From positions 62,001 through 126,000 of the forward strand of contig JAIUOW010000006.1 in the NCBI GenBank assembly GCA_020161775.1: DNA of 64,000 nucleotides, read 5' to 3'. The position numbers and the translations under genes were made by a program. This document shows positions 1-64,000 of the stretch, one piece after another. Source of the stretch: Pseudomonadota bacterium (GTDB taxonomy: Bacteria; Pseudomonadota; Gammaproteobacteria; Burkholderiales; Burkholderiaceae_C). Position 1 is the first letter of the stretch, and each line of letters starts with the position of its first letter. Under the pieces are notes generated by a model that saw only the letters and a list, made by a program, of their open reading frames with translations, did no database searches and had not been told where the DNA came from.

Positions 1-1
1 G

Positions 2-577
2 CGCCTGGGGCTGGCCCTGGAGCTGGTGGTGTTCGGCACCGCCGCCCAGTCGGTGAATGCGGTGACGAACGGGCAGGCCGACATCGGCTTTTTCGCCATT
101 GATCCCAAGCGCGGCGAAAGCATCCACTTCACCGCGCCCTATGTGCTGATCGAAGGCTGCTATGCCGTGCGCGATGAATCCCCGCTCACCCGCACGGACG
201 AAGTGGACCGTACCGGCACGCGCGTGGTGGTCGGCCAGGGCAGCGCCTACGACCTGTACCTCAGCCGCGAGATCCAGCATGCCACCCTGCTGCGCGCGCC
301 CAGCTCGCCGGCGGTGGTGGACTATTTCCTGGCGCAAGGCGCCGACGTGGCCGCTGGTGTGAAGCAGCAGCTGCAGGCAGACGCCGCGCGCCTGGGCGGC
401 ATCCGCCTGCTGCCGGATCGCTTCATGGTGATCCAGCAGGCCATGGGCTGCCCGCGCAGCCGGGGCGCCGAGGCCGCCGCGGCACTGGCCGCTTATGTGG
501 AAGACATGAAGCGCAGCGGCTTCGTGGCCGATGCGCTGGCGCGCCACGGCATCAGCGGCGCGGCGGTGGCGCCCTGA
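2..577 (+). CDS. Family-3 ABC transporter solute-binding protein (C-terminal part)
   Basis: This is the C-terminal ~190 residues of a periplasmic substrate-binding protein of the amino-acid (family 3) type. The frame is open to the window edge, so the true start and the signal peptide lie upstream. The segment ADIGFFAIDPKR followed by FTAPYVLIEG is the usual family-3 hinge and ligand region, in which the protein samples a small polar solute and hands it to a membrane permease. No permease or ATPase gene follows. The stop codon is only four bases before the nhaR-type regulator, so the two may be co-transcribed. The substrate cannot be read from the sequence. Confidence 0.75.
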   Translation, partial: RLGLALELVVFGTAAQSVNAVTNGQADIGFFAIDPKRGESIHFTAPYVLIEGCYAVRDESPLTRTDEVDRTGTRVVVGQGSAYDLYLSREIQHATLLRAPSSPAVVDYFLAQGADVAAGVKQQLQADAARLGGIRLLPDRFMVIQQAMGCPRSRGAEAAAALAAYVEDMKRSGFVADALARHGISGAAVAP

Positions 578-581
578 ACCC

Positions 582-1496
582 ATGGCCACGCCGCTCAACT
601 TCCGCCATCTCTATTACTTCTGGGTCGTCGCCAAGGAAGGCGGCATGTCCCGCGGGGCTGACCGGCTGGGCATGGCGGTGCAGACCGTCAGCGCCCAGGT
701 GCGCGCACTGGAGCAGGAGCTGGGCCATGCGCTGTTCAAGCCATCCGGCCGCGCGCTGGTGCTGACCGAAGGCGGCGAGGCGGCCATGGCACTGGCCGAG
801 CAGATCTTCCAGCTGGGCGAGGCCCTGCCCGCGGCGGTGCGCGAAGCGGCCACCGGTGTGGGCATGCGCCTGCGCGTGGGCATCTCGGACGGCTTGCCCA
901 AGCTGGTGGTACGCCACCTGCTGCGCCCCGCCGTGGCCGACACTGGCGCACGGCTCTTGTGTCATGAGGATGAATTCGACCGCCTGCTGGCCGAGCTGGC
1001 GCTGCACAAGCTCGACGCCCTGCTGGCCGACCGCGCCGCCCCCACGAACAACCCCAACCTGCGCCTGTACAGCCACAAGCTGGGTGAAGCGCCGCTGGCC
1101 TGGTTTGCACCCGCGGCGTTGATCGACAAGCTGGGCGGCAAACGCCGTGCGCGCTTTCCGGCCTGCCTGGCGCAGATGCCGGTGTTGCTGCCCACCGGCC
1201 ATGCGGCCGTGCGCCCGCGCATTGACCACTGGCTGGAGCGCGAGGGGCTGCGCCCGGACATCGTGGGCGAGTTTGAAGACAGCGCGTTGCTGGCGGCTTT
1301 CGGGCGCAGCGGCATGGGCGCGTTTCCGGCGTCCCGCCTGTCCGCCAGGGAGCTGCTGGCCGACCCCGGCATCGTGCAGTTGGGCAACAGCCCCGACCTG
1401 GTCGAGGCGTTCTACCTGATCTCGGCAGAAAGAAAAATCCAGCATCCGCTGGTGCAGCGGATGCTGGATGGCTTGAAGAACGCGACGCCGGGTTGA
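582..1496 (+). CDS. nhaR: LysR-family regulator of the NhaR type
   Basis: This 304-residue LysR-type regulator starts at the ATG at 582, where the N-terminus MATPLNFRHLYYFWVVAKEG is typical of NhaR proteins. The winged helix-turn-helix covers about residues 5-65 (GGMSRGADRLGMAVQTVSAQ). The rest is the ligand-sensing domain, including the SDGLPKLV segment that marks the NhaR group. In Escherichia coli NhaR activates the Na+/H+ antiporter gene nhaA in response to sodium. No antiporter is visible here, so the target may differ. The last codons carry a long inverted repeat that seems to serve the opposite strand as a terminator. Confidence 0.82.
   Translation: MATPLNFRHLYYFWVVAKEGGMSRGADRLGMAVQTVSAQVRALEQELGHALFKPSGRALVLTEGGEAAMALAEQIFQLGEALPAAVREAATGVGMRLRVGISDGLPKLVVRHLLRPAVADTGARLLCHEDEFDRLLAELALHKLDALLADRAAPTNNPNLRLYSHKLGEAPLAWFAPAALIDKLGGKRRARFPACLAQMPVLLPTGHAAVRPRIDHWLEREGLRPDIVGEFEDSALLAAFGRSGMGAFPASRLSARELLADPGIVQLGNSPDLVEAFYLISAERKIQHPLVQRMLDGLKNATPG
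1437..1469 (-). terminator. Intrinsic terminator for the Tim44-domain gene, inside the nhaR-type coding end
   Basis: A perfect 14-bp inverted repeat (1437-1450 with 1456-1469, 5-base loop) lies in the 3' coding part of the LysR gene. Read on the minus strand, the stem is directly followed by a T-rich run (TTTTTCTTTCTG), the layout of a Rho-independent terminator. It sits about 45 bases past the stop of the minus-strand Tim44 gene. On the plus strand no T run follows. Confidence 0.72.
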
Positions 1497-1513
1497 GGCA
1501 TCGCTGGTCTGGT

Positions 1514-2440
1514 TTACGCGTTCGGTGTGACCTGCTGGATGCCGGCCACCACCCAGCCGCCGAAGCCGGTGCGCGGCTTGGTCAGGTGCCAGACTTCGTC
1601 CAGGTCTTCCGTGTCGGCATGGGCCTGGTCACGGATGCCGCCGGTGAAGCGCACGCTCACGATGTAGCGGTCGCCTTCTTCCACCGCTTCCAGCACCTGG
1701 GCGTTCAGGCCAAACACCTGGGTCTGCTGCGGCGCGTCTCCGCGTGCTTCCACGTCGCCGCGCACTTCCTCGAACATCTCGGGCGTGAGGTAGTCGCGCA
1801 GGCGTTGCAGGTCGCGTGCGTCGTTGGCCACCTGCAGCGCCAGGAACTGCTGCGTCGCATTGCGGGCAAAGCCTGCCGCGTCAAAGTCCGCCGGGATCGC
1901 GGACGGCCGGGCGGCGGCGGCGCTCACGCCACCCAGCGCCGAGCCAATGCGCGTGCCACCGGCGGGCGCGCCGCCAAAGCCGCCGCCGAAGCTGCCGCCG
2001 GCCTGGCTACTGCCAGTGCCCATGCCAGCCGCGGCGGGCGTGGCGTTGCGGGCCATGCGGTTGCGCATCACGAAGCCGATCACCGCCAGGATCACCACGC
2101 CGATCAGCATCATCATCATGAAATTCGCCATGGCCTCGCCAAAGCCGAAGTGAGACGCCAGCGCCATCAGGCCAATGCCAGCGGCCAGGCCGGCGATCGG
2201 GCCCATCCAGCTGCGCTTGGCCGCTGCGGCGGCGGGGGCTGCCGCAGCAGCGGTGGCGCCGGCCGCGGGCGCAGCCTGTGCCGGGCTGCCGGGCGTGTTG
2301 GCCGGCGTGGCGGGCTGCGTTGTCTGCTGACGCTGCATGCCGCTGGACTTGGCGCCGCCCAGCCGCTTGGCTTCAACGTCAAAGGCCATGGTGGTGCCCA
2401 GCGCGAGCACCAGCGCGGCCAGACCAAGTACTTTCTTCAT
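1514..2440 (-). CDS. Tim44-like domain membrane protein
   Basis: This 308-residue protein starts with a signal-like segment (MKKVLGLAALVLALGTTMAF). A low-complexity Pro/Ala/Gln linker follows (about 35-80), then two hydrophobic segments (WMGPIAGLAAGIGLMALASH and the Met-rich ANFMMMMLIGVVILAVIGF), a glycine-rich linker and a C-terminal Tim44-like domain (about 185-305). Bacterial Tim44-domain proteins are common in Betaproteobacteria and their role is not settled; the fold binds membranes or partner proteins in mitochondria. The gene stands alone, reads towards the LysR gene, and ends at a terminator located in that gene. Confidence 0.85.
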   Translation of the reverse strand: MKKVLGLAALVLALGTTMAFDVEAKRLGGAKSSGMQRQQTTQPATPANTPGSPAQAAPAAGATAAAAAPAAAAAKRSWMGPIAGLAAGIGLMALASHFGFGEAMANFMMMMLIGVVILAVIGFVMRNRMARNATPAAAGMGTGSSQAGGSFGGGFGGAPAGGTRIGSALGGVSAAAARPSAIPADFDAAGFARNATQQFLALQVANDARDLQRLRDYLTPEMFEEVRGDVEARGDAPQQTQVFGLNAQVLEAVEEGDRYIVSVRFTGGIRDQAHADTEDLDEVWHLTKPRTGFGGWVVAGIQQVTPNA

Positions 2441-2578
2441 GGGGTCTCCTTCGGGGAATCGAAAATGAAGGCCCGACCATACGCGGGCGCGCAGGGAGGA
2501 AAAAGCAGCATCAACCTGCTTCTTGTTCAGGAAAAACCTTCAATCCAGGCCACCCATCCATGGCGCAAGCCAGGCGGT

Positions 2579-3574
2579 TCAACGCCGCAGCGCAGAAAAA
2601 AAGGCGTTGAAGATCGCGTCGCGCTCCACCGCATGGGCCTCGCGCATCCAGTGGCGCCCCGGCTGCGCCTGCCATCGCTTGTCAGCCATCAGCACCGGCG
2701 TGCGCACCAGCTCGCTGGGCACCCAGGCCGGGTTCAGTACCCAGGCGATGCAGATCAGGTCCCAGATCACCCAGCTGTGCGGCTCACCGGCCAGCGTGGG
2801 GTTATTGCCCAGGATGGCCCACAGCGGGTTGTGGGTGAACAGCTGGTGCAGGTAGCCGCCGATCGCGCCGCTGTCCTGCACGTAGCGCTCCACCTCGGCC
2901 AGGGACAGGCGCAGTTGGGCGCCCACGTGGTAGCCGGGCAGGTACACATGGGGCACGCCGCTGTCCAGCAGCCATTGGCTGGCCCACAGGTCCTGCTCCA
3001 GGTTGAAGCTGTGGTTGACGTGCGGCGCGTGGCTGGGGTAGCCGCTGGTCCACACCACCACGATGCGTTCAGCGATATCGGGGGCCAGCAGCAAGGCACT
3101 GGCGATGTTGGTCACGCAGCCCAGCGCCAGCACATACAGCGGTGGCCCGCCGGGCGTGTGTTCGCGTGCGGTGGCAATCAGGTGGTCCACCGCCTCGCTG
3201 CGTACCGGTGTGCGCGGCTGCGCCATGTAAGCCGCCGCGCCCCGGAACGCACGGCCCGCATGCGGCAGGCCCAGCAGACCGTGCACCTTGATGATTTCCT
3301 GGTAGCTGCGCGCCATGCCTTCGCCCGGCGGGTTGAACGGCGGCGCATCGTGCGCGCCCGCCGGGTAGCTGGCGCGCCGGTGCGCGAACGAAAAGGGTTC
3401 GGCATACACCGCCACCACGTCCAGTTGCTGCGGGCAGCGCAGCGCCCAGGCCAGCGCAAACTGGTCGTCGATTTCATTGGCGGTGTCGGTGTCGATCACC
3501 ACGCGCACGCGGCCGGTGGGTGGGGCCAGGCGCGAGCGGTACCAGTCGTCGGGGTGCGAGGTTGGCGGCTGCAT
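2579..3574 (-). CDS. Nucleoside hydrolase
   Basis: This 331-residue protein belongs to the inosine-uridine preferring nucleoside hydrolase family, which splits ribonucleosides into base and ribose. The calcium-binding signature DTDTANEIDD is at residues 28-37. The start at 3574 keeps the gene clear of the Fic gene whose stop is at 3597; a longer frame would run into it. No signal peptide is visible, so a cytoplasmic salvage role is likely, although some relatives have other N-glycoside substrates. No transporter or other salvage gene is adjacent. Confidence 0.85.
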   Translation of the reverse strand: MQPPTSHPDDWYRSRLAPPTGRVRVVIDTDTANEIDDQFALAWALRCPQQLDVVAVYAEPFSFAHRRASYPAGAHDAPPFNPPGEGMARSYQEIIKVHGLLGLPHAGRAFRGAAAYMAQPRTPVRSEAVDHLIATAREHTPGGPPLYVLALGCVTNIASALLLAPDIAERIVVVWTSGYPSHAPHVNHSFNLEQDLWASQWLLDSGVPHVYLPGYHVGAQLRLSLAEVERYVQDSGAIGGYLHQLFTHNPLWAILGNNPTLAGEPHSWVIWDLICIAWVLNPAWVPSELVRTPVLMADKRWQAQPGRHWMREAHAVERDAIFNAFFSALRR

Positions 3575-3596
3575 GCGATAGATGGGTCCAGGTTGC

Positions 3597-4187
3597 TCAG
3601 CTTCGTGCAAATTCAATGAGTGGCGCCATGTCGCACTGATCCGCTGCGCGCAAAGCCTGCAGATAGGCGGAGCGCGAATCACCGCGCGCCATCAGTGAGG
3701 CACCGCTGCCCCAGGTAAAGCGGGGCCGGTCGAGCCGGACCGCAAGCAGGTCTGCCATCAGGCGCGCATGACGCCCGTTGCCATTGGGAAACGGGTGGAT
3801 CCATACCAGTTGGTGGTGAAAACGTGCGGCGAGTTCGTCGCCGCCGTAGACCTGGTGCTCCATCTGGTAGCGGGTGTTGTCCAGCAGGTCGCGTAAGCGC
3901 CGCGCGACCTGCGGCCAGCTCACGCCGATGTTTTTGTCGCTGGACCGGAATGTGCCCGCCCACCGCCAGGTCTGGTCAAACATCTTGCGATGCAGGTCAC
4001 GCACAAAACCTTCGTCCAGCAGGTCGCGGCGTTTTTGACGCAACGCCCATCGCTCACCCTGCAGGATGTTGGCCTCCTCCCAGGTGTTCAGTTCCTCCTG
4101 CGTGGTGATATGCCGCGGCACCAGCGCGGCCAACTCGTCCGCATCAAGCGGCGTGGCACCGGGTGCGGGGTCAAACGGGATCACCAC
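3597..4187 (-). CDS. Fic-domain protein, mobile mystery protein B family
   Basis: This 196-residue Fic-fold protein has its core motif HPFPNGNGRHAR at residues 131-142. Fic enzymes transfer AMP or other nucleotide parts to proteins, using the motif histidine and an acidic residue that holds magnesium. Here that acidic position (usually Asp or Glu before GNGR) is Asn, so magnesium binding and activity may be altered. The gene starts with GTG inside the end of the upstream Xre gene, so translation is probably coupled. The length and the Xre partner fit the mobile mystery A/B pair, a toxin-antitoxin-like couple often seen on mobile DNA. The biological target is unknown. Confidence 0.82.
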   Translation of the reverse strand: MVIPFDPAPGATPLDADELAALVPRHITTQEELNTWEEANILQGERWALRQKRRDLLDEGFVRDLHRKMFDQTWRWAGTFRSSDKNIGVSWPQVARRLRDLLDNTRYQMEHQVYGGDELAARFHHQLVWIHPFPNGNGRHARLMADLLAVRLDRPRFTWGSGASLMARGDSRSAYLQALRAADQCDMAPLIEFARS

Positions 4188-4639
4188 AGTTCACGGCGCG
4201 GGCCACGCAACAGTTCCTGCGCCAGCAAGTCGCGCTGGAGTTCCCCAGCCACGCCGCGCACGGCCTGATCTTCCAGCGACATGGAATGCGATACAGGGCG
4301 CAAGCGTTCCCGCGCCACCGTCTGTGCGCGGTCGTTCAGGTATTGCCGCAATGATGTGCGGGGCACCAGGGCATAGCGCAACTCACAGTCCAGTGCTTCG
4401 GCCAGCTTGCGCAGGCTGGCCAGCGTGATGGCGTCATCCGCCTCGGCCTGCTCCAGCTTGTGCACGCCAGCCGAGGTCATGCCCAAGCGGGCCGCCAGCG
4501 CCCTGGCTGTCATGCCCAGCGCATCCCGGATGGCACGCGACCAGCCAGTGGCGGGGCGCGCGGGCAAAGCGGCATTTCGCCAGGCGGTCAGCGCAGCATC
4601 GGTTTGATGGAGTTTCAACTCCTGCAGGCGGCTTTTCAT
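4181..4639 (-). CDS. Xre-family regulator, mobile mystery protein A family
   Basis: This 152-residue protein has a central Cro/C1-type helix-turn-helix (about residues 45-100: MTARALAARLGM ... TLASLRKLAEAL). The ATG at 4639 was chosen because it is the first good start after the AT-rich promoter region. The gene overlaps the Fic gene by seven bases. In mobile mystery pairs this partner is thought to act as the DNA-binding or antitoxin-like member, and the repeated AT-rich motifs just upstream are a likely autoregulatory operator. The role is inferred from family and context. Confidence 0.8.
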   Translation of the reverse strand: MKSRLQELKLHQTDAALTAWRNAALPARPATGWSRAIRDALGMTARALAARLGMTSAGVHKLEQAEADDAITLASLRKLAEALDCELRYALVPRTSLRQYLNDRAQTVARERLRPVSHSMSLEDQAVRGVAGELQRDLLAQELLRGPRRELW

Positions 4640-4646
4640 GGGAGTG

Positions 4647-4715
4647 ATAGGTTGAATTTGATTCAACAAATAATAACCTATGAGTTTAATTTATCAAACA
4701 AAAATAAACCTATGA
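4647..4715. promoter_or_regulatory. AT-rich repeat operator upstream of the Xre/Fic pair
   Basis: This AT-rich island in otherwise GC-rich DNA holds the palindrome GTTGAATTTGATTCAAC (4651-4667). It also holds three copies of AACCTAT: one inverted at 4647-4653 and two direct at 4675-4681 and 4707-4713, the latter two both followed by GA. This is what a promoter with binding sites for the adjacent Xre protein would look like. The right-hand copy overlaps the stop of the glycosyltransferase gene. Confidence 0.55.
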
Positions 4716-5999
4716 CTTGTTTTTAAATCGCGCCCAATCCGCCGGCTCATCCACATCCCACAGCATGGGCAGCTCCTGCCAGCTCGCGCCCGTGGCCCGC
4801 AGCCGCTCGCGGGTTTGCATCAGCACCTGCGGCGTGCTCCAGGTAATGCCTTCAAACACCGCAGGCAAGGGCCGGCGCAGGCCGATCAGCACATAGCCGC
4901 CGTCTTCGGCCGGGATCAGCACCGCGTCATGGGCTTGCAGCACATCGGCGGCCTGCTGCAGGTGGGCTGGCGTGAGCACCGGGCAGTCGGTGCCTACGAT
5001 CAGCAGCGGCACCGGCGATGTGCCGTCAAAGTGCCGGTGCATCACGCTGGCCATGCGCGCGCCCAGGTCGCCGCCGGGCTGCGCCAGGCAGGCCACGCCG
5101 TGGCGCGCGCGCAGCGCGGCAAAGAAGCGGTGGCCAGCATCCGGTGCGCACCACAGGCTGACGGAGCCGGTGGCCGCGGCGCGCGCCGTGGCCAGCGTCT
5201 GCAAGGCAAAGCCGCGTTGTGCACGGGCTGCGCCGGCGGCGCCCAGCGCGGGAATGAGCCGGGTTTTGGCCAGGCCCGGTACCGGCGCCTTGGCCAGCAC
5301 AGCCACCGCCGCCGGGGCGCGCGTGGTGTAGCCATAGCGCAGGGCCAGGGCCTGCGGGCTGGTCCCCAGAAAGTACGCCGCGCGCAGCCGCCACATCAGC
5401 ATGATGGTGCGCCACAGGCCGTGCTGGTCCCAGCGCCGGCCCGAGGTGGTCACGCGCGCGGCCAGGCAGGCGGGCGGGCCCAGGCGGCGCAGGCGCCGGC
5501 TGAGGGCGATGTCTTCCATCAGCGGCTGCGGTGCAAAGCCACCCACGGCGTTGAACACCGCGCGCCGAACGAACATCGCCTGGTCGCCGGTGGCGATGCC
5601 GCTCAGGCGCGAGCGCCAGTTCATGAACGCGGCCACCATGGGCAGCAGCGGGTGCCGGCCTTCAATGCGGACATCGAACCGGCCCCAGTCATGGCCCGCG
5701 TCCAGCGCCTGCATGACCAGCACATCGGCGTCCGGCGGCAGTTGCGTGTCGGCATGCAGGAACAGCAGCACATCGGCCCGCGTGGCGCAGGCACCGGCGT
5801 TCATCTGCGCGGCACGCCCGCGCGGCGCGGCCAGCACCTGGTCAGCCCAGGCCGCGGCGGTGGCTGCGCTGGCGTCGGTGCTGCCGCCGTCCACCACCAG
5901 CAGTTGCGCGCCGCGCTGGCGCAGCGGCTGCAGCGCCAGCAGCCGCTGCGCCAGCGCGGCGCCTTCATTCAGCACCGGCACGATGATGGCCAGCTTCAT
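4710..5999 (-). CDS. Two-domain fusion: arsenosugar-type glycosyltransferase (TIGR04283) plus DUF2064 sugar-nucleotide-type transferase (TIGR04282)
   Basis: This 429-residue protein joins two families that are usually separate genes. Residues 1 to about 222 form a family-2 glycosyltransferase domain, with LLVVDGGSTD near 33-42 and HADT at 82-85. Residues from about 230 to 428 form a DUF2064 domain, starting AVLAKAPVPGLAKTRL and carrying GTDCPVL. Both families are named in databases for occurring near arsenosugar biosynthesis (arsS) genes, but no arsS is in this window, so another glycosylated product is equally possible. The start overlaps the stop of the phosphotransferase gene by four bases (ATGA). 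Confidence 0.82.
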   Translation of the reverse strand: MKLAIIVPVLNEGAALAQRLLALQPLRQRGAQLLVVDGGSTDASAATAAAWADQVLAAPRGRAAQMNAGACATRADVLLFLHADTQLPPDADVLVMQALDAGHDWGRFDVRIEGRHPLLPMVAAFMNWRSRLSGIATGDQAMFVRRAVFNAVGGFAPQPLMEDIALSRRLRRLGPPACLAARVTTSGRRWDQHGLWRTIMLMWRLRAAYFLGTSPQALALRYGYTTRAPAAVAVLAKAPVPGLAKTRLIPALGAAGAARAQRGFALQTLATARAAATGSVSLWCAPDAGHRFFAALRARHGVACLAQPGGDLGARMASVMHRHFDGTSPVPLLIVGTDCPVLTPAHLQQAADVLQAHDAVLIPAEDGGYVLIGLRRPLPAVFEGITWSTPQVLMQTRERLRATGASWQELPMLWDVDEPADWARFKNKS

Positions 6000-7084
6000 G
6001 CGGCCAGCGCCTCGTCCAGCGCGCCTTGCAGTGCATCGAATTCATCGCGCATGCGCGCCACCACATCTGGCTGCAGGTAGTGGTCCACCCGGCCGCGCAC
6101 ATGCGCCACCAGCGCGGCGTCGCTCTGGCCGGCAGACCAGTCTTCGCCGTCCGCGTCCGCGGGTGCCACAGCCGTCGACAGCACACGCCACTTGGCGCAC
6201 CACGTCAGGGACCACAGCCACATGGCACGGCGCAGCGGCACGTGCCAGGCCTGCGCGGGCGCGGCCACGCGCGGCCCCACGGCCGCAGCCCAGGTGGCGT
6301 AGGCGCCCTGCACCTGCGCCGGCGTCAGCTCGGCGCAGCTGTCCAGGTCCCAGGTGGTGGACGTGTAGAGCGTGGCATGGGCGATGTCCAGCGCGGGGTA
6401 GCTGTAGCGGCACTTTTCCAGGTCCACCAGCACGGCATGGCCCACCGCCGCGCCATGGTGCTGCACGATGAAATTGCCTGGGTGGCCGTCAAAGGCAATC
6501 AGGTGGCGCGGCGGACGGGCGTCGGCCCTGCACAGTGCGTTCAGCTGCTGCAGCTCCTGGGTCACGGCCCGCGCCACGGCCGGGGCCACGCCCGCCGCGG
6601 CCAGGTATTGCGCCTGCTGCGCCAGCTCTTCATACAGCGCGGCCAGCGCGTCCTCATCGTCCAGCAACGGCCGGCGCGCGGCCGGCGCGGGCAGCGGCAG
6701 TGCATGCAGCGCGGCCAGCGCCTGCACGATGGCGGCCAGATCGCCCGGCAATGCGGCCGTGCGGCCCTGCACCTCCTGCACCAGCAACGCGCCGCGCGGC
6801 AGGTTGGCGCAGGGCGCCAGCACGCCGTGCAGGCGCGGCGCATGGCCGCCAGCGGCGGCGCGCTCAAAACACGCGGCCTGGTAGGCCAGGTTGTCCGCCG
6901 GGGTCAGGCGCATCTGGCTTTGCTTGGGAATACGCGCCAGCAGCCCGCTGCCCGTGATGCGCACATGGTCATGCGCCAGACCCTTGTCGGGCAGGCGCAC
7001 CAGCGCGGCGCCGGCCCAGGGGCTGGCGCTGTCCCGCAAGGCAGCGGCCAGGCGGGCGGTCACGGTGGCGCTGTCGTCACGCAT
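5996..7084 (-). CDS. Aminoglycoside-phosphotransferase-fold kinase
   Basis: This protein of about 362 residues has the APH/choline kinase-like fold. The catalytic loop is recognisable but altered: FDGHPGNF replaces the usual H-D-x-x-x-x-N form, and the metal site is LVDLEK rather than D-F-E. Members phosphorylate small alcohols or sugars. Placed between a sigma factor and a fused glycosyltransferase, it may activate a sugar or choline-like substrate for that pathway, which is inference from context. The start at 7084 was preferred over an upstream Met because it begins a normal N-terminus after the intergenic gap. Confidence 0.72.
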   Translation of the reverse strand: MRDDSATVTARLAAALRDSASPWAGAALVRLPDKGLAHDHVRITGSGLLARIPKQSQMRLTPADNLAYQAACFERAAAGGHAPRLHGVLAPCANLPRGALLVQEVQGRTAALPGDLAAIVQALAALHALPLPAPAARRPLLDDEDALAALYEELAQQAQYLAAAGVAPAVARAVTQELQQLNALCRADARPPRHLIAFDGHPGNFIVQHHGAAVGHAVLVDLEKCRYSYPALDIAHATLYTSTTWDLDSCAELTPAQVQGAYATWAAAVGPRVAAPAQAWHVPLRRAMWLWSLTWCAKWRVLSTAVAPADADGEDWSAGQSDAALVAHVRGRVDHYLQPDVVARMRDEFDALQGALDEALAA

Positions 7085-7166
7085 GGGCGTTGGTGTGCCG
7101 TGGGGGCGGCCCACGGGTGGTGAAGTCTGAAAGGCTGAATGCTAACGGGCTGCCACTGCCGGGCAG

Positions 7167-7727
7167 TCAGCACGGCATGGCCGCCTCAATCTGACGGCGG
7201 GCACGGTGCAGCCGCACGAACATGGCATCAGGCGTGATGCCCAGCTGGCGGCACACCGTTTCGGTCGGCTCGTCGTCAATGGCACGACGCCACATCACGT
7301 CCCGCAGCGCGGCGGGCAGACGGTCGATGCAGGCCAGCGTGCGCGCCAGCAGCTCCCGCTGCGCCGCGCTGTCTTCGGGCCCCGGGGCATCGCAGGCGGT
7401 CTCGTAACGATCGGCGGCCTCGTCATCGCCGTCGGGCGCCACATCCAGCGCGCAGTAGCGCATGCCCTTGCGCTGCAGGTCGGTCACCTTGTGCAGCAGG
7501 ATGCCGGTGAGCCAGGTGCGCAGCGCGCTGCGCCCGCCAAACCGGGCGCGCCCGGCCAGCACGGCCTCGAACACATCCTGCACGGCGTCCTCGGCCAGGG
7601 CCGGGTCGCGCAGCTTGTTGCGGGCCACGCGCAGCAGGTAGGCGCGGTGCGTGTGCAGCTGCGCCCCATCCACGGCGCATTCCAGGGGGTTGAGGGCATT
7701 GGTCTGGTGAGGGGTGGGGGCTTGCAT
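7167..7727 (-). CDS. ECF-like sigma-70 family sigma factor
   Basis: This 186-residue sigma factor has region 2 (YLLRVARNKLRDPALAEDAVQDVFEAVL, near residues 30-57) and region 4 ending RLHRARRQIEAAMPC. The linker between them is longer than usual and acidic. It most resembles the sigma-70 factors found with the TIGR04283/TIGR04282 glycosyltransferases in Burkholderiales, so it probably drives this minus-strand group. No anti-sigma gene or cysteine-rich zinc-finger partner is next to it. The start MQAPTP at 7727 was chosen over longer alternatives that read into the promoter region. Confidence 0.8.
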   Translation of the reverse strand: MQAPTPHQTNALNPLECAVDGAQLHTHRAYLLRVARNKLRDPALAEDAVQDVFEAVLAGRARFGGRSALRTWLTGILLHKVTDLQRKGMRYCALDVAPDGDDEAADRYETACDAPGPEDSAAQRELLARTLACIDRLPAALRDVMWRRAIDDEPTETVCRQLGITPDAMFVRLHRARRQIEAAMPC

Positions 7728-7847
7728 GGCGCGTCCTTCGTGGGCGATGGGTGGACTGTGGCCGCCCGAACTCACGCCACCCTCACGAAAGATCACAACT
7801 GGATAACAATTGCGTAAGAAAGCCGGCCCCGCCAGGACTCAAGGGCC

Positions 7848-8570
7848 ATGGAGCCCATGAAACGCATCCTCATCGCCGAAGACCAGACCGACATCCGGGA
7901 CCTGCTGGCGCTCAACCTGCAGGGCGCGGGGTATCAGGTGGTGCAGACAGGCGACGGGCGCGAGGCCCTGGCCGCGCACGAGCGCCAGCCAGCCGACCTG
8001 CTGGTGCTGGACCTGATGATGCCCCACATGGATGGCCTGGACGTGTGCAAGACACTGCGCGCGCGTGGCTGCAACACACCCATCCTGATGCTCACGGCCA
8101 AGTCCACCGAGCTGGACCGCGTGCTCGGGCTGGAGCTGGGCGCCGACGACTACCTGACCAAGCCTTTCTCGCTGGCCGAGCTGCTGGCCCGCGTAAAGGC
8201 GCTGCTGCGCCGCGCCGAGCTGGTGCATGCCGCCAGCGCCCCCGGCGCCGCGGCGGATGCGCCGATTGCCAACGGCGAGCTGGAGATCCACCCGGCCAAG
8301 CGCCAGGTGCGCCTGCGGGGCGGGCTGGTCGAATTCACCGCGCTGGAGTTCGATCTGCTGCTGCACTTTGCGCGCCACCCGGGGCGGGTGTTTTCGCGCG
8401 GGCAACTGCTCAACGCCGTGTGGGGCTACACCCACGACGGCTACGAGCACACCGTCACCACCCACATCAACCGCCTGCGCGCCAAGCTGGAGGCCGACCC
8501 GCTCAAGCCCGGGATCATCCTGACGGTACGGGGAGCGGGCTACCGCATGCGGGAAGCCCCCACCCCATGA
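7848..8570 (+). CDS. OmpR/PhoB-type response regulator
   Basis: This 240-residue regulator has a receiver domain with the acidic pair E11-D12, phosphoacceptor D55 in LLVLDLMMP and the switch lysine in YLTKPFSL. A winged-helix DNA-binding domain ends YTHDGYEHTVTTHINRLR. An alternative start three codons later is possible, since both ATGs follow a purine-rich stretch. It overlaps the sensor kinase by four bases and is divergent from the sigma factor operon, with 120 bases between them. Its stimulus is unknown. Confidence 0.92.
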   Translation: MEPMKRILIAEDQTDIRDLLALNLQGAGYQVVQTGDGREALAAHERQPADLLVLDLMMPHMDGLDVCKTLRARGCNTPILMLTAKSTELDRVLGLELGADDYLTKPFSLAELLARVKALLRRAELVHAASAPGAAADAPIANGELEIHPAKRQVRLRGGLVEFTALEFDLLLHFARHPGRVFSRGQLLNAVWGYTHDGYEHTVTTHINRLRAKLEADPLKPGIILTVRGAGYRMREAPTP

Positions 8571-10084
8571 GCGTGCGGCTGAAGATCGCGCTGACCATCC
8601 TGCTGGCGGGCCTGCTCACCGCCATTGGCGTGCTGGTAACGGTGGTGCTGGCGTTCCAGCGGTTTGAATACGAATCGGTCTACCAGCGCGCCAACGCCTT
8701 CCTGCAACGCGTCGCGCAGCAACACCCCGAGCTGCTGGAATCGCACCGCAACGCGCCCGACCAGGTGGCGGCATTCCTGCGCAACCTGGTGCTGTACGAG
8801 CCCGGCGTGCGCCTGTACCTGCTGGACGCCCAGGGTGCGGTGCTGGCCGCGTCGGGTGACGTGAGCCTGCCGCCCGGCTACCGCGTGCCCATGGCGCCGG
8901 TGCGCCAGGCCGCCGGCGCCAGCCCCGTCACCTACGTCATGGGCACCGACCCGGCTGACCCGGCCAAGCCCGCCGTGGTGGCGGCGCGGCCACTGCGCCA
9001 GCAGTCGATCCGCCCCGACGCGGCGGTGGACGGCTTCCTGTATTTCGTGTGCCAGCCTATGCCGTTCAGCGCCGAGCGCGTGGCCACACTGCGCGGCACG
9101 CTGGCACAACCGGGGCTCATGATGATCCTGGTGCTGGTGGTGGGCATGGCGGTGCTGGCAGCCTGGGTCACGGCCACCGTCACGCGGCCGCTGGCGCGCC
9201 TGACCGCCGCCGTGGACGACGTGACGCGCGACGGGCTGGACGGGCCTGCCGCCACGGCGCCTCTGCCTGCGCTGGCCCTGGTGCCCGGCACCGAGGCGCG
9301 CGATGAATTCGGCCAGCTGGCGCGCGGCATGCAGGCCATGCTGCAGACGCTGCGCAGCCAGTGGGCCACGCTGCGCCGGCTGGACCACTTTCGCCGCGAA
9401 GGCGTCAGCAACCTGTCGCATGACCTGCGCTCGCCGCTGACGGCCACCACGGCCTGCCTGGAAACACTGGACAACCGCTGGGCCGATCCGCAACGCGCAG
9501 CAGACGCCACGGGCGACCGCGAACTGATCAGCGTGGCGCTGCGCAACACCCGCAACGCCGCCCGCCTGGTGCAGGCCATGGGCGACCTGGCCCAGCTGGA
9601 CGAGCCCGCATTCAAGCTGCGCCCCGAAGCGCTGGCGCTGGACGACCTGCTGAACGACGTGGCCATGCGCTTTGCCGCGCGCGCCCAGGCCCAGGGCGTG
9701 ACGCTGGCCGCGCAGGAAACCGCGCTGCATGCGCGGGTGGACGTGGAGCTGATCGAGCGCGCGCTGGCCAACCTGGTTGAAAACTCGCTGAAGTTCACGC
9801 CCGCGGGTGGCCGCATCACGCTGCACGCGCACCAGGCCGACGGCTGGCTGCACCTGGGCGTGAGCGACAGCGGCGCCGGCATCGCGCCCGCCGACAAGCC
9901 CCATCTGTTTGATCGCTTCTATCAGGCCCGCCACAGCGCCGCACCGGCCACCGGCGAAGGCGGCAGGGGCCTGGGCCTGGCCATCGTCAAGCGCATTGCC
10001 GAGCTGCATGGCGGCACGGTGGGGGTGGAAAGCGACGAAGGTATAGGGACTGTGGTGACCTTGCAGTTGCCTGTGCGTTCCTAG
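8567..10084 (+). CDS. Sensor histidine kinase
   Basis: This 505-residue kinase starts at the ATG that overlaps the regulator stop. It has a first membrane helix (about 7-30), a periplasmic sensor region of roughly 150 residues, a second helix (about 183-203) leading into a HAMP linker, and the dimerisation box NLSHDLRSPL with phospho-histidine H285. An HATPase domain follows, with ENSLKFTP near 404 and GLGLAIVKRI near 468. With the regulator before it, it forms a complete two-component system. The periplasmic region shows no motif that tells the ligand. Confidence 0.92.
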   Translation: MSVRLKIALTILLAGLLTAIGVLVTVVLAFQRFEYESVYQRANAFLQRVAQQHPELLESHRNAPDQVAAFLRNLVLYEPGVRLYLLDAQGAVLAASGDVSLPPGYRVPMAPVRQAAGASPVTYVMGTDPADPAKPAVVAARPLRQQSIRPDAAVDGFLYFVCQPMPFSAERVATLRGTLAQPGLMMILVLVVGMAVLAAWVTATVTRPLARLTAAVDDVTRDGLDGPAATAPLPALALVPGTEARDEFGQLARGMQAMLQTLRSQWATLRRLDHFRREGVSNLSHDLRSPLTATTACLETLDNRWADPQRAADATGDRELISVALRNTRNAARLVQAMGDLAQLDEPAFKLRPEALALDDLLNDVAMRFAARAQAQGVTLAAQETALHARVDVELIERALANLVENSLKFTPAGGRITLHAHQADGWLHLGVSDSGAGIAPADKPHLFDRFYQARHSAAPATGEGGRGLGLAIVKRIAELHGGTVGVESDEGIGTVVTLQLPVRS

Positions 10085-10106
10085 TTTTCTTGTTGTTGCG
10101 TTGCGC

Positions 10107-10336
10107 GCAAGGCTGTGGGTGGGGCTGTCGGCGCTTCACTTTGGCGCCCCTCCGCTGCGCTGCGGGGTGCCCTGCGCTTCTCGCTCCGCGGGGCGGCTGC
10201 GGTCGCTTCGCAATGGCGCTGATACGCGCCATTCCATAAATCGTCCTCGCCGGTCCGCCTGCGGCGGACTCCCCCCCGCTGCGCTGCGATGCTCGGCGCC
10301 AAAGAGGCGCACCGCCAGCCCCACCCACAGCCTTGC
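10107..10336. repeat. Palindromic-ended ~230-bp element, copy A
   Basis: This 230-bp segment starts GCAAGGCTGTGGGTGGGGCTG and ends with nearly the inverse, giving terminal inverted repeats of about 20-25 bases. Almost the same sequence is present inverted at 12312-12540. It contains further internal inverted repeats (for example GGCGCC blocks) and no convincing gene. The size, ends and lack of coding potential resemble a miniature inverted-repeat element that needs a transposase supplied elsewhere. I see no clean target duplication; the bases just outside the left end also resemble those outside the matching end of copy B. Confidence 0.75.
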
Positions 10337-10399
10337 AGCCGACAGGGTTAGTGCGCTACCGGCGGTCTCCGGCAAGGCTCGTGCTGGGCCGGTGTGAAT

Positions 10400-10449
10400 C
10401 CCCTCAGATTGGGGGAAGCCGGCTATCGACCGTGCGGGGTCGGCTGGCT
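10400..10449 (+). other. Leader-like segment with two hairpins
   Basis: Two inverted repeats follow each other. The first is CCCC-TCAGATT-GGGG (10400-10414). The second is a longer stem pairing AGCCGGC (10417-10423) with GCTGGCT (10443-10449), then CGACC (10427-10431) with GGTCG (10438-10442), with a three-base bulge. About 25 bases later comes a near-perfect ribosome binding site and a 27-codon frame. This could be an untranslated RNA structure controlling that short frame. No known riboswitch is recognised. Confidence 0.4.
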
Positions 10450-10485
10450 ATAGTGGTGCGCAGGGACAGATTCAAAGGAGGCGGG

Positions 10486-10569
10486 ATGGCGGCGGTTTTG
10501 CTGAAATTGTTATCCCTGTGCGTCCGGCGCGGCGCATTGCCGCACGCCCTTGATGTGCAACGACTCTAA
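10486..10569 (+). CDS. Short peptide of 27 residues behind a strong ribosome binding site
   Basis: The ATG at 10486 is preceded by AAAGGAGG (10474-10481), the best ribosome binding sequence in the neighbourhood. The product, beginning MAAVLLKLLSLCVRRG, is half hydrophobic with a small basic patch. It may be a leader peptide, a small membrane peptide, or the start of a gene cut off by a past rearrangement. It lies between the first palindromic element and the amber-interrupted gene. Nothing in it is recognised. Confidence 0.35.
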   Translation: MAAVLLKLLSLCVRRGALPHALDVQRL

Positions 10570-10661
10570 GGATTATCGCGGGCCCCATTATTTCGCACCT
10601 CTCCATGTTATTCCGCAGTTTTGCGGGATATATCAAATTAGTCGTCACAAGGAGCGCAATC

Positions 10662-11090
10662 ATGTCTTCCTACACAGGCCTCTTTACACAGCACCTAAGC
10701 AGCGGAGAAGTTCACGGCGTTCAAGTTCGCGACACCGCAGGAAACGAGCTGTCGATTGACCCAAAAACTTATGTGTAGCGTGACGTACAGCTACCAATCG
10801 ATCAACTCCCGAGCGAGGCTGAATACTTCGGCCGTCTAAGAGCAGGCAGCAGAGCTATGCAAGTCATCCAACTTATTGCGCCAAACGAGCAGCCAATCGT
10901 AGGAGTTGTCGCGGCCGACAGCTCGGTGCGCACGTTTACGTACTCCTACGACCGCAGCTCCAAGGTACGTCTCTACGTGCTTGACGATGGAACTGAATTG
11001 CCTTCGGGGCCAGTCGCACTTCTGGACTCCAGTGGAAAGCGCTGGGAATCCAGCGAAGTTGAGTGGTACACGCTTTTCAAGCGTTCATAG
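10662..11090 (+). pseudogene. Unknown gene interrupted by an in-frame TAG codon
   Basis: From the ATG at 10662 (AAGGAG seven bases upstream) the frame runs 38 codons, meets TAG at 10776-10778, and then continues open in the same frame to the stop at 11090. The total is 142 codons. The part after the stop reads naturally (RDVQLPIDQLPSEAEYF and later VRLYVLDDGTELPSG). A restart at ATG 10857 is possible but has no clear ribosome binding site. The simplest view is a nonsense-mutated gene; readthrough or a separate downstream peptide of 77 residues are alternatives. No domain is recognised. Base composition is much less GC-rich than in the flanking core genes. Confidence 0.65.
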
Positions 11091-11138
11091 CCGCGACCCC
11101 ACGGCGACGCTTAGACTCAACGAGCAAGTGCATCACCA

Positions 11139-12119
11139 ATGAAGGTGACGCCTAACTCAAACGTAAGCAGCACAGACAAGAATTGCATTGCCTTGATAAC
11201 CGATATACCCGCTCCAGCAGACTTTGAGGCAACAGCAGTCTCCCTCCTAAATTTGGCTTGGGATACTGTGTCGTCGCTTTCCCATCATGTGGAAAGGTCC
11301 GAGCTCGAAGCTTGGGATGAATGCGGCGAGGTCACCGATGAATACTGGGCCGCAGCACAGAAACCACTTGGAAACGCCCAGGCACTGATTCAGCAAGGGG
11401 TAGAGTTCCTGTTGAAGGCAAGAATTGCTGAAGTGAGTCCGTTTCTCCTGCTAGACCGAGCGGTGCGAGAATGGCCCAAAGAATCAGCGACGCGAGATAC
11501 GAAGTACACCGAGTTCAGGACGGTCGACGCCCAAGATTTGGTGCGGCTGTTCAACACCGTTCGCCCGACACCGCTCGACACCGCCTTTGTCCAGCGCATC
11601 GAAGAACAACGGAAAACACGGAACACGTTCATTCACTCGGTGGACAAGTCATTGAAGCACGATCCTCAAACTTTGTGGAGAACAATTCTCGATGTTTCGC
11701 ATCATTTGATAGGGCCCGCGAAGTGGATTGGACTGCGCCGCGCGTACCTCGAATCGACGCCGGCGTCGATAGCTTTCAGCACTGACGAGGTTTTTATAGA
11801 GCTAGCTTGGGAATGCAGTGAGTTGCTCGAAATGCTAAAGCCAGCGGAGCAAGAGCTTTATCTAGGAATTCTTCCAAAGGCCCGCCGTTACATCTGTTAT
11901 CGCTGTGCCCTGGAATGTCGCGAGGTTGGCATCCAACCGGAGATGGCGCAGTTGCAGCCGAATGATCCCACCTCCACCAATGTGTACTGTTTCATGTGCG
12001 GGCATACCCAGGCGGTGGACCGCGTACCCTGCGCATCTGCGGGTTGCAAGGGCAATGTGATCGAAGCCCACGACGGTGTATGTCTGACGTGCTTTTCAGA
12101 CCAGCCTCCCAAGGATTGA
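11139..12119 (+). CDS. Large unknown protein with HEPN-like motif and two zinc ribbons
   Basis: This 326-residue protein is not one I recognise as a named family. A helical middle part contains RNTFIH (R161-H166), which fits the R-x4-H motif of HEPN ribonucleases. The C-terminus has four cysteine pairs (C253/C256, C284/C287, C298/C303, C315/C318), which would form two zinc ribbons. HEPN proteins are often RNA-cutting toxins or defence effectors; zinc ribbons bind nucleic acid or proteins. The gene lies between two inverted copies of a mobile-looking repeat, in visibly lower-GC DNA (a sampled 60-base stretch was 48% GC). The HEPN call rests on one short motif and should be treated as tentative. 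Confidence 0.7.
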   Translation: MKVTPNSNVSSTDKNCIALITDIPAPADFEATAVSLLNLAWDTVSSLSHHVERSELEAWDECGEVTDEYWAAAQKPLGNAQALIQQGVEFLLKARIAEVSPFLLLDRAVREWPKESATRDTKYTEFRTVDAQDLVRLFNTVRPTPLDTAFVQRIEEQRKTRNTFIHSVDKSLKHDPQTLWRTILDVSHHLIGPAKWIGLRRAYLESTPASIAFSTDEVFIELAWECSELLEMLKPAEQELYLGILPKARRYICYRCALECREVGIQPEMAQLQPNDPTSTNVYCFMCGHTQAVDRVPCASAGCKGNVIEAHDGVCLTCFSDQPPKD

Positions 12120-12311
12120 TCCGTGGCGCCGGTGCCTAACAGCCCTATATGGAATCCCCCTCAACGGCAAGAGGCTGATCGATAGATTGGCTGTTTGGGA
12201 AACACCGGCCGTCGTATATCCGGCATCTGTTGTGGGATCGAATGCGTCCCGTTCCGACATGGAGTCTGCGTCACCCAAGCGCCCGTCGGTGGCACACCAA
12301 CCTCGCCGACT

Positions 12312-12540
12312 GCAAGGCTGTGGGTGGGGCTGTCGGCGCGCCTCTTAGGCGCCGAGCATCGCAGCGCAGCGGGGGGAGTCCGCCGCAGGCGGACCGGCGA
12401 GGACGATTTATGGAATGGCGCGTATCAGCGCCATTGCGAAGCGACCGCAGCCGCCCCGCGGAGCGAGAAGCGCAGGGCACCCCGCAGCGCAGCGAAGGGG
12501 CGCCAAAGTGAAGCGCCGACAGCCCCACCCACAGCCTTGC
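12312..12540. repeat. Palindromic-ended ~230-bp element, copy B (inverted relative to copy A)
   Basis: The reverse complement of this 229-bp segment matches 10107-10336 over nearly its whole length, with only scattered changes. The same GCAAGGCTGTGG-type ends are present on both sides. The similarity continues about ten bases past one end (TTGC..TGCGC beside the terminal repeat in both copies). It closes the accessory patch on the right. The two copies face each other, so recombination between them would invert the 2-kb segment between. Confidence 0.75.
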
Positions 12541-12693
12541 GCGCAGTGCAAGATCGCAGTCTGCGAGTGAATTCAGATGCTCGCGGGGTCGTGCACGACG
12601 ACATGTCTGGCAGGTTGTCAGCAACTCCATCCAGTCGCCGCCAGGGCCGAGCGGCCGCTATGATGCCTGCACAGATCCCATGACCGTTGAGAC

Positions 12694-13212
12694 ATGTCCA
12701 ACCTGGCCGAACAAATTCGAGAAGCACTGCGCATGTTCGCGCGCAGCGGCACGGCACCGGCGTTGATCGGAGGCCTGGCCGTGGTGGCCCACCAGGTGGT
12801 GCGCGCTACGCAGGATGTGGATTTTCTGGTGGAGGTTGAAGCCGCCGACAGGGTGCACGCTGCGCTGCTGGGTTTGGGCTATCGGTGCCTGTACCGCAGC
12901 GAAGACGCCGCCAACTATGTGCGCGAAACAGAAGGCCTGGATTTGCTGTACGCGCGGCGCCCCCTGGCGCGCCGCCTGCTGGCGCAGGCGTCTGAACGCG
13001 AGACGCCCATGGGCCGCATGCGCATCATCAGCGTCGAAGGGCTCATAGGCTTCAAGCTGCAAGGCTTTGTGAACGATGCAACGCGAACGCGCGACCTGGA
13101 CGACATTCGCGCGCTGCTGAAAATACACCGCGACTCCCTGGACATGAATGAGGTGCGTGAATACTTTGCCCTGTTCAACAAGCCGGAACTCCTTGATGCA
13201 CTCCTCGGGTAA
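12694..13212 (+). CDS. AbiEii-type nucleotidyltransferase
   Basis: This 172-residue protein has the polymerase-beta-like nucleotidyltransferase core: GG at residues 26-27 and the metal-binding pair D41 and D43 in RATQDVDFLVE. RDLDDIRALL, typical of the AbiEii/DUF6036 group, comes near the end. Such proteins are the toxin of AbiE systems or stand-alone enzymes that add nucleotides to RNA. The usual AbiEi partner is absent. It lies 153 bases beyond the second palindromic element and 574 bases from the HEPN-like gene. A functional link with that gene is only speculation. Confidence 0.75.
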   Translation: MSNLAEQIREALRMFARSGTAPALIGGLAVVAHQVVRATQDVDFLVEVEAADRVHAALLGLGYRCLYRSEDAANYVRETEGLDLLYARRPLARRLLAQASERETPMGRMRIISVEGLIGFKLQGFVNDATRTRDLDDIRALLKIHRDSLDMNEVREYFALFNKPELLDALLG

Positions 13213-13530
13213 CACCCCTGCCAGCACCCAATCAGGACTGGACCGTGCCAATGCAGACGCTGTGCTGGTGCGCGAGGCAGGGCTTCCTTTCCGGCGGGAG
13301 CGCGGCAAGGCGTCCGGGGGGGACCCCTTCATCGAGTGGTTGAGCCTGATGGAAGTGGTGCAAATGCTTTGCACCGTATGGCCGGTGCGTGACAAGCCCA
13401 TACAGGGTAACCAGTGGCGAATCTGACCTCTGCGACCTCCACCGGTAAGTAAATCAGCCCCTCGGGCGACATACCCGTTGGGCCAACCGATGACCAATGA
13501 GCGACCTGCCAAGCAGTTGCAGGAGAACAC
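13213..13530. other. 318-base gap with one perfect hairpin
   Basis: No convincing gene is present. The only clear structure is a perfect 8-bp inverted repeat, GGTGCAAA-TGC-TTTGCACC, at 13357-13375. It has no T run on either side, so it is unlikely to be a terminator and could be an operator for the downstream redox fusion gene. A short frame over 13148-13426 overlaps the nucleotidyltransferase end and has no coding character. Confidence 0.35.
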
Positions 13531-15693
13531 ATGAATATCAAGAAGACCGTCCTCGTGATCGCGGTGCTGGCAGCAGCGGTGGCGTTCTTTGCACTGGACC
13601 TGGGCCGCTTCCTCAGCCTGGATTACCTCAAGCAAAGCCAGGCGCAATTTGCCACGCTGGTGCAAAGCCAGCCGCTGCTGGTGGCGGGCAGCTACTTTTC
13701 GATCTATGTAGCGGCTACCGCTCTGTCGCTGCCGGGCGCGGCCATCATCACATTGGCCGGCGGTGCGATCTTTGGCCTGGGCTGGGGGCTGCTGATCGTG
13801 TCGTTCGCGTCCAGCATCGGCGCCACGCTGGCGTTTCTGGTCGCGCGGTTTTTGCTGCGCGACAGCATCGAGGCACGTTTTGGCAACCGGCTGGCCGAGA
13901 TCAACCGCGGCGTGGAAAAGGACGGCGCGTTCTACCTGTTCACGCTGCGGCTGATTCCGCTGGTGCCGTTTTTCGTGATCAACCTCGTCATGGGACTGAC
14001 CCAGATGCGGGCATGGACGTTTTACTGGGTCAGCCAGCTGGGCATGCTGGCGGGTACCGCCGTCTTCGTGAACGCGGGCACGCAGCTCGCGCGCATTGAT
14101 TCACTCAAGGGCATCCTGTCGCCGGCGCTGCTGGGCTCGTTCGTGCTGCTGGGCGTGTTTCCTTGGCTGGCGCGCAAGGGGGTGGAGGCAATGCAAAAGC
14201 GCAAGATCTATGCGCGCTGGCGCGCTGTGCGGCCCAACACCTTTGACCGCAACCTGGTGGTGATCGGTGCGGGCGCGGGCGGGCTGGTGTCGGCCTATAT
14301 CGCGGCGGCCGTCAAGGCCAAGGTCACGTTGATCGAAGTGCACAAGATGGGCGGCGACTGCCTGAACTACGGCTGCGTGCCCAGCAAGGCGCTGATCAAG
14401 AGCGCCAAGCTCGCACACCAGATCCGCCACGCCCGCCGCTATGGGCTGCACGACGCCGCACCCAGCTTCAGTTTCCGCGCGGTGATGCAGCGCATCCACG
14501 ACGTGATTGCCGCCATTGAGCCCCACGACAGCGTGGAGCGCTATACCGGCCTGGGCGTGGAGGTGCTGCAGGGCTACGCCAAAATCATCAATCCCTGGAC
14601 GGTGGAGGTAGCGCTGAATGACGGTGGGAAGCAGGTATTGACCACCCGCAACATCGTGATCGCCGCCGGCGCCCGCCCCTTTGTGCCGCCGCTGCCGGGC
14701 CTGGACGATGTGGGCTACGTGACCAGCGACACGCTGTGGGACACCTTTGCCAGGCTGAACGAAGTGCCCCGGCGGCTGGTGGTGCTGGGCGGCGGGCCGA
14801 TTGGCTGCGAGCTGGCGCAAAGCTTTGCCCGGCTGGGCTCGCAGGTCACGCAGGTGGAGATGGCGCCGCGCATCATGATGCGCGAGGACGAGGAAGTCTC
14901 GGCCCTGGCGCGCGACGCACTGACCGCCGACGGCGTGCAGGTGCTGACCGGGCACAAGGCGCTGCGCTGCGAGCGTGATGGCGACACCAAGGTGCTGGTG
15001 GTGGAACACAACGGCGCTGAAAAGCGCATTGCGTTTGATGAACTGCTGTGCGCCGTGGGCCGCACGGCCCGGCTGACGGGCTACGGCCTGGAGGAACTGG
15101 GCATCCCCACGCAGAAGACCGTGGAAACCAACGAATACCTGCAAACCATCTATCCCAACATCTATGCCGCCGGTGACGTGGCCGGGCCGTTCCAGTTCAC
15201 GCACGTGGCGGCGCACCAGGCCTGGTATGCGGCGGTGAACGCGCTGTTTGGCGGCTTCAAGAAATTCAAGGCCGACTACAGCGTGATCCCCTGGGCCACC
15301 TTCATCGACCCCGAGGTGGCGCGCGTGGGCCTGAACGAGCAGGACGCCAAGGAAAGGAACATCGCCTACGAGGTCACGAAGTACGGCATCGACGACCTGG
15401 ACCGCGCAATTGCCGATGGTGAAGCGCACGGCTTTGTGAAAGTGCTGACCGTGCCGGGCAAGGACCGCATCCTGGGCGTGACCATCGTGGGCACGCACGC
15501 GGGCGACCTGCTGGCCGAGTACGTGCTGGCCATGAAGCACGGCCTGGGGCTGAACAAGATGCTCGGCACCATCCACACCTACCCCACGCTGTCGGAGGCC
15601 AACAAATACGCCGCCGGTGAATGGAAGCGCGCGCACCAGCCGCACAAGCTGCTGGCATGGGTGCGCAAATACCATGACTGGAAACGCACATGA
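13531..15693 (+). CDS. VTT/DedA-like membrane domain fused to a mercuric-reductase-like FAD disulfide oxidoreductase
   Basis: This 720-residue protein joins two units. Residues 1 to about 215 form a TVP38/TMEM64 (VTT) membrane domain with several helices and the family region RLIPLVPFFVINLVMGLT. Residues about 235-715 form a class I pyridine nucleotide-disulfide oxidoreductase, with an FAD site (VVIGAGAGG), the redox pair C277/C282 in GGDCLNYGCVPSKAL, an NAD(P) site (VVLGGGPIG) and the dimerisation domain (HTYPTLSEA). The reductase resembles dihydrolipoamide dehydrogenase and MerA but lacks a heavy-metal domain. The membrane part may anchor it or pass electrons or thiols near the membrane. 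It overlaps the DUF3047 gene by four bases. Confidence 0.9.
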   Translation: MNIKKTVLVIAVLAAAVAFFALDLGRFLSLDYLKQSQAQFATLVQSQPLLVAGSYFSIYVAATALSLPGAAIITLAGGAIFGLGWGLLIVSFASSIGATLAFLVARFLLRDSIEARFGNRLAEINRGVEKDGAFYLFTLRLIPLVPFFVINLVMGLTQMRAWTFYWVSQLGMLAGTAVFVNAGTQLARIDSLKGILSPALLGSFVLLGVFPWLARKGVEAMQKRKIYARWRAVRPNTFDRNLVVIGAGAGGLVSAYIAAAVKAKVTLIEVHKMGGDCLNYGCVPSKALIKSAKLAHQIRHARRYGLHDAAPSFSFRAVMQRIHDVIAAIEPHDSVERYTGLGVEVLQGYAKIINPWTVEVALNDGGKQVLTTRNIVIAAGARPFVPPLPGLDDVGYVTSDTLWDTFARLNEVPRRLVVLGGGPIGCELAQSFARLGSQVTQVEMAPRIMMREDEEVSALARDALTADGVQVLTGHKALRCERDGDTKVLVVEHNGAEKRIAFDELLCAVGRTARLTGYGLEELGIPTQKTVETNEYLQTIYPNIYAAGDVAGPFQFTHVAAHQAWYAAVNALFGGFKKFKADYSVIPWATFIDPEVARVGLNEQDAKERNIAYEVTKYGIDDLDRAIADGEAHGFVKVLTVPGKDRILGVTIVGTHAGDLLAEYVLAMKHGLGLNKMLGTIHTYPTLSEANKYAAGEWKRAHQPHKLLAWVRKYHDWKRT

Positions 15694-16439
15694 ACGCCCG
15701 GCCTCCCGCGTGGCGCCACGTCGCCGCAGGCATAGCCAGCGCCCTGCTGGCGGCGGCGGCCCTGGCGCAAACACCCACACTCAGCGCGTTTTCAGCGGCC
15801 ACTGGCGACGCCGCGCCGCCGCCGTGGCGCGTGGTGGGCCTGCCGGGAGCCAAGGCCCCGCTGGCGCGCATCACGCTGGTGCCGCTGGACGGTGTGCGCG
15901 TGGCCCGGCTGGCCACGGACGCCTCTTATGGCACGCTGGTGCACGACATCGCGCCCTGGACACCGCAAGCAAGTGCCACGCTGTCCTGGCGCTGGCGGCT
16001 GGACCAGCCGCTGGCCGCGGCCGACCTGCGCCGCAAGGAGGGCGACGACGCCGCGCTCAAGCTGTGCGTGATGTTTGACCTGCCGCTGGACGCGCTGCCG
16101 TTTGGCGAGCGCACGCTGATGCGCGTGGCGCGCACGGTCTCGGGCGAAAAGCTGCCCGCCGCCGCGCTGTGCTATGTGTGGGATGCGTCGCTGCCCACGG
16201 GCACGGTGTTGCCCAACGCGTATTCGCGCCGTGTGCGCTTCATGGCGGTGGACGGCACAGCCAGTGCGCCGGGCCAATGGCGCAGCCACCAGCGTTCGCT
16301 GGCGGCTGACTTCCTGAAAGTGTTTGGCGACGACACGCAGCAGGTACCGCCGGCGGTCGCGGTGGTGATCGGCGCAGATGCCGACAACACCGCAGGCCGC
16401 AGCCTGGGCTACATCGGCGACGTGACGATCACGCCTTGA
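15690..16439 (+). CDS. DUF3047 exported protein
   Basis: This 249-residue protein begins with an N-terminal signal peptide ending near ALAQTP (residues ~28). The rest matches the DUF3047 family layout, with the conserved ATLSWRWRLDQPL and the late GYIGDVTITP. Its function is unknown; the family fold suggests a beta-rich periplasmic domain. Translation is coupled to the redox fusion by an ATGA overlap, so the two are one transcription unit. Its end overlaps the end of the convergent transglutaminase-like gene by 11 bases. Confidence 0.8.
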   Translation: MNARPPAWRHVAAGIASALLAAAALAQTPTLSAFSAATGDAAPPPWRVVGLPGAKAPLARITLVPLDGVRVARLATDASYGTLVHDIAPWTPQASATLSWRWRLDQPLAAADLRRKEGDDAALKLCVMFDLPLDALPFGERTLMRVARTVSGEKLPAAALCYVWDASLPTGTVLPNAYSRRVRFMAVDGTASAPGQWRSHQRSLAADFLKVFGDDTQQVPPAVAVVIGADADNTAGRSLGYIGDVTITP

Positions 16440-17532
16440 TTTCCCTGGCCGTGATGCTGTACTTGAACTGGTCGGGCTCCAGCGAGTCGTAGCGGCCGTT
16501 GGCGTTCTCGGCGTTGGGGTACATGAAGAAGCCGATCTTCGGCCCTTTGGAACCCGGCAGCGCCACGTCGTGCGCGGTGTTGAATGCCAGCCAGTTGCCT
16601 TCCCAGCCGCCGAACAGTGCCTTGTAGACCGGGGTCACCACGGGGTGGTTGGTGGTCTTGACCCATTCGGGCGTTTCCAGCCGCATGACCTTGCCCACGT
16701 CTGCCGGGTCCATGGCCACCCAGCCGTACTGGGCCAGGAACACCTCGGCCCGGCAGTGCTGGGCGCGCGCCAGGTTGGCCGGGTTGCCCGACAGTTCCTT
16801 GTAGCCAAAGGCCGACGGCACCAGCCGGATGCCGTACACGTCGCGCGCGGGCACGCCGGCGGCGCGGCACAGGCCAACAAGCAGCGCGTTGATGTCGCCG
16901 CACTTGCCGCCCATGTTGCCGGTCTCCAGCATGGCCTTGATGTCGCCGGTGCCGCAACCGCGCACCTTGGGCTCGCGGTAGGTGTTGGCCACGGTCCAGT
17001 CGTACAGGCGGCGGACCTTGTCCACATCGGTCTGAGCACCCTTGGTCACTTCCAGCGCGGTCTTTTTGACGATGCCGTCAGTGGGCATCAGGTCGGTGGC
17101 CTGGGTCCAGTATTTCAGCGTGGCGGGGTCTTCTTTGACGGCTGCCTTCTGGTTCCAGTCCTGCGCGCGGTTCTGCGTGCGAAAGCGGCTTGTCAGTTCC
17201 ACAAAAGGCCGGGCTTCGCCCTCGGCAAATTCAGCCACCAGCATCTTGGCGCCGTACTGTGCGTCCGCGGTCTGCTGCATGCTGCGCGCGTTGCCCGTCC
17301 AGGTGCTTTCCAGCGATTGCTGGTAGCTGGAGTCGATCGACGGAATGGGCAGCCAGACACGGGTGGCGCCCTTGGGGTTGGCAATGTCCACCCGCGTGGT
17401 GAATTCAAACGTGCGCCAGGCGCCGGGCTGGGGGTTGAAGGTACGCTCCTGGGCCAGCGCCGTGCCGGCCAGCGCGGGCAGCGCCAGGGCCGAGGAGGCC
17501 TGGATAAAGTGGCGGCGTGAAATGTCAGACAT
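16429..17532 (-). CDS. Tat-exported transglutaminase-like domain protein
   Basis: This 367-residue protein has a Tat signal (SRRHFIQASSALALPALAG) and a transglutaminase-like cysteine-protease core. The likely triad is C211 (MGGKCGDINALL), H259 (AQHCRAEVF) and D275 (WVAMDPADVG). The ATG at 17532 follows GGAGAC at good spacing. Such exported proteins are thought to act as peptidases or amidases in the periplasm; the substrate is unknown. It follows the TlpA gene on the same strand after 55 bases, so both may serve envelope protein maturation. Confidence 0.85.
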   Translation of the reverse strand: MSDISRRHFIQASSALALPALAGTALAQERTFNPQPGAWRTFEFTTRVDIANPKGATRVWLPIPSIDSSYQQSLESTWTGNARSMQQTADAQYGAKMLVAEFAEGEARPFVELTSRFRTQNRAQDWNQKAAVKEDPATLKYWTQATDLMPTDGIVKKTALEVTKGAQTDVDKVRRLYDWTVANTYREPKVRGCGTGDIKAMLETGNMGGKCGDINALLVGLCRAAGVPARDVYGIRLVPSAFGYKELSGNPANLARAQHCRAEVFLAQYGWVAMDPADVGKVMRLETPEWVKTTNHPVVTPVYKALFGGWEGNWLAFNTAHDVALPGSKGPKIGFFMYPNAENANGRYDSLEPDQFKYSITAREIKA

Positions 17533-17587
17533 GGGGTCTCCTTGAACTCGGTTCAATTTTGCAAACGGGGTTGGTGAGCGGCACGCG

Positions 17588-18136
17588 CTACCGGGAGACA
17601 GTGCGCAACAACGGCTCGATCAGGCGGGCTGCGTCAGGTCCGGCCCAATCATACTCACCGGTGACGACAATGCGCGGTTTGCCTGCGGCATCAATGATCA
17701 CCGTCGTCGGGAATATGCGGCGCGTCCAGGCCTTGGCCGCCGCGCCGTCGCGGTCCAGCACGACAGGCAGGCGGATGTTCACGGTTTCCAGGTAGCGGCG
17801 GATGCGGGGCTCTGCCTCCTGGTAATTGACGGCCAGCACCACGACATCCTGTGGATGCTTTTGCGCCAGCGCGTCAAGCGACGGCATCTCGGCGCGGCAG
17901 GGCTCGCACCAGGTGGCCCAGAAATTGAGCACCACCACCTTGCCCTTCAGTCGGGCCAGTTGCCAGGGCTGACCGTCCAGGCCGGCCAGCGACAGCGGGG
18001 GCGCCGCCTTGTTGCGCGGCCACGGCGTGATTTCATACGAGGCCAGCACCGGCGCAGGCACCAGCGCAGCAACGGCTAACCCCAAGGCAGCCAGGGCGCG
18101 GACGGCGTACAGGCGCAAGCTCATCATGGCGGGCAT
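17588..18136 (-). CDS. TlpA/ResA-type thioredoxin-like protein
   Basis: This protein of about 182 residues has a signal or membrane anchor (about 10-32) and a thioredoxin fold with the active-site pair C77/C80 in WATWCEPC. A cis-proline segment (IFPTTVIIDAAG) follows. Proteins of this type reduce disulfides outside the cytoplasmic membrane, for example during cytochrome c maturation. Three Met codons are possible starts within the first five residues. It is divergent from the FAD/SelD fusion with only 31 bases between the start codons. Confidence 0.87.
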   Translation of the reverse strand: MPAMMSLRLYAVRALAALGLAVAALVPAPVLASYEITPWPRNKAAPPLSLAGLDGQPWQLARLKGKVVVLNFWATWCEPCRAEMPSLDALAQKHPQDVVVLAVNYQEAEPRIRRYLETVNIRLPVVLDRDGAAAKAWTRRIFPTTVIIDAAGKPRIVVTGEYDWAGPDAARLIEPLLRTVSR

Positions 18137-18167
18137 GGTACAGGCACGGTGCGGCTACGATGGCGCA

Positions 18168-20459
18168 ATGCACGCCCCCGAGCAACCCATCCTGCGCGAC
18201 ATTGTCCTGATCGGCGGCGGCCACAGCCATGTGGGCGTGCTGCGCCGCTTTGGCATGAAGCCCGAGCCTGGCGTACGCCTCACCCTGATCTGCACCGACG
18301 CCCACACGCCGTATTCCGGCATGCTGCCGGGCTACATCGCGGGCCACTACAGCTATGACGACGTGCACATCGACCTGGCGCGCCTGGCGGTGTTTGCCGG
18401 CGCCCGGTTCTACCGCGACGAGGTGGTGGGCATCGACCGCGCGGCAGGCAAGGTGCTGTGCCGCAACCGGCCGCCGGTGCCGTACGACCTGTGCGCCATC
18501 AACACCGGCTCCACGCCTCAGGTGGCGCGCGTGCCCGGTGCGGCCGCGCATGCGGTGCCGGTCAAGCCCATCCACCAGTTCAACCAGCGCTGGCTGGCCC
18601 TGCTGCAGCGCGTGCGGGCCCATGCGGGCACCACCACCATCGCGGTGGTAGGCGGTGGCGCGGGCGGCGTGGAGCTGACGCTGGCCATGCAGTATCGGCT
18701 GCGCCGCGAGCTGCAGGCGCTGGGGCGCAACCCCGACGAGTTGGTGTTTCACCTGTTCACGCGCGACGCGCACATCATGCCCACGCACCACGCTGGCGTG
18801 CGCGCGCGCTTTGCGCGCGTGCTGGCGCAGCGCGGCGTGCAGGTGCACACCCAGGCCGAGGTGCGCGAGCTCACCGCCGGCCACCTTGTCACCACCGGCG
18901 GCCAGGCCCTGGCGGCCGACGAGATCATGTGGGTCACGCAAGCCGGCGGCCCCGCCTGGCTGCGGGGCACGGGCCTGGCCCTGGACGACAACGGCTTTGT
19001 ACGCGTGAACGCCCAGCTGCAAAGCGTGAGCGACGGGCGTATCTTTGCCGCAGGCGACGTGGCCGCGCTCGAGCCCCGCGCACTGGAGAAGGCCGGCGTG
19101 TTTGCCGTGCGCATGGGCGCGCCGCTGGCCGACAACCTGCGCCGCAGCGCGCGCGGCGAGCCGCTGCGCCCCTACCGCCCGCAGCGCCACTGGCTGGCCC
19201 TGATCAGCACCGGCGACCGTTATGCGGTGGCCTCGCGTGGCCAGGGGCCGCTGGGTCTGCGCTTTGGCGGTGAATGGGTCTGGCGATGGAAGGACTGGAT
19301 CGACCGGCGCTTCATGCAGCGCTTCAGCCAATTCCCGTCCATGGACGCCCAGCGCAGCGCGCCTGCCGCCCCGCAGCTGGCGCTGACGGCCGATGAATCG
19401 CAACAGGCGATCTCGGCCATCGCCATGCGCTGTGGTGGCTGCGGCGCCAAGGTGGGCGCCACGGTGCTGTCGCGCGCCTTGGGCGCGCTGCATCCGGTGG
19501 ACCGCGACGACGTGGTGATCGGCCTGCACGCGCCCGATGACGCCGCCGTGGTGCGCGTGCCGCCGGGCAAGGCCATGGTGCACACCGTGGACTTCTTTCG
19601 CGCGTTCATTGACGACCCGTACCTGTTTGGCAAGGTCGCCGCCAACCATGCGCTGGGCGACGTGTTTGCCATGGGCGGCGAACCGCAGTCGGCCACCGCC
19701 GTGGTCACGGTGCCGCCGGGGCTGGAGTCCAAGGTGGAGGATCTGCTGTTCCAGATGATGACCGGCGCCATGGAAGTGCTGAACGCCGCCAACTGCGCGC
19801 TGGTGGGCGGCCACACCGGCGAGGGCAAGGAACTGGCCCTGGGCTTTGCCATCAACGGCCTGGTGGACGACGACCTGCGCACCGTGCTGCGCAAGGGCGG
19901 CCTGAAACCCGGCGACGCGCTGGTGCTGACCAAGCCCATGGGCACCGGCACCCTGTTTGCAGCCCATGCACGCGGCGCGGCGCGCGGGCGCTGGATCGAC
20001 GCCGCGCTGCAGTCCATGGTGGTGTCCAACCAGCGCGGCGCGCAGGTGCTGCTGGCGCACGGCGCCACGGCCTGCACCGACCTGACGGGCTTTGGCCTGC
20101 TGGGCCATCTGGTGGAGATGACCAAACCGTCCGGCGTGGACGCCGAGCTGTGGCTGCAAGCGCTGCCGCTGCTGGACGGCGCGCAGGAATGCGTGGCCGC
20201 GGGCATCACCAGCTCACTGGCGCCAGCCAACGTGCGGCTGCGCCGGGCGCTGCGCAATCAGGCGGAATTTGTGAACCACCCGCGCTACGCCCTGCTGTTT
20301 GACCCGCAAACCGCGGGTGGCCTGCTGGCCAGCGTGCCGGCGGACCGCGTGCAGGGCTGCGTGGCCGCGCTGCGACAGGCGGGCTACACGCACACGGCCG
20401 TCATCGGCCGCATCCTGGCCAGCGGCGAGGCGCTGGAGCCCGTCACGCTTGTGGGCTGA
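18168..20459 (+). CDS. selD: Bifunctional FAD-dependent oxidoreductase / selenide, water dikinase
   Basis: This 763-residue fusion has residues 1 to about 390 forming an NDH-2-like FAD oxidoreductase (DIVLIGGGHSHVG; second nucleotide site VVGGGAGGVEL). From about residue 410 it is a full selenophosphate synthase. The SelD active-site region GGCGAK has Cys at 425 and Lys at 428, matching C17 and K20 of the Escherichia coli enzyme, so it is the cysteine form. SelD makes selenophosphate from selenide and ATP for selenouridine in tRNA or selenocysteine. The fused oxidoreductase may supply reduced selenium. No selA, selB, tRNA-Sec or mnmH is in the window. Confidence 0.92.
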   Translation: MHAPEQPILRDIVLIGGGHSHVGVLRRFGMKPEPGVRLTLICTDAHTPYSGMLPGYIAGHYSYDDVHIDLARLAVFAGARFYRDEVVGIDRAAGKVLCRNRPPVPYDLCAINTGSTPQVARVPGAAAHAVPVKPIHQFNQRWLALLQRVRAHAGTTTIAVVGGGAGGVELTLAMQYRLRRELQALGRNPDELVFHLFTRDAHIMPTHHAGVRARFARVLAQRGVQVHTQAEVRELTAGHLVTTGGQALAADEIMWVTQAGGPAWLRGTGLALDDNGFVRVNAQLQSVSDGRIFAAGDVAALEPRALEKAGVFAVRMGAPLADNLRRSARGEPLRPYRPQRHWLALISTGDRYAVASRGQGPLGLRFGGEWVWRWKDWIDRRFMQRFSQFPSMDAQRSAPAAPQLALTADESQQAISAIAMRCGGCGAKVGATVLSRALGALHPVDRDDVVIGLHAPDDAAVVRVPPGKAMVHTVDFFRAFIDDPYLFGKVAANHALGDVFAMGGEPQSATAVVTVPPGLESKVEDLLFQMMTGAMEVLNAANCALVGGHTGEGKELALGFAINGLVDDDLRTVLRKGGLKPGDALVLTKPMGTGTLFAAHARGAARGRWIDAALQSMVVSNQRGAQVLLAHGATACTDLTGFGLLGHLVEMTKPSGVDAELWLQALPLLDGAQECVAAGITSSLAPANVRLRRALRNQAEFVNHPRYALLFDPQTAGGLLASVPADRVQGCVAALRQAGYTHTAVIGRILASGEALEPVTLVG

Positions 20460-20590
20460 CGGGCGGCCATGTCACCCCTCGACGTAGTTAGTGCCCACAA
20501 ACTTACATCCATTCACACGCCACTCACATTCGCCTAAGAATGCGGGCTTACCCTTAAGAACTTCGCTATCCATTGGATTGAACTCTGCAA

Positions 20591-20617
20591 TTAGCACTCG
20601 ATCCATAGGAGTGCTAA
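20591..20617. promoter_or_regulatory. CIRCE element (HrcA operator) upstream of rpoH
   Basis: The sequence TTAGCACTC, nine bases, GAGTGCTAA is a perfect match to the CIRCE inverted repeat bound by the heat-shock repressor HrcA. It ends 27 bases before the rpoH start, in or near the expected promoter. A possible -35 (TTGAAC, 20578-20583) lies just upstream, which would place the operator over the promoter. CIRCE is best known in front of groESL and dnaK, so its position here suggests HrcA controls the sigma factor itself. Confidence 0.93.
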
Positions 20618-20644
20618 TATTTAGGAATTGAAAGGAGTTCTGGT

Positions 20645-21577
20645 ATGACAAACCCGACTGGAGCCTCTACCGCCGCGCTGACCGTTGCCAACCCTTGGGC
20701 CGTCGTGCCCTCGCTGGGCAACCTGGACGCGTACATTTCTGCCGTCAACCGCCTGCCCATGCTTACGCTGGAAGAAGAGCAGACGTTCGCGCGCAAACTC
20801 AAGGAAACCAACGACATCGAGGCCGCCGGAAAGCTGGTGTTGTCACACCTGCGTCTGGTGGTGTCGGTGTCGCGCAAGTACCTGGGCTACGGCCTGCCCC
20901 ATGGCGACCTGATCCAGGAAGGCAACATTGGCCTGATGAAGGCCGTCAAGCGTTTTGACCCCGACCAGGGCGTGCGCCTGGTGAGCTACGCGCTGCACTG
21001 GATCAAGGCTGAAATCCACGAATACATCCTGAAAAACTGGCGCATGGTCAAGGTCGCCACGACCAAGGCCCAGCGCAAGCTGTTCTTCAACCTGCGCTCC
21101 ATGAAGCAGGGCTTCAAGGACGACGCCGATGTGGAAACCCACCGCGAGACGCTGACCGACGCGCAGATCGACGTGATGGCGAAAGAGCTGAACGTCAAGC
21201 GGGAGGAAGTCATCGAGATGGAAACCCGCATGTCCGGCGGCGACGTGATGCTGGACCCGGCGCCCAATGACGACGGCGAAGAAGGCTTTGGGCCTATCGC
21301 CTACCTGGCCGACGCCAGCCATGAGCCCACCCAGATGATGGAATCGCGTCAGCGCGACGTGCTGGCCAGCGACGGTATTGCCACCGCCCTGCAGGCGCTG
21401 GACCCGCGCAGCCGCCGCATCGTGGAAGAGCGCTGGCTCAAGGTCAACGACGACGGCTCGGGCGGTCTCACGCTGCACGACCTGGCTGCGGAGTACGGCG
21501 TGAGCGCCGAGCGCATCCGCCAGATCGAGGTGGCCGCCATGAAGAAAATGAAAAAGGCGCTGGCGGCATACGCCTGA
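20645..21577 (+). CDS. rpoH: Heat-shock sigma factor sigma-32
   Basis: This 310-residue sigma-70 family factor has the sigma-32 signature QRKLFFNLR (RpoH box), region 2 (GDLIQEGNIGLMKAVKRFDP) and a region 4 helix-turn-helix at the end (YGVSAERIRQIEVAAMKKMK). It directs RNA polymerase to heat-shock promoters for chaperones and proteases. A strong AAAGGAG precedes the ATG. A perfect CIRCE operator in the leader suggests transcriptional repression by HrcA in addition to the usual protein-level control. A clear terminator follows the gene. Confidence 0.95.
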   Translation: MTNPTGASTAALTVANPWAVVPSLGNLDAYISAVNRLPMLTLEEEQTFARKLKETNDIEAAGKLVLSHLRLVVSVSRKYLGYGLPHGDLIQEGNIGLMKAVKRFDPDQGVRLVSYALHWIKAEIHEYILKNWRMVKVATTKAQRKLFFNLRSMKQGFKDDADVETHRETLTDAQIDVMAKELNVKREEVIEMETRMSGGDVMLDPAPNDDGEEGFGPIAYLADASHEPTQMMESRQRDVLASDGIATALQALDPRSRRIVEERWLKVNDDGSGGLTLHDLAAEYGVSAERIRQIEVAAMKKMKKALAAYA

Positions 21578-21619
21578 CCTGCGCCCGCGCATACGTAACC
21601 CTTCGTATCGCTGCCCAAG

Positions 21620-21644
21620 GCCCGGAGTTTCCGGGCTTTTTTTT
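21620..21644 (+). terminator. Rho-independent terminator of rpoH
   Basis: A perfect 7-bp stem, GCCCGGA-GTT-TCCGGGC, is followed by eight T residues. It lies 42 bases after the rpoH stop and 15 bases before the next start codon, so the following gene needs its own promoter or readthrough. Confidence 0.92.
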
Positions 21645-21658
21645 GCAACAATTTCCCC

Positions 21659-23371
21659 GTGAATTACAAGAACATCTGGTGGGCGGGGTTGCTGTGGCTT
21701 GTGGGGCTTTTCCAGGGCGTCGCTGCCCAGGATCTGCCCGGCCCCATCGACCTGCAGACCAACGCGCCCCTGGTGTCGCTGGACGGGCGCAGCGTCTTCT
21801 GGATCGACCCCACCGGCGCGGCCACGATCGACCAGGTGGCCACGGATGAGACGGCCGTCTGGACCGTGCGCATGCCCGCCGCGCAATACAACATCGACGG
21901 CAAGGCACTGTGGGTGCGCTTTGACGTGCGCCAGCAGAACCCGGCAAGCCACTGGTTCCTGGAGCTGGCTTCCTCCGGGCTGGACCGCGTGCAGCTGTTT
22001 CACCGCGGGGCCGACGGGCAGTGGCACATGCAGGAGGCTGGCGACTCGCGCCCTGTTTCGGCCTGGCCGCTGCCCGGCAGGTTTCCCACTTTCGAGGTGA
22101 CGGGCCACAGCCGCGACGTCACGCGCTTCTGGCTGCGCGTCGAGCACACGCGCGTCAACTTCGCAACACCCATCGCCCTGGCCAGCCAGGCCACCGTGAC
22201 GGCTTCGCGCGAACGCGAGCAGTTCCTGCTGGGCGCGTATTTCGGGCTCGCAGCGCTGATCACCCTCGTGGCGGCTGCCAATGCCGCAGTGTTCCGCGAC
22301 CGTGTCTTTGCAGCCTACGCCGTCTATGTGCTGGCACTGGGTATAGGCCAGCTGGCGTACCTGGGCGTGGGCGCACAGCATGTGTGGACGAACTGGCTGA
22401 CCTGGAACTTCCATGCCACCTTTGTGCTGCCTGGCATCTCGTCGGCCGTGGGCCTGTGGTTTGTACGCATGGTTACCGAGCCGGCCCGTTTCTCGCGCAG
22501 GCTCGACCTTGCCGTCTGGGCGCTGATCGGCCTGTTGCTGGCCGCCGTGGCACTGGACACGGTGATGCAGTCGCGCCCCACCTTCGGCGCGGTCATGCTG
22601 CTGACGGTGGCGGCGCTGGCGCTCATCATGGTGCTGATCGGCATGGTGTGGGCGCAAGGCGACGACCCGGCCATCCGCGTGATCGCGCTGGGCTTTTTGC
22701 CGGTGGCGGTGATGGCGCTGTTCCCGCTGGCGCGCGGGCTCAACCTGATCCCCACCAGCGGCCTCACGCGCTACGGCCTCACCATTGGCGCCGCACTGGA
22801 AATGCCCATCCTGTTCTATGCGCTGAGCCTGCGCGGCACCCTCCGGCGTGAAGCCCAGGTGCGCGCGGCCGCGCTGTCGCGCACCGACCCGCTGACAGGG
22901 CTGGCCCACGCGCGCACGCTGGTGGCCCGCCTCGAGGGCGCGCTGGCCCGCAGCCGCAGCCAGGCGCACCGGTGCGCCTTGCTGACCGTGCGGCTGTCCA
23001 ACCACGAGGCCATTGCGGCGCAGCATGGCAAGGAGGCGGGCGACCGTGCGCTGGTGCTGGCCGCGTCGCGCCTGCGCCGCTGCGTTGCCGACGTGGACAT
23101 GGCTGCGCGCGTGGGCGAGCACCAGTTTGCGCTGCTGCTGGAAGGCCCCACCACCGACGTTGTGGCCCAGGACTGTGCCACCCGCGTCGTGGCCAGCGGC
23201 CTGCGCGAATCCGAAGCGCTGCCAGCTGGCGTGACGCTGCGTTTTCACGTGGCCGTGGCCATGCTGCCCGACGACCGGCGCGATGCCGCCGGTTCCCTGC
23301 AGTGGCTGCTGGCCCTGGTGAATGACATGGCGCAGGACCAGCGCAAATCCATCCGCACCGCCAACTTCTGA
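21659..23371 (+). CDS. 7TMR-DISM sensor protein with degenerate GGDEF domain
   Basis: This 570-residue protein has a signal peptide, an extracellular 7TMR-DISMED2-like beta domain (about 25-185), seven membrane helices (about 195-385) and a C-terminal GGDEF-fold domain (about 405-570). The domain begins SRTDPLTGLAHARTL, as in diguanylate cyclases. The catalytic GG(D/E)EF signature is replaced by VGEHQF, so cyclic di-GMP synthesis is unlikely. The protein is probably a receptor or a nucleotide-binding sensor. The start is a GTG close behind the rpoH terminator. The ligand is unknown. Confidence 0.85.
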   Translation: MNYKNIWWAGLLWLVGLFQGVAAQDLPGPIDLQTNAPLVSLDGRSVFWIDPTGAATIDQVATDETAVWTVRMPAAQYNIDGKALWVRFDVRQQNPASHWFLELASSGLDRVQLFHRGADGQWHMQEAGDSRPVSAWPLPGRFPTFEVTGHSRDVTRFWLRVEHTRVNFATPIALASQATVTASREREQFLLGAYFGLAALITLVAAANAAVFRDRVFAAYAVYVLALGIGQLAYLGVGAQHVWTNWLTWNFHATFVLPGISSAVGLWFVRMVTEPARFSRRLDLAVWALIGLLLAAVALDTVMQSRPTFGAVMLLTVAALALIMVLIGMVWAQGDDPAIRVIALGFLPVAVMALFPLARGLNLIPTSGLTRYGLTIGAALEMPILFYALSLRGTLRREAQVRAAALSRTDPLTGLAHARTLVARLEGALARSRSQAHRCALLTVRLSNHEAIAAQHGKEAGDRALVLAASRLRRCVADVDMAARVGEHQFALLLEGPTTDVVAQDCATRVVASGLRESEALPAGVTLRFHVAVAMLPDDRRDAAGSLQWLLALVNDMAQDQRKSIRTANF

Positions 23372-23439
23372 CGCGCTGGCTACCTCGCACCGTTGTAGCA
23401 TTGCGCCCCTTCGACTTCCAACTCCCGAAAGAACGACTC

Positions 23440-24450
23440 ATGACCAAGCAATTTCCCCGCCGCTCCGCGCTGCTGGCCGCCATGGCCCTGGCCTGCACAG
23501 GCGCCCTGGCGCAAGCGCCGGCCAAGCCCGCCAAGGGCGCAGCGACTGCGCTGAACTGGCCGACCAAGCCCGTGCGCATCCTGGTGGGCTTTCCGGGCGG
23601 CTCCACGCCCGACCTGGTGGCCCGCACGATTGCCGAGCCGCTGTCCAGGGCGCTGGGCCAGCCGGTGGTGGTGGAAAACCGCGTGGGTGCGGGTGGCAAC
23701 ATCGCCGCCGACGCCGTGGCCAAGGCCACCGACAACCACACCATCGGCGTGATGATCAACGGCAACATGACCATCGCCAAGATGCTCAACCCGGCCACGC
23801 CGTTTGACCCCCTGAAAGACCTGGCCCCCATCAGCCTGATCGGCACCGCGCCGCTGATGCTGACCGCGCCGGCCACCGCCACGTTCAACAACGCACAGGA
23901 GTTCTTCCTGGCCGCGCGCAATGCCGGCGACAAATGGAGCTACGGCACGCCCGGCGTGGGCACCGTGGGCCACATCGGCATGGAGCTGCTCAAGACCAAG
24001 ACCAACATCAACCCGGTGCATGTGCCCTACCCCGGCAACCCGCAGGTGATCAACGCCATGATCGGCGGCCAGATCCACCTGTCGCTGCTGCCCCCGGGCC
24101 TGGCCGCCGCGCAGATCCGCGCGGGCAAGCTCAAGGCCGTGGGCGTCACATCGGTCAGCCGCAGCCCGCTGGTGCCTGAATACCCGAGCCTGGACGAAGG
24201 CGGTGTGCGCGGCTTCCAGCTGGAAATCTGGACGGCGGCCGCCGGCCCGGCGTCCCTGCCCAAGCCCATCGTGGCCAAGCTGTCGGGGCTGATCAGCGAA
24301 ATTGCCCGTTCGCCCGATGTGCGCCAGAAGCTGTTCCAGCAAGGGTGGCAGGTGGCCGGTACGTCCGCTGAAGGACTGGCCAACCGCATCAAGGCCGACA
24401 CCAACCTGCTGGGCGGCGTGATCGCCATGCGCGGCATCAAGGCGCAATAA
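23440..24450 (+). CDS. Bug/TctC-family periplasmic receptor
   Basis: This 336-residue tripartite tricarboxylate transporter receptor has an N-terminal signal peptide after MTKQFPRR (start chosen here, since the upstream Met lacks signal-peptide form). The family motifs KPVRILVGFPGGSTPDLVAR and VENRVGAGGNIAAD are present. Such proteins bind carboxylates or similar solutes and feed TctAB membrane pumps, which are missing here as for most Bug genes in Burkholderiales. The substrate is unknown. It stands alone, directly before a family-type GC-rich repeat. Confidence 0.88.
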   Translation: MTKQFPRRSALLAAMALACTGALAQAPAKPAKGAATALNWPTKPVRILVGFPGGSTPDLVARTIAEPLSRALGQPVVVENRVGAGGNIAADAVAKATDNHTIGVMINGNMTIAKMLNPATPFDPLKDLAPISLIGTAPLMLTAPATATFNNAQEFFLAARNAGDKWSYGTPGVGTVGHIGMELLKTKTNINPVHVPYPGNPQVINAMIGGQIHLSLLPPGLAAAQIRAGKLKAVGVTSVSRSPLVPEYPSLDEGGVRGFQLEIWTAAAGPASLPKPIVAKLSGLISEIARSPDVRQKLFQQGWQVAGTSAEGLANRIKADTNLLGGVIAMRGIKAQ

Positions 24451-24454
24451 ACAA

Positions 24455-24530
24455 GCCCCCACGCTCCCCCACTTCGTGTGGGTCGCTGCCCCCCGAGGGG
24501 GCCTTCGCGCCTTGGGACGGCCCGGCGGCG
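24455..24530. repeat. GC-rich intergenic repeat with CCCCCCGAGGGGGC palindrome
   Basis: This stretch, with the parts CCCCCACGCTCCCCCACTTC and CTGCCCCCCGAGGGGGCC, fills the gap between two convergent genes. From memory, very similar sequences are scattered between genes in many Comamonadaceae genomes. Only one copy is in this window, so its repeat nature cannot be shown here. It may work as a bidirectional terminator-like structure. Confidence 0.6.
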
Positions 24531-24554
24531 CTCAAGCTGGCTATTGCGCGTCGC

Positions 24555-25154
24555 TCAAGACTTGAGCAGCAGCCGGATATCGTCCGCCAGCGCCTGTGCA
24601 CCGCTGCCGTAGCGCGTGTACAGGCGGATGCGGCCCTGTGTGTCATACACAAAGCTGCCCGCCGAATGGTCCATGGTGTAGCTGGTGGGCGTCTTGCCGT
24701 CCACCTTCTTGTAATAGACCTTGTAGTCCTTGGCCATGGCGGCCAGCTGCTCGGCCGTGCCGCGCAGCGCCAGGAAGCTGGGATCGAAGTTGGCCATGTA
24801 GCCCTTGAGCACCTCGGGCGTGTCGCGCTCGGGGTCCACCGTGACGAAGATACCCTGCAGCTTGTCGCCGTCCTTGCCCAGCATGCGCTTGACCTCGGCC
24901 AGTTCGGCCAGCGCCGTGGGGCAGACGTCGGGGCATTGGGTGAACCCGAAGAACACCACCACCACCTTGCCGGCAAAGTCCTTGATGCTGCGCGGCTGGC
25001 CGTTATGGTCGGTCAGGTTGAAGTCACGCGCATATTCAGCGCCGGTGATGTCGATGGCGCGGAACTGCGGCTTGTCAGGCGAGCAGGCGGCCAGACCAGC
25101 CACACAGGCCAGCAGGAATGCGCGGCGGCCGAAGGCGTTTTGGGGGTAGGTCAT
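24555..25154 (-). CDS. SCO-family copper chaperone (SCO1/SenC)
   Basis: This 199-residue lipoprotein-type protein has a lipobox around LAAC (Cys24) and a thioredoxin fold with the copper-binding pair C74/C78 in [11 protein letters not shown] proteins deliver copper to the CuA centre of cytochrome oxidase subunit II. It is the last gene of the minus-strand assembly set and overlaps ctaB by four bases. The start MTYPQ at 25154 was chosen because it overlaps the ctaB stop. Confidence 0.92.
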
Positions 25155-26053
25155 AGCATGTAATGGTCTACCAGCAGCGCGGCAAAAAGCACGCTCAGGT
25201 GGATCAGTGAAAAGCGGAAGGTGCGGCGCGCCAGATCGTCGGAATAGCTGCGCCACAGGCGAAACGCGTACCAGGTAAAGCCTGCGCTCAAGCCCAGCGC
25301 GGCCACCAGGTACAGCCAGCCGCTCATGCCATAGGCAAATGGCATCAGGCAGGCGGCGAACAGCACCAGCGTGTACAACAACACCTGCAGCCGCGTGAAT
25401 TCATTGCCGTGCGTGACCGGCAGCATGGGCAGGCCTGACTTGCGGTAGTCCTCCACCCGGTACAGCGCCAGCGCCCAGAAATGCGGCGGCGTCCACAGGA
25501 AGATGATGAGGAACAGGATCAGCGCCTCGGGCCCCACGTCACCCCTCATGGCGGCCCAGCCCAGCACCGGGGGCATGGCACCCGATGCGCCGCCGATCAC
25601 GATGTTCTGCGGCGTCAGGGGCTTGAGGATCACGGTGTAGATGACCGCATAGCCCACGAAGGTGGCGAACGTCAGCCACATGGTCAGCGGGTTGACCCAC
25701 GCATACAGCAGCCAGGAGCCCAGCGCGCACAGCACGGCCGAGAACAGCAGCGTCTGCCAGTCGCTGAGCTCGCCCTTGGCGGTGGGGCGCCAGGACGTGC
25801 GCTTCATCTTGGCGTCAATGCCTTTTTCAACGATGCAGTTGAAGGCAGCCGCCGCGCCCGCCACCAGCCAGATGCCCAGGCAGGCTGTCGCGGCCACGCG
25901 CACGTCGGACCAGGAAGGCAGGCCCGGCACCGCCAGCACCATGCCGATGAGCGCACAGAAGACGATGAGCTGGATCACGCGCGGCTTGGTCAGCGCGTTG
26001 AACTGCCGGATGCGCGAGGGCGGCTTGAGGGTCTGGGTTGCGAAGCTGCTCAT
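25151..26053 (-). CDS. ctaB: Protoheme IX farnesyltransferase (heme o synthase)
   Basis: This 300-residue membrane enzyme of the UbiA prenyltransferase family adds a farnesyl group to heme b to make heme o. The acidic substrate motif ([15 protein letters not shown]) lies near residue 72. Eight to nine membrane helices and the [11 protein letters not shown] segment are typical of CyoE/CtaB. The ATG at 26053 overlaps the cox15 stop by four bases, so the product passes to the next enzyme made from the same transcript. Confidence 0.95.
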
Positions 26054-27213
26054 GCCGACAGACTCGATGCGTTGAGGTTGGATGCGCTGACAGTATCCGT
26101 CGCAAAGCGGCTTTCGCACAGCGCCCAGGTCAGCACCACCACCAGCGCGGCAGCGCCGCCCGTGTGCGAGACGGCTGCGACCAGCGGCCAGTCCAGCACG
26201 ACATTGGACAGGCCGGTGACGAACTGCCACAGGGCGAGCCCCGCGATCCAGCGCGCCTGCGCCCGCAGCGCATGCACATGGCGCAACCGCCAGGCCAGCA
26301 GGCCCAGCAGCGCGAACACGCCATAGGCTGCCAGCCGGTGGACGTAATGGATGGCCGTGAGCGCGCCAAAGCCGATGTGCTCGCCCGTGGACGTCTTGCC
26401 CAGCTCGCGCCACAGCGCGAAGCCTTCGCGGAACTCCATGTAGGGCCACCAGCTGCCCTGGCATTGGGGGAACTCATTGCAGGCCAGCACCGCGTAGTTG
26501 GTGCTGACCCAGCCGCCCAGGGCGACCTGCAGGCAGACCGCGGCAAAGGTGGCGATCAGCAGCCAGCGCGTGGTGGCCGACAGCGGCACGGGCGTGGTTT
26601 CATGCCAGGCCTGCGCATAGCGCACGGCCTGCACGCACAGCAGCGCCAGCAGCGCGAGGCCACCCAGCAGGTGCAGCGTGACGATGGCGGGAAAGAGCTT
26701 CATGGTCACCGTCAAGGCGCCAAACGCGCCCTGGACGCACACCCAGACGAGCGTGAGCGTTGGCCACCAGGGGCTGACCGGCACGCCGCCCTGGTTGCGC
26801 CCGCGTTGCAGCCAGGTCGTGACGGCCAGCGTGAGGATCAGCACGCCCACACCGGTGGCCAGGTAGCGGTGGATCATCTCGATCCAGGCCTTACCATGGG
26901 TCACCGGGCCGGTGGGCATGGCCGTCTGGGCCGCAGTGATTTCAGCGCGCGCGCCCACCGGGCTGGCATTGCCGTAACAGCCCGGCCAGTCCGGGCAGCC
27001 CAGGCCCGAATCGGTCAACCGGGTGAACGCGCCAAACAGCACCAGGTCGAACGTCAGGAACAGGGTGAGCAAGGTGAGCGTGCGCAGGCGCCGGGCAGGC
27101 TCGGCGTCGCGGTTGCGCAGCCACACCCAGGCCAGCGGGCCAAGCGCAATCACGACGCCCATGAGCATGAGCCGCGCAGCGGGCGCCAGGTCGTACAGCG
27201 GCTGGGTATCCAT
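26050..27213 (-). CDS. ctaA: Heme A synthase
   Basis: This 387-residue COX15/CtaA-family membrane enzyme oxidises heme o to heme a. Visible features are the paired-Cys loop [10 protein letters not shown] and the heme-ligand histidine regions [24 protein letters not shown] and VSHTGG on alternate helices. The start ATG at 27213 shares one base with the stop of the gene before it. Together with ctaB it provides heme a for the aa3 oxidase encoded upstream. Confidence 0.93.
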
Positions 27214-27944
27214 CAGGGGCGGCCCGCCTTGTCCCACGACGCGGAAGCGCGCATGAGCCGCTCCAGGTCGCGCTTGATCTTCGCGGCCGAGGCCGTGTCC
27301 ACCTTGGCGTCCAGGTTCACGGCCGGGAAGCGCATCATCCAGTTGCCCATCGGGTCCACCACATACAGGTGGTCGCGCAAGTCGCGCCCGCCAGCCGGTG
27401 CCAGCCACTGCGCCAGCTGGGCCGCGTCCACGCGCAGCACGGTGGCCTGCTTGATGGCGGGCAGCAGTTCAGGCTTGATGCTCGCCGCATCGGGCACGAG
27501 CCAGACCCAGTCGAGCCGATCCTTGTCCTTGCCCAGGCCCTCGCGCAGCTGGCGCTGCAGGTACAGGTGCTTTTCGCAGGTGGCGTCACAGGCACCGCCG
27601 GCCACGCTGACCAGCAACCACTGGCCCTTGAGCTGGGCCAGCGTGGACGGTGCGCCGTCCAGTGCCGTGGTGGGCAGCGCCGGGGCCGGGCGCTGCGGGT
27701 CGATCAGCTCGCCGTAGTTACGCCGGCCCTCGGGGCGCACCACGTAGTAGGTGAAGTACGACGCAATGACCGGCGCCGCGCACACCAGCAGCACAGCGAT
27801 CATTTTCCAGCGGCCCGTGGCCGTGCGCCGCGCGTCGGCCGCGATGGCCTCTTGCGGCGCGGGCAGCGAATGCACGGTCAGCCCCAGCGGCTCGTCACGC
27901 GCTGCGGGCTTTGCGCCGGGGGGCGATGAATTGGAACCAGACAT
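27213..27944 (-). CDS. Membrane-anchored protein of the oxidase cluster, function unknown
   Basis: This 243-residue protein has one membrane helix (about 48-68: MIAVLLVCAAPVIASYFTYY) and an external domain. The domain looks like a degenerate thioredoxin/SCO fold (LKGQWLLVSVAGGACDATCEKHLYL; two cysteines as C-x3-C). Homologues without a settled name occur in this place in many Burkholderiales oxidase clusters. The cysteines make a copper or thiol role in oxidase assembly plausible. The gene starts inside the surf1 gene, with a 50-base overlap. Confidence 0.75.
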   Translation of the reverse strand: MSGSNSSPPGAKPAARDEPLGLTVHSLPAPQEAIAADARRTATGRWKMIAVLLVCAAPVIASYFTYYVVRPEGRRNYGELIDPQRPAPALPTTALDGAPSTLAQLKGQWLLVSVAGGACDATCEKHLYLQRQLREGLGKDKDRLDWVWLVPDAASIKPELLPAIKQATVLRVDAAQLAQWLAPAGGRDLRDHLYVVDPMGNWMMRFPAVNLDAKVDTASAAKIKRDLERLMRASASWDKAGRP

Positions 27945-28632
27945 AAAGAACGCCCAAGAGGCCGCTAAGACCAAACCATTGAAATGCGTAACCGTAGTGC
28001 TTGCCCGTGCCCGCGGCCGGCTCGGGCCAGTCGCGCAGCAGGCCTTGCGATGCCTCGCCGGTCTGCACCACGGTGAAGGGCCGCAGCGCCAGACGGGTTT
28101 CAGCGCTGTACGCGGCCAAGTCCAGATTTTGCCGGATGGCGGAAGACCCCGCGGCAGGTGCGGCACCGGTGAATTCATAAAGCCGCGGCGGCGCTGACGC
28201 AATGCGGCCGGACACCTGGACCACGCCCGCAGGCGTCTCGACCGGCGGCAGGCGCTCGCGCTCGACGAAATTGCGCTGCACCCAGCCACGCTGCACCATC
28301 ACCACCGTGTCGCTGCCGTCCAGTACGAGTGGTGTCAGGACGTAAAAGCCGGGCTTGCCGTTCATCTGGCGGTTGTCCAGATAGACGCTGTACTGCGCCA
28401 GCCAGCGGCCCTGTAGCCGGGCAGGCCGGTGCAGGTGCCCGGCCGCGTCGTCGATGGCCGCCACCTGCGCGTTGTCCAGTGCCGCGAGTGCCTTGCTTGC
28501 ATCCGTGGCGGCCTGCAGTGCCTGCTTCTGGGCGGCGCGTGACAGTTGCCACAACCCCAGCGACGACGTGACCGCCATGGCGGCAGCGGTGGCCAGTGTG
28601 ATCAACCAAAAACGCCGACGTGTCGCAGTCAC
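27895..28632 (-). CDS. SURF1-family oxidase assembly protein
   Basis: This 245-residue protein has one membrane helix near each end (FWLITLATAAAMAVTSSLGLWQ and WFGLSGLLGVLYVWFQFIA) and the SURF1 motifs GLWQLSRAAQKQ, YLDNRQMNGKPGFYVLTPL, VQRGWVQRN and HYGYAFQWF. SURF1 helps place heme a into subunit I. The start is a GTG at 28632; no ATG fits. Its start faces that of the plus-strand DUF2909 gene with 15 bases between, so the two promoters must overlap coding sequence. Confidence 0.93.
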   Translation of the reverse strand: MTATRRRFWLITLATAAAMAVTSSLGLWQLSRAAQKQALQAATDASKALAALDNAQVAAIDDAAGHLHRPARLQGRWLAQYSVYLDNRQMNGKPGFYVLTPLVLDGSDTVVMVQRGWVQRNFVERERLPPVETPAGVVQVSGRIASAPPRLYEFTGAAPAAGSSAIRQNLDLAAYSAETRLALRPFTVVQTGEASQGLLRDWPEPAAGTGKHYGYAFQWFGLSGLLGVLYVWFQFIAPRRKARSA

Positions 28633-28647
28633 GGGATAATCCCTTCC

Positions 28648-28869
28648 ATGACATATCTGGTCGCGTTCGCGTTCATCGCCATCCTGGGCAGCCTTGGCTC
28701 GGCACTGTATTTCATGATGAAGGACGGCACCGGCGGCAAGGCCAAGACCAGCAACATGGCACGCGCGCTGGCGTTCCGCGTGGGTTTTTCGATCCTGCTG
28801 TTCATCTGCATCCTGGTGGCATGGAAACTGGGCTACATCCAGCCCACGGGCCTGCCGGCCAGCAAGTAA
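28648..28869 (+). CDS. Twin transmembrane helix small protein (DUF2909)
   Basis: This 73-residue protein has two membrane helices (MTYLVAFAFIAILGSLGSAL and AFRVGFSILLFICILVAWKL) separated by the polar loop MMKDGTGGKAKTSN. This is the normal form of the DUF2909 family, commonly found beside cytochrome oxidase genes. A role in oxidase assembly is suspected from that location only. It is the sole plus-strand gene in the cluster, divergent from surf1 and convergent with coxC. Confidence 0.88.
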   Translation: MTYLVAFAFIAILGSLGSALYFMMKDGTGGKAKTSNMARALAFRVGFSILLFICILVAWKLGYIQPTGLPASK

Positions 28870-28888
28870 GCCGGCAGCTGGCCCCAAC

Positions 28889-28915
28889 AAAAAAAGCGCC
28901 TCGCGGCGCTTTTTT
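28889..28915. terminator. Bidirectional terminator between the DUF2909 gene and coxC
   Basis: A stem GCGCC-TCGC-GGCGC is bordered by seven A residues on the left and six T residues on the right, so it can stop transcription from both sides. It serves the plus-strand DUF2909 gene and the minus-strand coxBA..coxC operon, and separates that operon from the surf1-to-sco unit. Confidence 0.92.
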
Positions 28916-28929
28916 CATGGGTGCGGCGC

Positions 28930-29811
28930 TTACATCCAGTACACCAGCACATACAGGCCCAGCCAGACCACGTCCACAAAGTGCCAGTACCAGGCAGCAC
29001 CTTCAAAACCAAAGTGCTTGTCCGCCGTGAAGTGGCCCTTTTGCAGTCGCAGCGTGATGAACAGCAGCATCAGCATGCCCACGAACACGTGGAAGCCGTG
29101 AAAGCCGGTGAGCATGAAGAAGGTGGAACCAAACACACCTGAGGAGAGCTTGAGGTTCAGGTCGGTGTAGGCGTGGAAGTATTCGTAGCCCTGCACACCC
29201 AGGAAAGTCACGCCCAGCAGGACGGTGATCCACATGAAGGCGATGGTCTTGCCGCGCTGGTTTTCACGCAGCGCGTGGTGGGCAATGGTCAGGGTCACGC
29301 CGGAGGTCAGCAGCAGCGCGGTGTTGATCGTGGGCAGCCAGAACGGGCCCATGGTCTGGAACGGCTCGACGATGCCCGCGGGCGAGGCGGTGGCACCAGC
29401 CACGACGCTGGGCCAAACAGCCTTGAAGTCGGGCCACAGGAGCGCGTTCTCCAGGCTGCCCAGCGCAGGCACGGAATGCGAGCGCGCCCACCACAAGGCC
29501 GTGAAGAAGGCACCGAAGAACATCACCTCGGAGAAGATGAACCAGCTCATGCTCCAGCGGAACGACAGGTCGATCTTGTAGCCGTACTGGCCGCTTTCGC
29601 TTTCACGGATGGCGTCACCAAACCACTGGTAAAGCACAAACAGCCACCAGGCCAGGCCAAAGAACAGCGAGTACATGCCCCAGCCGTGACCGTTGATCCA
29701 TTGGCCCGCGCCCAGAATCACGAAGAACAGGCCGATGGCCGCCATGACGGGATGGCGCGAAGGTTGGGGCACGTAGTAGTAGGGGGTGGTGCCGTGTGCG
29801 GTTGAACTCAT
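28930..29811 (-). CDS. ctaE: Cytochrome c oxidase subunit III
   Basis: This 293-residue seven-helix subunit III of the aa3-type oxidase has typical segments WSMSWFIFSEVMFFGAFF (with the conserved Glu) and LTGFHGFHVFVGMLML. The C-terminus WYWHFVDVVWLGLYVLVYW is also canonical. Subunit III stabilises proton uptake. It is the last gene of the coxB-coxA transcription unit and is followed by the bidirectional terminator. Confidence 0.95.
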   Translation of the reverse strand: MSSTAHGTTPYYYVPQPSRHPVMAAIGLFFVILGAGQWINGHGWGMYSLFFGLAWWLFVLYQWFGDAIRESESGQYGYKIDLSFRWSMSWFIFSEVMFFGAFFTALWWARSHSVPALGSLENALLWPDFKAVWPSVVAGATASPAGIVEPFQTMGPFWLPTINTALLLTSGVTLTIAHHALRENQRGKTIAFMWITVLLGVTFLGVQGYEYFHAYTDLNLKLSSGVFGSTFFMLTGFHGFHVFVGMLMLLFITLRLQKGHFTADKHFGFEGAAWYWHFVDVVWLGLYVLVYWM

Positions 29812-29871
29812 TTCAGCTCCTGACTCTCTCGGATTCTTGGATTCTTGTCCTGGATTTCGCGGGGCGGGCGG

Positions 29872-30075
29872 CTAGCGGACCACCCAGTTGACCAGCAGGA
29901 TCAGCCCCACCACGAACAGCACCGCGGCACCAATGCCCACGACGATGATGTGAAAGGGATTGACCGTTGCCAGGTCTTGCTTGTATTCACTGTTCTTGCG
30001 GATGCCGAGGAACGACCATGCCACGGTCTTGACCGTGCGCAGGAACGAAGGCCTGGGCTGAACCGGTGCGTTCAT
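29872..30075 (-). CDS. DUF2970 small membrane protein
   Basis: This 67-residue protein has a cytoplasmic N-terminus (SFLRTVKTVAWSFLGIRKNSEY) and one membrane helix (HIIVVGIGAAVLFVVGLILLV), the usual form of DUF2970. The family lies between ctaG and coxC in Burkholderiales; its role is not known. It overlaps ctaG by four bases. Confidence 0.9.
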   Translation of the reverse strand: MNAPVQPRPSFLRTVKTVAWSFLGIRKNSEYKQDLATVNPFHIIVVGIGAAVLFVVGLILLVNWVVR

Positions 30076-30686
30076 GAACCCACCCTCGCACCCGTCACCA
30101 TCGACGCATCCGCCGTGGGCGCCGGTGGTGTCTTGCCCCCCACCTCGAAGAAGGTGTACGACAGCGTGATCGTCGTCACGTCCTTGGACAGCTTGGGATC
30201 AATGACAAAGGCCACCGGCCACTGCTTTTTCTCGCCTGCTTCCAGCGTGTACTGGTTGAAGCAGAAGCATTCCAGCTTGTTGAAATGCGCCGCAGCCTGG
30301 TTGGGCGCATAGCTGGGAATGGCCTGCGCAGCCATGCGCCGGTTTTGCACGTTCTGGAACTCATACATTACCGTCGTGAGCTGGCCAGGGTGCACCTGCA
30401 CCGACCTCTGCGCCGGCTTGAACTCCCACGGGCCGCGGGAGTTGGCGTCGAATTCCACCGTGATGGTGCGGCTGGTGTCCACCTGGGTGTTGGCGGGCAG
30501 CTTGACGTCACGCCCGGCCACGCCGTTGCCGGGCACCTGGCGTTCCGACAGCGACAGGATATTGATGCCCGTCATTTCACAGATGGCCTTGTACAGCGGC
30601 ACCAGCGCGTAGCCGAAGGCAAACATGCCAGCCGTAACGACGGCCAGCTTGCCCACCATCTTGACGTTTTCGCTGCGAATGCTCAT
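30072..30686 (-). CDS. ctaG: Cytochrome c oxidase assembly protein CtaG (Cox11)
   Basis: This 204-residue protein has one membrane helix (about 10-32) and a periplasmic immunoglobulin-like domain with the copper-binding motif C140-F-C142-F. Cox11/CtaG inserts copper at the CuB site of subunit I. The YALVPLYKAICEMTGIN segment next to the helix is diagnostic of the family. It lies between the small assembly protein and the DUF2970 gene in the oxidase operon. Confidence 0.95.
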   Translation of the reverse strand: MSIRSENVKMVGKLAVVTAGMFAFGYALVPLYKAICEMTGINILSLSERQVPGNGVAGRDVKLPANTQVDTSRTITVEFDANSRGPWEFKPAQRSVQVHPGQLTTVMYEFQNVQNRRMAAQAIPSYAPNQAAAHFNKLECFCFNQYTLEAGEKKQWPVAFVIDPKLSKDVTTITLSYTFFEVGGKTPPAPTADASMVTGARVGS

Positions 30687-30699
30687 GAACGTGACCGGT

Positions 30700-30819
30700 T
30701 CAATGTGAAGTCAGCACAACCATCTTGACCATGAAACCGATGAAGAACACGGCGGCAATGGATGCCAGCACCAGCGCCATGCGCAGGTTGCTCTTCTTTT
30801 GCTCGGGCGTCATGGCCAT
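30700..30819 (-). CDS. Cytochrome oxidase small assembly protein (39 residues)
   Basis: This 39-residue single-helix protein starts MAMTPEQKKSNLRMALVL and continues with the hydrophobic VFFIGFMVKMVV. It lies five bases after coxA and 13 bases before ctaG. Very small proteins of this kind at this position are known in Betaproteobacteria as oxidase assembly proteins. A second Met two codons later is an alternative start. Confidence 0.85.
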   Translation of the reverse strand: MAMTPEQKKSNLRMALVLASIAAVFFIGFMVKMVVLTSH

Positions 30820-30824
30820 GGCAC

Positions 30825-32444
30825 TCAGCCGATCACCTTGGTGGCGGTCGCGTCCAGCTTGGGCGGCGTCTCGAAGGTATGGAACGGCGCGGGCGACGGC
30901 ACTTCCCATTCGAGGCCTTCAGCGGCTTCCCAGGGCTTTTGCACGGCCTTCTCACCCTTGCCACGCATGGTGGGCACAACGATGAACAGGAAGAAGTACA
31001 CCTGCGCCAGACCGAATGCGAAGGCGCCGACACTGGCAATCGCGTTGAAATCGGCGAACTGCATCGGGTAGTCAGCATAGCGGCGCGGCATACCGGCCAG
31101 GCCCAGGAAGTGCATCGGGAAGAAGGTGACGTTGAAGGCGATCAGGCTCCACCAGAAGTGGATCTTGCCGCGCGCTTCGTTGTACATCACGCCGGTCCAC
31201 TTGGGCGCCCAGTAGTAGTAGCCCGCGAACAGCGCGTACAGCGAGCCGGCCACCAGCACGTAATGGAAGTGGGCCACCACGTAGTAGGTGTCCTGCAGCT
31301 GGATGTCGATCGGGGCCATGGCCAGGATCAGGCCGGTGAAACCGCCCATGGTGAACACGAAGATGAAGCCCACGGCGAACAGCATCGGGGTTTCAAAGGT
31401 CATGGAGCCCTGCCACATGGTGGCGACCCAGTTGAAGATCTTCACGGCCGTGGGCACGGCGATCAGCATCGTGGCGTACATGAAGAACAGCTGACCCGTC
31501 ACCGGCATGCCGGTGGTGAACATATGGTGCGCCCAGACGATGAACGACAGGATGGCGATCGAGCTGGTGGCATACACCATGGAGGCGTAACCGAACAGCT
31601 TCTTGCGGCTGAAGGCCGGCACGATCTGGCTGATGATGCCGAAAGCCGGCAAGATCATGATGTACACCTCAGGGTGGCCGAAGAACCAGAAGATGTGCTG
31701 GTACATCACCGGGTCGCCGCCGCCGGCGGGGTTGAAGAAGCTGGTACCGAAGTGGCGGTCCGTCAGCGTCATGGTGATGGCGCCAGCCAGCACGGGCATC
31801 ACGGCAATCAGCAGGTAGGCGGTGATCAGCCAGGTCCAGCAGAACATCGGCATCTTCATCAGCGTCATGCCGGGGGCGCGCATGTTCAGGATGGTCACGA
31901 TGATGTTGATCGAGCCCATGATGGAGCTGGCGCCCAGGATGTGCATCGCAAAAATGCCGGCGTCCATTGACGGGCCCATCTGCAGCGTCAGCGGCGCGTA
32001 CAGCGTCCAGCCAGCCGCGGGGGCGCCGCCGGGCATGAAGAAGCTGCCCACCAGCATCAGGCCAGCGGGGATCATCAGCCAGAAGCTGAAGTTGTTCATG
32101 CGCGCAAAGGCCATGTCGGCCGCGCCAATCTGCAGCGGGATCATCCAGTTCGCGAAGCCCACGAACGCCGGCATGATCGCGCCGAACACCATGATCAGGC
32201 CGTGCATCGTGGTGAGCTGGTTGAACAGCTCGGGGTTCACGACCTGCAGGCCGGGCTGGAACAGCTCGGCGCGGATCAGCAGCGCCAGCACGCCGCCGAA
32301 CATCAGCATGAAGAACGAGAACAGCAGGTACAGCGTACCGATGTCCTTGTGGTTGGTCGCAAAGACCCAACGGCGCCAGCCCGCGGGGGCGTGGTCGTGG
32401 TGATCGTCGTGGGCGTGGTCGTGATGATCGAGGACTGCACTCAT
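30825..32444 (-). CDS. ctaD: Cytochrome c oxidase subunit I
   Basis: This 539-residue catalytic subunit of the aa3-type heme-copper oxidase has twelve helices. The heme a and CuB ligands are seen in [24 protein letters not shown] (with the cross-linked His-Tyr), [11 protein letters not shown] and [11 protein letters not shown]. The E of GHPEV marks the proton channel of type A oxidases. The N-terminus is His-rich ([12 protein letters not shown]), which may bind metal. It lies directly after coxB. Confidence 0.97.
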
Positions 32445-32481
32445 CTTGATTTCCTTGGATTTTTTCCGTTACGCCTGCGGC

Positions 32482-33672
32482 TTACTTGCCGCGCTGGGCC
32501 AGCACTTCAGCCGGCTGCACGAGCTGACCGGTCTTGTTGGACCAGCTGTTTTTGGTGTAGGTCACGACAGCCGCGATATCGGTGTCGGACAGCTGCTTCC
32601 ATGCAGGCATGGCGCCATTGTTCTGACCCTTGAGCAACACCTGGATTTCCTTGGCATGGTCGGCATCCAGCACCACAGCCGCGCCGTCCAGGGGCTTGAT
32701 GGGGCCTGCGCCCTTGCCGTTGGCCTGGTGACAGGCCGCGCAGTTGGCCGCGTAAACCTTCTCGCCGCGCTTCATGATGTCGTCCAGCGTCCAGACCTTG
32801 GACGGATCGTCCAGCTTGGCGGCCATCTTTTTCTTCTCGACGTCCACCCACTTGGCATATTCCTCGGCAGTCACGACCTTGACATGGATGGGCATGTAGG
32901 CGTGCTCCTTGCCGCACAGCTCCTGGCACTGGCCGTAGAAATCGCCGGTCTTTTCGGCGCGGAACCAGGTGTCGCGCACGAAGCCGGGGATGGCATCGGC
33001 CTTGATGCCGAACGCCGGCACGGCGAAGGCATGGATCACGTCGTTGGCGGTGGTAATGATGCGGACCTTCTTGCCCACGGGGACGACCATCGGGTTGTCA
33101 ACCTTGAGCAGGTAGTTGTCAGGCACGTCGCCCTTGGCGCCGTTGTTGGACATTTCGCGGTGCGTGCTGTCCAGCGTCGAGATGAAGGAAATGCCCTCAC
33201 CCTCGCCCTTGAGGTAGTCGTAGCCCCACTTCCACTGGTAACCGGTGGTCTTGATGGTCAGGTCGGCGTTGGTCGTGTCCTTGGAGGCAACGAGCACCTT
33301 GGTGGCGGGCAGCGCCATCAGGATCACGATGATGAAGGGAATGACGGTCCAGATCACCTCGACCGTCACGGACTCGTGGAAGTTGGCGGGCTTGTGGCCA
33401 ACCGACTTGCGGTGCTTCCAGATGGAATAGAACATGACCGCGAACACGGCGATGAAGATCACCGTGCACAGGATCATCATGAAGTTGTGCAGCCAATGCT
33501 GCTCTTCGGCGATCCGGGTGATGGGGGGGTGCAGGTTGAGCTGACGCACGGCAGGCCCGCCGGGCAGGTCGTTGACAGCCCAAGCCGCGGTACTGAACCA
33601 GGCGCCTGCGGCAACGCCCAGGTTCAGCAGCAGTGAAGCCAATTTGCTGGAAATGCTCTTCATCGTGTTCAC
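32482..33672 (-). CDS. ctaC: Cytochrome c oxidase subunit II with fused C-terminal cytochrome c domain
   Basis: This 396-residue subunit II has a signal peptide, two membrane helices (about 62-84 and 103-122) and a CuA domain whose ligands are all present: H214, C249, E251, C253, H257 and M260. From about residue 300 it has an extra cytochrome c domain with the heme site C311-A-A-C314-H315. Thus electrons can enter through a built-in heme, as in caa3-type oxidases, while subunit I is a standard type A enzyme. This C-terminal extension is common in Burkholderiales. It is the first oxidase gene after DUF2244. Confidence 0.96.
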   Translation of the reverse strand: MNTMKSISSKLASLLLNLGVAAGAWFSTAAWAVNDLPGGPAVRQLNLHPPITRIAEEQHWLHNFMMILCTVIFIAVFAVMFYSIWKHRKSVGHKPANFHESVTVEVIWTVIPFIIVILMALPATKVLVASKDTTNADLTIKTTGYQWKWGYDYLKGEGEGISFISTLDSTHREMSNNGAKGDVPDNYLLKVDNPMVVPVGKKVRIITTANDVIHAFAVPAFGIKADAIPGFVRDTWFRAEKTGDFYGQCQELCGKEHAYMPIHVKVVTAEEYAKWVDVEKKKMAAKLDDPSKVWTLDDIMKRGEKVYAANCAACHQANGKGAGPIKPLDGAAVVLDADHAKEIQVLLKGQNNGAMPAWKQLSDTDIAAVVTYTKNSWSNKTGQLVQPAEVLAQRGK

Positions 33673-33696
33673 TTCTTCATTGCCTCAAATTAACCC

Positions 33697-34173
33697 TCAC
33701 GCCGCGCGCAAGGCCATCCGTATCTCTCGCGCCAGCGCCGGACGCAATTCGGGGCGCACAAAGCGCCCCACATTCACCGACCGCCCCCGCGCTGACAGCG
33801 CAATCAGGGACCGGTCCCCCGCCGAGGGCTCCACACGAACCCAGTCGCGGTCAAATTCAGCCCGCTCCAGGCGGCCGGCGCTTTCCAGCTCGACCACCAG
33901 CTGCCGGCCCGACAGCGAAATCCGCTCGCCGTCCGTGGCATGCCTGGAATACGCCAGGAATGCCGCGCCCACCGCGACCAGCTCCAGCCAGGCAAACGGC
34001 AGCACCAGCCTGGCGCCCTGAAACCAGAAAAACGTTCCCGTTCCCAGCGACACAACGCACAGCGAGGCGTACAGCCAACCCAGCTGGGCTGGCGTAACCG
34101 AGCAATTGCGTTTCAGGAACCAGTGGATGTTCTGGCCCGAGACAGTGGCGAAGCGGAATACGGGATTCGGCAC
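33697..34173 (-). CDS. DUF2244 membrane protein
   Basis: This 158-residue protein has two membrane helices (about 28-48 and 55-75) followed by a soluble domain with LVVELESAGRLERAEFDRDWVRVE. It matches the DUF2244 family, often the first gene of oxidase operons in Proteobacteria. Its role is unknown. It is 24 bases upstream of coxB on the same strand and is probably the start of the operon. Confidence 0.88.
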   Translation of the reverse strand: MPNPVFRFATVSGQNIHWFLKRNCSVTPAQLGWLYASLCVVSLGTGTFFWFQGARLVLPFAWLELVAVGAAFLAYSRHATDGERISLSGRQLVVELESAGRLERAEFDRDWVRVEPSAGDRSLIALSARGRSVNVGRFVRPELRPALAREIRMALRAA

Positions 34174-34253
34174 AGGTGACGCTCACAAACTCAACCCACA
34201 ATTGTAGCGCGGGTTTACCCCGCAGCCCGCTGGCGGGGCATAGCCGGCGCCCT

Positions 34254-35162
34254 TCATGGGGAGCCCCGGCCCGTGCGCAGCATGAAGCGCATGTCCTGCA
34301 GGCTCACGGCGCTCTGCTCGCTCACGCGCAGGCGGGGGGCAGCCTTCAGCGCGTGGCCATAGATGACCTCGAAGGTCAGTGCCAGGCGCCCCTGCTCATC
34401 GGGCCGGGCCAGGCCCGCCGCCAGGGCGTGCTCCAGCGCCGCCTTCCAGCGCCGCCCGCGCAGGCCGGCAAAACGCCCGCGATGCAGGTTGGCGCCCAGG
34501 CCGCGCAGCTCGGCCAGCAGGCGCTGGGGCGAATCCCACGTCAGCACGATGCGCTCCATGTCCATCACCGGCTCGGCAAATCCGCCATGAACCAGCATGT
34601 CACCCCAGTCATGCATGTCAGTGAATTCATGTGCCGGCGGGGGCCAGCCCATGGCCTGGTAAATCGGGCGGAGTTCGCGCAGGGTGTCCGGGCCCAGCGC
34701 TGAAAACATCACAAAGCCATCCACCGCCAGCGCCTGGTGCCACCGGGCGATCAGGGCCTGGGGGTCGGCCGCCATGTGCAGCGCCATGTTGGCCCAGAGC
34801 ATCTGCGCCGTGCCGTCGGCAGGCTCGGCCACGCGTGTGCGCCCCCCGCGCCAGCGCGCCAGGCTCAGGGCCGCAGGCACCAGCGCACGCGCTGCGCCGT
34901 GCGCACCGGCGCCTGCGGGCTGGGGCTGCACGACAAAACAGTCTGCCTGCGGGTAGCGGCGCGCCAGCAGGCCGTGTGCCTGCATGCCGCCCCGCACCGC
35001 GTCCCAATGCACCCAGGTCCGGGGCTGCAGGCGGATCCATTGCAGGCGGTCCTCCATGCGGCGGGCCACCTCCTCATGCAGCCAGGGCGAATCAGGCGGC
35101 GCAGCGCGCTCCCAGCGCAAGGCCGCTGGCAGGTCGATGGTGGGGGGGCGGGTGTCAGCCAA
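34254..35162 (-). CDS. BioC-like methyltransferase-fold protein, divergent SAM site
   Basis: This protein of about 302 residues aligns by motif with BioC-type methyltransferases in its C-terminal part (WHQALAVDGFVMFSALGPDTLRELR; HDWGDMLVHGGFAEPVMDMERI). The N-terminal SAM-binding loop, normally LDLGCGTG, is here WVHWDAVRGGMQAHGLL and lacks the glycine pattern. It may have lost methyl transfer or bind another ligand. The start is a TTG at 35162; no ATG gives a sensible N-terminus. Divergent from comF, a place where such genes are often annotated as biotin-synthesis proteins. Confidence 0.65.
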   Translation of the reverse strand: MADTRPPTIDLPAALRWERAAPPDSPWLHEEVARRMEDRLQWIRLQPRTWVHWDAVRGGMQAHGLLARRYPQADCFVVQPQPAGAGAHGAARALVPAALSLARWRGGRTRVAEPADGTAQMLWANMALHMAADPQALIARWHQALAVDGFVMFSALGPDTLRELRPIYQAMGWPPPAHEFTDMHDWGDMLVHGGFAEPVMDMERIVLTWDSPQRLLAELRGLGANLHRGRFAGLRGRRWKAALEHALAAGLARPDEQGRLALTFEVIYGHALKAAPRLRVSEQSAVSLQDMRFMLRTGRGSP

Positions 35163-35204
35163 GATCAGGCGCGTGAAACATCTGGCGGCGAGTATATTGA
35201 GCCG

Positions 35205-35906
35205 ATGCTTGGTGAGTTGTTTGCAAGGATATGCGGCGCCGTGCCCGCCCAATGCGCGGTCTGCCGGCGCTGGCCGGCGCGCTCCCTGTGCGACAGCTGC
35301 GTCGCCCGCTTCGCGCAGCCTGTCCCCCGGTGCGCCACCTGTGCGCTGCCGGTCGCACCCGGCGTGATCCGCTGTGGCGCCTGCCGGCGCGAGCCTCCGC
35401 CACTGGATGGCTGCATCGCCGCCGTGACCTGGGGCTTCCCATGGTCCGCGGCCATTGCCAGCTACAAGTTTGCCGGGCAGCCGGGCTGGGCAGCGGCCTG
35501 GGCCACCTTGCTGCGCAGCGCCCCATGGGCCGAACCGGCGCTGGAGGCGGCCGACTGCGTGGTGCCCATGCCCTTGTCGGCGCAGCGGCTGCGCGAGCGC
35601 GGCTTCAATCAGGCACTTGAAATCGCGCGCCGCCTGGCCCCCACCAAGACCGATGCCGGGCTTTTGCTGCGCATCCGACATACCGCCCCCCAGCGTACGC
35701 TTGACCGCGAGGGTCGGCTGCGCAATGTGCGCGGCGCCTTCGCGGTGGAACCGTCGCGCACTGCCCGCGTGCAGGGACGCCATATGCTGCTGGTGGACGA
35801 CGTGATGACCAGCGGCGCATCGCTGCATGCCGCGGCGCTGGCGCTACGCCAGGCCGGCGCAGCCCGGGTCAGCGCACTGGTGCTGGCGCGCACCGGTGAA
35901 ACCTGA
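35205..35906 (+). CDS. comF: ComF-family phosphoribosyltransferase-fold protein
   Basis: This 233-residue protein has an N-terminal cysteine cluster (CAVC, LCDSC, CATC, CGAC), probably a zinc site. A phosphoribosyltransferase domain follows, with the pyrophosphate motif MLLVDDVMTSGASL near the end. ComF proteins take part in DNA uptake, and the fold suggests a nucleotide-linked step. The ATG at 35205 was chosen since the frame opens just after the divergent methyltransferase start. trmL follows 20 bases later on the same strand. Confidence 0.9.
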   Translation: MLGELFARICGAVPAQCAVCRRWPARSLCDSCVARFAQPVPRCATCALPVAPGVIRCGACRREPPPLDGCIAAVTWGFPWSAAIASYKFAGQPGWAAAWATLLRSAPWAEPALEAADCVVPMPLSAQRLRERGFNQALEIARRLAPTKTDAGLLLRIRHTAPQRTLDREGRLRNVRGAFAVEPSRTARVQGRHMLLVDDVMTSGASLHAAALALRQAGAARVSALVLARTGET

Positions 35907-35926
35907 CGCCTGACAACCCTGCCGCC

Positions 35927-36391
35927 ATGTTCAACATCGTTCTGGTCGAACCCGAAATTCCGCCCAACACGGGCAACGTCATCCGCCTGGCAGCCAACAC
36001 CGGCTGCGCGCTGCATCTGGTGGAGCCGCTGGGCTTTTCCATGGAAGACCGGCTCATGCGCCGCGCCGGCCTGGATTACCACGAATACGCGCAGGTGCAC
36101 CGCCATGCCAGCTGGCAAGCCATGCTCGACGCCCGGAAGCCTGCGGCCGACCGGCTGTTTGCCATGTCGACGCGCGGCACCCGCCACGTGCATGAAGTGG
36201 CCTTTCGCCCTGGCGACTGGCTGGTGTTCGGCGCGGAGACACGCGGCCTGCCGCCCGCGCTGCGTGACGCCTTGCCGCCCGCCCAGCTGCTGCGCCTGCC
36301 CATGCGCGCAGGCCAACGCAGCCTGAACCTGTCCAACGCCGTGGCCGTGACGGTGTTCGAGGCCTGGCGCCAGAACGGCTTCGCCATGTAA
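35927..36391 (+). CDS. trmL: tRNA (cytidine/uridine-2'-O-)-methyltransferase TrmL
   Basis: This 154-residue SPOUT methyltransferase has the family N-terminus MFNIVLVEPEIPPNTGNVIR and the knotted C-terminal motif LRLPMRAGQRSLNLSNAVAV. The length is that of TrmL, which methylates the ribose at tRNA position 34 in certain leucine tRNAs. It follows comF closely, likely in one transcript. Confidence 0.95.
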   Translation: MFNIVLVEPEIPPNTGNVIRLAANTGCALHLVEPLGFSMEDRLMRRAGLDYHEYAQVHRHASWQAMLDARKPAADRLFAMSTRGTRHVHEVAFRPGDWLVFGAETRGLPPALRDALPPAQLLRLPMRAGQRSLNLSNAVAVTVFEAWRQNGFAM

Positions 36392-36534
36392 GCAACGCGC
36401 TGGCTTGCAACCAGCCGTTGCGCAGCCACCCGGCACGCGATAGTCCAGCTACATCGGCAACCTCTGGTTGCACGGCGGCACAGGCCGCTGCCTAAAGTTC
36501 TCCGCTTGTTGTATGAACCCAAAGGAGCACAAGC

Positions 36535-37083
36535 ATGAATCGACTGAATCAACTGGCCAGTGCAGCGCTGGCCCTGGCGGGCATGGCATCCACCGCGGCA
36601 TTTGCCACACCGGTCTGGGGGCCGTCGGGCGAGGCCAGCTATGAAGAGCACCAGGCGCAGCCGGTGTCGCAATACACCCGGGCACAGGTGCAATCAGCCT
36701 ACCTGCAGGCGGCAGCCCGCGGCGCACTGCCACGCACCGCCGAGGTAGTGGCCGAGTCGCCCGCCGAACTGGTACTGGCAGCCGCGCCCCTGGAGGCCGC
36801 CATGGCTGCTTCTGCGCCCGAGCAGGACAGCGTGCCCCCTGTGGCCTACGCAACGCCCGCGCAGGAGCAGACACTTTCCTATGCAGCGCCGTCTGACGCC
36901 GAGGTGCTGGCCAGCGGCCTGCCAGGCCGTGCGGGTGACAACGGCGCGCCCACCCCCGATCTGCCCGCCACGCCACCGCAGGCCAGCCCCGACATGATCA
37001 AGAACGATCAGGAGCTCGCCCTGTCAGAGGGCGAGGAACTGGTGGCCAGCGATGGGGCGTCCGGCGCATCCACAGTGCAATGA
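36535..37083 (+). CDS. Exported low-complexity protein, possibly DUF4148-like
   Basis: This 182-residue protein has a signal peptide (MNRLNQLASAALALAGMA, cut near ATPVWG). Its short segment YTRAQVQSAYLQAAARGALP resembles the repeat seen in DUF4148 proteins of Burkholderiales. The rest is rich in Ala, Pro, Glu and Ser and looks unstructured. AAAGGAGC precedes the ATG. Function unknown. The 143 bases before it hold only a short imperfect inverted repeat around GGCTTGCAACCAGCC. Confidence 0.65.
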   Translation: MNRLNQLASAALALAGMASTAAFATPVWGPSGEASYEEHQAQPVSQYTRAQVQSAYLQAAARGALPRTAEVVAESPAELVLAAAPLEAAMAASAPEQDSVPPVAYATPAQEQTLSYAAPSDAEVLASGLPGRAGDNGAPTPDLPATPPQASPDMIKNDQELALSEGEELVASDGASGASTVQ

Positions 37084-37136
37084 ACGCCTGCCCCGCCTGC
37101 ATGGGGGCACATTCCGCAACAGGCAATGACGCCCGC

Positions 37137-37592
37137 TCAGGGGTAGCGACGCGACAGCGATTCGGCGATGCACACGGGCTTGTCCACGCCCTCGCGCTCG
37201 ATGGTGACGCCCCAGGTCATCTGCATGCCGCCGTTGTCGATCGGGTCGCACGCCAGCAGCTTCATGCGCGCGCGCAGGCGGCTGCCCACGGGCACGGGCG
37301 AGGTGAACCGCACCTTGTTCAGCCCGTAGTTCACGCCCATGCGCGTCTGCACGATCTCCAACGACGATTCAAAGAATTTCGGGATCAGCGACAGCGTCAG
37401 GAAGCCGTGCGCGATCGGCGCGCCGAATGGCCCGGCCTTGGCTTTTTCCACATCCACATGAATCCACTGGTGGTCGCCCGTGGCCTGGGCAAACAGGTTG
37501 ACCTGTTCCTGGGTGATGGTGATCCAGTCGCTGACGGCCAGCTCCTGGCCCACCAGCGGCGGCAGCTCTGCAAGGGTCTGAAAGGTTTTCAT
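37137..37592 (-). CDS. MaoC-family (R)-enoyl-CoA hydratase
   Basis: This 151-residue hot-dog-fold protein has the MaoC hydratase signature: LFAQATGDHQWIHVDVEKA (with the Asp and His of the active site) and FGAPIAHGFLTLSL. It hydrates trans-2-enoyl-CoA in fatty acid or polyhydroxyalkanoate metabolism. The start at 37592 gives the usual length. It is 29 bases after the ParA gene on the same strand but is not obviously related to it. Confidence 0.92.
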   Translation of the reverse strand: MKTFQTLAELPPLVGQELAVSDWITITQEQVNLFAQATGDHQWIHVDVEKAKAGPFGAPIAHGFLTLSLIPKFFESSLEIVQTRMGVNYGLNKVRFTSPVPVGSRLRARMKLLACDPIDNGGMQMTWGVTIEREGVDKPVCIAESLSRRYP

Positions 37593-37621
37593 GGCTGCCA
37601 ATGTAGCGGCAGCGCCGCGGC

Positions 37622-38239
37622 TCAGTTGTCCAGCCAGCGACAGATGCCCGTCCACTGCTCGCGGTCGCGCTCCACACGGGCGGGCGCCACGTCAAACAGC
37701 GTCAGGCCGCGCGCGGCCAGGTGGATGTAGTTCTGCGTGTGGCGCAGGTAGCCCAGCACGGGCAGGCCCAGGCTGTCCACGAATTCATGCAGCTTGTCGG
37801 CCGCGATGGTGCGCGAATCCACCCGCATGCCCACGATGCCCACCTGCATCTGCGAGGCCTTGCGATGCTCGGCCAGCTCATCCAGGAAGGCGCGGGTGGC
37901 AAAGATGTCGAACACGCTGGGCTGCAGCGGCACGATCACCTTGTCGGCCAGCTTGAGCACGTCCTTGAACATCCTGCCGTGCAGGCCGGCGGGTGTGTCC
38001 AGCACCACATGGGTGGTGCCCTTGGGCGGCTTGACGATGTTGTCGGCCGTCAGCTCCCAGGTGCGGATGGGCCGGGCCTCGGGCGGGCGCAGGCCCAGCC
38101 ACAGCTGCGACGATTGCTGGCGGTCCGCATCGCCCAGCATGACCGCATGGCCGCAGCTGGCGTAGTAGCCGGCGATGTTGGTCGCGAGCGTGGACTTTCC
38201 GACACCGCCCTTGGGATTGGCAACAACCACAACCGGCAT
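37622..38239 (-). CDS. ParA/MinD-family ATPase
   Basis: This 205-residue P-loop ATPase has the deviant Walker A PKGGVGKST at residues 9-17 and the D-x-D region LGDADRQQSSQLW. A second region, THVVLDTPAGLHG, holds the other nucleotide-contact site. No ParB or parS-like site is nearby, so it is an orphan ParA. Such proteins often place cellular cargo such as chemoreceptors, carboxysomes or plasmids. The cargo cannot be told from the context. Confidence 0.9.
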   Translation of the reverse strand: MPVVVVANPKGGVGKSTLATNIAGYYASCGHAVMLGDADRQQSSQLWLGLRPPEARPIRTWELTADNIVKPPKGTTHVVLDTPAGLHGRMFKDVLKLADKVIVPLQPSVFDIFATRAFLDELAEHRKASQMQVGIVGMRVDSRTIAADKLHEFVDSLGLPVLGYLRHTQNYIHLAARGLTLFDVAPARVERDREQWTGICRWLDN

Positions 38240-38305
38240 GACCTGCTCCTTGGAGTTGGGGGAGAACCTCAGCTGGCTGCTATGTTAGCCGCAGCCGCAC
38301 CAGCC

Positions 38306-39061
38306 TCAAAAGAACCCGTCCCACACCAGCTTGCAGCCGGTGAGGAACATGCCCGCGTAGATGAACCGGTAAAACAGCACCGCATTGATACGCCGCGCGA
38401 TGCGCACGCCAATGAAAACCCCCACCGGCGCCAGCGGCAGCAGCACGATGGACGTGGCCAGGTTGCGCAGGTCCAGCAGGCCCAGCCAGGCGTAGGGGAC
38501 CCATTTGCTCAGGTTCACAAAAAAGAACAGGAAGGCCACCGTGGCGGTGAACACCACCGGCTTGAGCTTCAGCGGGATCAGGTAGGCATTCAACGGCGGG
38601 CCGCCGGCGTGCGCAATGAAGCTGGTGAAGCCCGCCGTGACCGTGAGCAGCGCACCCACCCAGCGCGGCGGCGGCGCCTGGTCGGGCCGGGGCGGGAACA
38701 GCAGGCGCTGCGCGAGGAACAGCAAGGTCACCGCCCCCACCAGGCCGGCCACCAGCTTGGCATTGAGCAGCTTGAACAGCAGCGTGCCCACCAGGGTGCC
38801 CGCCAACGCGCAGGGGATCAGGAACCTGAGCAGCTTGCGGTCCAGGTCATGGCGAAAAGCGGCCATGCCCAGCAGGTCCATGACCAGCAGCACCGGCATG
38901 AGGATCGCTGCAGCCTGCGGCACGGTGACGGCCAACGCCATCAGCGGCACGGCCAGCGAGCCGAAGCCCGCGCCAAAGCCGCTTTTGCTGACGCCCAGCA
39001 GCAGCACGGCGGGGATGGCGACGGCGTAGAAGAACGGGTCGGTGATGAGCGGAAAGTCCAA
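38306..39061 (-). CDS. TauE/SafE-family sulfite/anion exporter
   Basis: This 251-residue membrane protein has about eight hydrophobic segments and the TauE family pattern (GVSKSGFGAGFGSLAVPL near residues 23-40; FTSFIAHAGGPPLNAYL). Members move sulfite, sulfonates or other anions across the cytoplasmic membrane. No sulfur gene is adjacent, so the substrate is open. It is divergent from the yghU-type gene, with 69 bases between. Confidence 0.88.
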   Translation of the reverse strand: MDFPLITDPFFYAVAIPAVLLLGVSKSGFGAGFGSLAVPLMALAVTVPQAAAILMPVLLVMDLLGMAAFRHDLDRKLLRFLIPCALAGTLVGTLLFKLLNAKLVAGLVGAVTLLFLAQRLLFPPRPDQAPPPRWVGALLTVTAGFTSFIAHAGGPPLNAYLIPLKLKPVVFTATVAFLFFFVNLSKWVPYAWLGLLDLRNLATSIVLLPLAPVGVFIGVRIARRINAVLFYRFIYAGMFLTGCKLVWDGFF

Positions 39062-39130
39062 GCGGCCGATTGTCGCCGCTCAAGGCCTGCGCCGTGCAGC
39101 GCGGGCAAAAGTCGTGCAACATGCCGCCTC

Positions 39131-40000
39131 ATGACTGCTTCCGCACCCTACATCCCCCCCAAGATATGGACGCCCCCGCCAAGCAGCGGTGGCCGCTTTG
39201 CCAACATCAACCGCCCCGTGGCAGGCGCCACGCACGAGAAGGCGCTGCCAGTGGGCAAGCACCCGCTGCAGCTGTATTCACTGGGCACGCCCAATGGCGT
39301 GAAAGTGACGGTGATGCTGGAAGAGCTGCTGGCGCTGGGCCACAGCGGCGCGGAATACGACGCCTGGCTGATCCGCATCAGCGAAGGTGAGCAGTTTGGC
39401 AGCGGCTTTGTGGCGGCCAACCCCAACTCCAAGATTCCCGTGCTGGTGGACCGCAGCGGCGCCCAGCCGCAGCGGGTGTTTGAATCCGGCGCGATCCTGA
39501 TGTACCTGGCCGAAAAGTTTGGCGCTTTCCTGCCCGAAAGCGGCGGCGCGCGCGCCGAGTGCCTGAGCTGGCTGTTCTGGCAGATGGGCAGCGCACCGTT
39601 CCTGGGTGGCGGTTTTGGCCATTTCTATGCCTACGCGCCGGAGAAGATCCAATACGCGATCGACCGCTATGCGATGGAGGTCAAGCGCCAGATGGACGTT
39701 CTGGACCGCCGGCTGGCCGAGACGCGCTACATCATTGGCGACGACTACACCATTGCCGACATGGCCATCTGGCCCTGGTACGGGCAGTTGGCCAAGGGCC
39801 TGAGCTACGGCGCGGGCGAATTCCTGCAGGTGCACACCTATACGAACGTGGTGCGCTGGGCCGATGAAGTTGCACAGCGCCCCGCCGTGCGGCGCGGACG
39901 CATGGTCAACCGCATCCAGGGCGAGCCGTCCAGCCAGCTGCATGAGCGCCACGACGCCAGCGACTTTGACACGCGAACCCAGGACAAGCTGGCGCCATGA
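39131..40000 (+). CDS. yghU: Glutathione-dependent disulfide-bond oxidoreductase, YghU type
   Basis: This 289-residue GST-fold protein begins ASAPYIPPKIWTPPP and has ANINRPVAGATHEKALPVGKH, which marks the YghU/YfcG group that reduces disulfides with glutathione. The N-terminal thioredoxin part has LYSLGTPNGVKVTVMLEELL; the C-terminal helical part has QMDVLDRRLAETRYIIGDDYTIADM. The ATG at 39131 is the first in-frame start. It overlaps the next GST gene by four bases. Confidence 0.93.
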   Translation: MTASAPYIPPKIWTPPPSSGGRFANINRPVAGATHEKALPVGKHPLQLYSLGTPNGVKVTVMLEELLALGHSGAEYDAWLIRISEGEQFGSGFVAANPNSKIPVLVDRSGAQPQRVFESGAILMYLAEKFGAFLPESGGARAECLSWLFWQMGSAPFLGGGFGHFYAYAPEKIQYAIDRYAMEVKRQMDVLDRRLAETRYIIGDDYTIADMAIWPWYGQLAKGLSYGAGEFLQVHTYTNVVRWADEVAQRPAVRRGRMVNRIQGEPSSQLHERHDASDFDTRTQDKLAP

Positions 40001-40629
40001 TCACGCTATACGACTGTGCGACCGCGCCGTCGCCACGCCGCGCGCGCATCCTGCTGGCCGAAAAGGGCGTGGCGCACGACACGGTACAGGTGGACCTGCG
40101 CACTGGCGAGCAGATGGGTGATGCCTACCGCGCCATCAACCCGCAGTGCACCGTGCCAGCACTGCGCACCGAAGAAGGCGTGCTGCTGACCGACAACGCG
40201 GCCATTGCGGCGTACATTGAAGCGCGCTACCCGCACCCCCCGCTGCTGGGGACGACGCCGATGGAGAAGGCCGACATCGCCAGCTGGCAGTGGCGCATCG
40301 AATTTGAAGGTTTGCTGGCCATTGCCGAGACACTGCGCAACAGCTCGCCCGCCATGACCAACCGCGCGCTGCCTGGCCCGGTGAACTACGCGCAGATACC
40401 GGCGCTGGCCCAGCGCGGGCTGACGCGCGTGCAGCAGTTTTTTTTCACACTGAACGAGCGGCTGAGCGGGCGCGACTTTGTAGCGGCCAACCAATTCAGC
40501 CTTGCCGACATCACCGCCGTGGTGGCGGTGGACTTTGCCCGTATCGTGAAGGTCAAGCCCGGTGAGCAGCACCCGCACCTGGTGCGCTGGCGCGCGGCGA
40601 TGGGGGAGCGGGCATCCATGAGGCTTTGA
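39997..40629 (+). CDS. Glutathione S-transferase family protein
   Basis: This 210-residue GST has an N-terminal thioredoxin domain (MITLYDCATAPSPRRARILL; NPQCTVPALRTEEG; LTDNAAIAAYIEARYP) and an all-helical C-terminal domain (GRDFVAANQFSLADITAVV). The N-terminal part has a Ser/Cys-type active site rather than a clear tyrosine. It is translationally coupled to the YghU-type gene, so both probably protect against electrophiles or disulfide stress. The substrate is unknown. Confidence 0.9.
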   Translation: MITLYDCATAPSPRRARILLAEKGVAHDTVQVDLRTGEQMGDAYRAINPQCTVPALRTEEGVLLTDNAAIAAYIEARYPHPPLLGTTPMEKADIASWQWRIEFEGLLAIAETLRNSSPAMTNRALPGPVNYAQIPALAQRGLTRVQQFFFTLNERLSGRDFVAANQFSLADITAVVAVDFARIVKVKPGEQHPHLVRWRAAMGERASMRL

Positions 40630-40690
40630 GCAAGGGCCAGGGACACGCTGTCTACGCTGTCTATAGTGTGGTCCTCCCTGTGTGCAGCTC

Positions 40691-41899
40691 ATGTCCCAAA
40701 CATCCCCCGCCAGCCCCCTGCTCATCGCCAACCTGATCAGCCAGCTCGCCTTTGGCCTGCTGGCCATGACGATCTGCATCCCCTCCATGCAGGAATGGGG
40801 CGCCATCTTTGGCGCCAGCCAGGCGTCGGTGCAACTCACGTTCAGCGGCTATGTGCTGACCTACGGCTGCCTGCAGCTGGTGTACGGCCCGCTGTCAGAC
40901 CGCTGGGGCCGCAAGCGGCTGCTGATGGTGGGGCTGGTGCTGTCTTTCACCGGTTCGCTGCTGGCCGCGCTGGCACCGACCCTGCCCCTGCTGACCGCCG
41001 CGCGCGTACTGCAGGGCGCGGGCGCCGCTGCCGGCATGGTGATAGGCCGCGCGTTGGTGCAAGACCTGTTCCACGGCCCTGGGCGCACCCGCGTCATGGC
41101 CTGGATCGGCATGGCCATGGGCCTGTGCCCGCCAGCAGCGACCATTCTTGGCGGGCAACTGCATGTGGGCCTGGGCTGGCAGGCCAACTTTTTCGTGATG
41201 GCGGGGCTGGCGGTGCTGCTTTTCATCGCCGCCTGGCGCGGCCTGCCCGCGCACCAGCCGCCCGCAGGGGTGCAGCCCCACTGGCTGGGCGCCATGCTGT
41301 CGTCATACGCCCGGCTGGCGCAAGAGCCGGGTTTTCGCTTGTACGTCGTGGTGCTGTGCATGACGACCGCGACCTTCTACACCTTTCTGGGTGGCGCGCC
41401 GCTGGTGCTGGGCAGCTATGGCGTGGGGCCGGCCCATGTGGGTTACTACATCATGTGCATTCCGCTGGCCTACATCGTGGGCAACTTCGCCACCAGCCGG
41501 CTGGTGCACCGGCTGGGTGACCGCCGCATGCTGGTGGCCGGGCAGGCGTTCACGCTGGGTGGCGTGATGCTGCTCATCGGCCTGGGCCTGGCGGGGCTGA
41601 ACACGCCGCTGGCGTTTGCGCTGCCGCTGGTGTTCATGGGTATTGGCCACGGCCTGCTGGTGCCGCCCGCGCTGGCAGGCACCGTGGGTGTTTTGCCCGC
41701 GCTGGCGGGCTCCGCCGCCGCCGTGGCGGGTGTGACGCAGCAGCTCACCGGCGCACTGGGCGGCTACGCCGTTGGGTTGGTGCCGCACCATGGCGCGGTG
41801 AACCTCGGCTGGCTGATGCTTGCGTTCACCCTGGGTGCAACGGCGGCCATGGCGCTGCTGCTGCGCGGGCAGCGCGGCCACGCTGCCCCGTCCCGCTGA
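40691..41899 (+). CDS. MFS multidrug efflux protein, Bcr/CflA type
   Basis: This 402-residue major facilitator has twelve membrane helices, with the antiporter loop motif YGPLSDRWGRKRLLM in the loop between helices 2 and 3. ARVLQGAGAAAGMVIGRALV matches the Bcr/CflA drug:proton antiporters. A GTG three codons upstream (40682) is an alternative start; the ATG at 40691 is preferred. It is convergent with the pcaF-type thiolase. The exported compound is unknown. Confidence 0.9.
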   Translation: MSQTSPASPLLIANLISQLAFGLLAMTICIPSMQEWGAIFGASQASVQLTFSGYVLTYGCLQLVYGPLSDRWGRKRLLMVGLVLSFTGSLLAALAPTLPLLTAARVLQGAGAAAGMVIGRALVQDLFHGPGRTRVMAWIGMAMGLCPPAATILGGQLHVGLGWQANFFVMAGLAVLLFIAAWRGLPAHQPPAGVQPHWLGAMLSSYARLAQEPGFRLYVVVLCMTTATFYTFLGGAPLVLGSYGVGPAHVGYYIMCIPLAYIVGNFATSRLVHRLGDRRMLVAGQAFTLGGVMLLIGLGLAGLNTPLAFALPLVFMGIGHGLLVPPALAGTVGVLPALAGSAAAVAGVTQQLTGALGGYAVGLVPHHGAVNLGWLMLAFTLGATAAMALLLRGQRGHAAPSR

Positions 41900-41917
41900 A
41901 GCACCCGGGGCGCAGGC

Positions 41918-43120
<1,203 letters not shown>

Positions 43121-43155
43121 TGAGGTTGTCTCCGGAACAAGGATGGGGTGGATAG

Positions 43156-43803
43156 TCAGGCCTGCACAGGCAGGCCCACGAGCTGTTCGAGTTCGGCGTG
43201 GCTCAAGCCGTCCACCCGGTCCACGCAGCGCAGCCCGTGGGGCGTCACGTCCAGCGTGGCCAGGTCGGTATAGATGCGCTTGACGCAGGCCAGGCCAGTC
43301 AAGGGGTAGGTGCATTCGCGCACGATCTTGCTGGCACCCTGCTTGGTCAGCAGATCCATCATCACCCAGGTCTGGCGGGCGCCAACCGCCAGGTCCATCG
43401 CCCCGCCCACGGCGGGGATCGCGCCGGGCTCACCGGTGTGCCAGTTGGCCAGGTCGCCACGCGCGCTGACCTGAAAGGCACCCAGCACGCAGATGTCCAG
43501 GTGGCCGCCGCGCATCATGGCAAAGCTGTCGGTATGGTGGAAATAGGAGCCGCCCGGCAGCAGCGTGACGGGCTGCTTGCCGGCGTTGATGAGGTCGTAG
43601 TCCTCCTGCCCGGCAGCGGGCGCGGGGCCCATGCCAAGCAAGCCGTTTTCGCTGTGCAGCAGCACTTCGCGGCTGGGCGGAATGTGGTTGGCCACCAGCG
43701 TGGGCTGGCCGATGCCCAGGTTGACGGTCGCGCCCTCGGGGATGTCCTGGGCTACGCGCGCGGCCAGCTGGTCCTTGGTACGTCGGCTGTAGGTCATGCT
43801 CAT
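43156..43803 (-). CDS. pcaJ: 3-oxoadipate CoA-transferase subunit beta
   Basis: This 215-residue subunit B of a family I CoA-transferase has the catalytic glutamate in SENGLLGMG (E52). It carries CoA from succinyl-CoA to 3-oxoadipate, together with subunit A. The overlapping start with pcaI (ATGA) suggests equal production. An acetoacetate-specific (ScoB) role is the alternative, but the thiolase and IclR neighbours support the beta-ketoadipate pathway. Confidence 0.88.
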   Translation of the reverse strand: MSMTYSRRTKDQLAARVAQDIPEGATVNLGIGQPTLVANHIPPSREVLLHSENGLLGMGPAPAAGQEDYDLINAGKQPVTLLPGGSYFHHTDSFAMMRGGHLDICVLGAFQVSARGDLANWHTGEPGAIPAVGGAMDLAVGARQTWVMMDLLTKQGASKIVRECTYPLTGLACVKRIYTDLATLDVTPHGLRCVDRVDGLSHAELEQLVGLPVQA

Positions 43804-44501
43804 GCTGCTTTCTTCAGGCCGCCGGCCTGCGTGGCCTGGCGCTCGACCTGGACGATCTGACTCACGAAGATGGCCGGCGTGACGATTGTTTCCGGGTCCA
43901 GCGCACCCAGTTCAACCACCTCGTGCACGCTGGCAATCGTGCGCTTGCAGGCCATGGCCATGCTGGGGCCGAAGTTGCGCGCGGTCTTGCGGTAGGTGAG
44001 GTTGCCCCAGCGGTCGCCACGCTCGGCCTTGATGAGCGCCACATCGCCATGGATGGGGTGCTCCAGTACGTAGTGGCGGCCATTGATTTCGCGCGTCTCT
44101 TTTCCCTTGGCCAGCTCAGTGCCAAAACCCGTGGGCGTAAAGAACGCGCCAATGCCGGCGCCGGCGGCGCGGATGCGTTCGGACAGGTTGCCTTGGGGCA
44201 CCAGCTCCAGTTCAAGCCGGCCGCTGCGGTACAGCGCGTCGAACACATGGCTGTCGGCCTGGCGCGGAAAGCTGCAGATGATCTTGCGCACCCGGCCTGT
44301 GGCCAGCAGCGCGGCCAGGCCGGCGTCGCCGTTGCCGGCGTTGTTGTTGACCACCGTCAGGTCCTTGGCGCCCTGCGCGATCAGGCCTTCAATCAACTCG
44401 TTGGGAATGCCGGCGGTGCCGAAGCCGCCAATCATGACGGTGGCGCCATCGGGGATGCCCTCCAGCGCCTGGGCTACTGACGATGCGACTTTGTTGATCA
44501 T
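43800..44501 (-). CDS. pcaI: 3-oxoadipate CoA-transferase subunit alpha
   Basis: This 233-residue subunit A of the CoA-transferase has the glycine-rich CoA region GATVMIGGFGTAGIPNELI and the segment NNNAGNGDAGLAAL. With the beta subunit it activates 3-oxoadipate made from protocatechuate or catechol. It is the first gene of the pcaIJF set; the start is 59 bases from the divergent IclR gene, with an operator-like repeat between. Confidence 0.88.
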   Translation of the reverse strand: MINKVASSVAQALEGIPDGATVMIGGFGTAGIPNELIEGLIAQGAKDLTVVNNNAGNGDAGLAALLATGRVRKIICSFPRQADSHVFDALYRSGRLELELVPQGNLSERIRAAGAGIGAFFTPTGFGTELAKGKETREINGRHYVLEHPIHGDVALIKAERGDRWGNLTYRKTARNFGPSMAMACKRTIASVHEVVELGALDPETIVTPAIFVSQIVQVERQATQAGGLKKAA

Positions 44502-44508
44502 GCTGCAA

Positions 44509-44538
44509 ATGTTCGTATACAGAACATATGTTCGTATA
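44509..44538. promoter_or_regulatory. Operator-like repeats between pcaI and the IclR gene
   Basis: The gap holds two direct copies of ATGTTCGTATA (44509-44519 and 44528-44538; 19 bases from start to start). The perfect palindrome GAACATATGTTC (44522-44533) overlaps the second copy. Together the GTTC/GAAC half-sites form overlapping inverted and direct repeats, the usual look of a site for a dimeric IclR regulator controlling both directions. Confidence 0.72.
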
Positions 44539-44560
44539 ATGAATTTCCGTCGAATTCTAG

Positions 44561-45376
44561 ATGACCGCTCCCACCATGGCAAACGCAGCCCCCCGTGACC
44601 AGGGCACGCCGCAGCCCGGCGACAGTTACGTGCAGTCCTTTGCCCGGGGGCTGGAGGTGATCCGCACCTTCAACGCGCAGGCGCCGCAGCAGACGTTGAG
44701 CGAGGTCGCGCAGCGCAGCGGCCTGACCCGCGCGGGGGCACGCCGCATCCTGTTGACGCTGCACGCGCTGGGTTATGTGCAGACCGACGGCAAGCTGTAC
44801 CAGCTGACACCGCGCATCCTCGACCTGGGCTTTGCCTACCTGTCCTCCATGCCGATATGGAACCTGGCCGGCCCGGTGATGGAGGCGCTGGTCGGGCAGG
44901 TCAAGGAGTCGTGCTCGGCGGCGGTGCTGGACGCGACCGACATCGTTTATGTGCTGCGTGTGCCCACCCACAAGATCATGAGCATCACGCTGGGCGTGGG
45001 CTCGCGGCTGCCCGCGTATTGCACGTCCATGGGCCGGGTGCTGCTGGCCGACCTGCCTGAAGATGAGCTGATGGCACGGCTGAAAGCGTCAAACCGGCAG
45101 GCGCACACGCGCCACACGGTAACGGACATTGACGCGCTGGCAGCCCGCGTGGCACAGGCGCGCCGCCAGGGATGGTGCATCGTGAACCAGGAGCTGGAAG
45201 AAGGCCTGATCTCCATGGCCGCGCCCATTACGAACGCGGGCGGCCGCACGGTGGCGGCACTCAACATCAGCGGCCAGGCCAACCGCACCAGCGCGCGCGC
45301 CATGCAGGACAACCTGCTGCCCGCGCTGCTGGATGGCGCGCGCACCGTGTCCCGGTTGCTGGGTCAGCGCCCCTGA
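44561..45376 (+). CDS. pcaR: IclR-family regulator of the PcaR/PcaU/PobR group
   Basis: This 271-residue protein has an N-terminal winged helix (SYVQSFARGLEVIRTF; LSEVAQRSGLTRAGARRILL) and a C-terminal IclR effector domain. The YVQSxxRGLEVI start is typical of the PcaR/PobR subgroup, which senses 3-oxoadipate or 4-hydroxybenzoate and activates pca genes. It is divergent from pcaIJF. A Met five codons later is an alternative start. Neither has a clear ribosome binding site. Confidence 0.85.
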   Translation: MTAPTMANAAPRDQGTPQPGDSYVQSFARGLEVIRTFNAQAPQQTLSEVAQRSGLTRAGARRILLTLHALGYVQTDGKLYQLTPRILDLGFAYLSSMPIWNLAGPVMEALVGQVKESCSAAVLDATDIVYVLRVPTHKIMSITLGVGSRLPAYCTSMGRVLLADLPEDELMARLKASNRQAHTRHTVTDIDALAARVAQARRQGWCIVNQELEEGLISMAAPITNAGGRTVAALNISGQANRTSARAMQDNLLPALLDGARTVSRLLGQRP

Positions 45377-45386
45377 GGGTTGGTGC

Positions 45387-45611
45387 TCACCGCTTGCCGC
45401 GAAAGCCCATCACCAGCACCACGCCGCCCAGCACCATGGCGCCGATGCTCAGCCACTGCGGCACGTTGACGGACTCCTTCTCCTGCACCTTGAGCTGCAG
45501 CGGGCCGATTTCTGCCTTGGTGGTTTCCTTGGTAAAGCTGAAACCGCCGGTCATGAAGCCCGCCAGGCCCAGGACAATGAGGACAATGCCGGTGATTCTT
45601 GCTGCGTTCAT
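45387..45611 (-). CDS. Small two-helix membrane protein
   Basis: This 74-residue protein has two hydrophobic helices (ITGIVLIVLGLAGFMTGGF and WLSIGAMVLGGVVLVMGF) joined by an external polar loop containing TKETTKAEIGPLQLKVQEKE. The layout resembles small proteins annotated as DUF3185, but I cannot confirm the family. It is convergent with the IclR gene, ten bases away. GGAGAT lies before the ATG at 45611. Confidence 0.75.
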   Translation of the reverse strand: MNAARITGIVLIVLGLAGFMTGGFSFTKETTKAEIGPLQLKVQEKESVNVPQWLSIGAMVLGGVVLVMGFRGKR

Positions 45612-45736
45612 GGAAATCTCCTTCGAGTTCTGGTGGACGCCATGGTGGGGGCGGCGCGCCGGCGCATGCGTAGGACCGCGCCCCGAGGCTGCGTAGCCCC
45701 CGGCCACATCAGGCGGGCGTGCTACGCTCTCCGCCC

Positions 45737-46171
45737 ATGTTTGCACCCAGCCAAGCCGACGTCCGCCGCTTTTTCTGCGCCGCCCATGCCAAGACGCGCG
45801 CCGGCGAACCGCTGGAGGCGCTGGAAACCCTGGCCGGCCAATGGATTGCGGAACACCCCGAATACCATGCCGACCTGGCCGATGTGGACGCCGCACTGGT
45901 GCGCGAATACACCGGCGAAGCCGGCCAGACCAACCCTTTCCTGCACCTGTCCATGCACCTGTCGATCAGCGAGCAGTGCTCCATCGACCAGCCGCGCGGC
46001 ATCCGCCAGGCGGTGGAACTGCTGGCGGCACGCCGCGGCTCGCTGCACGATGCGCACCACGAAGCCATGGAATGCCTGGGCCAGATGCTGTGGGAAAGCC
46101 AGCGCTCGGGCCGGCCGCCGGACGGCCAAGCCTATATTGACGCGGTGCAGCGCCGGGCCACAAAAGACTGA
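45737..46171 (+). CDS. DUF1841 protein
   Basis: This 144-residue helical protein matches the DUF1841 family in length and in its conserved parts (FLHLSMHLSISEQCSIDQPRGI; HEAMECLGQMLWE). The family is common in Beta- and Gammaproteobacteria and has no known role; the His-rich SMHLSISEQ part may bind a metal. The ATG at 45737 is preferred over one six codons upstream. It ends before a strong terminator. Confidence 0.9.
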   Translation: MFAPSQADVRRFFCAAHAKTRAGEPLEALETLAGQWIAEHPEYHADLADVDAALVREYTGEAGQTNPFLHLSMHLSISEQCSIDQPRGIRQAVELLAARRGSLHDAHHEAMECLGQMLWESQRSGRPPDGQAYIDAVQRRATKD

Positions 46172-46185
46172 GCCCCAAAAAGCAC

Positions 46186-46208
46186 AAAGCCCGCGCAAGG
46201 CGGGCTTT
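46186..46208. terminator. Terminator between the DUF1841 gene and cytochrome c4
   Basis: A perfect stem AAAGCCCGC-GCAAG-GCGGGCTTT, with A residues on the left and T residues on the right, lies between two convergent genes. Both strands show the short A/T tract, so it can end transcription from either side. Confidence 0.8.
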
Positions 46209-46231
46209 GCTTCGTTCGGGCGCGTGGCGCG

Positions 46232-46906
46232 TCAGCGGAATTTCTTCTCGGGCACCGTCTTCAGGTCGCCTTCGAGCGAGCCGATGTAGCCAGACAGCGC
46301 TTTCAGCTCGGCGTTGCTGAACTGCTTGGCAATGCCGGCCATCACGCCGTTGGAGCGGCCGATGTTGTTGTTGCCTTCCGTCTTGTAGGCCTTGAGCGCA
46401 ACGAACAGGTAGTCCGCGTGCTGACCCGCGATCTTGGGGTAGGCCGGGTCGATGGGCTTGGCGAAGTTCTCGCCGTGGCACGAGGCACAGGCGGCCTTCT
46501 TCAGAAGGGCATCGACCTGGGCGCTGGGCTGTTTGCCCGGCTTGGCCGGCAGCGTGGCGTCGGTCTTGCCATGGGCTTCGTAGTAGAGGGCGATGTCGGC
46601 CATGTCCTGGTCGCTCAGCGAATCGGCAATACCACGCATGGTGGGGTGCTTGCGGTCACCCGTTTTGTAGGCCGCCAGCGCGGCCACGATGTACTTGGCG
46701 CTCTGGCCGGAGATCTTCGGGACCTTGTACACCTCGGGGAAGCTGGCCTGGTAGCCCTGGATGCCGTGGCAGCCGATGCACATGGCGATTTTCTTCTCGC
46801 CGGCGGCAGCATTGCCCTTGGTTTCCTGGGCCTGGGCCGGCAGGGTGGAGAACGCCGTCACGGAAGCGACAGCCAGGCCAAACATCGTGGTCAACAACTT
46901 GTTCAT
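46232..46906 (-). CDS. Cytochrome c4 (diheme)
   Basis: This 224-residue periplasmic protein has a signal peptide cut near AQAQETK and two heme-binding sites (CIGCH in the first half and CASCH in the second). Each site has a distal Met region (KHPTMRGIADSL; NGVMAGIAKQFS). Cytochrome c4 carries electrons to terminal oxidases. It is divergent from the MoxR gene, with 90 bases between, and could serve the caa3/aa3 oxidase elsewhere in this window. Confidence 0.93.
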   Translation of the reverse strand: MNKLLTTMFGLAVASVTAFSTLPAQAQETKGNAAAGEKKIAMCIGCHGIQGYQASFPEVYKVPKISGQSAKYIVAALAAYKTGDRKHPTMRGIADSLSDQDMADIALYYEAHGKTDATLPAKPGKQPSAQVDALLKKAACASCHGENFAKPIDPAYPKIAGQHADYLFVALKAYKTEGNNNIGRSNGVMAGIAKQFSNAELKALSGYIGSLEGDLKTVPEKKFR

Positions 46907-46996
46907 TTTGCGCGCACAATCCGGTGAGAAGTTCACACTTGTAATCAACCTTTGATTATATCCGGCACAACCCTTACCCCCACCGACCCCGCATCC

Positions 46997-47839
46997 ATGA
47001 AGTTCCAAGGCTCCCAGAACTACGTCGCCACGCAGGATTTGATGCTTGCCGTGAACGCCGCCATCACGCTCAAGCGGCCCCTGCTGGTCAAGGGCGAACC
47101 AGGCACCGGCAAGACCATGCTGGCCGAGGAGGTGGCCCAGGCGCTCAACATGCCGCTGCTGCAGTGGCACATCAAGTCCACCACCAAGGCCCAGCAGGGC
47201 CTGTATGAATACGACGCCGTGAGCCGCCTGCGTGACAGCCAGCTCGGCGACGAAAAAGTCAAGGACATCCAGAACTACATCGTCAAGGGCGTGCTGTGGC
47301 AGGCCTTCACGGCCGACCAGCCGGTGGCGCTGCTGATCGACGAAATTGACAAGGCCGACATCGAATTCCCCAACGACCTGCTGCGCGAAATCGACCGCAT
47401 GGAGTTCTACTGCTATGAAACGCGTGAACTCATCCGCGCCAAGCACCGACCGCTGGTGTTCATCACGTCCAACAACGAAAAGGAACTGCCCGACGCCTTC
47501 TTGCGCCGGTGCTTTTTCCACTACATCAAGTTTCCCGACGCCGACACCATGCGCCAGATCGTGGACGTGCATTTCCCCGGCCTGAAGAAGGACCTGCTCA
47601 CGGCGGCCATGAAAACGTTCTACGACGTGCGCAACCTGCCCGGCCTGAAGAAAAAGCCCAGCACCAGCGAGCTGCTGGACTGGCTCAAGCTGCTGGTGGC
47701 CGAGGACATTCCGCTGGAAGCGCTGCAGAGCAAGGAAGACAAGGTGGCCGTGCCGCCGCTGGTGGGCGCCCTGCTCAAGAACGAACAGGACGTGACCCTG
47801 TTCGAAAAGCTGGTCTTCATGCAGCGGCATAACCGATGA
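46997..47839 (+). CDS. MoxR-family AAA+ ATPase
   Basis: This 280-residue AAA+ ATPase has Walker A GEPGTGKTMLAEE, Walker B ALLIDEIDKAD and sensor 1 VFITSNNEKELPDAFLRRC. MoxR ATPases act with VWA-domain partners as chaperones that insert cofactors or activate complexes. The ATG at 46997 gives the standard length. A VWA protein follows two genes later on the same strand, so the pair is present. It overlaps the next small gene by four bases. Confidence 0.92.
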   Translation: MKFQGSQNYVATQDLMLAVNAAITLKRPLLVKGEPGTGKTMLAEEVAQALNMPLLQWHIKSTTKAQQGLYEYDAVSRLRDSQLGDEKVKDIQNYIVKGVLWQAFTADQPVALLIDEIDKADIEFPNDLLREIDRMEFYCYETRELIRAKHRPLVFITSNNEKELPDAFLRRCFFHYIKFPDADTMRQIVDVHFPGLKKDLLTAAMKTFYDVRNLPGLKKKPSTSELLDWLKLLVAEDIPLEALQSKEDKVAVPPLVGALLKNEQDVTLFEKLVFMQRHNR

Positions 47840-48057
47840 ACAAGGCCTTGCTTGAAGGCGTGTCCGACGCGGTCGGCTTTGTCGGCGGCGCCTTGCTGGG
47901 CTTCTGGCTGGGGCGGGTGCTGGGCCTTGACGTCTTCGCAGCCGGCTACACCAACGCCAGCATTGCCGGCATCCTGCTGGTGGGGCTGGGCGGCGGGCTG
48001 GGCCTGCAGGCGGCGCGCCGCTGGCGGCGCAGCCGTGCCGAGCAACCCAGGGACTGA
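47836..48057 (+). CDS. Small glycine-rich membrane protein, unknown
   Basis: This 73-residue protein has two hydrophobic glycine-rich helices (VGFVGGALLGFWLGRVLGL and IAGILLVGLGGGLGLQA) and an Arg-rich tail (ARRWRRSRAEQ). It overlaps the MoxR stop by four bases and lies just before the acetyltransferase gene. No family recognised. It may be a membrane partner of the MoxR/VWA pair. Confidence 0.7.
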   Translation: MNKALLEGVSDAVGFVGGALLGFWLGRVLGLDVFAAGYTNASIAGILLVGLGGGLGLQAARRWRRSRAEQPRD

Positions 48058-48066
48058 TTGCCCGCC

Positions 48067-48663
48067 ATGGCCTTTGTAGAACCCGTACACCTGTCTGATC
48101 GCGGCATTGCGCTGGTGCCGCTGGACCTGTCCCATGAAGCCGGGCTGGCCGCGGCAGCCGCCGACGGCGAGCTGTGGACGCTGCGCATCACCTCGGTGCC
48201 CGAGCCCGGACAGACCCGCAAGTACATCGAAGACGCACTGAAGATGCGCGCGGACGGCAACCGCTTTGCCTTTGCCGTCACGGATGAAGCCACCGGCACG
48301 GTGCTGGGCACCACCAGCTACCACGACATCCTGCCCGCGGTAAAGCGCGTGGAAATTGGCTACACCTGGTACGCCAGGCGCTGCCAGCGAACGCATGTCA
48401 ACACCACGGCCAAGCTGCTCATGATGGGCCATGCATTCGACACGCTGGGCTGCCATGTGGTGGGCTGGCGCACCGACAATTTCAACTTCGCCTCGCAAGC
48501 CGCCATCGAGCGGCTGGGCGCAAAAAAGGACGGCGTGATCCGCGGCCATGCGCTGCGCCGCGACGGCACCATCCGCGACACCGTGATGTACAGCATGCGC
48601 GCAGGCGAATGGCCCGAAGCGAAAGCTCAGCTGCTGTACCTGCGCGACAGGCCGCGCGCCTGA
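48067..48663 (+). CDS. GNAT acetyltransferase, RimJ/RimL-like
   Basis: This 198-residue GNAT-fold enzyme resembles the RimJ/RimL N-acetyltransferases (GTTSYHDILPAVKRVEIGYTWY; TDNFNFASQAAIERLGAKKDGVIR). Such enzymes acetylate protein N-termini or small amines with acetyl-CoA. The ATG at 48067 was preferred; a TTG three codons upstream is possible. It sits inside the MoxR/VWA group, with 19 bases before the VWA gene. Confidence 0.88.
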   Translation: MAFVEPVHLSDRGIALVPLDLSHEAGLAAAAADGELWTLRITSVPEPGQTRKYIEDALKMRADGNRFAFAVTDEATGTVLGTTSYHDILPAVKRVEIGYTWYARRCQRTHVNTTAKLLMMGHAFDTLGCHVVGWRTDNFNFASQAAIERLGAKKDGVIRGHALRRDGTIRDTVMYSMRAGEWPEAKAQLLYLRDRPRA

Positions 48664-48682
48664 GCCCCATGAGGAGACCGCG

Positions 48683-49873
48683 ATGCTGATCGACTTCTTC
48701 TACACCCTGCGCAGCGCCAAGCTGCCTGTCTCGGTCAAGGAATACCTCACGCTGCTGGACGCCATCAAGCAGGGCGTGGTCGGCCCCAACAGCGATGACG
48801 GCTACAAGATCGACGATTTCTATTACCTGAGCCGCACCGCGCTGGTCAAGGACGAGAAGCACTACGACAAGTTCGACCGCGCCTTCGCCGCGTATTTCAA
48901 GGGCGTGGAGATGATCGCGGACTTCACGAAAGACGTTCCGCTGGAATGGCTGCGCAAGAACCTGGAGCTGGAGCTGAGCCCGGAAGAAAAGGCCAGGATC
49001 GAGAAGATGGGCTGGGACGAGCTCATGGAGACGCTCAAGAAACGCTTTAAAGAGCAGAAGGAGCGCCACGAAGGCGGCAGCAAGATGATCGGCACGGGCG
49101 GCACCAGCCCGTTTGGCGCCTATGGCTTCAACCCGCAGGGCATTCGCATCGGCCAGGACAAGGGCCGCAACAAGAGCGCGGTGAAGGTCTGGGACCAGCG
49201 GGCGTACAAGGACTACGACGACCAGCAGGAGCTGGGCACGCGCAACATCAAGGTCGCGCTGCGCCGCCTGCGCAAGTTCGCGCGCGAAGGCCACGAGGAC
49301 GAGCTGGACCTGGACGACACCATCCGCAGCACCGCCGCCAACGCGGGCTGGCTGGACATCAAGATGCGCCCGGAGCGCCACAACAACGTGAAGGTGCTGC
49401 TGCTGATGGACGTGGGCGGCACCATGGACGAGCACATTGCGCGGGTGGAGGAAATGTTCTCGGCTGCCAAGGCAGAGTTCAAACACATGGAGTTCTACTA
49501 CTTCCACAACTGCGTGTACGACTTCATGTGGAAGAACAACCGCAGGCGCTTTTCCGAGAAATTTGCCACCTGGGACATCATCCGCAAGTACAACAAGGAC
49601 TACAAGCTCATCTTCGTCGGCGACGCGACGATGAGCCCGTACGAGATCCTGCAGCCCGGTGGCAGCGTGGAATACAACAACGAGGAAGCAGGCGCCGAAT
49701 GGCTGCAGCGCCTGACCAATGCCTTCCCCAAATTTGCCTGGATCAACCCCGAGCCGCAGGGCGTGTGGCAGTACCGCCAGAGCATCAGCGTCATCCAGCA
49801 ACTGGTGAACCACCGCATGTACCCGCTGACGCTCAAGGGCCTGGAAGAAGCCATGCGGATGCTGAGCAAATAG
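48683..49873 (+). CDS. VWA-domain protein, CoxE-like partner of MoxR
   Basis: This 396-residue protein has a charged N-terminal half and a C-terminal von Willebrand A domain. The metal site reads LLLMDVGGTMDEH, a weakened form of the usual D-x-S-x-S, yet normal for this family. YYFHNCVYDFMWKNN and LIFVGDATMSPYE are family segments. It is encoded downstream of the MoxR ATPase and probably works with it as a chaperone or activator. A tRNA gene follows 13 bases after the stop. Confidence 0.88.
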   Translation: MLIDFFYTLRSAKLPVSVKEYLTLLDAIKQGVVGPNSDDGYKIDDFYYLSRTALVKDEKHYDKFDRAFAAYFKGVEMIADFTKDVPLEWLRKNLELELSPEEKARIEKMGWDELMETLKKRFKEQKERHEGGSKMIGTGGTSPFGAYGFNPQGIRIGQDKGRNKSAVKVWDQRAYKDYDDQQELGTRNIKVALRRLRKFAREGHEDELDLDDTIRSTAANAGWLDIKMRPERHNNVKVLLLMDVGGTMDEHIARVEEMFSAAKAEFKHMEFYYFHNCVYDFMWKNNRRRFSEKFATWDIIRKYNKDYKLIFVGDATMSPYEILQPGGSVEYNNEEAGAEWLQRLTNAFPKFAWINPEPQGVWQYRQSISVIQQLVNHRMYPLTLKGLEEAMRMLSK

Positions 49874-49886
49874 AATACGCAGCGTC

Positions 49887-49961
49887 GCCGCCGTAGTTCA
49901 ATGGATAGAACGAGCGCCTCCTAAGCGCTAGATACAGGTTCGATTCCTGTCGGGGGCGCCA
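49887..49961 (+). tRNA. tRNA-Arg (anticodon CCT)
   Basis: A 75-base cloverleaf is readable: acceptor 49887-49893, D-arm GTTC/GAAC, anticodon stem AGCGC/GCGCT with loop CTCCTAA (anticodon CCT), T-arm ACAGG-TTCGATT-CCTGT, and an encoded CCA at 49959-49961. The fourth acceptor pair is a G-G mismatch, which is unusual and may be tolerated or reflect a past recombination at the gene. It reads the rare codon AGG. A catabolic gene block begins right after it. Confidence 0.9.
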
Positions 49962-49978
49962 ATTACTACGCCTGCGGC

Positions 49979-50866
49979 TCATTCCTTTGCGGAACGCGCC
50001 CGCGAGAAGGCCTTCACCTGCTCCATGACGGTGGTGCGCAGCGCGTGGGCCGCCAGGCTTTCGGGGCGCCCGCGCATCTGGGCCAGCACCCGGTCGACCC
50101 CGAAGCCGTCGATCGGCACGAAGCCCAGCTGCCGCGCCACGGGGTTCGAATGCAGCGCGGATTTCGGAAGCACCGCGTAATGGCTGCCAGCCAGGGTCAG
50201 GCGCACGGCGGCGTCGATGCTGTCCAGTTGCACCGCGGGCGTGAGCGTGCCGAAGCGTTCGCTGAAAATCCTGCGCAGGCCCGCTGAAATCACCAAGGGC
50301 AGTTCCTTGACCGCCGCGCTGGCGATGCGGCGCCTGCGCGCCAGCGGGTCGTCGCGCCGGCACACCAGCAGCGCGGGCTCGGCGAAGAGCGGCGCGAATT
50401 CCAGGAGCGGGTGGTCGCCCGGCGCGGTCACGATGCCGAAGTCCAGGGCGCCGGCGGCCAGCCCGCGCAGGACTTCTTCCGTGGACGACTCCGTCAGCTG
50501 GAGCTGGACCTGCGGGTACTGCGCCGACATCGCCTGGATGACCGGCACGTACATCAGGTGGCCGATGCTCGATGGCGCGGCCAGCCGCACCGTACCGCGC
50601 ACGTCGCGGCTCAGGGCAGAGATGTCCTTGCGCGCGCTTTCGACCTCGCCCAGGATGAAGCGCGCGCGCTCCAGCAGGCGCTGTCCCGACTCGTTGATGG
50701 CGGCCCCCGACACCGAGCGGTCGAACAGCAGGCCACCGACCTCGGCTTCCAGGTTCTGCATCTGCCGGCTCACCGCCGACTGCGCGACGTGCAGCACCTG
50801 CGCAGCGGCGTTGATGCTGCCGCGCTCGGCCACGGCCACGAAGTACCTCAGTTGTTTCAGGTCCAT
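49979..50866 (-). CDS. LysR-family regulator of the catabolic module
   Basis: This 295-residue LysR regulator has an N-terminal helix-turn-helix (MDLKQLRYFVAVAERGSINAAAQVLHVA) and a C-terminal effector domain. It is divergent from the monooxygenase gene, the classic layout for a LysR regulator of an aromatic or acid degradation operon. A perfect inverted repeat (CAGATA and TATCTG) lies just before its start. The inducer is unknown. Confidence 0.9.
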   Translation of the reverse strand: MDLKQLRYFVAVAERGSINAAAQVLHVAQSAVSRQMQNLEAEVGGLLFDRSVSGAAINESGQRLLERARFILGEVESARKDISALSRDVRGTVRLAAPSSIGHLMYVPVIQAMSAQYPQVQLQLTESSTEEVLRGLAAGALDFGIVTAPGDHPLLEFAPLFAEPALLVCRRDDPLARRRRIASAAVKELPLVISAGLRRIFSERFGTLTPAVQLDSIDAAVRLTLAGSHYAVLPKSALHSNPVARQLGFVPIDGFGVDRVLAQMRGRPESLAAHALRTTVMEQVKAFSRARSAKE

Positions 50867-50884
50867 GCCTGATTATGCTTTCAT

Positions 50885-50921
50885 CAGATAGCCGTTATCT
50901 GAAATCTGCGATTTACAGATA
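50885..50921. promoter_or_regulatory. LysR operator candidate with three CAGATA half-sites
   Basis: An inverted repeat CAGATA-GCCGT-TATCTG (50885-50901) is followed by a third CAGATA half-site at 50916-50921. It lies in the 101-base gap between the divergent LysR and monooxygenase genes, just beside the LysR start. This fits a recognition site plus activation half-site for the LysR regulator. Confidence 0.68.
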
Positions 50922-50967
50922 GCTTGCGTTTTTTCAGAATCGCGGCTGTCCACAAGAAGCCCCACCC

Positions 50968-52611
50968 ATGAGTACCCCCCACACTTCCGAAACGCCCGTC
51001 CTGATCGTCGGGGGCGGCCCCGTCGGCCTGGCCATGGGCCTGGTCCTGCACCGTTTCCAGATTCCCTGCGTGGTGATCGAGCGCGCCGCCGGCACGACCG
51101 ACAACCCCAAGTCGCGCGGCTGCTGGATCCGCACGATGGAGCTGTTCCGCCAGTGGGGGATCGAATCGGGCATCCGCGCCCGCGGCCTGCCCAGCGACGC
51201 GGACGTTTTCGTGTACGTGAAGAGTATCGCCGGCTACGAGTACGGCCGCACCCAACCCGAGCCCAACGAGCACCGGACGCCTGCCTGGAAATGCATCGTC
51301 GCCCAGGACGCGGTGGAAGAAGAAATCTTCGCCGCGCTGCAGGGATCGACCTATGCACGGGTGCTGCACAACACGGAGTTCGTGTCGTCCGAGACCACCG
51401 ATGACGGCGTGACCGTCATCACACGCTCGACGCTGGACGGCCAGACCCGGCACTGGAAGGCGCGCTACCTGATCGCCGCCGACGGCGCCGGCAGCAGCGT
51501 GCGGCGCGAGGCGGGCATCGAGATGACGGGCCCCTCGACGCTGGCGGTCATGGCCAACGACTACTGGCGCGGCGACCTGTCGCACATCCCCGTGGCGCGG
51601 CAGGCGGGCGGCTTTCGCGTGGTGTCGGACCAGCCAGGCGTGCCCATATCCAGCATCCTGAACACCAACGGCCGCGACCGCTGGCTGACGGTGACGCAGA
51701 TCGGCGAGGTGGAAGACGAACGCCCACACCCGTGGACCGACGCCGAGGTCGTCGCGCAGGCCCGCGCCCAGGCCGGCGTGCCCGACCTGGACGTGACCAT
51801 CATCAACCGCTCGACCTGGCGCATGAGCCGGCAGGTGGCCGCGCGCTTCAGCCAGGGCCGCACCCTGCTGGTGGGTGATGCCGCGCACCGCTTCCCGCCC
51901 ACCGGCGGCTTCGGGCTGAACTCTGGCGTGCAGGACGCGCACAACCTGGGCTGGAAGCTGGCCTACGTGCTGCGCGGCTGGGCGCCCGAAAGCCTGCTGG
52001 ACAGCTATGGCGAGGAGCGCCAGCCGGTGGCCGAGTCGAACGCGAACTTCAGCTACGGCAACCGACTGCGCTACAAGCACACCGAGGAAGCCATCCGCTC
52101 CAATGACGTGGACCGCATGCGCTTCTGGATCAACGACACCGACAACCACCTGCACAGCATCGGCCAGGCGCTGGGCTTCAGCTACGTGAGCCGCGCCATC
52201 GTGCAGGACGGCACGGTCGCCAAGCCGCTGCAACCCCGCCGCTACGAGCCCAGCGACCGGCCGGGCGGGCGCTTTCCCCACCTGTGGCTGGACCTGGCGC
52301 AGACGCAGTCCACGCTGGACTGGTTCGACCAGGAGTTCGTGCTGGTGACCGGCCCGCTGGGCGACGCCTGGCCCGCGGCCTGCCGCGACGTGCGCGAGCG
52401 GCTGGGCATCCCGCTGGCCCTGCGCACCCTGCCGCATGCGGACCCGCGCGACGGTTTCGAGATGGGCATGCGCGGCGCCGTGCTGGTGCGCCCCGACGGC
52501 CACGTGGCCTGGCGCATGCCGTGGGTGCCGTCCGACCCGGCGCGCGCCCTGGCCGATGCGCTGTGCAGCGTGCTGGGCCGCGTGGACGCGCCCGTGCCCG
52601 CCCATGTCTGA
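50968..52611 (+). CDS. FAD-dependent monooxygenase, MhpA/PHBH-like aromatic hydroxylase
   Basis: This 547-residue group A flavoprotein monooxygenase has GGGPVGLAMG (FAD GxGxxG at 15-20), the DG motif YLIAADGAGSSVRR and GDAAHRFPPTGGFGLNSG (near 305), which holds FAD. A C-terminal thioredoxin-like extension is typical of MhpA-like enzymes. These enzymes hydroxylate phenolic or heteroaromatic rings using NAD(P)H and oxygen. It is the first gene of the plus-strand block, and the next gene overlaps its end by eight bases. The substrate is unknown. Confidence 0.85.
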   Translation: MSTPHTSETPVLIVGGGPVGLAMGLVLHRFQIPCVVIERAAGTTDNPKSRGCWIRTMELFRQWGIESGIRARGLPSDADVFVYVKSIAGYEYGRTQPEPNEHRTPAWKCIVAQDAVEEEIFAALQGSTYARVLHNTEFVSSETTDDGVTVITRSTLDGQTRHWKARYLIAADGAGSSVRREAGIEMTGPSTLAVMANDYWRGDLSHIPVARQAGGFRVVSDQPGVPISSILNTNGRDRWLTVTQIGEVEDERPHPWTDAEVVAQARAQAGVPDLDVTIINRSTWRMSRQVAARFSQGRTLLVGDAAHRFPPTGGFGLNSGVQDAHNLGWKLAYVLRGWAPESLLDSYGEERQPVAESNANFSYGNRLRYKHTEEAIRSNDVDRMRFWINDTDNHLHSIGQALGFSYVSRAIVQDGTVAKPLQPRRYEPSDRPGGRFPHLWLDLAQTQSTLDWFDQEFVLVTGPLGDAWPAACRDVRERLGIPLALRTLPHADPRDGFEMGMRGAVLVRPDGHVAWRMPWVPSDPARALADALCSVLGRVDAPVPAHV

Positions 52612-53413
52612 ACCCGCCCGCACCGGCGTGGCCGTGACGGGCGCGGCACGCATCGCCTACGAGGTGCAGGGCCAGGGTGAGCCCCTGCTGCTGCTGCACG
52701 GCGCCGAAGGCACGCGCCACATGTTCGGCGACCTGGTGATCCTGCTGCGCGCATCCTTCACCTGCATCTCGTTCGACCAGCGCGGCTGCGGGGAGACCCA
52801 GGCGCCGCTGGCGCCCTACACCGCCGATGACATCGCCGACGACGCCTGCGCCGTGCTGGCCCAGGCCGGCTTCGCGTCGGCCCACGTCTATGGCACCTCG
52901 TTCGGCGGCATCGTGGCGCAGAGCCTGGCCGCGCGCCACCCCGCGTGCGTGCGCGCGCTGGTGCTGGGTAACACCTGGGCCAGCGGACAGGTGCTGCCCG
53001 ACGTGAGCCCCGCCGTGGCCCGCGAACTGGCCGTCCTGCGCCAAGACCGGGCCGCGAACGCGCAGGCCATCGCCAGCTTCTTTTATCCGCAGCCCTTTCT
53101 GCGCGCGCACCCCTGGGCCGTGGACCGTTTCCGCCAGGCGCCGGCCACCGGCGACACCCAGCGACTGCGCGCACAGTGCGTCGCCACGCCGGTCGCCGCC
53201 ATGGCGCCCGCCATTGCCGCCCCCACCCTGGTGGTGGCGGGGTCCGAGGACCGGCTCGTGGCGGCGGACAAGACGCTGGCGCTGGCCCGGCTCATCCCCC
53301 GCGCCAGCGGCCGGTCGCTGCCCGGCGCCGGGCACCTGCCCGCCCTGCAGATGCCCGCGGCGCTGGCGGCTGAAATCACCGGCTTCCTGAGCACCCATCC
53401 CGACATTCGATAA
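52604..53413 (+). CDS. Alpha/beta-fold hydrolase
   Basis: This 269-residue alpha/beta hydrolase has the oxyanion LLLHGAEGTRH, nucleophile S99 in YGTSFGG, acid in VAGSEDRLV and His in GAGHLPAL. It resembles enol-lactonases and carbon-carbon bond hydrolases. Placed after a ring hydroxylase, it may split the lactone or ring-cleavage product of the same route; this is inference. It overlaps the monooxygenase by eight bases and is followed by a receptor gene after 14 bases. Confidence 0.88.
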   Translation: MSEPARTGVAVTGAARIAYEVQGQGEPLLLLHGAEGTRHMFGDLVILLRASFTCISFDQRGCGETQAPLAPYTADDIADDACAVLAQAGFASAHVYGTSFGGIVAQSLAARHPACVRALVLGNTWASGQVLPDVSPAVARELAVLRQDRAANAQAIASFFYPQPFLRAHPWAVDRFRQAPATGDTQRLRAQCVATPVAAMAPAIAAPTLVVAGSEDRLVAADKTLALARLIPRASGRSLPGAGHLPALQMPAALAAEITGFLSTHPDIR

Positions 53414-53427
53414 CCTGGAGACACCCC

Positions 53428-54417
53428 ATGACCAAACGACGATTCATCCAAACCACCCTCGCCTGCACCCTGGCCCTCGCCTCCGGCTGGGCCGCGGCCC
53501 AGCAAGGCCCCGGCGGCTATCCCAGCCGGCCGGTGACGCTGGTCGTTCCCTTCCCCGCGGGTGGCGCCAGCGACATCTTTGCGCGCAGCATCGGCCAGAA
53601 ACTCTCCGAGCGGCTCGGCCAGCCTTTCGTGGTTGACAACAAGCCCGGCGCGACGGGCCTGATCGGAACGACCCACGTCCAGCGTGCCAAAGCCGACGGC
53701 TACACGCTGCTGTTCTCCAGCAACAGCAGCCACGTGATCGCGCCGCTGCTCAAGACCAAGCCCGCGTTCGACTCGCTCGCGGACTTCGAGCCCGTGACCA
53801 TGCTGGGCCGCTATCCGTTCGCGCTGGACGTGAACCCCAAGCTGCCCGTCAAGACGGTCAAGGAGCTGGTGGAGCTGGCGCGCCAATCACCCGGCAAGCT
53901 GAACTTCGGCAGCATCGGCGAAGGCAGCGGCACGCACCTGGCGGCGGAGCTCTTTCGCCAGCGCACGGGCATAGACATCACCCACATCCCGTACAAGGGC
54001 ACGTCGGCGCTGGGCAATGCGCTGATCGCGGGCGAGATCCAGATCCAGTTCGACAGCGTGGGCGCGGCCAAGCCGCTGATCGACGCGGGCCGCGTGCGGG
54101 CGCTGGCCGTCACCGGATCGCAGCGCTCCCAGCTGCTGCCCAACGTCCCCAGCCTGGCCGAAGAGGGCATCGCCGGCGTGGACCCCACGATCTGGATCGG
54201 CACGTTCGCGCCCAAGGGCACGCCGGCCGAGATCGTGACGTTCCTGAACACCGAGATCCGCAAGCTGCTCAAGGAGAACGCTGACGTGCGCCGCATCTTC
54301 AACGACAACGGCGCCGACATCATCGGCAACACGCCGCAGGAGTTCGCCGCCGACATCGCCCGCGAAAAGGCCCAGTACACCAGGCTGGTCAACGAGCTGA
54401 AGCTCGTCAAGGACTGA
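53428..54417 (+). CDS. Bug/TctC-family periplasmic receptor of the catabolic module
   Basis: This 329-residue receptor has a signal peptide (MTKRRFIQTTLACTLALASG) and the family motifs PVTLVVPFPAGGASDIFARS, VDNKPGATGLIGTTHV and THIPYKGTSALGNALIAG. It should bind the carboxylated substrate of the module before uptake. No TctA or TctB transporter gene is next to it, as is common for Bug genes. It stands between the hydrolase and the VOC gene in the same direction. Confidence 0.9.
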   Translation: MTKRRFIQTTLACTLALASGWAAAQQGPGGYPSRPVTLVVPFPAGGASDIFARSIGQKLSERLGQPFVVDNKPGATGLIGTTHVQRAKADGYTLLFSSNSSHVIAPLLKTKPAFDSLADFEPVTMLGRYPFALDVNPKLPVKTVKELVELARQSPGKLNFGSIGEGSGTHLAAELFRQRTGIDITHIPYKGTSALGNALIAGEIQIQFDSVGAAKPLIDAGRVRALAVTGSQRSQLLPNVPSLAEEGIAGVDPTIWIGTFAPKGTPAEIVTFLNTEIRKLLKENADVRRIFNDNGADIIGNTPQEFAADIAREKAQYTRLVNELKLVKD

Positions 54418-54418
54418 C

Positions 54419-54826
54419 ATGCGGCTGCACGGCATCGATCACTTCACCATCCGGTGCCACCCGGACGAGCTGCCCATGTTGCTGGCGTTCTATACGGCAG
54501 CGCTGGGGCTGACGCCGGGCCCCCGGCCTTCGTTCGACTTCGCGGGCCACTGGCTGTACGCGGATGGGCGGGCGCTGGTCCACCTGGCGGCGAACGATCC
54601 GTCGCCGCCCGCGCTGCCCGCGGCAACGGGCCGGCTCGACCATGTTTCCTTGCGCACCAGCGGCCTTGTGCAAGCGCGCGAACGGCTGGACCGCTGCGGC
54701 GTGCCGCACCACGAGCTGCCGGTGCCCGGCATGCCCTTGCACCAGCTGTTCCTGCGGGACCCCACCGGCTTCAAGATCGAGTTGACGTTCGACGCCGCCG
54801 AAGCGAACACTGCCCCCGGTGGCTGA
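54419..54826 (+). CDS. VOC-superfamily protein (glyoxalase/dioxygenase fold)
   Basis: This 135-residue single-domain VOC protein starts MRLHGIDHFTIRCHPDELP and has a second beta-alpha half GRLDHVSLRTSG. A late Glu region (TGFKIELTF) completes the metal-site pattern H-x-E. It may be a lyase, isomerase or metal-dependent ring-modifying enzyme in the module. It starts one base after the receptor stop and overlaps the next gene by eight bases. Confidence 0.83.
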   Translation: MRLHGIDHFTIRCHPDELPMLLAFYTAALGLTPGPRPSFDFAGHWLYADGRALVHLAANDPSPPALPAATGRLDHVSLRTSGLVQARERLDRCGVPHHELPVPGMPLHQLFLRDPTGFKIELTFDAAEANTAPGG

Positions 54827-55736
54827 GGGCACGCGGGCAGAGGACGCGGCAGTCAACGCGGCCATCGACGCAGGCCTGCGGCACTGGGGCCCGCGCTGGG
54901 CCGGCGACATCCTGCAGTCGCGCGACGCCATGCTGCGCCTGTACGAGCCGCTGCTGCGGGCATCCGGTGTGCGACGCCGTCAGGCCGGCCAGGCGATCGC
55001 CTATGGGCCGCATGCGCGCCAGGTCATGGACGTGTTCGTGCCCGAGCGGGCACAGCGCGCGCCCCTGCTCGTGTTCGTGCATGGCGGCGCCTTCGTGCGC
55101 GGCGAGCGCGACCTCAGTCCGTACGTCCATGCCAATGTCGCCGCGGAGTTCGCCGCGCACGGCTATGTGGCCGCCAGCGTCGGCTACCGGCTGGCGCCGC
55201 AAGCGGCATGGCCCGAAGGCGCGTGCGACGTGCTCGCCGCCATGGCCTGGCTGCGCAGCCATGCGGCGCGGTTCGGGGCCGACCCGCACCGCATGTTCCT
55301 CATGGGCCACTCCGCTGGCTGCGCCCACTGCGCCACGGCGGCGTGGGACGCGCGCGCCAGCGGCACGCCACCGGACCTGGCCGGGCTGATCCTGGTCAGC
55401 CCCCGGTTGCGAATCGACCTGGGGGACGCCAACCCGAACCGGGGCGGGGTCCTGGCGTACTACGGCGCGGACCCTGCGGCGCACGCAGACCGTGCGCCCC
55501 TGTCCCGCCTGACGTTGCGCACGCCCGTCCTCGTGGTGTCGGCGGGCTACGAGAACCCCGGCCTGCATCAGGACGTGGAGGAACTCCAGGCCCAGGCCGC
55601 CGGGCCAGGCCAGGATGCCCGCCGGCTGACCCGCCTGCACTTTCCCGAGCACAACCACGTCAGCATCGTGGCGCAGTTCAATACGCACCTCAATCGGCTG
55701 GGAACGCAAATCAGGGACTGGTGTGAAGACAAATGA
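54819..55736 (+). CDS. Alpha/beta hydrolase, HSL/acetyl esterase type
   Basis: This 305-residue hydrolase has the HGG oxyanion motif at 88-90 (FVHGGAFVRG), nucleophile S165 in GHSAGCAH, and the late His in LHFPEHNHVSI. It belongs to the hormone-sensitive-lipase-like or kynurenine formamidase-like esterases. The start is a GTG overlapping the VOC gene end. It may remove an ester or amide group from the substrate before or after ring hydroxylation. It is convergent with the iron ABC permease. Confidence 0.87.
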   Translation: MAEGTRAEDAAVNAAIDAGLRHWGPRWAGDILQSRDAMLRLYEPLLRASGVRRRQAGQAIAYGPHARQVMDVFVPERAQRAPLLVFVHGGAFVRGERDLSPYVHANVAAEFAAHGYVAASVGYRLAPQAAWPEGACDVLAAMAWLRSHAARFGADPHRMFLMGHSAGCAHCATAAWDARASGTPPDLAGLILVSPRLRIDLGDANPNRGGVLAYYGADPAAHADRAPLSRLTLRTPVLVVSAGYENPGLHQDVEELQAQAAGPGQDARRLTRLHFPEHNHVSIVAQFNTHLNRLGTQIRDWCEDK

Positions 55737-55746
55737 AGTTTTCTTC

Positions 55747-57360
55747 TCAAGACGCTCTGCGCAGCGTGCGGCTGAGCAGCACCACGGGCAGCAGCCCCAC
55801 CAGGACCAGGGCCAGTGACGGCAGCGCGGCCTCGCCCAGGCGCTCGTCGCGCGCCAGCTGGTAGGCCACCACGGCCAGGGTGTCGGTGTTGAACGGGCGC
55901 AGCACCATGGTGGCGGGCAGTTCCTTCATCACGTCCACAAACACCAGCAGCGCGGCGGCGGCGGTGGATCTGCGCAGCAGCGGCCAGTGCACGCGCACCA
56001 GCAGGCCCAGGCCCGCCGTGCCCAGCATGCGGGCGGAATCATCAAAGCTGGGCGGGATGCGCGAATAGCCGCTTTGCACCGATTGCAGCGCGACGGCGCA
56101 AAACCGCACGAGGTAGGCCCACACAATGCCCAGCACCGTCGCCGTCACCCAGTAGCCCGCGCTGGTCTGGGGCGCGGCCTGCTGCAGCCAGCCCACCGGC
56201 AACAGCAGGCCGACCACGATCACCGCGCCCGGCACGGCGTAGCCCAGCCCCGCCAGCTGCACCACGCCGCGCGTCAGCACGTCGGGTGCGCGGCGCAGGC
56301 TCCAGGCCAGCAGCAACGCCAGACCCACGGCCAGCGCGGCGCTGATGGCACCCAGGCGCACGCTGTTGAACGCCCACTGCACGAAGCGGTCCCAGGGCAG
56401 CACGGACCAGTCGGCCGCCAGCGGGCGCAGCATGAACAGCACCGGCAACACAAAGCCCAGCAGCACCGGCAGCGCACAGATGCACCAGGCCAGCAACGCG
56501 CGGCGCCCGCGCAGGCGCACCGGCTGCGCCTCGGCCGAGCCGGCGCGCGCGCCGCGCCCGGCGGCGAACCGCATGCGCTTTTGCGCGCGGTGCTCCAGTT
56601 TCAGCAGCACGGCCACCACCACCAGCAGCATCGTGGCCAGCTGGGCCGCAGCGACGCGGTTGTCCATGGACAGCCAGGCCTTGTAGATGCCGGTGGTGAA
56701 GGTCTGGATGCCGAAGTAGCTGGATACGCCAAAGTCCGCCAGCGTCTCCATCAGCGCCAGCGCCACGCCCGCCGCCACGGCCGGGCGGGCCAGCGGCAGC
56801 GCCACGGTGCGGATGCGCCGCGCCAGCGGCGCGCCCAGCAGCCGCGCGGCTTCCATCAGGTGCGCGGCACGCTCGCTCAAGGCGGTGCGCGCCAGCAGGT
56901 ACACATAGGGGTACAGCGCAAACACAAACACCCAGGCCGCGCCGCCCACGCTGCGCACTTCGGGGAACACCCGGCCCTGCAGGCCGAAGGCGGCACGCAA
57001 GCCGCTTTGCAGCGGGCCGCTGAACTGCAGGAAATCGGTGTACGCATAGGCCACCACGTAAGCCGGCATGGCCAGCGGCAGCAGCAGCGCCCATTCAAAC
57101 GTGCGGCGTCCGGGGAAGTCAAACAACGTCACGGCCGCCGCCGTGCCCGCGCCCACAGCCGCCACGCCCAGTGCCACCAGCACGCACAGACGCAGCGTGG
57201 TCCAGGCGTAGTCAGGCAGCACGGTGCGCGCCATTTCGCCCAGGATCTGCGCGCTGGCGGCGTCCCATTGCAGCCACGACGCAAACACCGCCAGCACCGG
57301 CAACGTCAGCACCAGGGCCACCACGATCAGCAGGAAAGTTTGAAGCCGGCGCTCAGGCAT
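55747..57360 (-). CDS. Ferric-iron-type ABC transporter permease (FbpB/SfuB-like, fused double domain)
   Basis: This 537-residue membrane protein has about twelve helices and two binding-protein-dependent transport domains in one chain, as in the iron(III) permeases FbpB/SfuB. The two EAA loops are visible (SERAAHLMEAARLLGAPLAR and PPSFDDSARMLGTAGLG). The start at 57360 is preceded by a Fur-like box shared with the divergent ATPase gene. No ferric-binding protein gene is within the window. Confidence 0.9.
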   Translation of the reverse strand: MPERRLQTFLLIVVALVLTLPVLAVFASWLQWDAASAQILGEMARTVLPDYAWTTLRLCVLVALGVAAVGAGTAAAVTLFDFPGRRTFEWALLLPLAMPAYVVAYAYTDFLQFSGPLQSGLRAAFGLQGRVFPEVRSVGGAAWVFVFALYPYVYLLARTALSERAAHLMEAARLLGAPLARRIRTVALPLARPAVAAGVALALMETLADFGVSSYFGIQTFTTGIYKAWLSMDNRVAAAQLATMLLVVVAVLLKLEHRAQKRMRFAAGRGARAGSAEAQPVRLRGRRALLAWCICALPVLLGFVLPVLFMLRPLAADWSVLPWDRFVQWAFNSVRLGAISAALAVGLALLLAWSLRRAPDVLTRGVVQLAGLGYAVPGAVIVVGLLLPVGWLQQAAPQTSAGYWVTATVLGIVWAYLVRFCAVALQSVQSGYSRIPPSFDDSARMLGTAGLGLLVRVHWPLLRRSTAAAALLVFVDVMKELPATMVLRPFNTDTLAVVAYQLARDERLGEAALPSLALVLVGLLPVVLLSRTLRRAS

Positions 57361-57391
57361 GAAAGGGCAATAAGGCAGATGGCCATGTGAT

Positions 57392-57410
57392 GCAAATGAG
57401 AATTGTAAGC
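57392..57410. promoter_or_regulatory. Fur-box candidate between the divergent iron ABC genes
   Basis: The 19-mer GCAAATGAGAATTGTAAGC matches the 19-base Fur consensus at 12 positions, with the core AATGAGAAT intact. It lies midway in the 66-base gap between the permease and ATPase starts, so one site could repress both when iron is present. Confidence 0.68.
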
Positions 57411-57426
57411 ATCTACAATCCCTCAC

Positions 57427-58569
57427 ATGTACCTGGAAGTCTCGCAGCTGCGTGTGCAGTACCCCGGCCGCAGCCGCGCGGCGGTGGACGACGTGTCGTT
57501 TGGCCTGCGTGCCGGCGACATCGGCGTGCTCATCGGGCCGTCAGGCTGTGGCAAGACCACCTTGCTGCGCGCCGTGGCCGGGCTGGAGCCCGTGGCCGCC
57601 GGCGAGATCCGCCTGTCCAGGCAGGTGGTGGGCAGCGCGGCGCACAGCACGCCGCCCGAGCAGCGGCGCATTGGCATGGTGTTCCAGGATTACGCGCTGT
57701 TCCCGCACCTGGACGTGGCGCACAACGTGGCCTTTGGCATCCACCAGTTGCCCCGCGCCGAACGCCAGGCGCGCGTGGCCGAGGTGCTGTCCCTGGTGGG
57801 GCTGGACGGCAGCCAGCAGCGATTTCCCCATGAGCTGTCCGGTGGCCAGCAGCAGCGCGTGGCGCTGGCCCGCGCGCTGGCGCCGCGCCCGCAGCTGCTG
57901 CTGCTGGACGAGCCCTTTTCCAACCTGGATGTGGACCTGCGTGAACGGCTGGCCCATGAGGTGCGCGGCATCCTGAAAGCCGCGCAGGCCACGGCCTTGT
58001 TCGTCACGCACGACCAGCTGGAGGCCTTTGCAATTGGCGACGCCATCGGCGTCATGCACGAGGGCCGGCTGCACCAGTGGGACGATGCCTACACGCTGTA
58101 CCACCGCCCGGCCACGCGGTTCGTGGCCGACTTCATCGGCCACGGCGTGTTCACGCCCGCCACGTTGCAACAGGCGGGCAACCAGGTGGTCGTGCAGACC
58201 GCGTTGGGTGAGCTGACCGACGTGGCCGAATGCCCGCTGCCCGGCGCCTTTCCCTCGGGCCGCTGCGACGTGCTGCTGCGCGCCGATGACATCGTTCATG
58301 ACGACGATGCACCGGTCAAGGCGCAGATCATCCGCAAGTCGTTCCGCGGCTCTGAATTCCTCTACACGCTGCGCCTGCACACGGGCGAAACCGTGCTGGC
58401 CCACGTGCCCAGTCACCACGACCACAAGATCGGTGAATGGATCGGCATCCGCGCCGAAGTGGACCACGTGGTGACGTTTGACCGGGTGTGCCCGGCCAGC
58501 GGCGAGCTGTGCAGCATGCCGTGCGAGCAGGGCGGCGCGGGCGAAGGCTGCGCCGCTTCAGCGCCCTGA
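57427..58569 (+). CDS. Iron(III)-type ABC transporter ATP-binding protein (FbpC-like)
   Basis: This 380-residue ATPase has Walker A GPSGCGKT (37-44), the Q-loop MVFQDYALFPHL, signature LSGGQQQR and Walker B LLLLDEPFS. A C-terminal TOBE-like domain follows, with a Cys-rich tail (CPASGELCSMPCEQGG). It powers the divergent permease. FbpC-type regulatory C-terminal domains can bind iron, and the Cys tail is an unusual addition. The end overlaps the convergent plsC gene by 12 bases. Confidence 0.9.
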   Translation: MYLEVSQLRVQYPGRSRAAVDDVSFGLRAGDIGVLIGPSGCGKTTLLRAVAGLEPVAAGEIRLSRQVVGSAAHSTPPEQRRIGMVFQDYALFPHLDVAHNVAFGIHQLPRAERQARVAEVLSLVGLDGSQQRFPHELSGGQQQRVALARALAPRPQLLLLDEPFSNLDVDLRERLAHEVRGILKAAQATALFVTHDQLEAFAIGDAIGVMHEGRLHQWDDAYTLYHRPATRFVADFIGHGVFTPATLQQAGNQVVVQTALGELTDVAECPLPGAFPSGRCDVLLRADDIVHDDDAPVKAQIIRKSFRGSEFLYTLRLHTGETVLAHVPSHHDHKIGEWIGIRAEVDHVVTFDRVCPASGELCSMPCEQGGAGEGCAASAP

Positions 58570-59301
58570 AGCCCGAAGCCCCTTGACCGCCTCGCGCAGA
58601 TCCACCGCCCAGGCCCGCCGGTCACGCCCCTGTGCCTGCTGCGGCTGCCCGTACCGCACCACGGCCACAATCCCCGGCGTGGTCAGCGTGCGCCAGATCG
58701 AGCCGATCAGCGTGTCGTCGCCGATGTAGCACGGCGCCAGGCTGGTCTGCCCGGTTCGCCGGTCCATGAAGCTCAGGGCCACGGGTTGTACCGGGGCGCC
58801 AGCCGAGATGGCCGCCTGGATCAGGTTCGCATGAAACGGCAGCAGGCTGACGCCGTCGCTGGTGGTGCCTTCAGGGAACACGGCCAGGATCTCGCCGGCC
58901 TTCAGGCTGGCGGCCATCTGGTGCACCACGCGCATGGCGTCGCGGCGTGATTCACGCTCGATGTACAGCGTGCCCGCCCCGGTGGCCAGCGTGCCGATCA
59001 GCGGCCAGCGCTTGAGCTCTGACTTGGACACAAAGCGGCAGTGCCGCGCCGCATGCATGACCAGGATGTCCAGCCACGAAATATGGTTGGCCACCAGCAG
59101 CACCGGCCCGCCCGCGGGTGGCGTGCCGTGCAGCTGCAGGTCAATGCCCAGCACCGCGAGCATCTGGCGTGCCCAGACCTGGACGCGGGCGTCGCGCTGG
59201 TCTGGCGACAGACGCGGAAACACCAGCACGATGGTCAGCCAGCCGGCGCTCGCATGCCACAGGCCGCGCAGCAAGGTCCAGGCGGCCGCAAGCGATTTCA
59301 T
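58558..59301 (-). CDS. plsC: 1-acyl-sn-glycerol-3-phosphate acyltransferase
   Basis: This 247-residue membrane enzyme has the acyltransferase motifs NHISWLD (H73-D78) and FPEGTTS, and an N-terminal membrane helix. It adds the second acyl chain to make phosphatidic acid. It starts at 59301, adjacent to pyrC', and is the last gene of the minus-strand pyr group. The pairing of plsC with pyr genes is common in Burkholderiales. Confidence 0.92.
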   Translation of the reverse strand: MKSLAAAWTLLRGLWHASAGWLTIVLVFPRLSPDQRDARVQVWARQMLAVLGIDLQLHGTPPAGGPVLLVANHISWLDILVMHAARHCRFVSKSELKRWPLIGTLATGAGTLYIERESRRDAMRVVHQMAASLKAGEILAVFPEGTTSDGVSLLPFHANLIQAAISAGAPVQPVALSFMDRRTGQTSLAPCYIGDDTLIGSIWRTLTTPGIVAVVRYGQPQQAQGRDRRAWAVDLREAVKGLRASGR

Positions 59302-60606
59302 CTACGCCTTGTCCCAGCCCTCGTAGGCGAGCTGGCCGCCCGCAATCGTGCAGCGCACCCGCCCCGGCAGCTCGTAGCCCGAGAACGGCGTGTGCTTGCC
59401 CTGGCTGCGCAGCGCGTCAGGCTGCACCGTCCAGGCGGCCTGCGGGTCGAACACACATACATCCGCCACGCCGCCTTCGACCAGCTGGCCAGCGCTGGCC
59501 TGCAGCGTGCCCAGGGCCGTGCCCAGCACGCGGGCGGGCTCGCTGGTCAGCACGGCCAGCGCACGCGTGAGGCCGCAGCCGCTTTCCTGGCCCCATTTGA
59601 GCGCCAGGCTCAGCAGCAGCTCCAGCCCCGTGGCGCCAGGCTCGGCCTCGGCAAACGGCAGGGTCTTGGCGTCTTCATCCACCGGCGTATGGTCGCTGGC
59701 CAGCGCGTCGATGGTGCCGTCGGCCAGGCCCTCGCGCAGCGCGTCGCGGTCGCGCTGCTGGCGCAGCGGCGGGTTCAGCCGCATGCGGCTGTCAAAGTAG
59801 CCGATGTCGGCGTCAGTCAGGTGCAGCGAATTGATGCTGATGTCGCAAGTGACGGGCAGGCCTTCGTCCTTGGCCTGGCGCACCAGGGCCACGCCCTTGG
59901 CGCTGCTGATGCGGCACAGGTGCACGCGCGCACCGGTGGCGCGCACCAGTTCAAAAATGGTGTGCAGCGCAATGGTTTCCGCCGCCACCGGCACGCCGCT
60001 CAGGCCCAGGCGCGTGGCCAGCGCGCCGCTGGCGGCCACGCCCTTGCCCAGCCACAGCTCCTGCGGACGCAGCCACACGGTGTAGTTGTAGGTGCTGGCG
60101 TACTGCATCGCGCGCTGCAGTACCTGGGTGTTGGCCAGCGGCACCTCAGCCTGGCTGAAGCCCACGCAGCCGGCTTCGGTCAGCTCGGCCATTTCGGTGA
60201 GGATTTCGCCTTGCAGGCCGCGCGTGAGCGCGCCCAGCGGGAACACCCGCGCCTGGTGCAGCTTTTCGGCGCGGAATTTCAGCATCTCCACCAGGCCGGG
60301 TTCGTCCAGCACCGGGTCGGTGTCGGGCGGGCAGACCAGGCTGGTGACGCCACCGGCCACGGCGGCGGCCATTTCGCTTTCCAGCATGCCCTCATGCTCG
60401 TGGCCGGGTTCGCGCAGGCGCGCGGCCAGGTCCACCAGGCCGGGGGCCACGATGCAGCCCGTTGCATTGATCGTCTTGTTGGGGTTGAATTCGCCGGCCA
60501 CCTTGCCAATGGCGATGATGCGACCCGCGGCAATGGCCACATCGGCGATCTGGTCGAAGTTGCTGGCCGGGTCGATCACGCGGCCGTTCTTGATGAGGAT
60601 CTTCAT
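59302..60606 (-). CDS. pyrC': Dihydroorotase-like protein lacking metal ligands (PyrC')
   Basis: This 434-residue protein has the dihydroorotase fold and family segments (CIVAPGLVD, RLREPGHEHEG, GTIDALASDHTP). The zinc pair D-x-H-x-H-x-R is replaced by D59-L-A61-A-R63-L-R65. The later HH pair is replaced in ISINSLHLT, and the His after SDHTP is Val. It is therefore likely inactive, like the Pseudomonas PyrC' that only holds PyrB in a large complex. A working dihydroorotase must be encoded elsewhere. It follows pyrB after four bases. Confidence 0.85.
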   Translation of the reverse strand: MKILIKNGRVIDPASNFDQIADVAIAAGRIIAIGKVAGEFNPNKTINATGCIVAPGLVDLAARLREPGHEHEGMLESEMAAAVAGGVTSLVCPPDTDPVLDEPGLVEMLKFRAEKLHQARVFPLGALTRGLQGEILTEMAELTEAGCVGFSQAEVPLANTQVLQRAMQYASTYNYTVWLRPQELWLGKGVAASGALATRLGLSGVPVAAETIALHTIFELVRATGARVHLCRISSAKGVALVRQAKDEGLPVTCDISINSLHLTDADIGYFDSRMRLNPPLRQQRDRDALREGLADGTIDALASDHTPVDEDAKTLPFAEAEPGATGLELLLSLALKWGQESGCGLTRALAVLTSEPARVLGTALGTLQASAGQLVEGGVADVCVFDPQAAWTVQPDALRSQGKHTPFSGYELPGRVRCTIAGGQLAYEGWDKA

Positions 60607-60610
60607 GGTG

Positions 60611-61573
60611 TTATGCCTCGTTGCCGGCGACGATACCCATGACGGCCATGCGCACCGCGATGCCGAAGGTCACCTGCGGCAGGATCACGCTCTGCTTGCC
60701 GTCCACCACGGCGGAGTCGATCTCCACGCCGCGGTTGATCGGCCCTGGGTGCATGACGATGGCGTCGGGCTTGGCCAGCGTGAGTTTCTCGGGCGTGAGG
60801 CCAAAGCTCTTGAAGAACTCCTGGCTGCTGGGCAGCAGCGCGCCGCTCATGCGCTCGTTCTGCAGGCGCAGCATGATGACCACGTCGCAGCCCCTGATGC
60901 CTTCTTCCAGCGTGTGGCACACGCGCACCCCCATCTGCGCCATGTCCGACGGCACCAGCGTCTTGGGGCCGACCACCCGCACCTCGGCGCAGCCCAGCGT
61001 GGTCAGCGCGTGGATGTCGGATCGCGCCACGCGCGAGTGCAGCACGTCACCCACGATGGCCACGGTCAGGTTGGAGAAGTCCTTCTTGTAGTGCCGGATG
61101 GTGTACATGTCCAGCAGGCCCTGCGTGGGGTGAGCATGCCGCCCGTCACCGGCGTTGATCACATGCACATGCGGCGCCACGTGCTGGGCGATCAGGTAGG
61201 GCGCGCCGCTTTCGCTGTGGCGCACGACGAACAGGTCCGCCGCCATGGCCGACAGGTTGGCAATGGTGTCCAGCAGGGACTCGCCCTTGCTGGCCGAGCT
61301 GCGCGCGATGTCCAGGTTGATCACGTCGGCGCTCAGGCGCGTGGCGGCAATCTCGAAGGTGGTGCGGGTGCGCGTGCTGTTTTCAAAGAACAGGTTGAAC
61401 ACGCTCTTGCCGCGCAGCAGCGGCACCTTCTTGACCTCGCGGTCGTTCACGCTGACGAAATTGGCCGCGGTGTCCAGGATGTGGGTGATGATGTCCCGGG
61501 GCAGGCCTTCGATGGACAGCAGGTGGATGAGCTCGCCGTTCCTGTTGAGCTGGGGGTTGCGTTTGTAGAGCAT
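60611..61573 (-). CDS. pyrB: Aspartate carbamoyltransferase catalytic subunit
   Basis: This 320-residue transcarbamoylase has the carbamoyl-phosphate motif [13 protein letters not shown] (66-74 for STRTRTTFE) and aspartate-binding segments ([17 protein letters not shown]). It makes carbamoyl-aspartate, the first committed pyrimidine step. An N-terminal extension ([19 protein letters not shown]) is typical of class A enzymes that associate with PyrC'. It follows pyrR by two bases and shares its transcript. Confidence 0.95.
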
Positions 61574-61575
61574 GG

Positions 61576-62079
61576 TCAGGCGCCTTCCACCTTGAAGCTG
61601 AAGCGTCCGGCTTCGTCGCGCGCCAGCGCCAGCTGTTGCGCCGCCGGCAGGGTGACGCGCGCGGCGGCATGGTCGGCCTGCACCGGCAGTTCCCGCCCGC
61701 CGCGGTCCACCAGCACGGCCAGTCGCACGCTGGCCGGGCGGCCGTAGTCAAACAGCTCGTTGAGCACGGCGCGGATGGTGCGCCCGGTGTACAGCACGTC
61801 GTCCAGCAGGATCACGTGGGTGCCATTCACGTCAAAGTCCAGCTGGGTCTGCTGCGCGGCGGCGGCCAGGCCGCGCCGGGAGAAGTCGTCACGGTGCATG
61901 GCCGACGAAATGACGCCCGCGCTGCCGGGCAGGCCCAGGTCTTTCTGCAGCCGTTCGGCCAGCCAGGCGCCACCGGAGGTGATGCCCACCAGCCGCGCGT
62001 CGTTGCCCGCGCGCAATTGCTGCACACCGCGCAGCAGCTCCTTGTAGAGCGCCTCCGCATCCAACATCAGCGTGCTCAC
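61576..62079 (-). CDS. pyrR: PyrR bifunctional regulator/uracil phosphoribosyltransferase
   Basis: This 167-residue phosphoribosyltransferase-fold protein has the PRPP loop [18 protein letters not shown]. PyrR binds pyr mRNA in some bacteria and also makes UMP from uracil. In Betaproteobacteria the RNA-binding role is doubtful, and I see no attenuator upstream, since it overlaps ruvX by four bases. Salvage or a local protein role is more likely. Confidence 0.9.
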
Positions 62080-62495
62080 TTCAAGCTCCTCAAAAACTGG
62101 TCAAGAATGATGCAGGCCGCCGCGGCATCTGCATCGCGGGCGCCCTCCTGCAGGGCTTCGGTGGTGCTGTAACGCTCATCCACCTCGAACACCGGCAACC
62201 TGAAGCGGCCATGCAACTGCCGGGCGAACCTGCGCGCGCGCTGCGTATTTTCGTGGCTGGCGCCATCCGGGTGAAAGGGCACGCCCACCACCAGCGCATC
62301 GGGCTGGTATTGCGCAATGCTTTTCTGGATGAGTGGCCACCGGGCGTCGCCCTCGGCCTTGAGGGTGCCGCGCGGCTGCGCATGCCCCAGCAGCCGGTTG
62401 CCGCTGGCCACGCCGGTGCGCTTCAGGCCGAAGTCAAAAGCAAGAAAGGTCTGGAGGTGAGGGGGGACGTCGGCCACGGCGGCTGCGTCCATCAC
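62076..62495 (-). CDS. ruvX: Putative Holliday junction resolvase / pre-16S rRNA nuclease RuvX (YqgF)
   Basis: This 139-residue RNase H-fold protein has the YqgF N-terminus FLAFDFGLKRTGVASGN and the metal-binding FEVDERYSTTEAL and DAAAACIILDQFL. It processes 16S rRNA ends and may resolve junctions. It overlaps yqgE by four bases, and pyrR by four bases, so the set is translated as a chain. Confidence 0.92.
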   Translation of the reverse strand: MMDAAAVADVPPHLQTFLAFDFGLKRTGVASGNRLLGHAQPRGTLKAEGDARWPLIQKSIAQYQPDALVVGVPFHPDGASHENTQRARRFARQLHGRFRLPVFEVDERYSTTEALQEGARDADAAAACIILDQFLRSLK

Positions 62496-63091
62496 GCGTG
62501 CCCCGCATCGGGCGACAGCATCCAGGCTTCCAGCCCCAGCAGCTTGAGCGCGCGGGCATAGCGCTGCTCCACCGGCGTGTCGAAAATGACGGAGATGTCC
62601 GCGCCCACGGTCAGCCAGCTGTTTTCAGCCAGCTCGGACTCCAGCTGGCCCTCGCCCCAGGCCGAATAGCCCAGCGACACCAGCACCTTGCGCGGGCCCG
62701 CGCCGGTGGACAGGGCTTCCAGCACGTCCTTGGAGGTGGTCATTTCCAGCCCGCCGGGGATCGTCATGGTGGATGCGTAGACCGATTCATTGGAGGCCGC
62801 GTCGCCCGCGAAGATCGGCTCGTGCAGCACAAAGCCGCGCTCGGTCTGCACCGGCCCGCCCTGGAACACGGGCGTCTGCGACAGGTCGTCGCGGCGCAGC
62901 GGCAGCTCGACCTTGTCAAACAGGTTCTTGAGGTTGATGTCACTGGGCTTGTTGATCACCAGGCCCAGCGCGCCGCGTTCGCTGTGCTCGCACAGGTACA
63001 CCACGCTTTTGGCAAATGCCTCATCCTCCAGCCCCGGCATTGCAATCAGGAAGTGATGCGTGAGGTTGATGGGGGCAGAATCCGCAGACAT
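62492..63091 (-). CDS. yqgE: YqgE/AlgH family protein
   Basis: This 199-residue protein of the UPF0301 (YqgE/AlgH) family has HHFLIAMPGLEDEAFAKSVVYLC and LGLVINKPSDINL near the start and GYSAWGEGQLESEL later. Its biochemical role is not known. It is the first gene of the minus-strand yqgE-ruvX-pyrR-pyrB-pyrC'-plsC unit. Its start codon overlaps the divergent photolyase start by two bases. Confidence 0.93.
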   Translation of the reverse strand: MSADSAPINLTHHFLIAMPGLEDEAFAKSVVYLCEHSERGALGLVINKPSDINLKNLFDKVELPLRRDDLSQTPVFQGGPVQTERGFVLHEPIFAGDAASNESVYASTMTIPGGLEMTTSKDVLEALSTGAGPRKVLVSLGYSAWGEGQLESELAENSWLTVGADISVIFDTPVEQRYARALKLLGLEAWMLSPDAGHA

Positions 63092-64000
63092 GGCGCCAAT
63101 TTTACCCCCGCACCCACCCGCCGCGCCCAGCGTACCCTACGCCACCGGCCTGATGTGGTTCCGCCGCGACCTGCGCGTGGACGACAACGCCGCGCTGTAC
63201 CACGCGCTGCGAAGTTGCCGGCAGGTGCATTGCGTGTTTGTGTTCGACACCGCCATCCTGGGCAGCCTGCCGCGCGAGGACCGGCGCGTGGAATTCATCC
63301 GCGAGTCTCTCGTGGTGCTGGACGAAGACCTGCGCCGGCGCTGTGCCGACCCGGCGGGCGGGCTGATCGTGCTGCACGCGGCGGCGGCCAGCGCCCTGCC
63401 GCACCTCGCACACGAGCTGGGTGTGCAGTCGGTGTTTGCCAATCACGACTACGAGCCCCAGGCCATCGCACGCGACGCACGGGTGCGCGGCGCGCTGGCT
63501 GACATGGGTATTGCGTTTCACACCGCCAAGGATCAGGCGGTTTTTGAACGGGACGAGCTGCTCACCCAGATGGGCAATCCCTACGCGGTGTTCACGCCCT
63601 ACAAGAACGCCTGGCTCAAGAAGGTCGATGCGTTCTACCTGCGGCCCTATCCGGTGGACAAGTACCAGCACGCGCTGGCGCCTCGCCCCGCAGCGTACCG
63701 CCAGCCCGTGCCACCGCTGGCCCGGATCGGCTTTGCGCCCACCAACCTGGCCGAGCTGAAAATCCCGGTGGGCAGCACAGGCGGCGAGGCACTGTTCCAG
63801 GAGTTCCTGCAACGCATGGACCGCTATGGCGAAACGCGCGACTTTCCCGCCATCAAGGGGCCCAGCTACCTGGGCGTGCACCTGCGCTTTGGCACGGTGT
63901 CCATCCGCGCGCTGGCCGGCCGCGCCCATGCGCTCACGCAGGCAGGCGACCCCGGCGCGGCCGTGTGGCTGAGCGAGCTGATCTGGCGTGATTTCTACTT
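63090..64000 (+). CDS. phrB: Deoxyribodipyrimidine photolyase (partial, runs off the window)
   Basis: The first 303 residues of a photolyase are present. It has the photolyase N-terminal motif MWFRRDLRVDDNAAL near 22-36 and a methenyl-tetrahydrofolate-type antenna domain. The start of the FAD-binding helical domain follows (PAIKGPSYLGVHLRFGTVSIR; SELIWRDFY at the edge). It repairs UV-made pyrimidine dimers with blue light. The ATG at 63090 overlaps the start codon of the divergent yqgE gene, so their promoters lie in each other's coding region. Confidence 0.92.
   Translation, partial: MAPILPPHPPAAPSVPYATGLMWFRRDLRVDDNAALYHALRSCRQVHCVFVFDTAILGSLPREDRRVEFIRESLVVLDEDLRRRCADPAGGLIVLHAAAASALPHLAHELGVQSVFANHDYEPQAIARDARVRGALADMGIAFHTAKDQAVFERDELLTQMGNPYAVFTPYKNAWLKKVDAFYLRPYPVDKYQHALAPRPAAYRQPVPPLARIGFAPTNLAELKIPVGSTGGEALFQEFLQRMDRYGETRDFPAIKGPSYLGVHLRFGTVSIRALAGRAHALTQAGDPGAAVWLSELIWRDFY

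Follow-up and report, generated by a model that had tools for sequence, protein, structure and literature searches.

The repeated unit that brackets an accessory patch in the window (the whole 64-kb stretch of DNA analyzed here) is an inverted pair of structured modules, not a single 230-bp element. Each element consists of two large hairpin modules in a fixed head-to-head inverted orientation; the empty form, with a short near-constant linker, is the usual one. On the best reading, the elements form a non-coding, non-autonomous family belonging to the bacterial order of the window. We lean slightly towards the view that these are folded-DNA elements which carry cassette-like genes and would be mobilized in trans by a putative recombinase.

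Two near-identical segments of about 230 bp, lying in opposite orientation 2 kb apart, had been reported in the first-pass annotation, and alignment bore this out: the modules at 10107–10336 (+) and 12312–12540 (−) are inverted copies with 98% identity. Terminal inverted repeats of 20–25 bases had also been claimed; this length holds for the perfect outer 21 nt, while the full imperfect repeat of each module copy is 42 nt long and 88–90% complementary. The 21-mer GCAAGGCTGTGGGTGGGGCTG occurred four times in the 64-kb window with up to three mismatches versus no occurrence in 100 shuffles. Complementarity between the arms of the pair was 98% for 10096–10276 and 12371–12551 and 88% for 10272–10365 and 12283–12376. 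The modules are non-coding, as the annotation had it, and its description of a lower-GC interior with a broken gene and a large unknown protein also held (G+C content of 0.552 between the modules versus 0.671 in the flanks). A histidine kinase gene adjoins the element of the window; a simple gene caller missed it, and the gene-orientation counts made with that caller were therefore left out. The features are as follows.

10097–10106, no strand: outer extension of the left arm, with GCGC ahead of GCAAGG.
10107–10336, + strand: left structured module A, with 42-bp terminal inverted repeats and a branched head.
10168–10298, + strand: conserved branched head of the left module, scoring 116 bits with model R2, in which window sequences are included.
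10337–10365, + strand: inner tail of the left module, common to the right copy and partly to other copies in the genome.
10366–12282, no strand: cargo region, G+C content of about 0.55.
10662–11090, + strand: broken ORF 1, 142 codons including one in-frame TAG, with AAGGAG upstream.
11139–12119, + strand: ORF 2, 326 aa, no assigned family.
11150–11156, + strand: GCCTAAC box, some 60 bp downstream of the ORF 1 stop and within the opening codons of the called ORF 2.
12134–12140, + strand: GCCTAAC box, some 15 bp downstream of the ORF 2 stop, a possible decayed attC.
12283–12311, − strand: inner tail of the right module, counterpart of the left inner tail.
12312–12540, − strand: right structured module A', inverted and 98% identical to the left one.
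12350–12479, − strand: conserved branched head of the right module, 121 bits with the same model R2.
12541–12551, no strand: outer extension of the right arm.

A search of the window's own genome and of related genomes recovered a discrete repeat with defined ends and many copies. A BLAST search of its own genome with one module as query yielded 21 matches, corresponding to 15 modules and one terminal-repeat remnant. In five elements (C1, C9, C12, C20, and C21), a short linker joins an A module to an inverted B module, the B modules having the same head as A and different terminal repeats. A sixth element of this plan, C18, has its A module deleted down to repeat remnants; in C22 the B module is reduced to a remnant, and C27 is an A module alone. 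Model R2 detected 40 heads in this genome, of which 28 formed 14 inverted pairs and 12 had no detected partner. These 40 heads, together with the copies in related genomes, ruled out a local duplication as the whole explanation. The head-to-head gaps were 122–129 bases in eight pairs, 154–155 in five, and 2051 in the window; since all others fall within 122–155, the window pair is the sole loaded pair detected in its genome.

The same order was found in other genomes. In the three genomes examined closely, neighboring heads less than 2.5 kb apart stood in plus/minus order in 40 of 41 cases (13/13 in G118, 13/14 in G005, and 14/14 in the window's genome, G000), and 26 of 37 heads in both G118 and G005 belonged to pairs. 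Gaps of 120–130 accounted for 29 of 51 module pairs from several genomes, the window included, a set that still counts one false pair (L116, overlapping matches with a gap of −17) and from which redundant loci were taken out by hand, without checking every locus pair. The copies of genome G096 follow the same A–linker–B plan with terminal repeat sequences of their own and at different sites. Near-identical copies, many per genome, were found at unrelated sites.

The modules are strongly structured. Compared with shuffled sequences, one module folded as RNA gave a z-score of −9.6, and one module folded as DNA (the other strand) gave −10.7. Compensatory changes were seen in 27 of the 82 predicted pairs among 15 modules of the window's genome. 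Heads from many genomes, 128 in all and 124 of them distinct, were also aligned: 93.1% of cells were paired versus 72.5% after shuffling, two-sided changes affected 551 cells versus 169, and 26 of 29 pairs showed such a change versus 19.0; slid controls were 39–55% paired. This alignment was fitted with the structure model and therefore leans towards that structure.

RNA folded from one strand is expected to tolerate G-U but not A-C pairs. With all pairs counted, G-U exceeded A-C both in the 124 heads (159 versus 72) and in the 14 distinct modules of the window's genome (46 versus 18). One head pair, however, is nearly always T-G (105/123), and its omission leaves 54 G-U versus 72 A-C; without three constant wobble pairs, the modules of the window's genome have 7 versus 18. 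The constant T-G pairs are strand-asymmetric. Because the variable pairs show no excess of G-U over A-C, the constraint on the modules looks to act at the DNA rather than the RNA level, the constant wobble pairs being left out. Wobble drift would be expected of a transcribed RNA; its lack points instead to DNA in cruciform or hairpin form, or to palindromes corrected by template switching, a process from which the covariation, too, could partly come. A search of Rfam with window positions 9000–14000 (E up to 1) gave no family at the gathering score and one sub-threshold match, which lay elsewhere.

The family was searched for at several taxonomic depths. The BLAST query found matches in 25 of the 150 family genomes searched, with five candidates scored per genome and many of the matches short, and model R1 matched in 14 of 150 (22 candidates scored). 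Model R2, applied with stricter filters and 19 candidates scored per genome, matched in 40 genomes of a sample of 200 from the order. These 40 carry 19 different family labels, and 28 of them had two or more matches; single weak matches may be false, as in L126, where the second match lay inside a coding sequence and was left out of the cargo pairs. The whole-genome searches with R2 were confined to the order. A pattern scan of named genomes gave at least 115 loci; among the 80 listed were metagenome-assembled Burkholderiales, including Ideonella, Rubrivivax, Aquincola, and Rhodoferax. Of ten pattern matches outside Burkholderiales, R2 recovered none with E allowed up to 1, and a module searched against plasmid and phage DNA found no match.

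The window pair had been thought to bracket accessory DNA, and this is supported by 15 further pairs with foreign-looking cargo, whose head gaps start at 446. Six of them are in G118, three in G005, one in G502, one each in G609, G641, and G654, and two in G722. This total includes G005:C1 (L054/L317), whose right head is weak (E of 0.17 and 0.043) and was missed in another head search. The loaded share of pairs was 6/13 in G118 and 1/14 in the genome of the window. Within loaded pairs the two modules were 56–98% identical (head plus 40 bases on each side). The interior had a lower G+C content than the flanks in all 16 cargo pairs, the window included; 18 default linkers of G118 and G005 are also low (0.47–0.68), so the lower G+C content of the cargo is supportive rather than conclusive. 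When empty and loaded pairs of G118 were compared by eye, cargo seemed to take the place of the linker core, with a few bases adjoining each module kept.

The cargo is mostly one or two small genes, with ORFs of about 60–330 aa (chosen by length, by eye). Four cargo proteins scanned against families gave no transposase and no confident match, apart from weak HNH-type hits of a G118 protein (PADLOC PtuB, 4.8e-5; Pfam HNH_5, 0.035). The cargo protein of L316 had no match among plasmids. The 326-aa protein of the window had no Pfam match with an E of 0.1 or below and none in a PADLOC scan; its one NCBIfam match was far below threshold, its best hit in a PDB sequence search had an E of 0.95, and its AlphaFold model was uninformative (pLDDT of 37.5). 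An RNTFIH motif in the protein is HEPN-like, a resemblance that no search supported. Its relatives, with 25–35% identity, were found in 19 plasmid records of Alpha- and Gammaproteobacteria and in none of 273 other genomes drawn from its class; the protein was therefore probably acquired horizontally.

Several observations connect the cargo with integrons. Relatives of the HNH cargo of G118, the only cargo tested for membership in cassette arrays, were present in 13 of 298 other genomes of the family, at 14 loci. In G502 such a relative, with one stop, lies again between plus and minus modules, and in G117 one module stands beside it; five attC sites make up the array in which it lies in G540, and sites resembling attC stand on either side of it in G559, so this cargo family does occur in attC arrays. 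The remaining 10 of the 14 loci had neither a module nor a flanking attC. Perfect GCCTAAC/GTTAGGC boxes numbered three in 11 cargo interiors versus 0.48 expected (0/300 shuffles as high) and zero in 27.7 kb flanking cargo loci; for a looser box the excess was weak (27/300 shuffles as high). Perfect boxes occurred singly in the window and in L384, and the single box found in five later cargo loci, in L434, lay inside its ORF and was counted as no support.

Both perfect boxes of the 64-kb window are in the cargo, shortly after ORF stops. The one at 11150–11156, which resembles an integron attC R'' box, precedes the point at which the plasmid matches to ORF 2 start (residues 8–19). The possible decayed attC at 12134 folds weakly (z of −1.4; 21/200 shuffles equally good), and a complete attC site was found in none of 10 cargo pairs and not in L384, which leaves it plausible but unproven that the window cargo came from an integron. 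The cargo may represent two former integron-type gene cassettes, the first of which is now broken.

As to how the elements spread, the modules would form cruciforms by extrusion or fold up when single-stranded, and a trans-acting recombinase would recognize the folded modules and move the element together with the DNA between them. With modules 98% identical, homologous recombination between them could also invert the cargo. We favor the recombinase because whole near-identical pairs at unrelated sites carry unrelated cargo. The genus mates of G096 lacked clean synteny and gave no pair of occupied and empty sites. Complementarity between locus-specific outer flanks, apparent by eye, was rejected: among 19 elements, matched flanks scored 4.55 versus 4.86 for mismatched ones, with 3978 of 5000 permutations as high.

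Rather unlikely, though to be weighed seriously, is that the modules are sedentary structured intergenic DNA, resembling terminators or nucleoid or gyrase sites, which spreads slowly by conversion and whose stems are kept by palindrome correction, while something else, for example an integron integrase using a secondary site, put foreign cassettes into some of the modules. Many G096 copies do have a gene stop no more than about 110 bp away, and 7 of 16 copies are placed between convergent genes (according to a crude gene caller); the two-sided changes, with wobble drift lacking, fit palindrome correction, and relatives of the cargo are present in integrons. Nevertheless, the linker core appears by eye to be replaced by cargo and not split, and near-identical copies at unrelated sites with constant spacing suggest copying of whole pairs.

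The first-pass annotation had taken the segments for miniature elements moved by a transposase encoded elsewhere, which as a rival reading would make them ordinary MITEs flanking the segment as a composite transposon of a DDE transposase. Terminal inverted repeats, the lack of a gene, multiple copies, and cargo between inverted copies would all suit such elements. However, no target duplication at fixed offsets was found in 34 elements of three genomes (11, 7, and 16), with boundaries set by motif and with the reservation that old copies can lose duplications; this argues against a DDE transposase. The single fixed orientation of the pairs and the conserved branched fold with compensatory changes in its stems point the same way, and we consider the MITE reading improbable.

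REPINs are grouped with REPs and BIMEs and with REP-associated tyrosine transposases (RAYTs). REPIN-like elements moved by such an enzyme would account for intergenic inverted hairpin pairs with genome-specific sequences and no target duplication, and one Y1 transposase match each was found in 10 of 14 genomes searched, including that of the window, G021, G105, and G088. Among these 14 genomes, Y1_Tnp (PF01797) was unmatched in the element-rich G096, G098, and G118, as well as in G108, and for its lack in the three element-rich genomes RAYT was rejected as the mobilizer; moreover, modules of about 230 bp without a GTAG-headed short palindrome at their ends (judged by eye) differ from REPINs, which makes this origin very improbable. 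Least probable is a transcribed structured RNA or riboregulator: the strong fold, the covariation, and the few constant T-G pairs (G-U as RNA) would suit it, but the variable pairs without a G-U excess, on which it was rejected less firmly, the lack of an Rfam family at the gathering score, and the occurrence of modules as inverted pairs speak against it.

The folded-DNA elements with a putative trans-acting recombinase may be compared with several known systems. In Acinetobacter, identical MITEs flank class 1 integrons and are presumed to form a mobile unit with them (PMC10969869). Those MITEs, like our elements, are non-coding, have inverted repeats, and bracket cassette-type genes. In contrast, our modules are about 230 bp long with 42-bp ends and a branched covarying fold, target duplications were not seen, the orientation and spacing of the pair are fixed, and the cargo is usually small passenger genes, not a whole integron. 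REPs and BIMEs with RAYT transposases are described as intergenic palindromes in inverted arrangement with lineage-specific sequences (PMC2817692). These features are shared by REP, BIME, and REPIN elements and our family; the modules differ from them in being much longer, in their ends, and in the RAYT domain being absent from three element-rich genomes.

The repeats R0, R1, R2, and R6 of Pseudomonas fluorescens are likewise intergenic, with inverted repeats of 24–43 bp around a core; they are shorter (80–177 bp) and belong to another taxon, and the available part of their description mentions no passenger genes (PMC2718517). The beta-proteobacterial repeat element BRE, known from Comamonadaceae and others, is also GC-rich and usually intergenic. 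It is set apart here by its description, not its sequence: the accessible part of the report gives a repeat of about 90 bp, often in tandem, with no inverted-pair or cargo architecture (PMC3110155). Among the literature titles and abstracts listed, no description of this element was found, although one could exist under other names.

Integron attC sites function in folded form; their structure is conserved, their sequence only poorly so. Like integron cassettes, the elements have small genes as passengers and folded-DNA sites, and one cargo family is common to both; unlike them, two inverted modules flank the cargo in place of one attC per gene, and the tested cargo pairs are without a complete attC. 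We tentatively suggest, as a possibility we do not rate as probable, that the elements are a previously unrecognized class of folded-DNA gene-cassette carriers, widespread in the order, in which the paired inverted modules would be a double-ended counterpart of attC, a putative trans-acting recombinase would swap their content and spread the pairs, and integron cassettes could enter. Empty and loaded pairs are defined loci for asking how orphan genes enter chromosomes without a visible integrase. If the proposal is true, some unannotated GC-rich intergenic repeats would be explained, and many genomes of one order would carry an unannotated folded-DNA transporter of small accessory genes, operating outside integrons and known transposons.

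One module of the inverted pair was mostly deleted, with its terminal repeat left in place, on contig C22 of the window's own genome (G000) and at loci L093, L106, and L179 (G096); this recurrent loss of most of a single module is as expected of unstable long palindromes. Two elements of another genome, G005, at loci L338 (contig C15) and L344 (contig C16), had a common outer flank on the beta side and different outer flanks on the alpha side. Judging by these flanks, it looks as if an element copy had been the point of a rearrangement.

A further inverted-pair family, the second in G000, was found on contigs C2, C3, C14, C16, and C19, with weaker scores and spacings between the two heads of 122–129.

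Two features were recorded in the window:
12694–13212, small nucleotidyltransferase-like gene next to the module pair, weakly similar to NTP_transf_5 and AbiEii
13625–13707, match to the Twister-sister ribozyme, sub-threshold (23.2 bits; gathering score 34)

The ribozyme match is probably due to chance because its position falls within a coding region.

In some genomes (loci L050, L041, L384), hairpins of the AAAGAAA type were located outside the module pair, framing it; these outer hairpins resemble bidirectional terminators.
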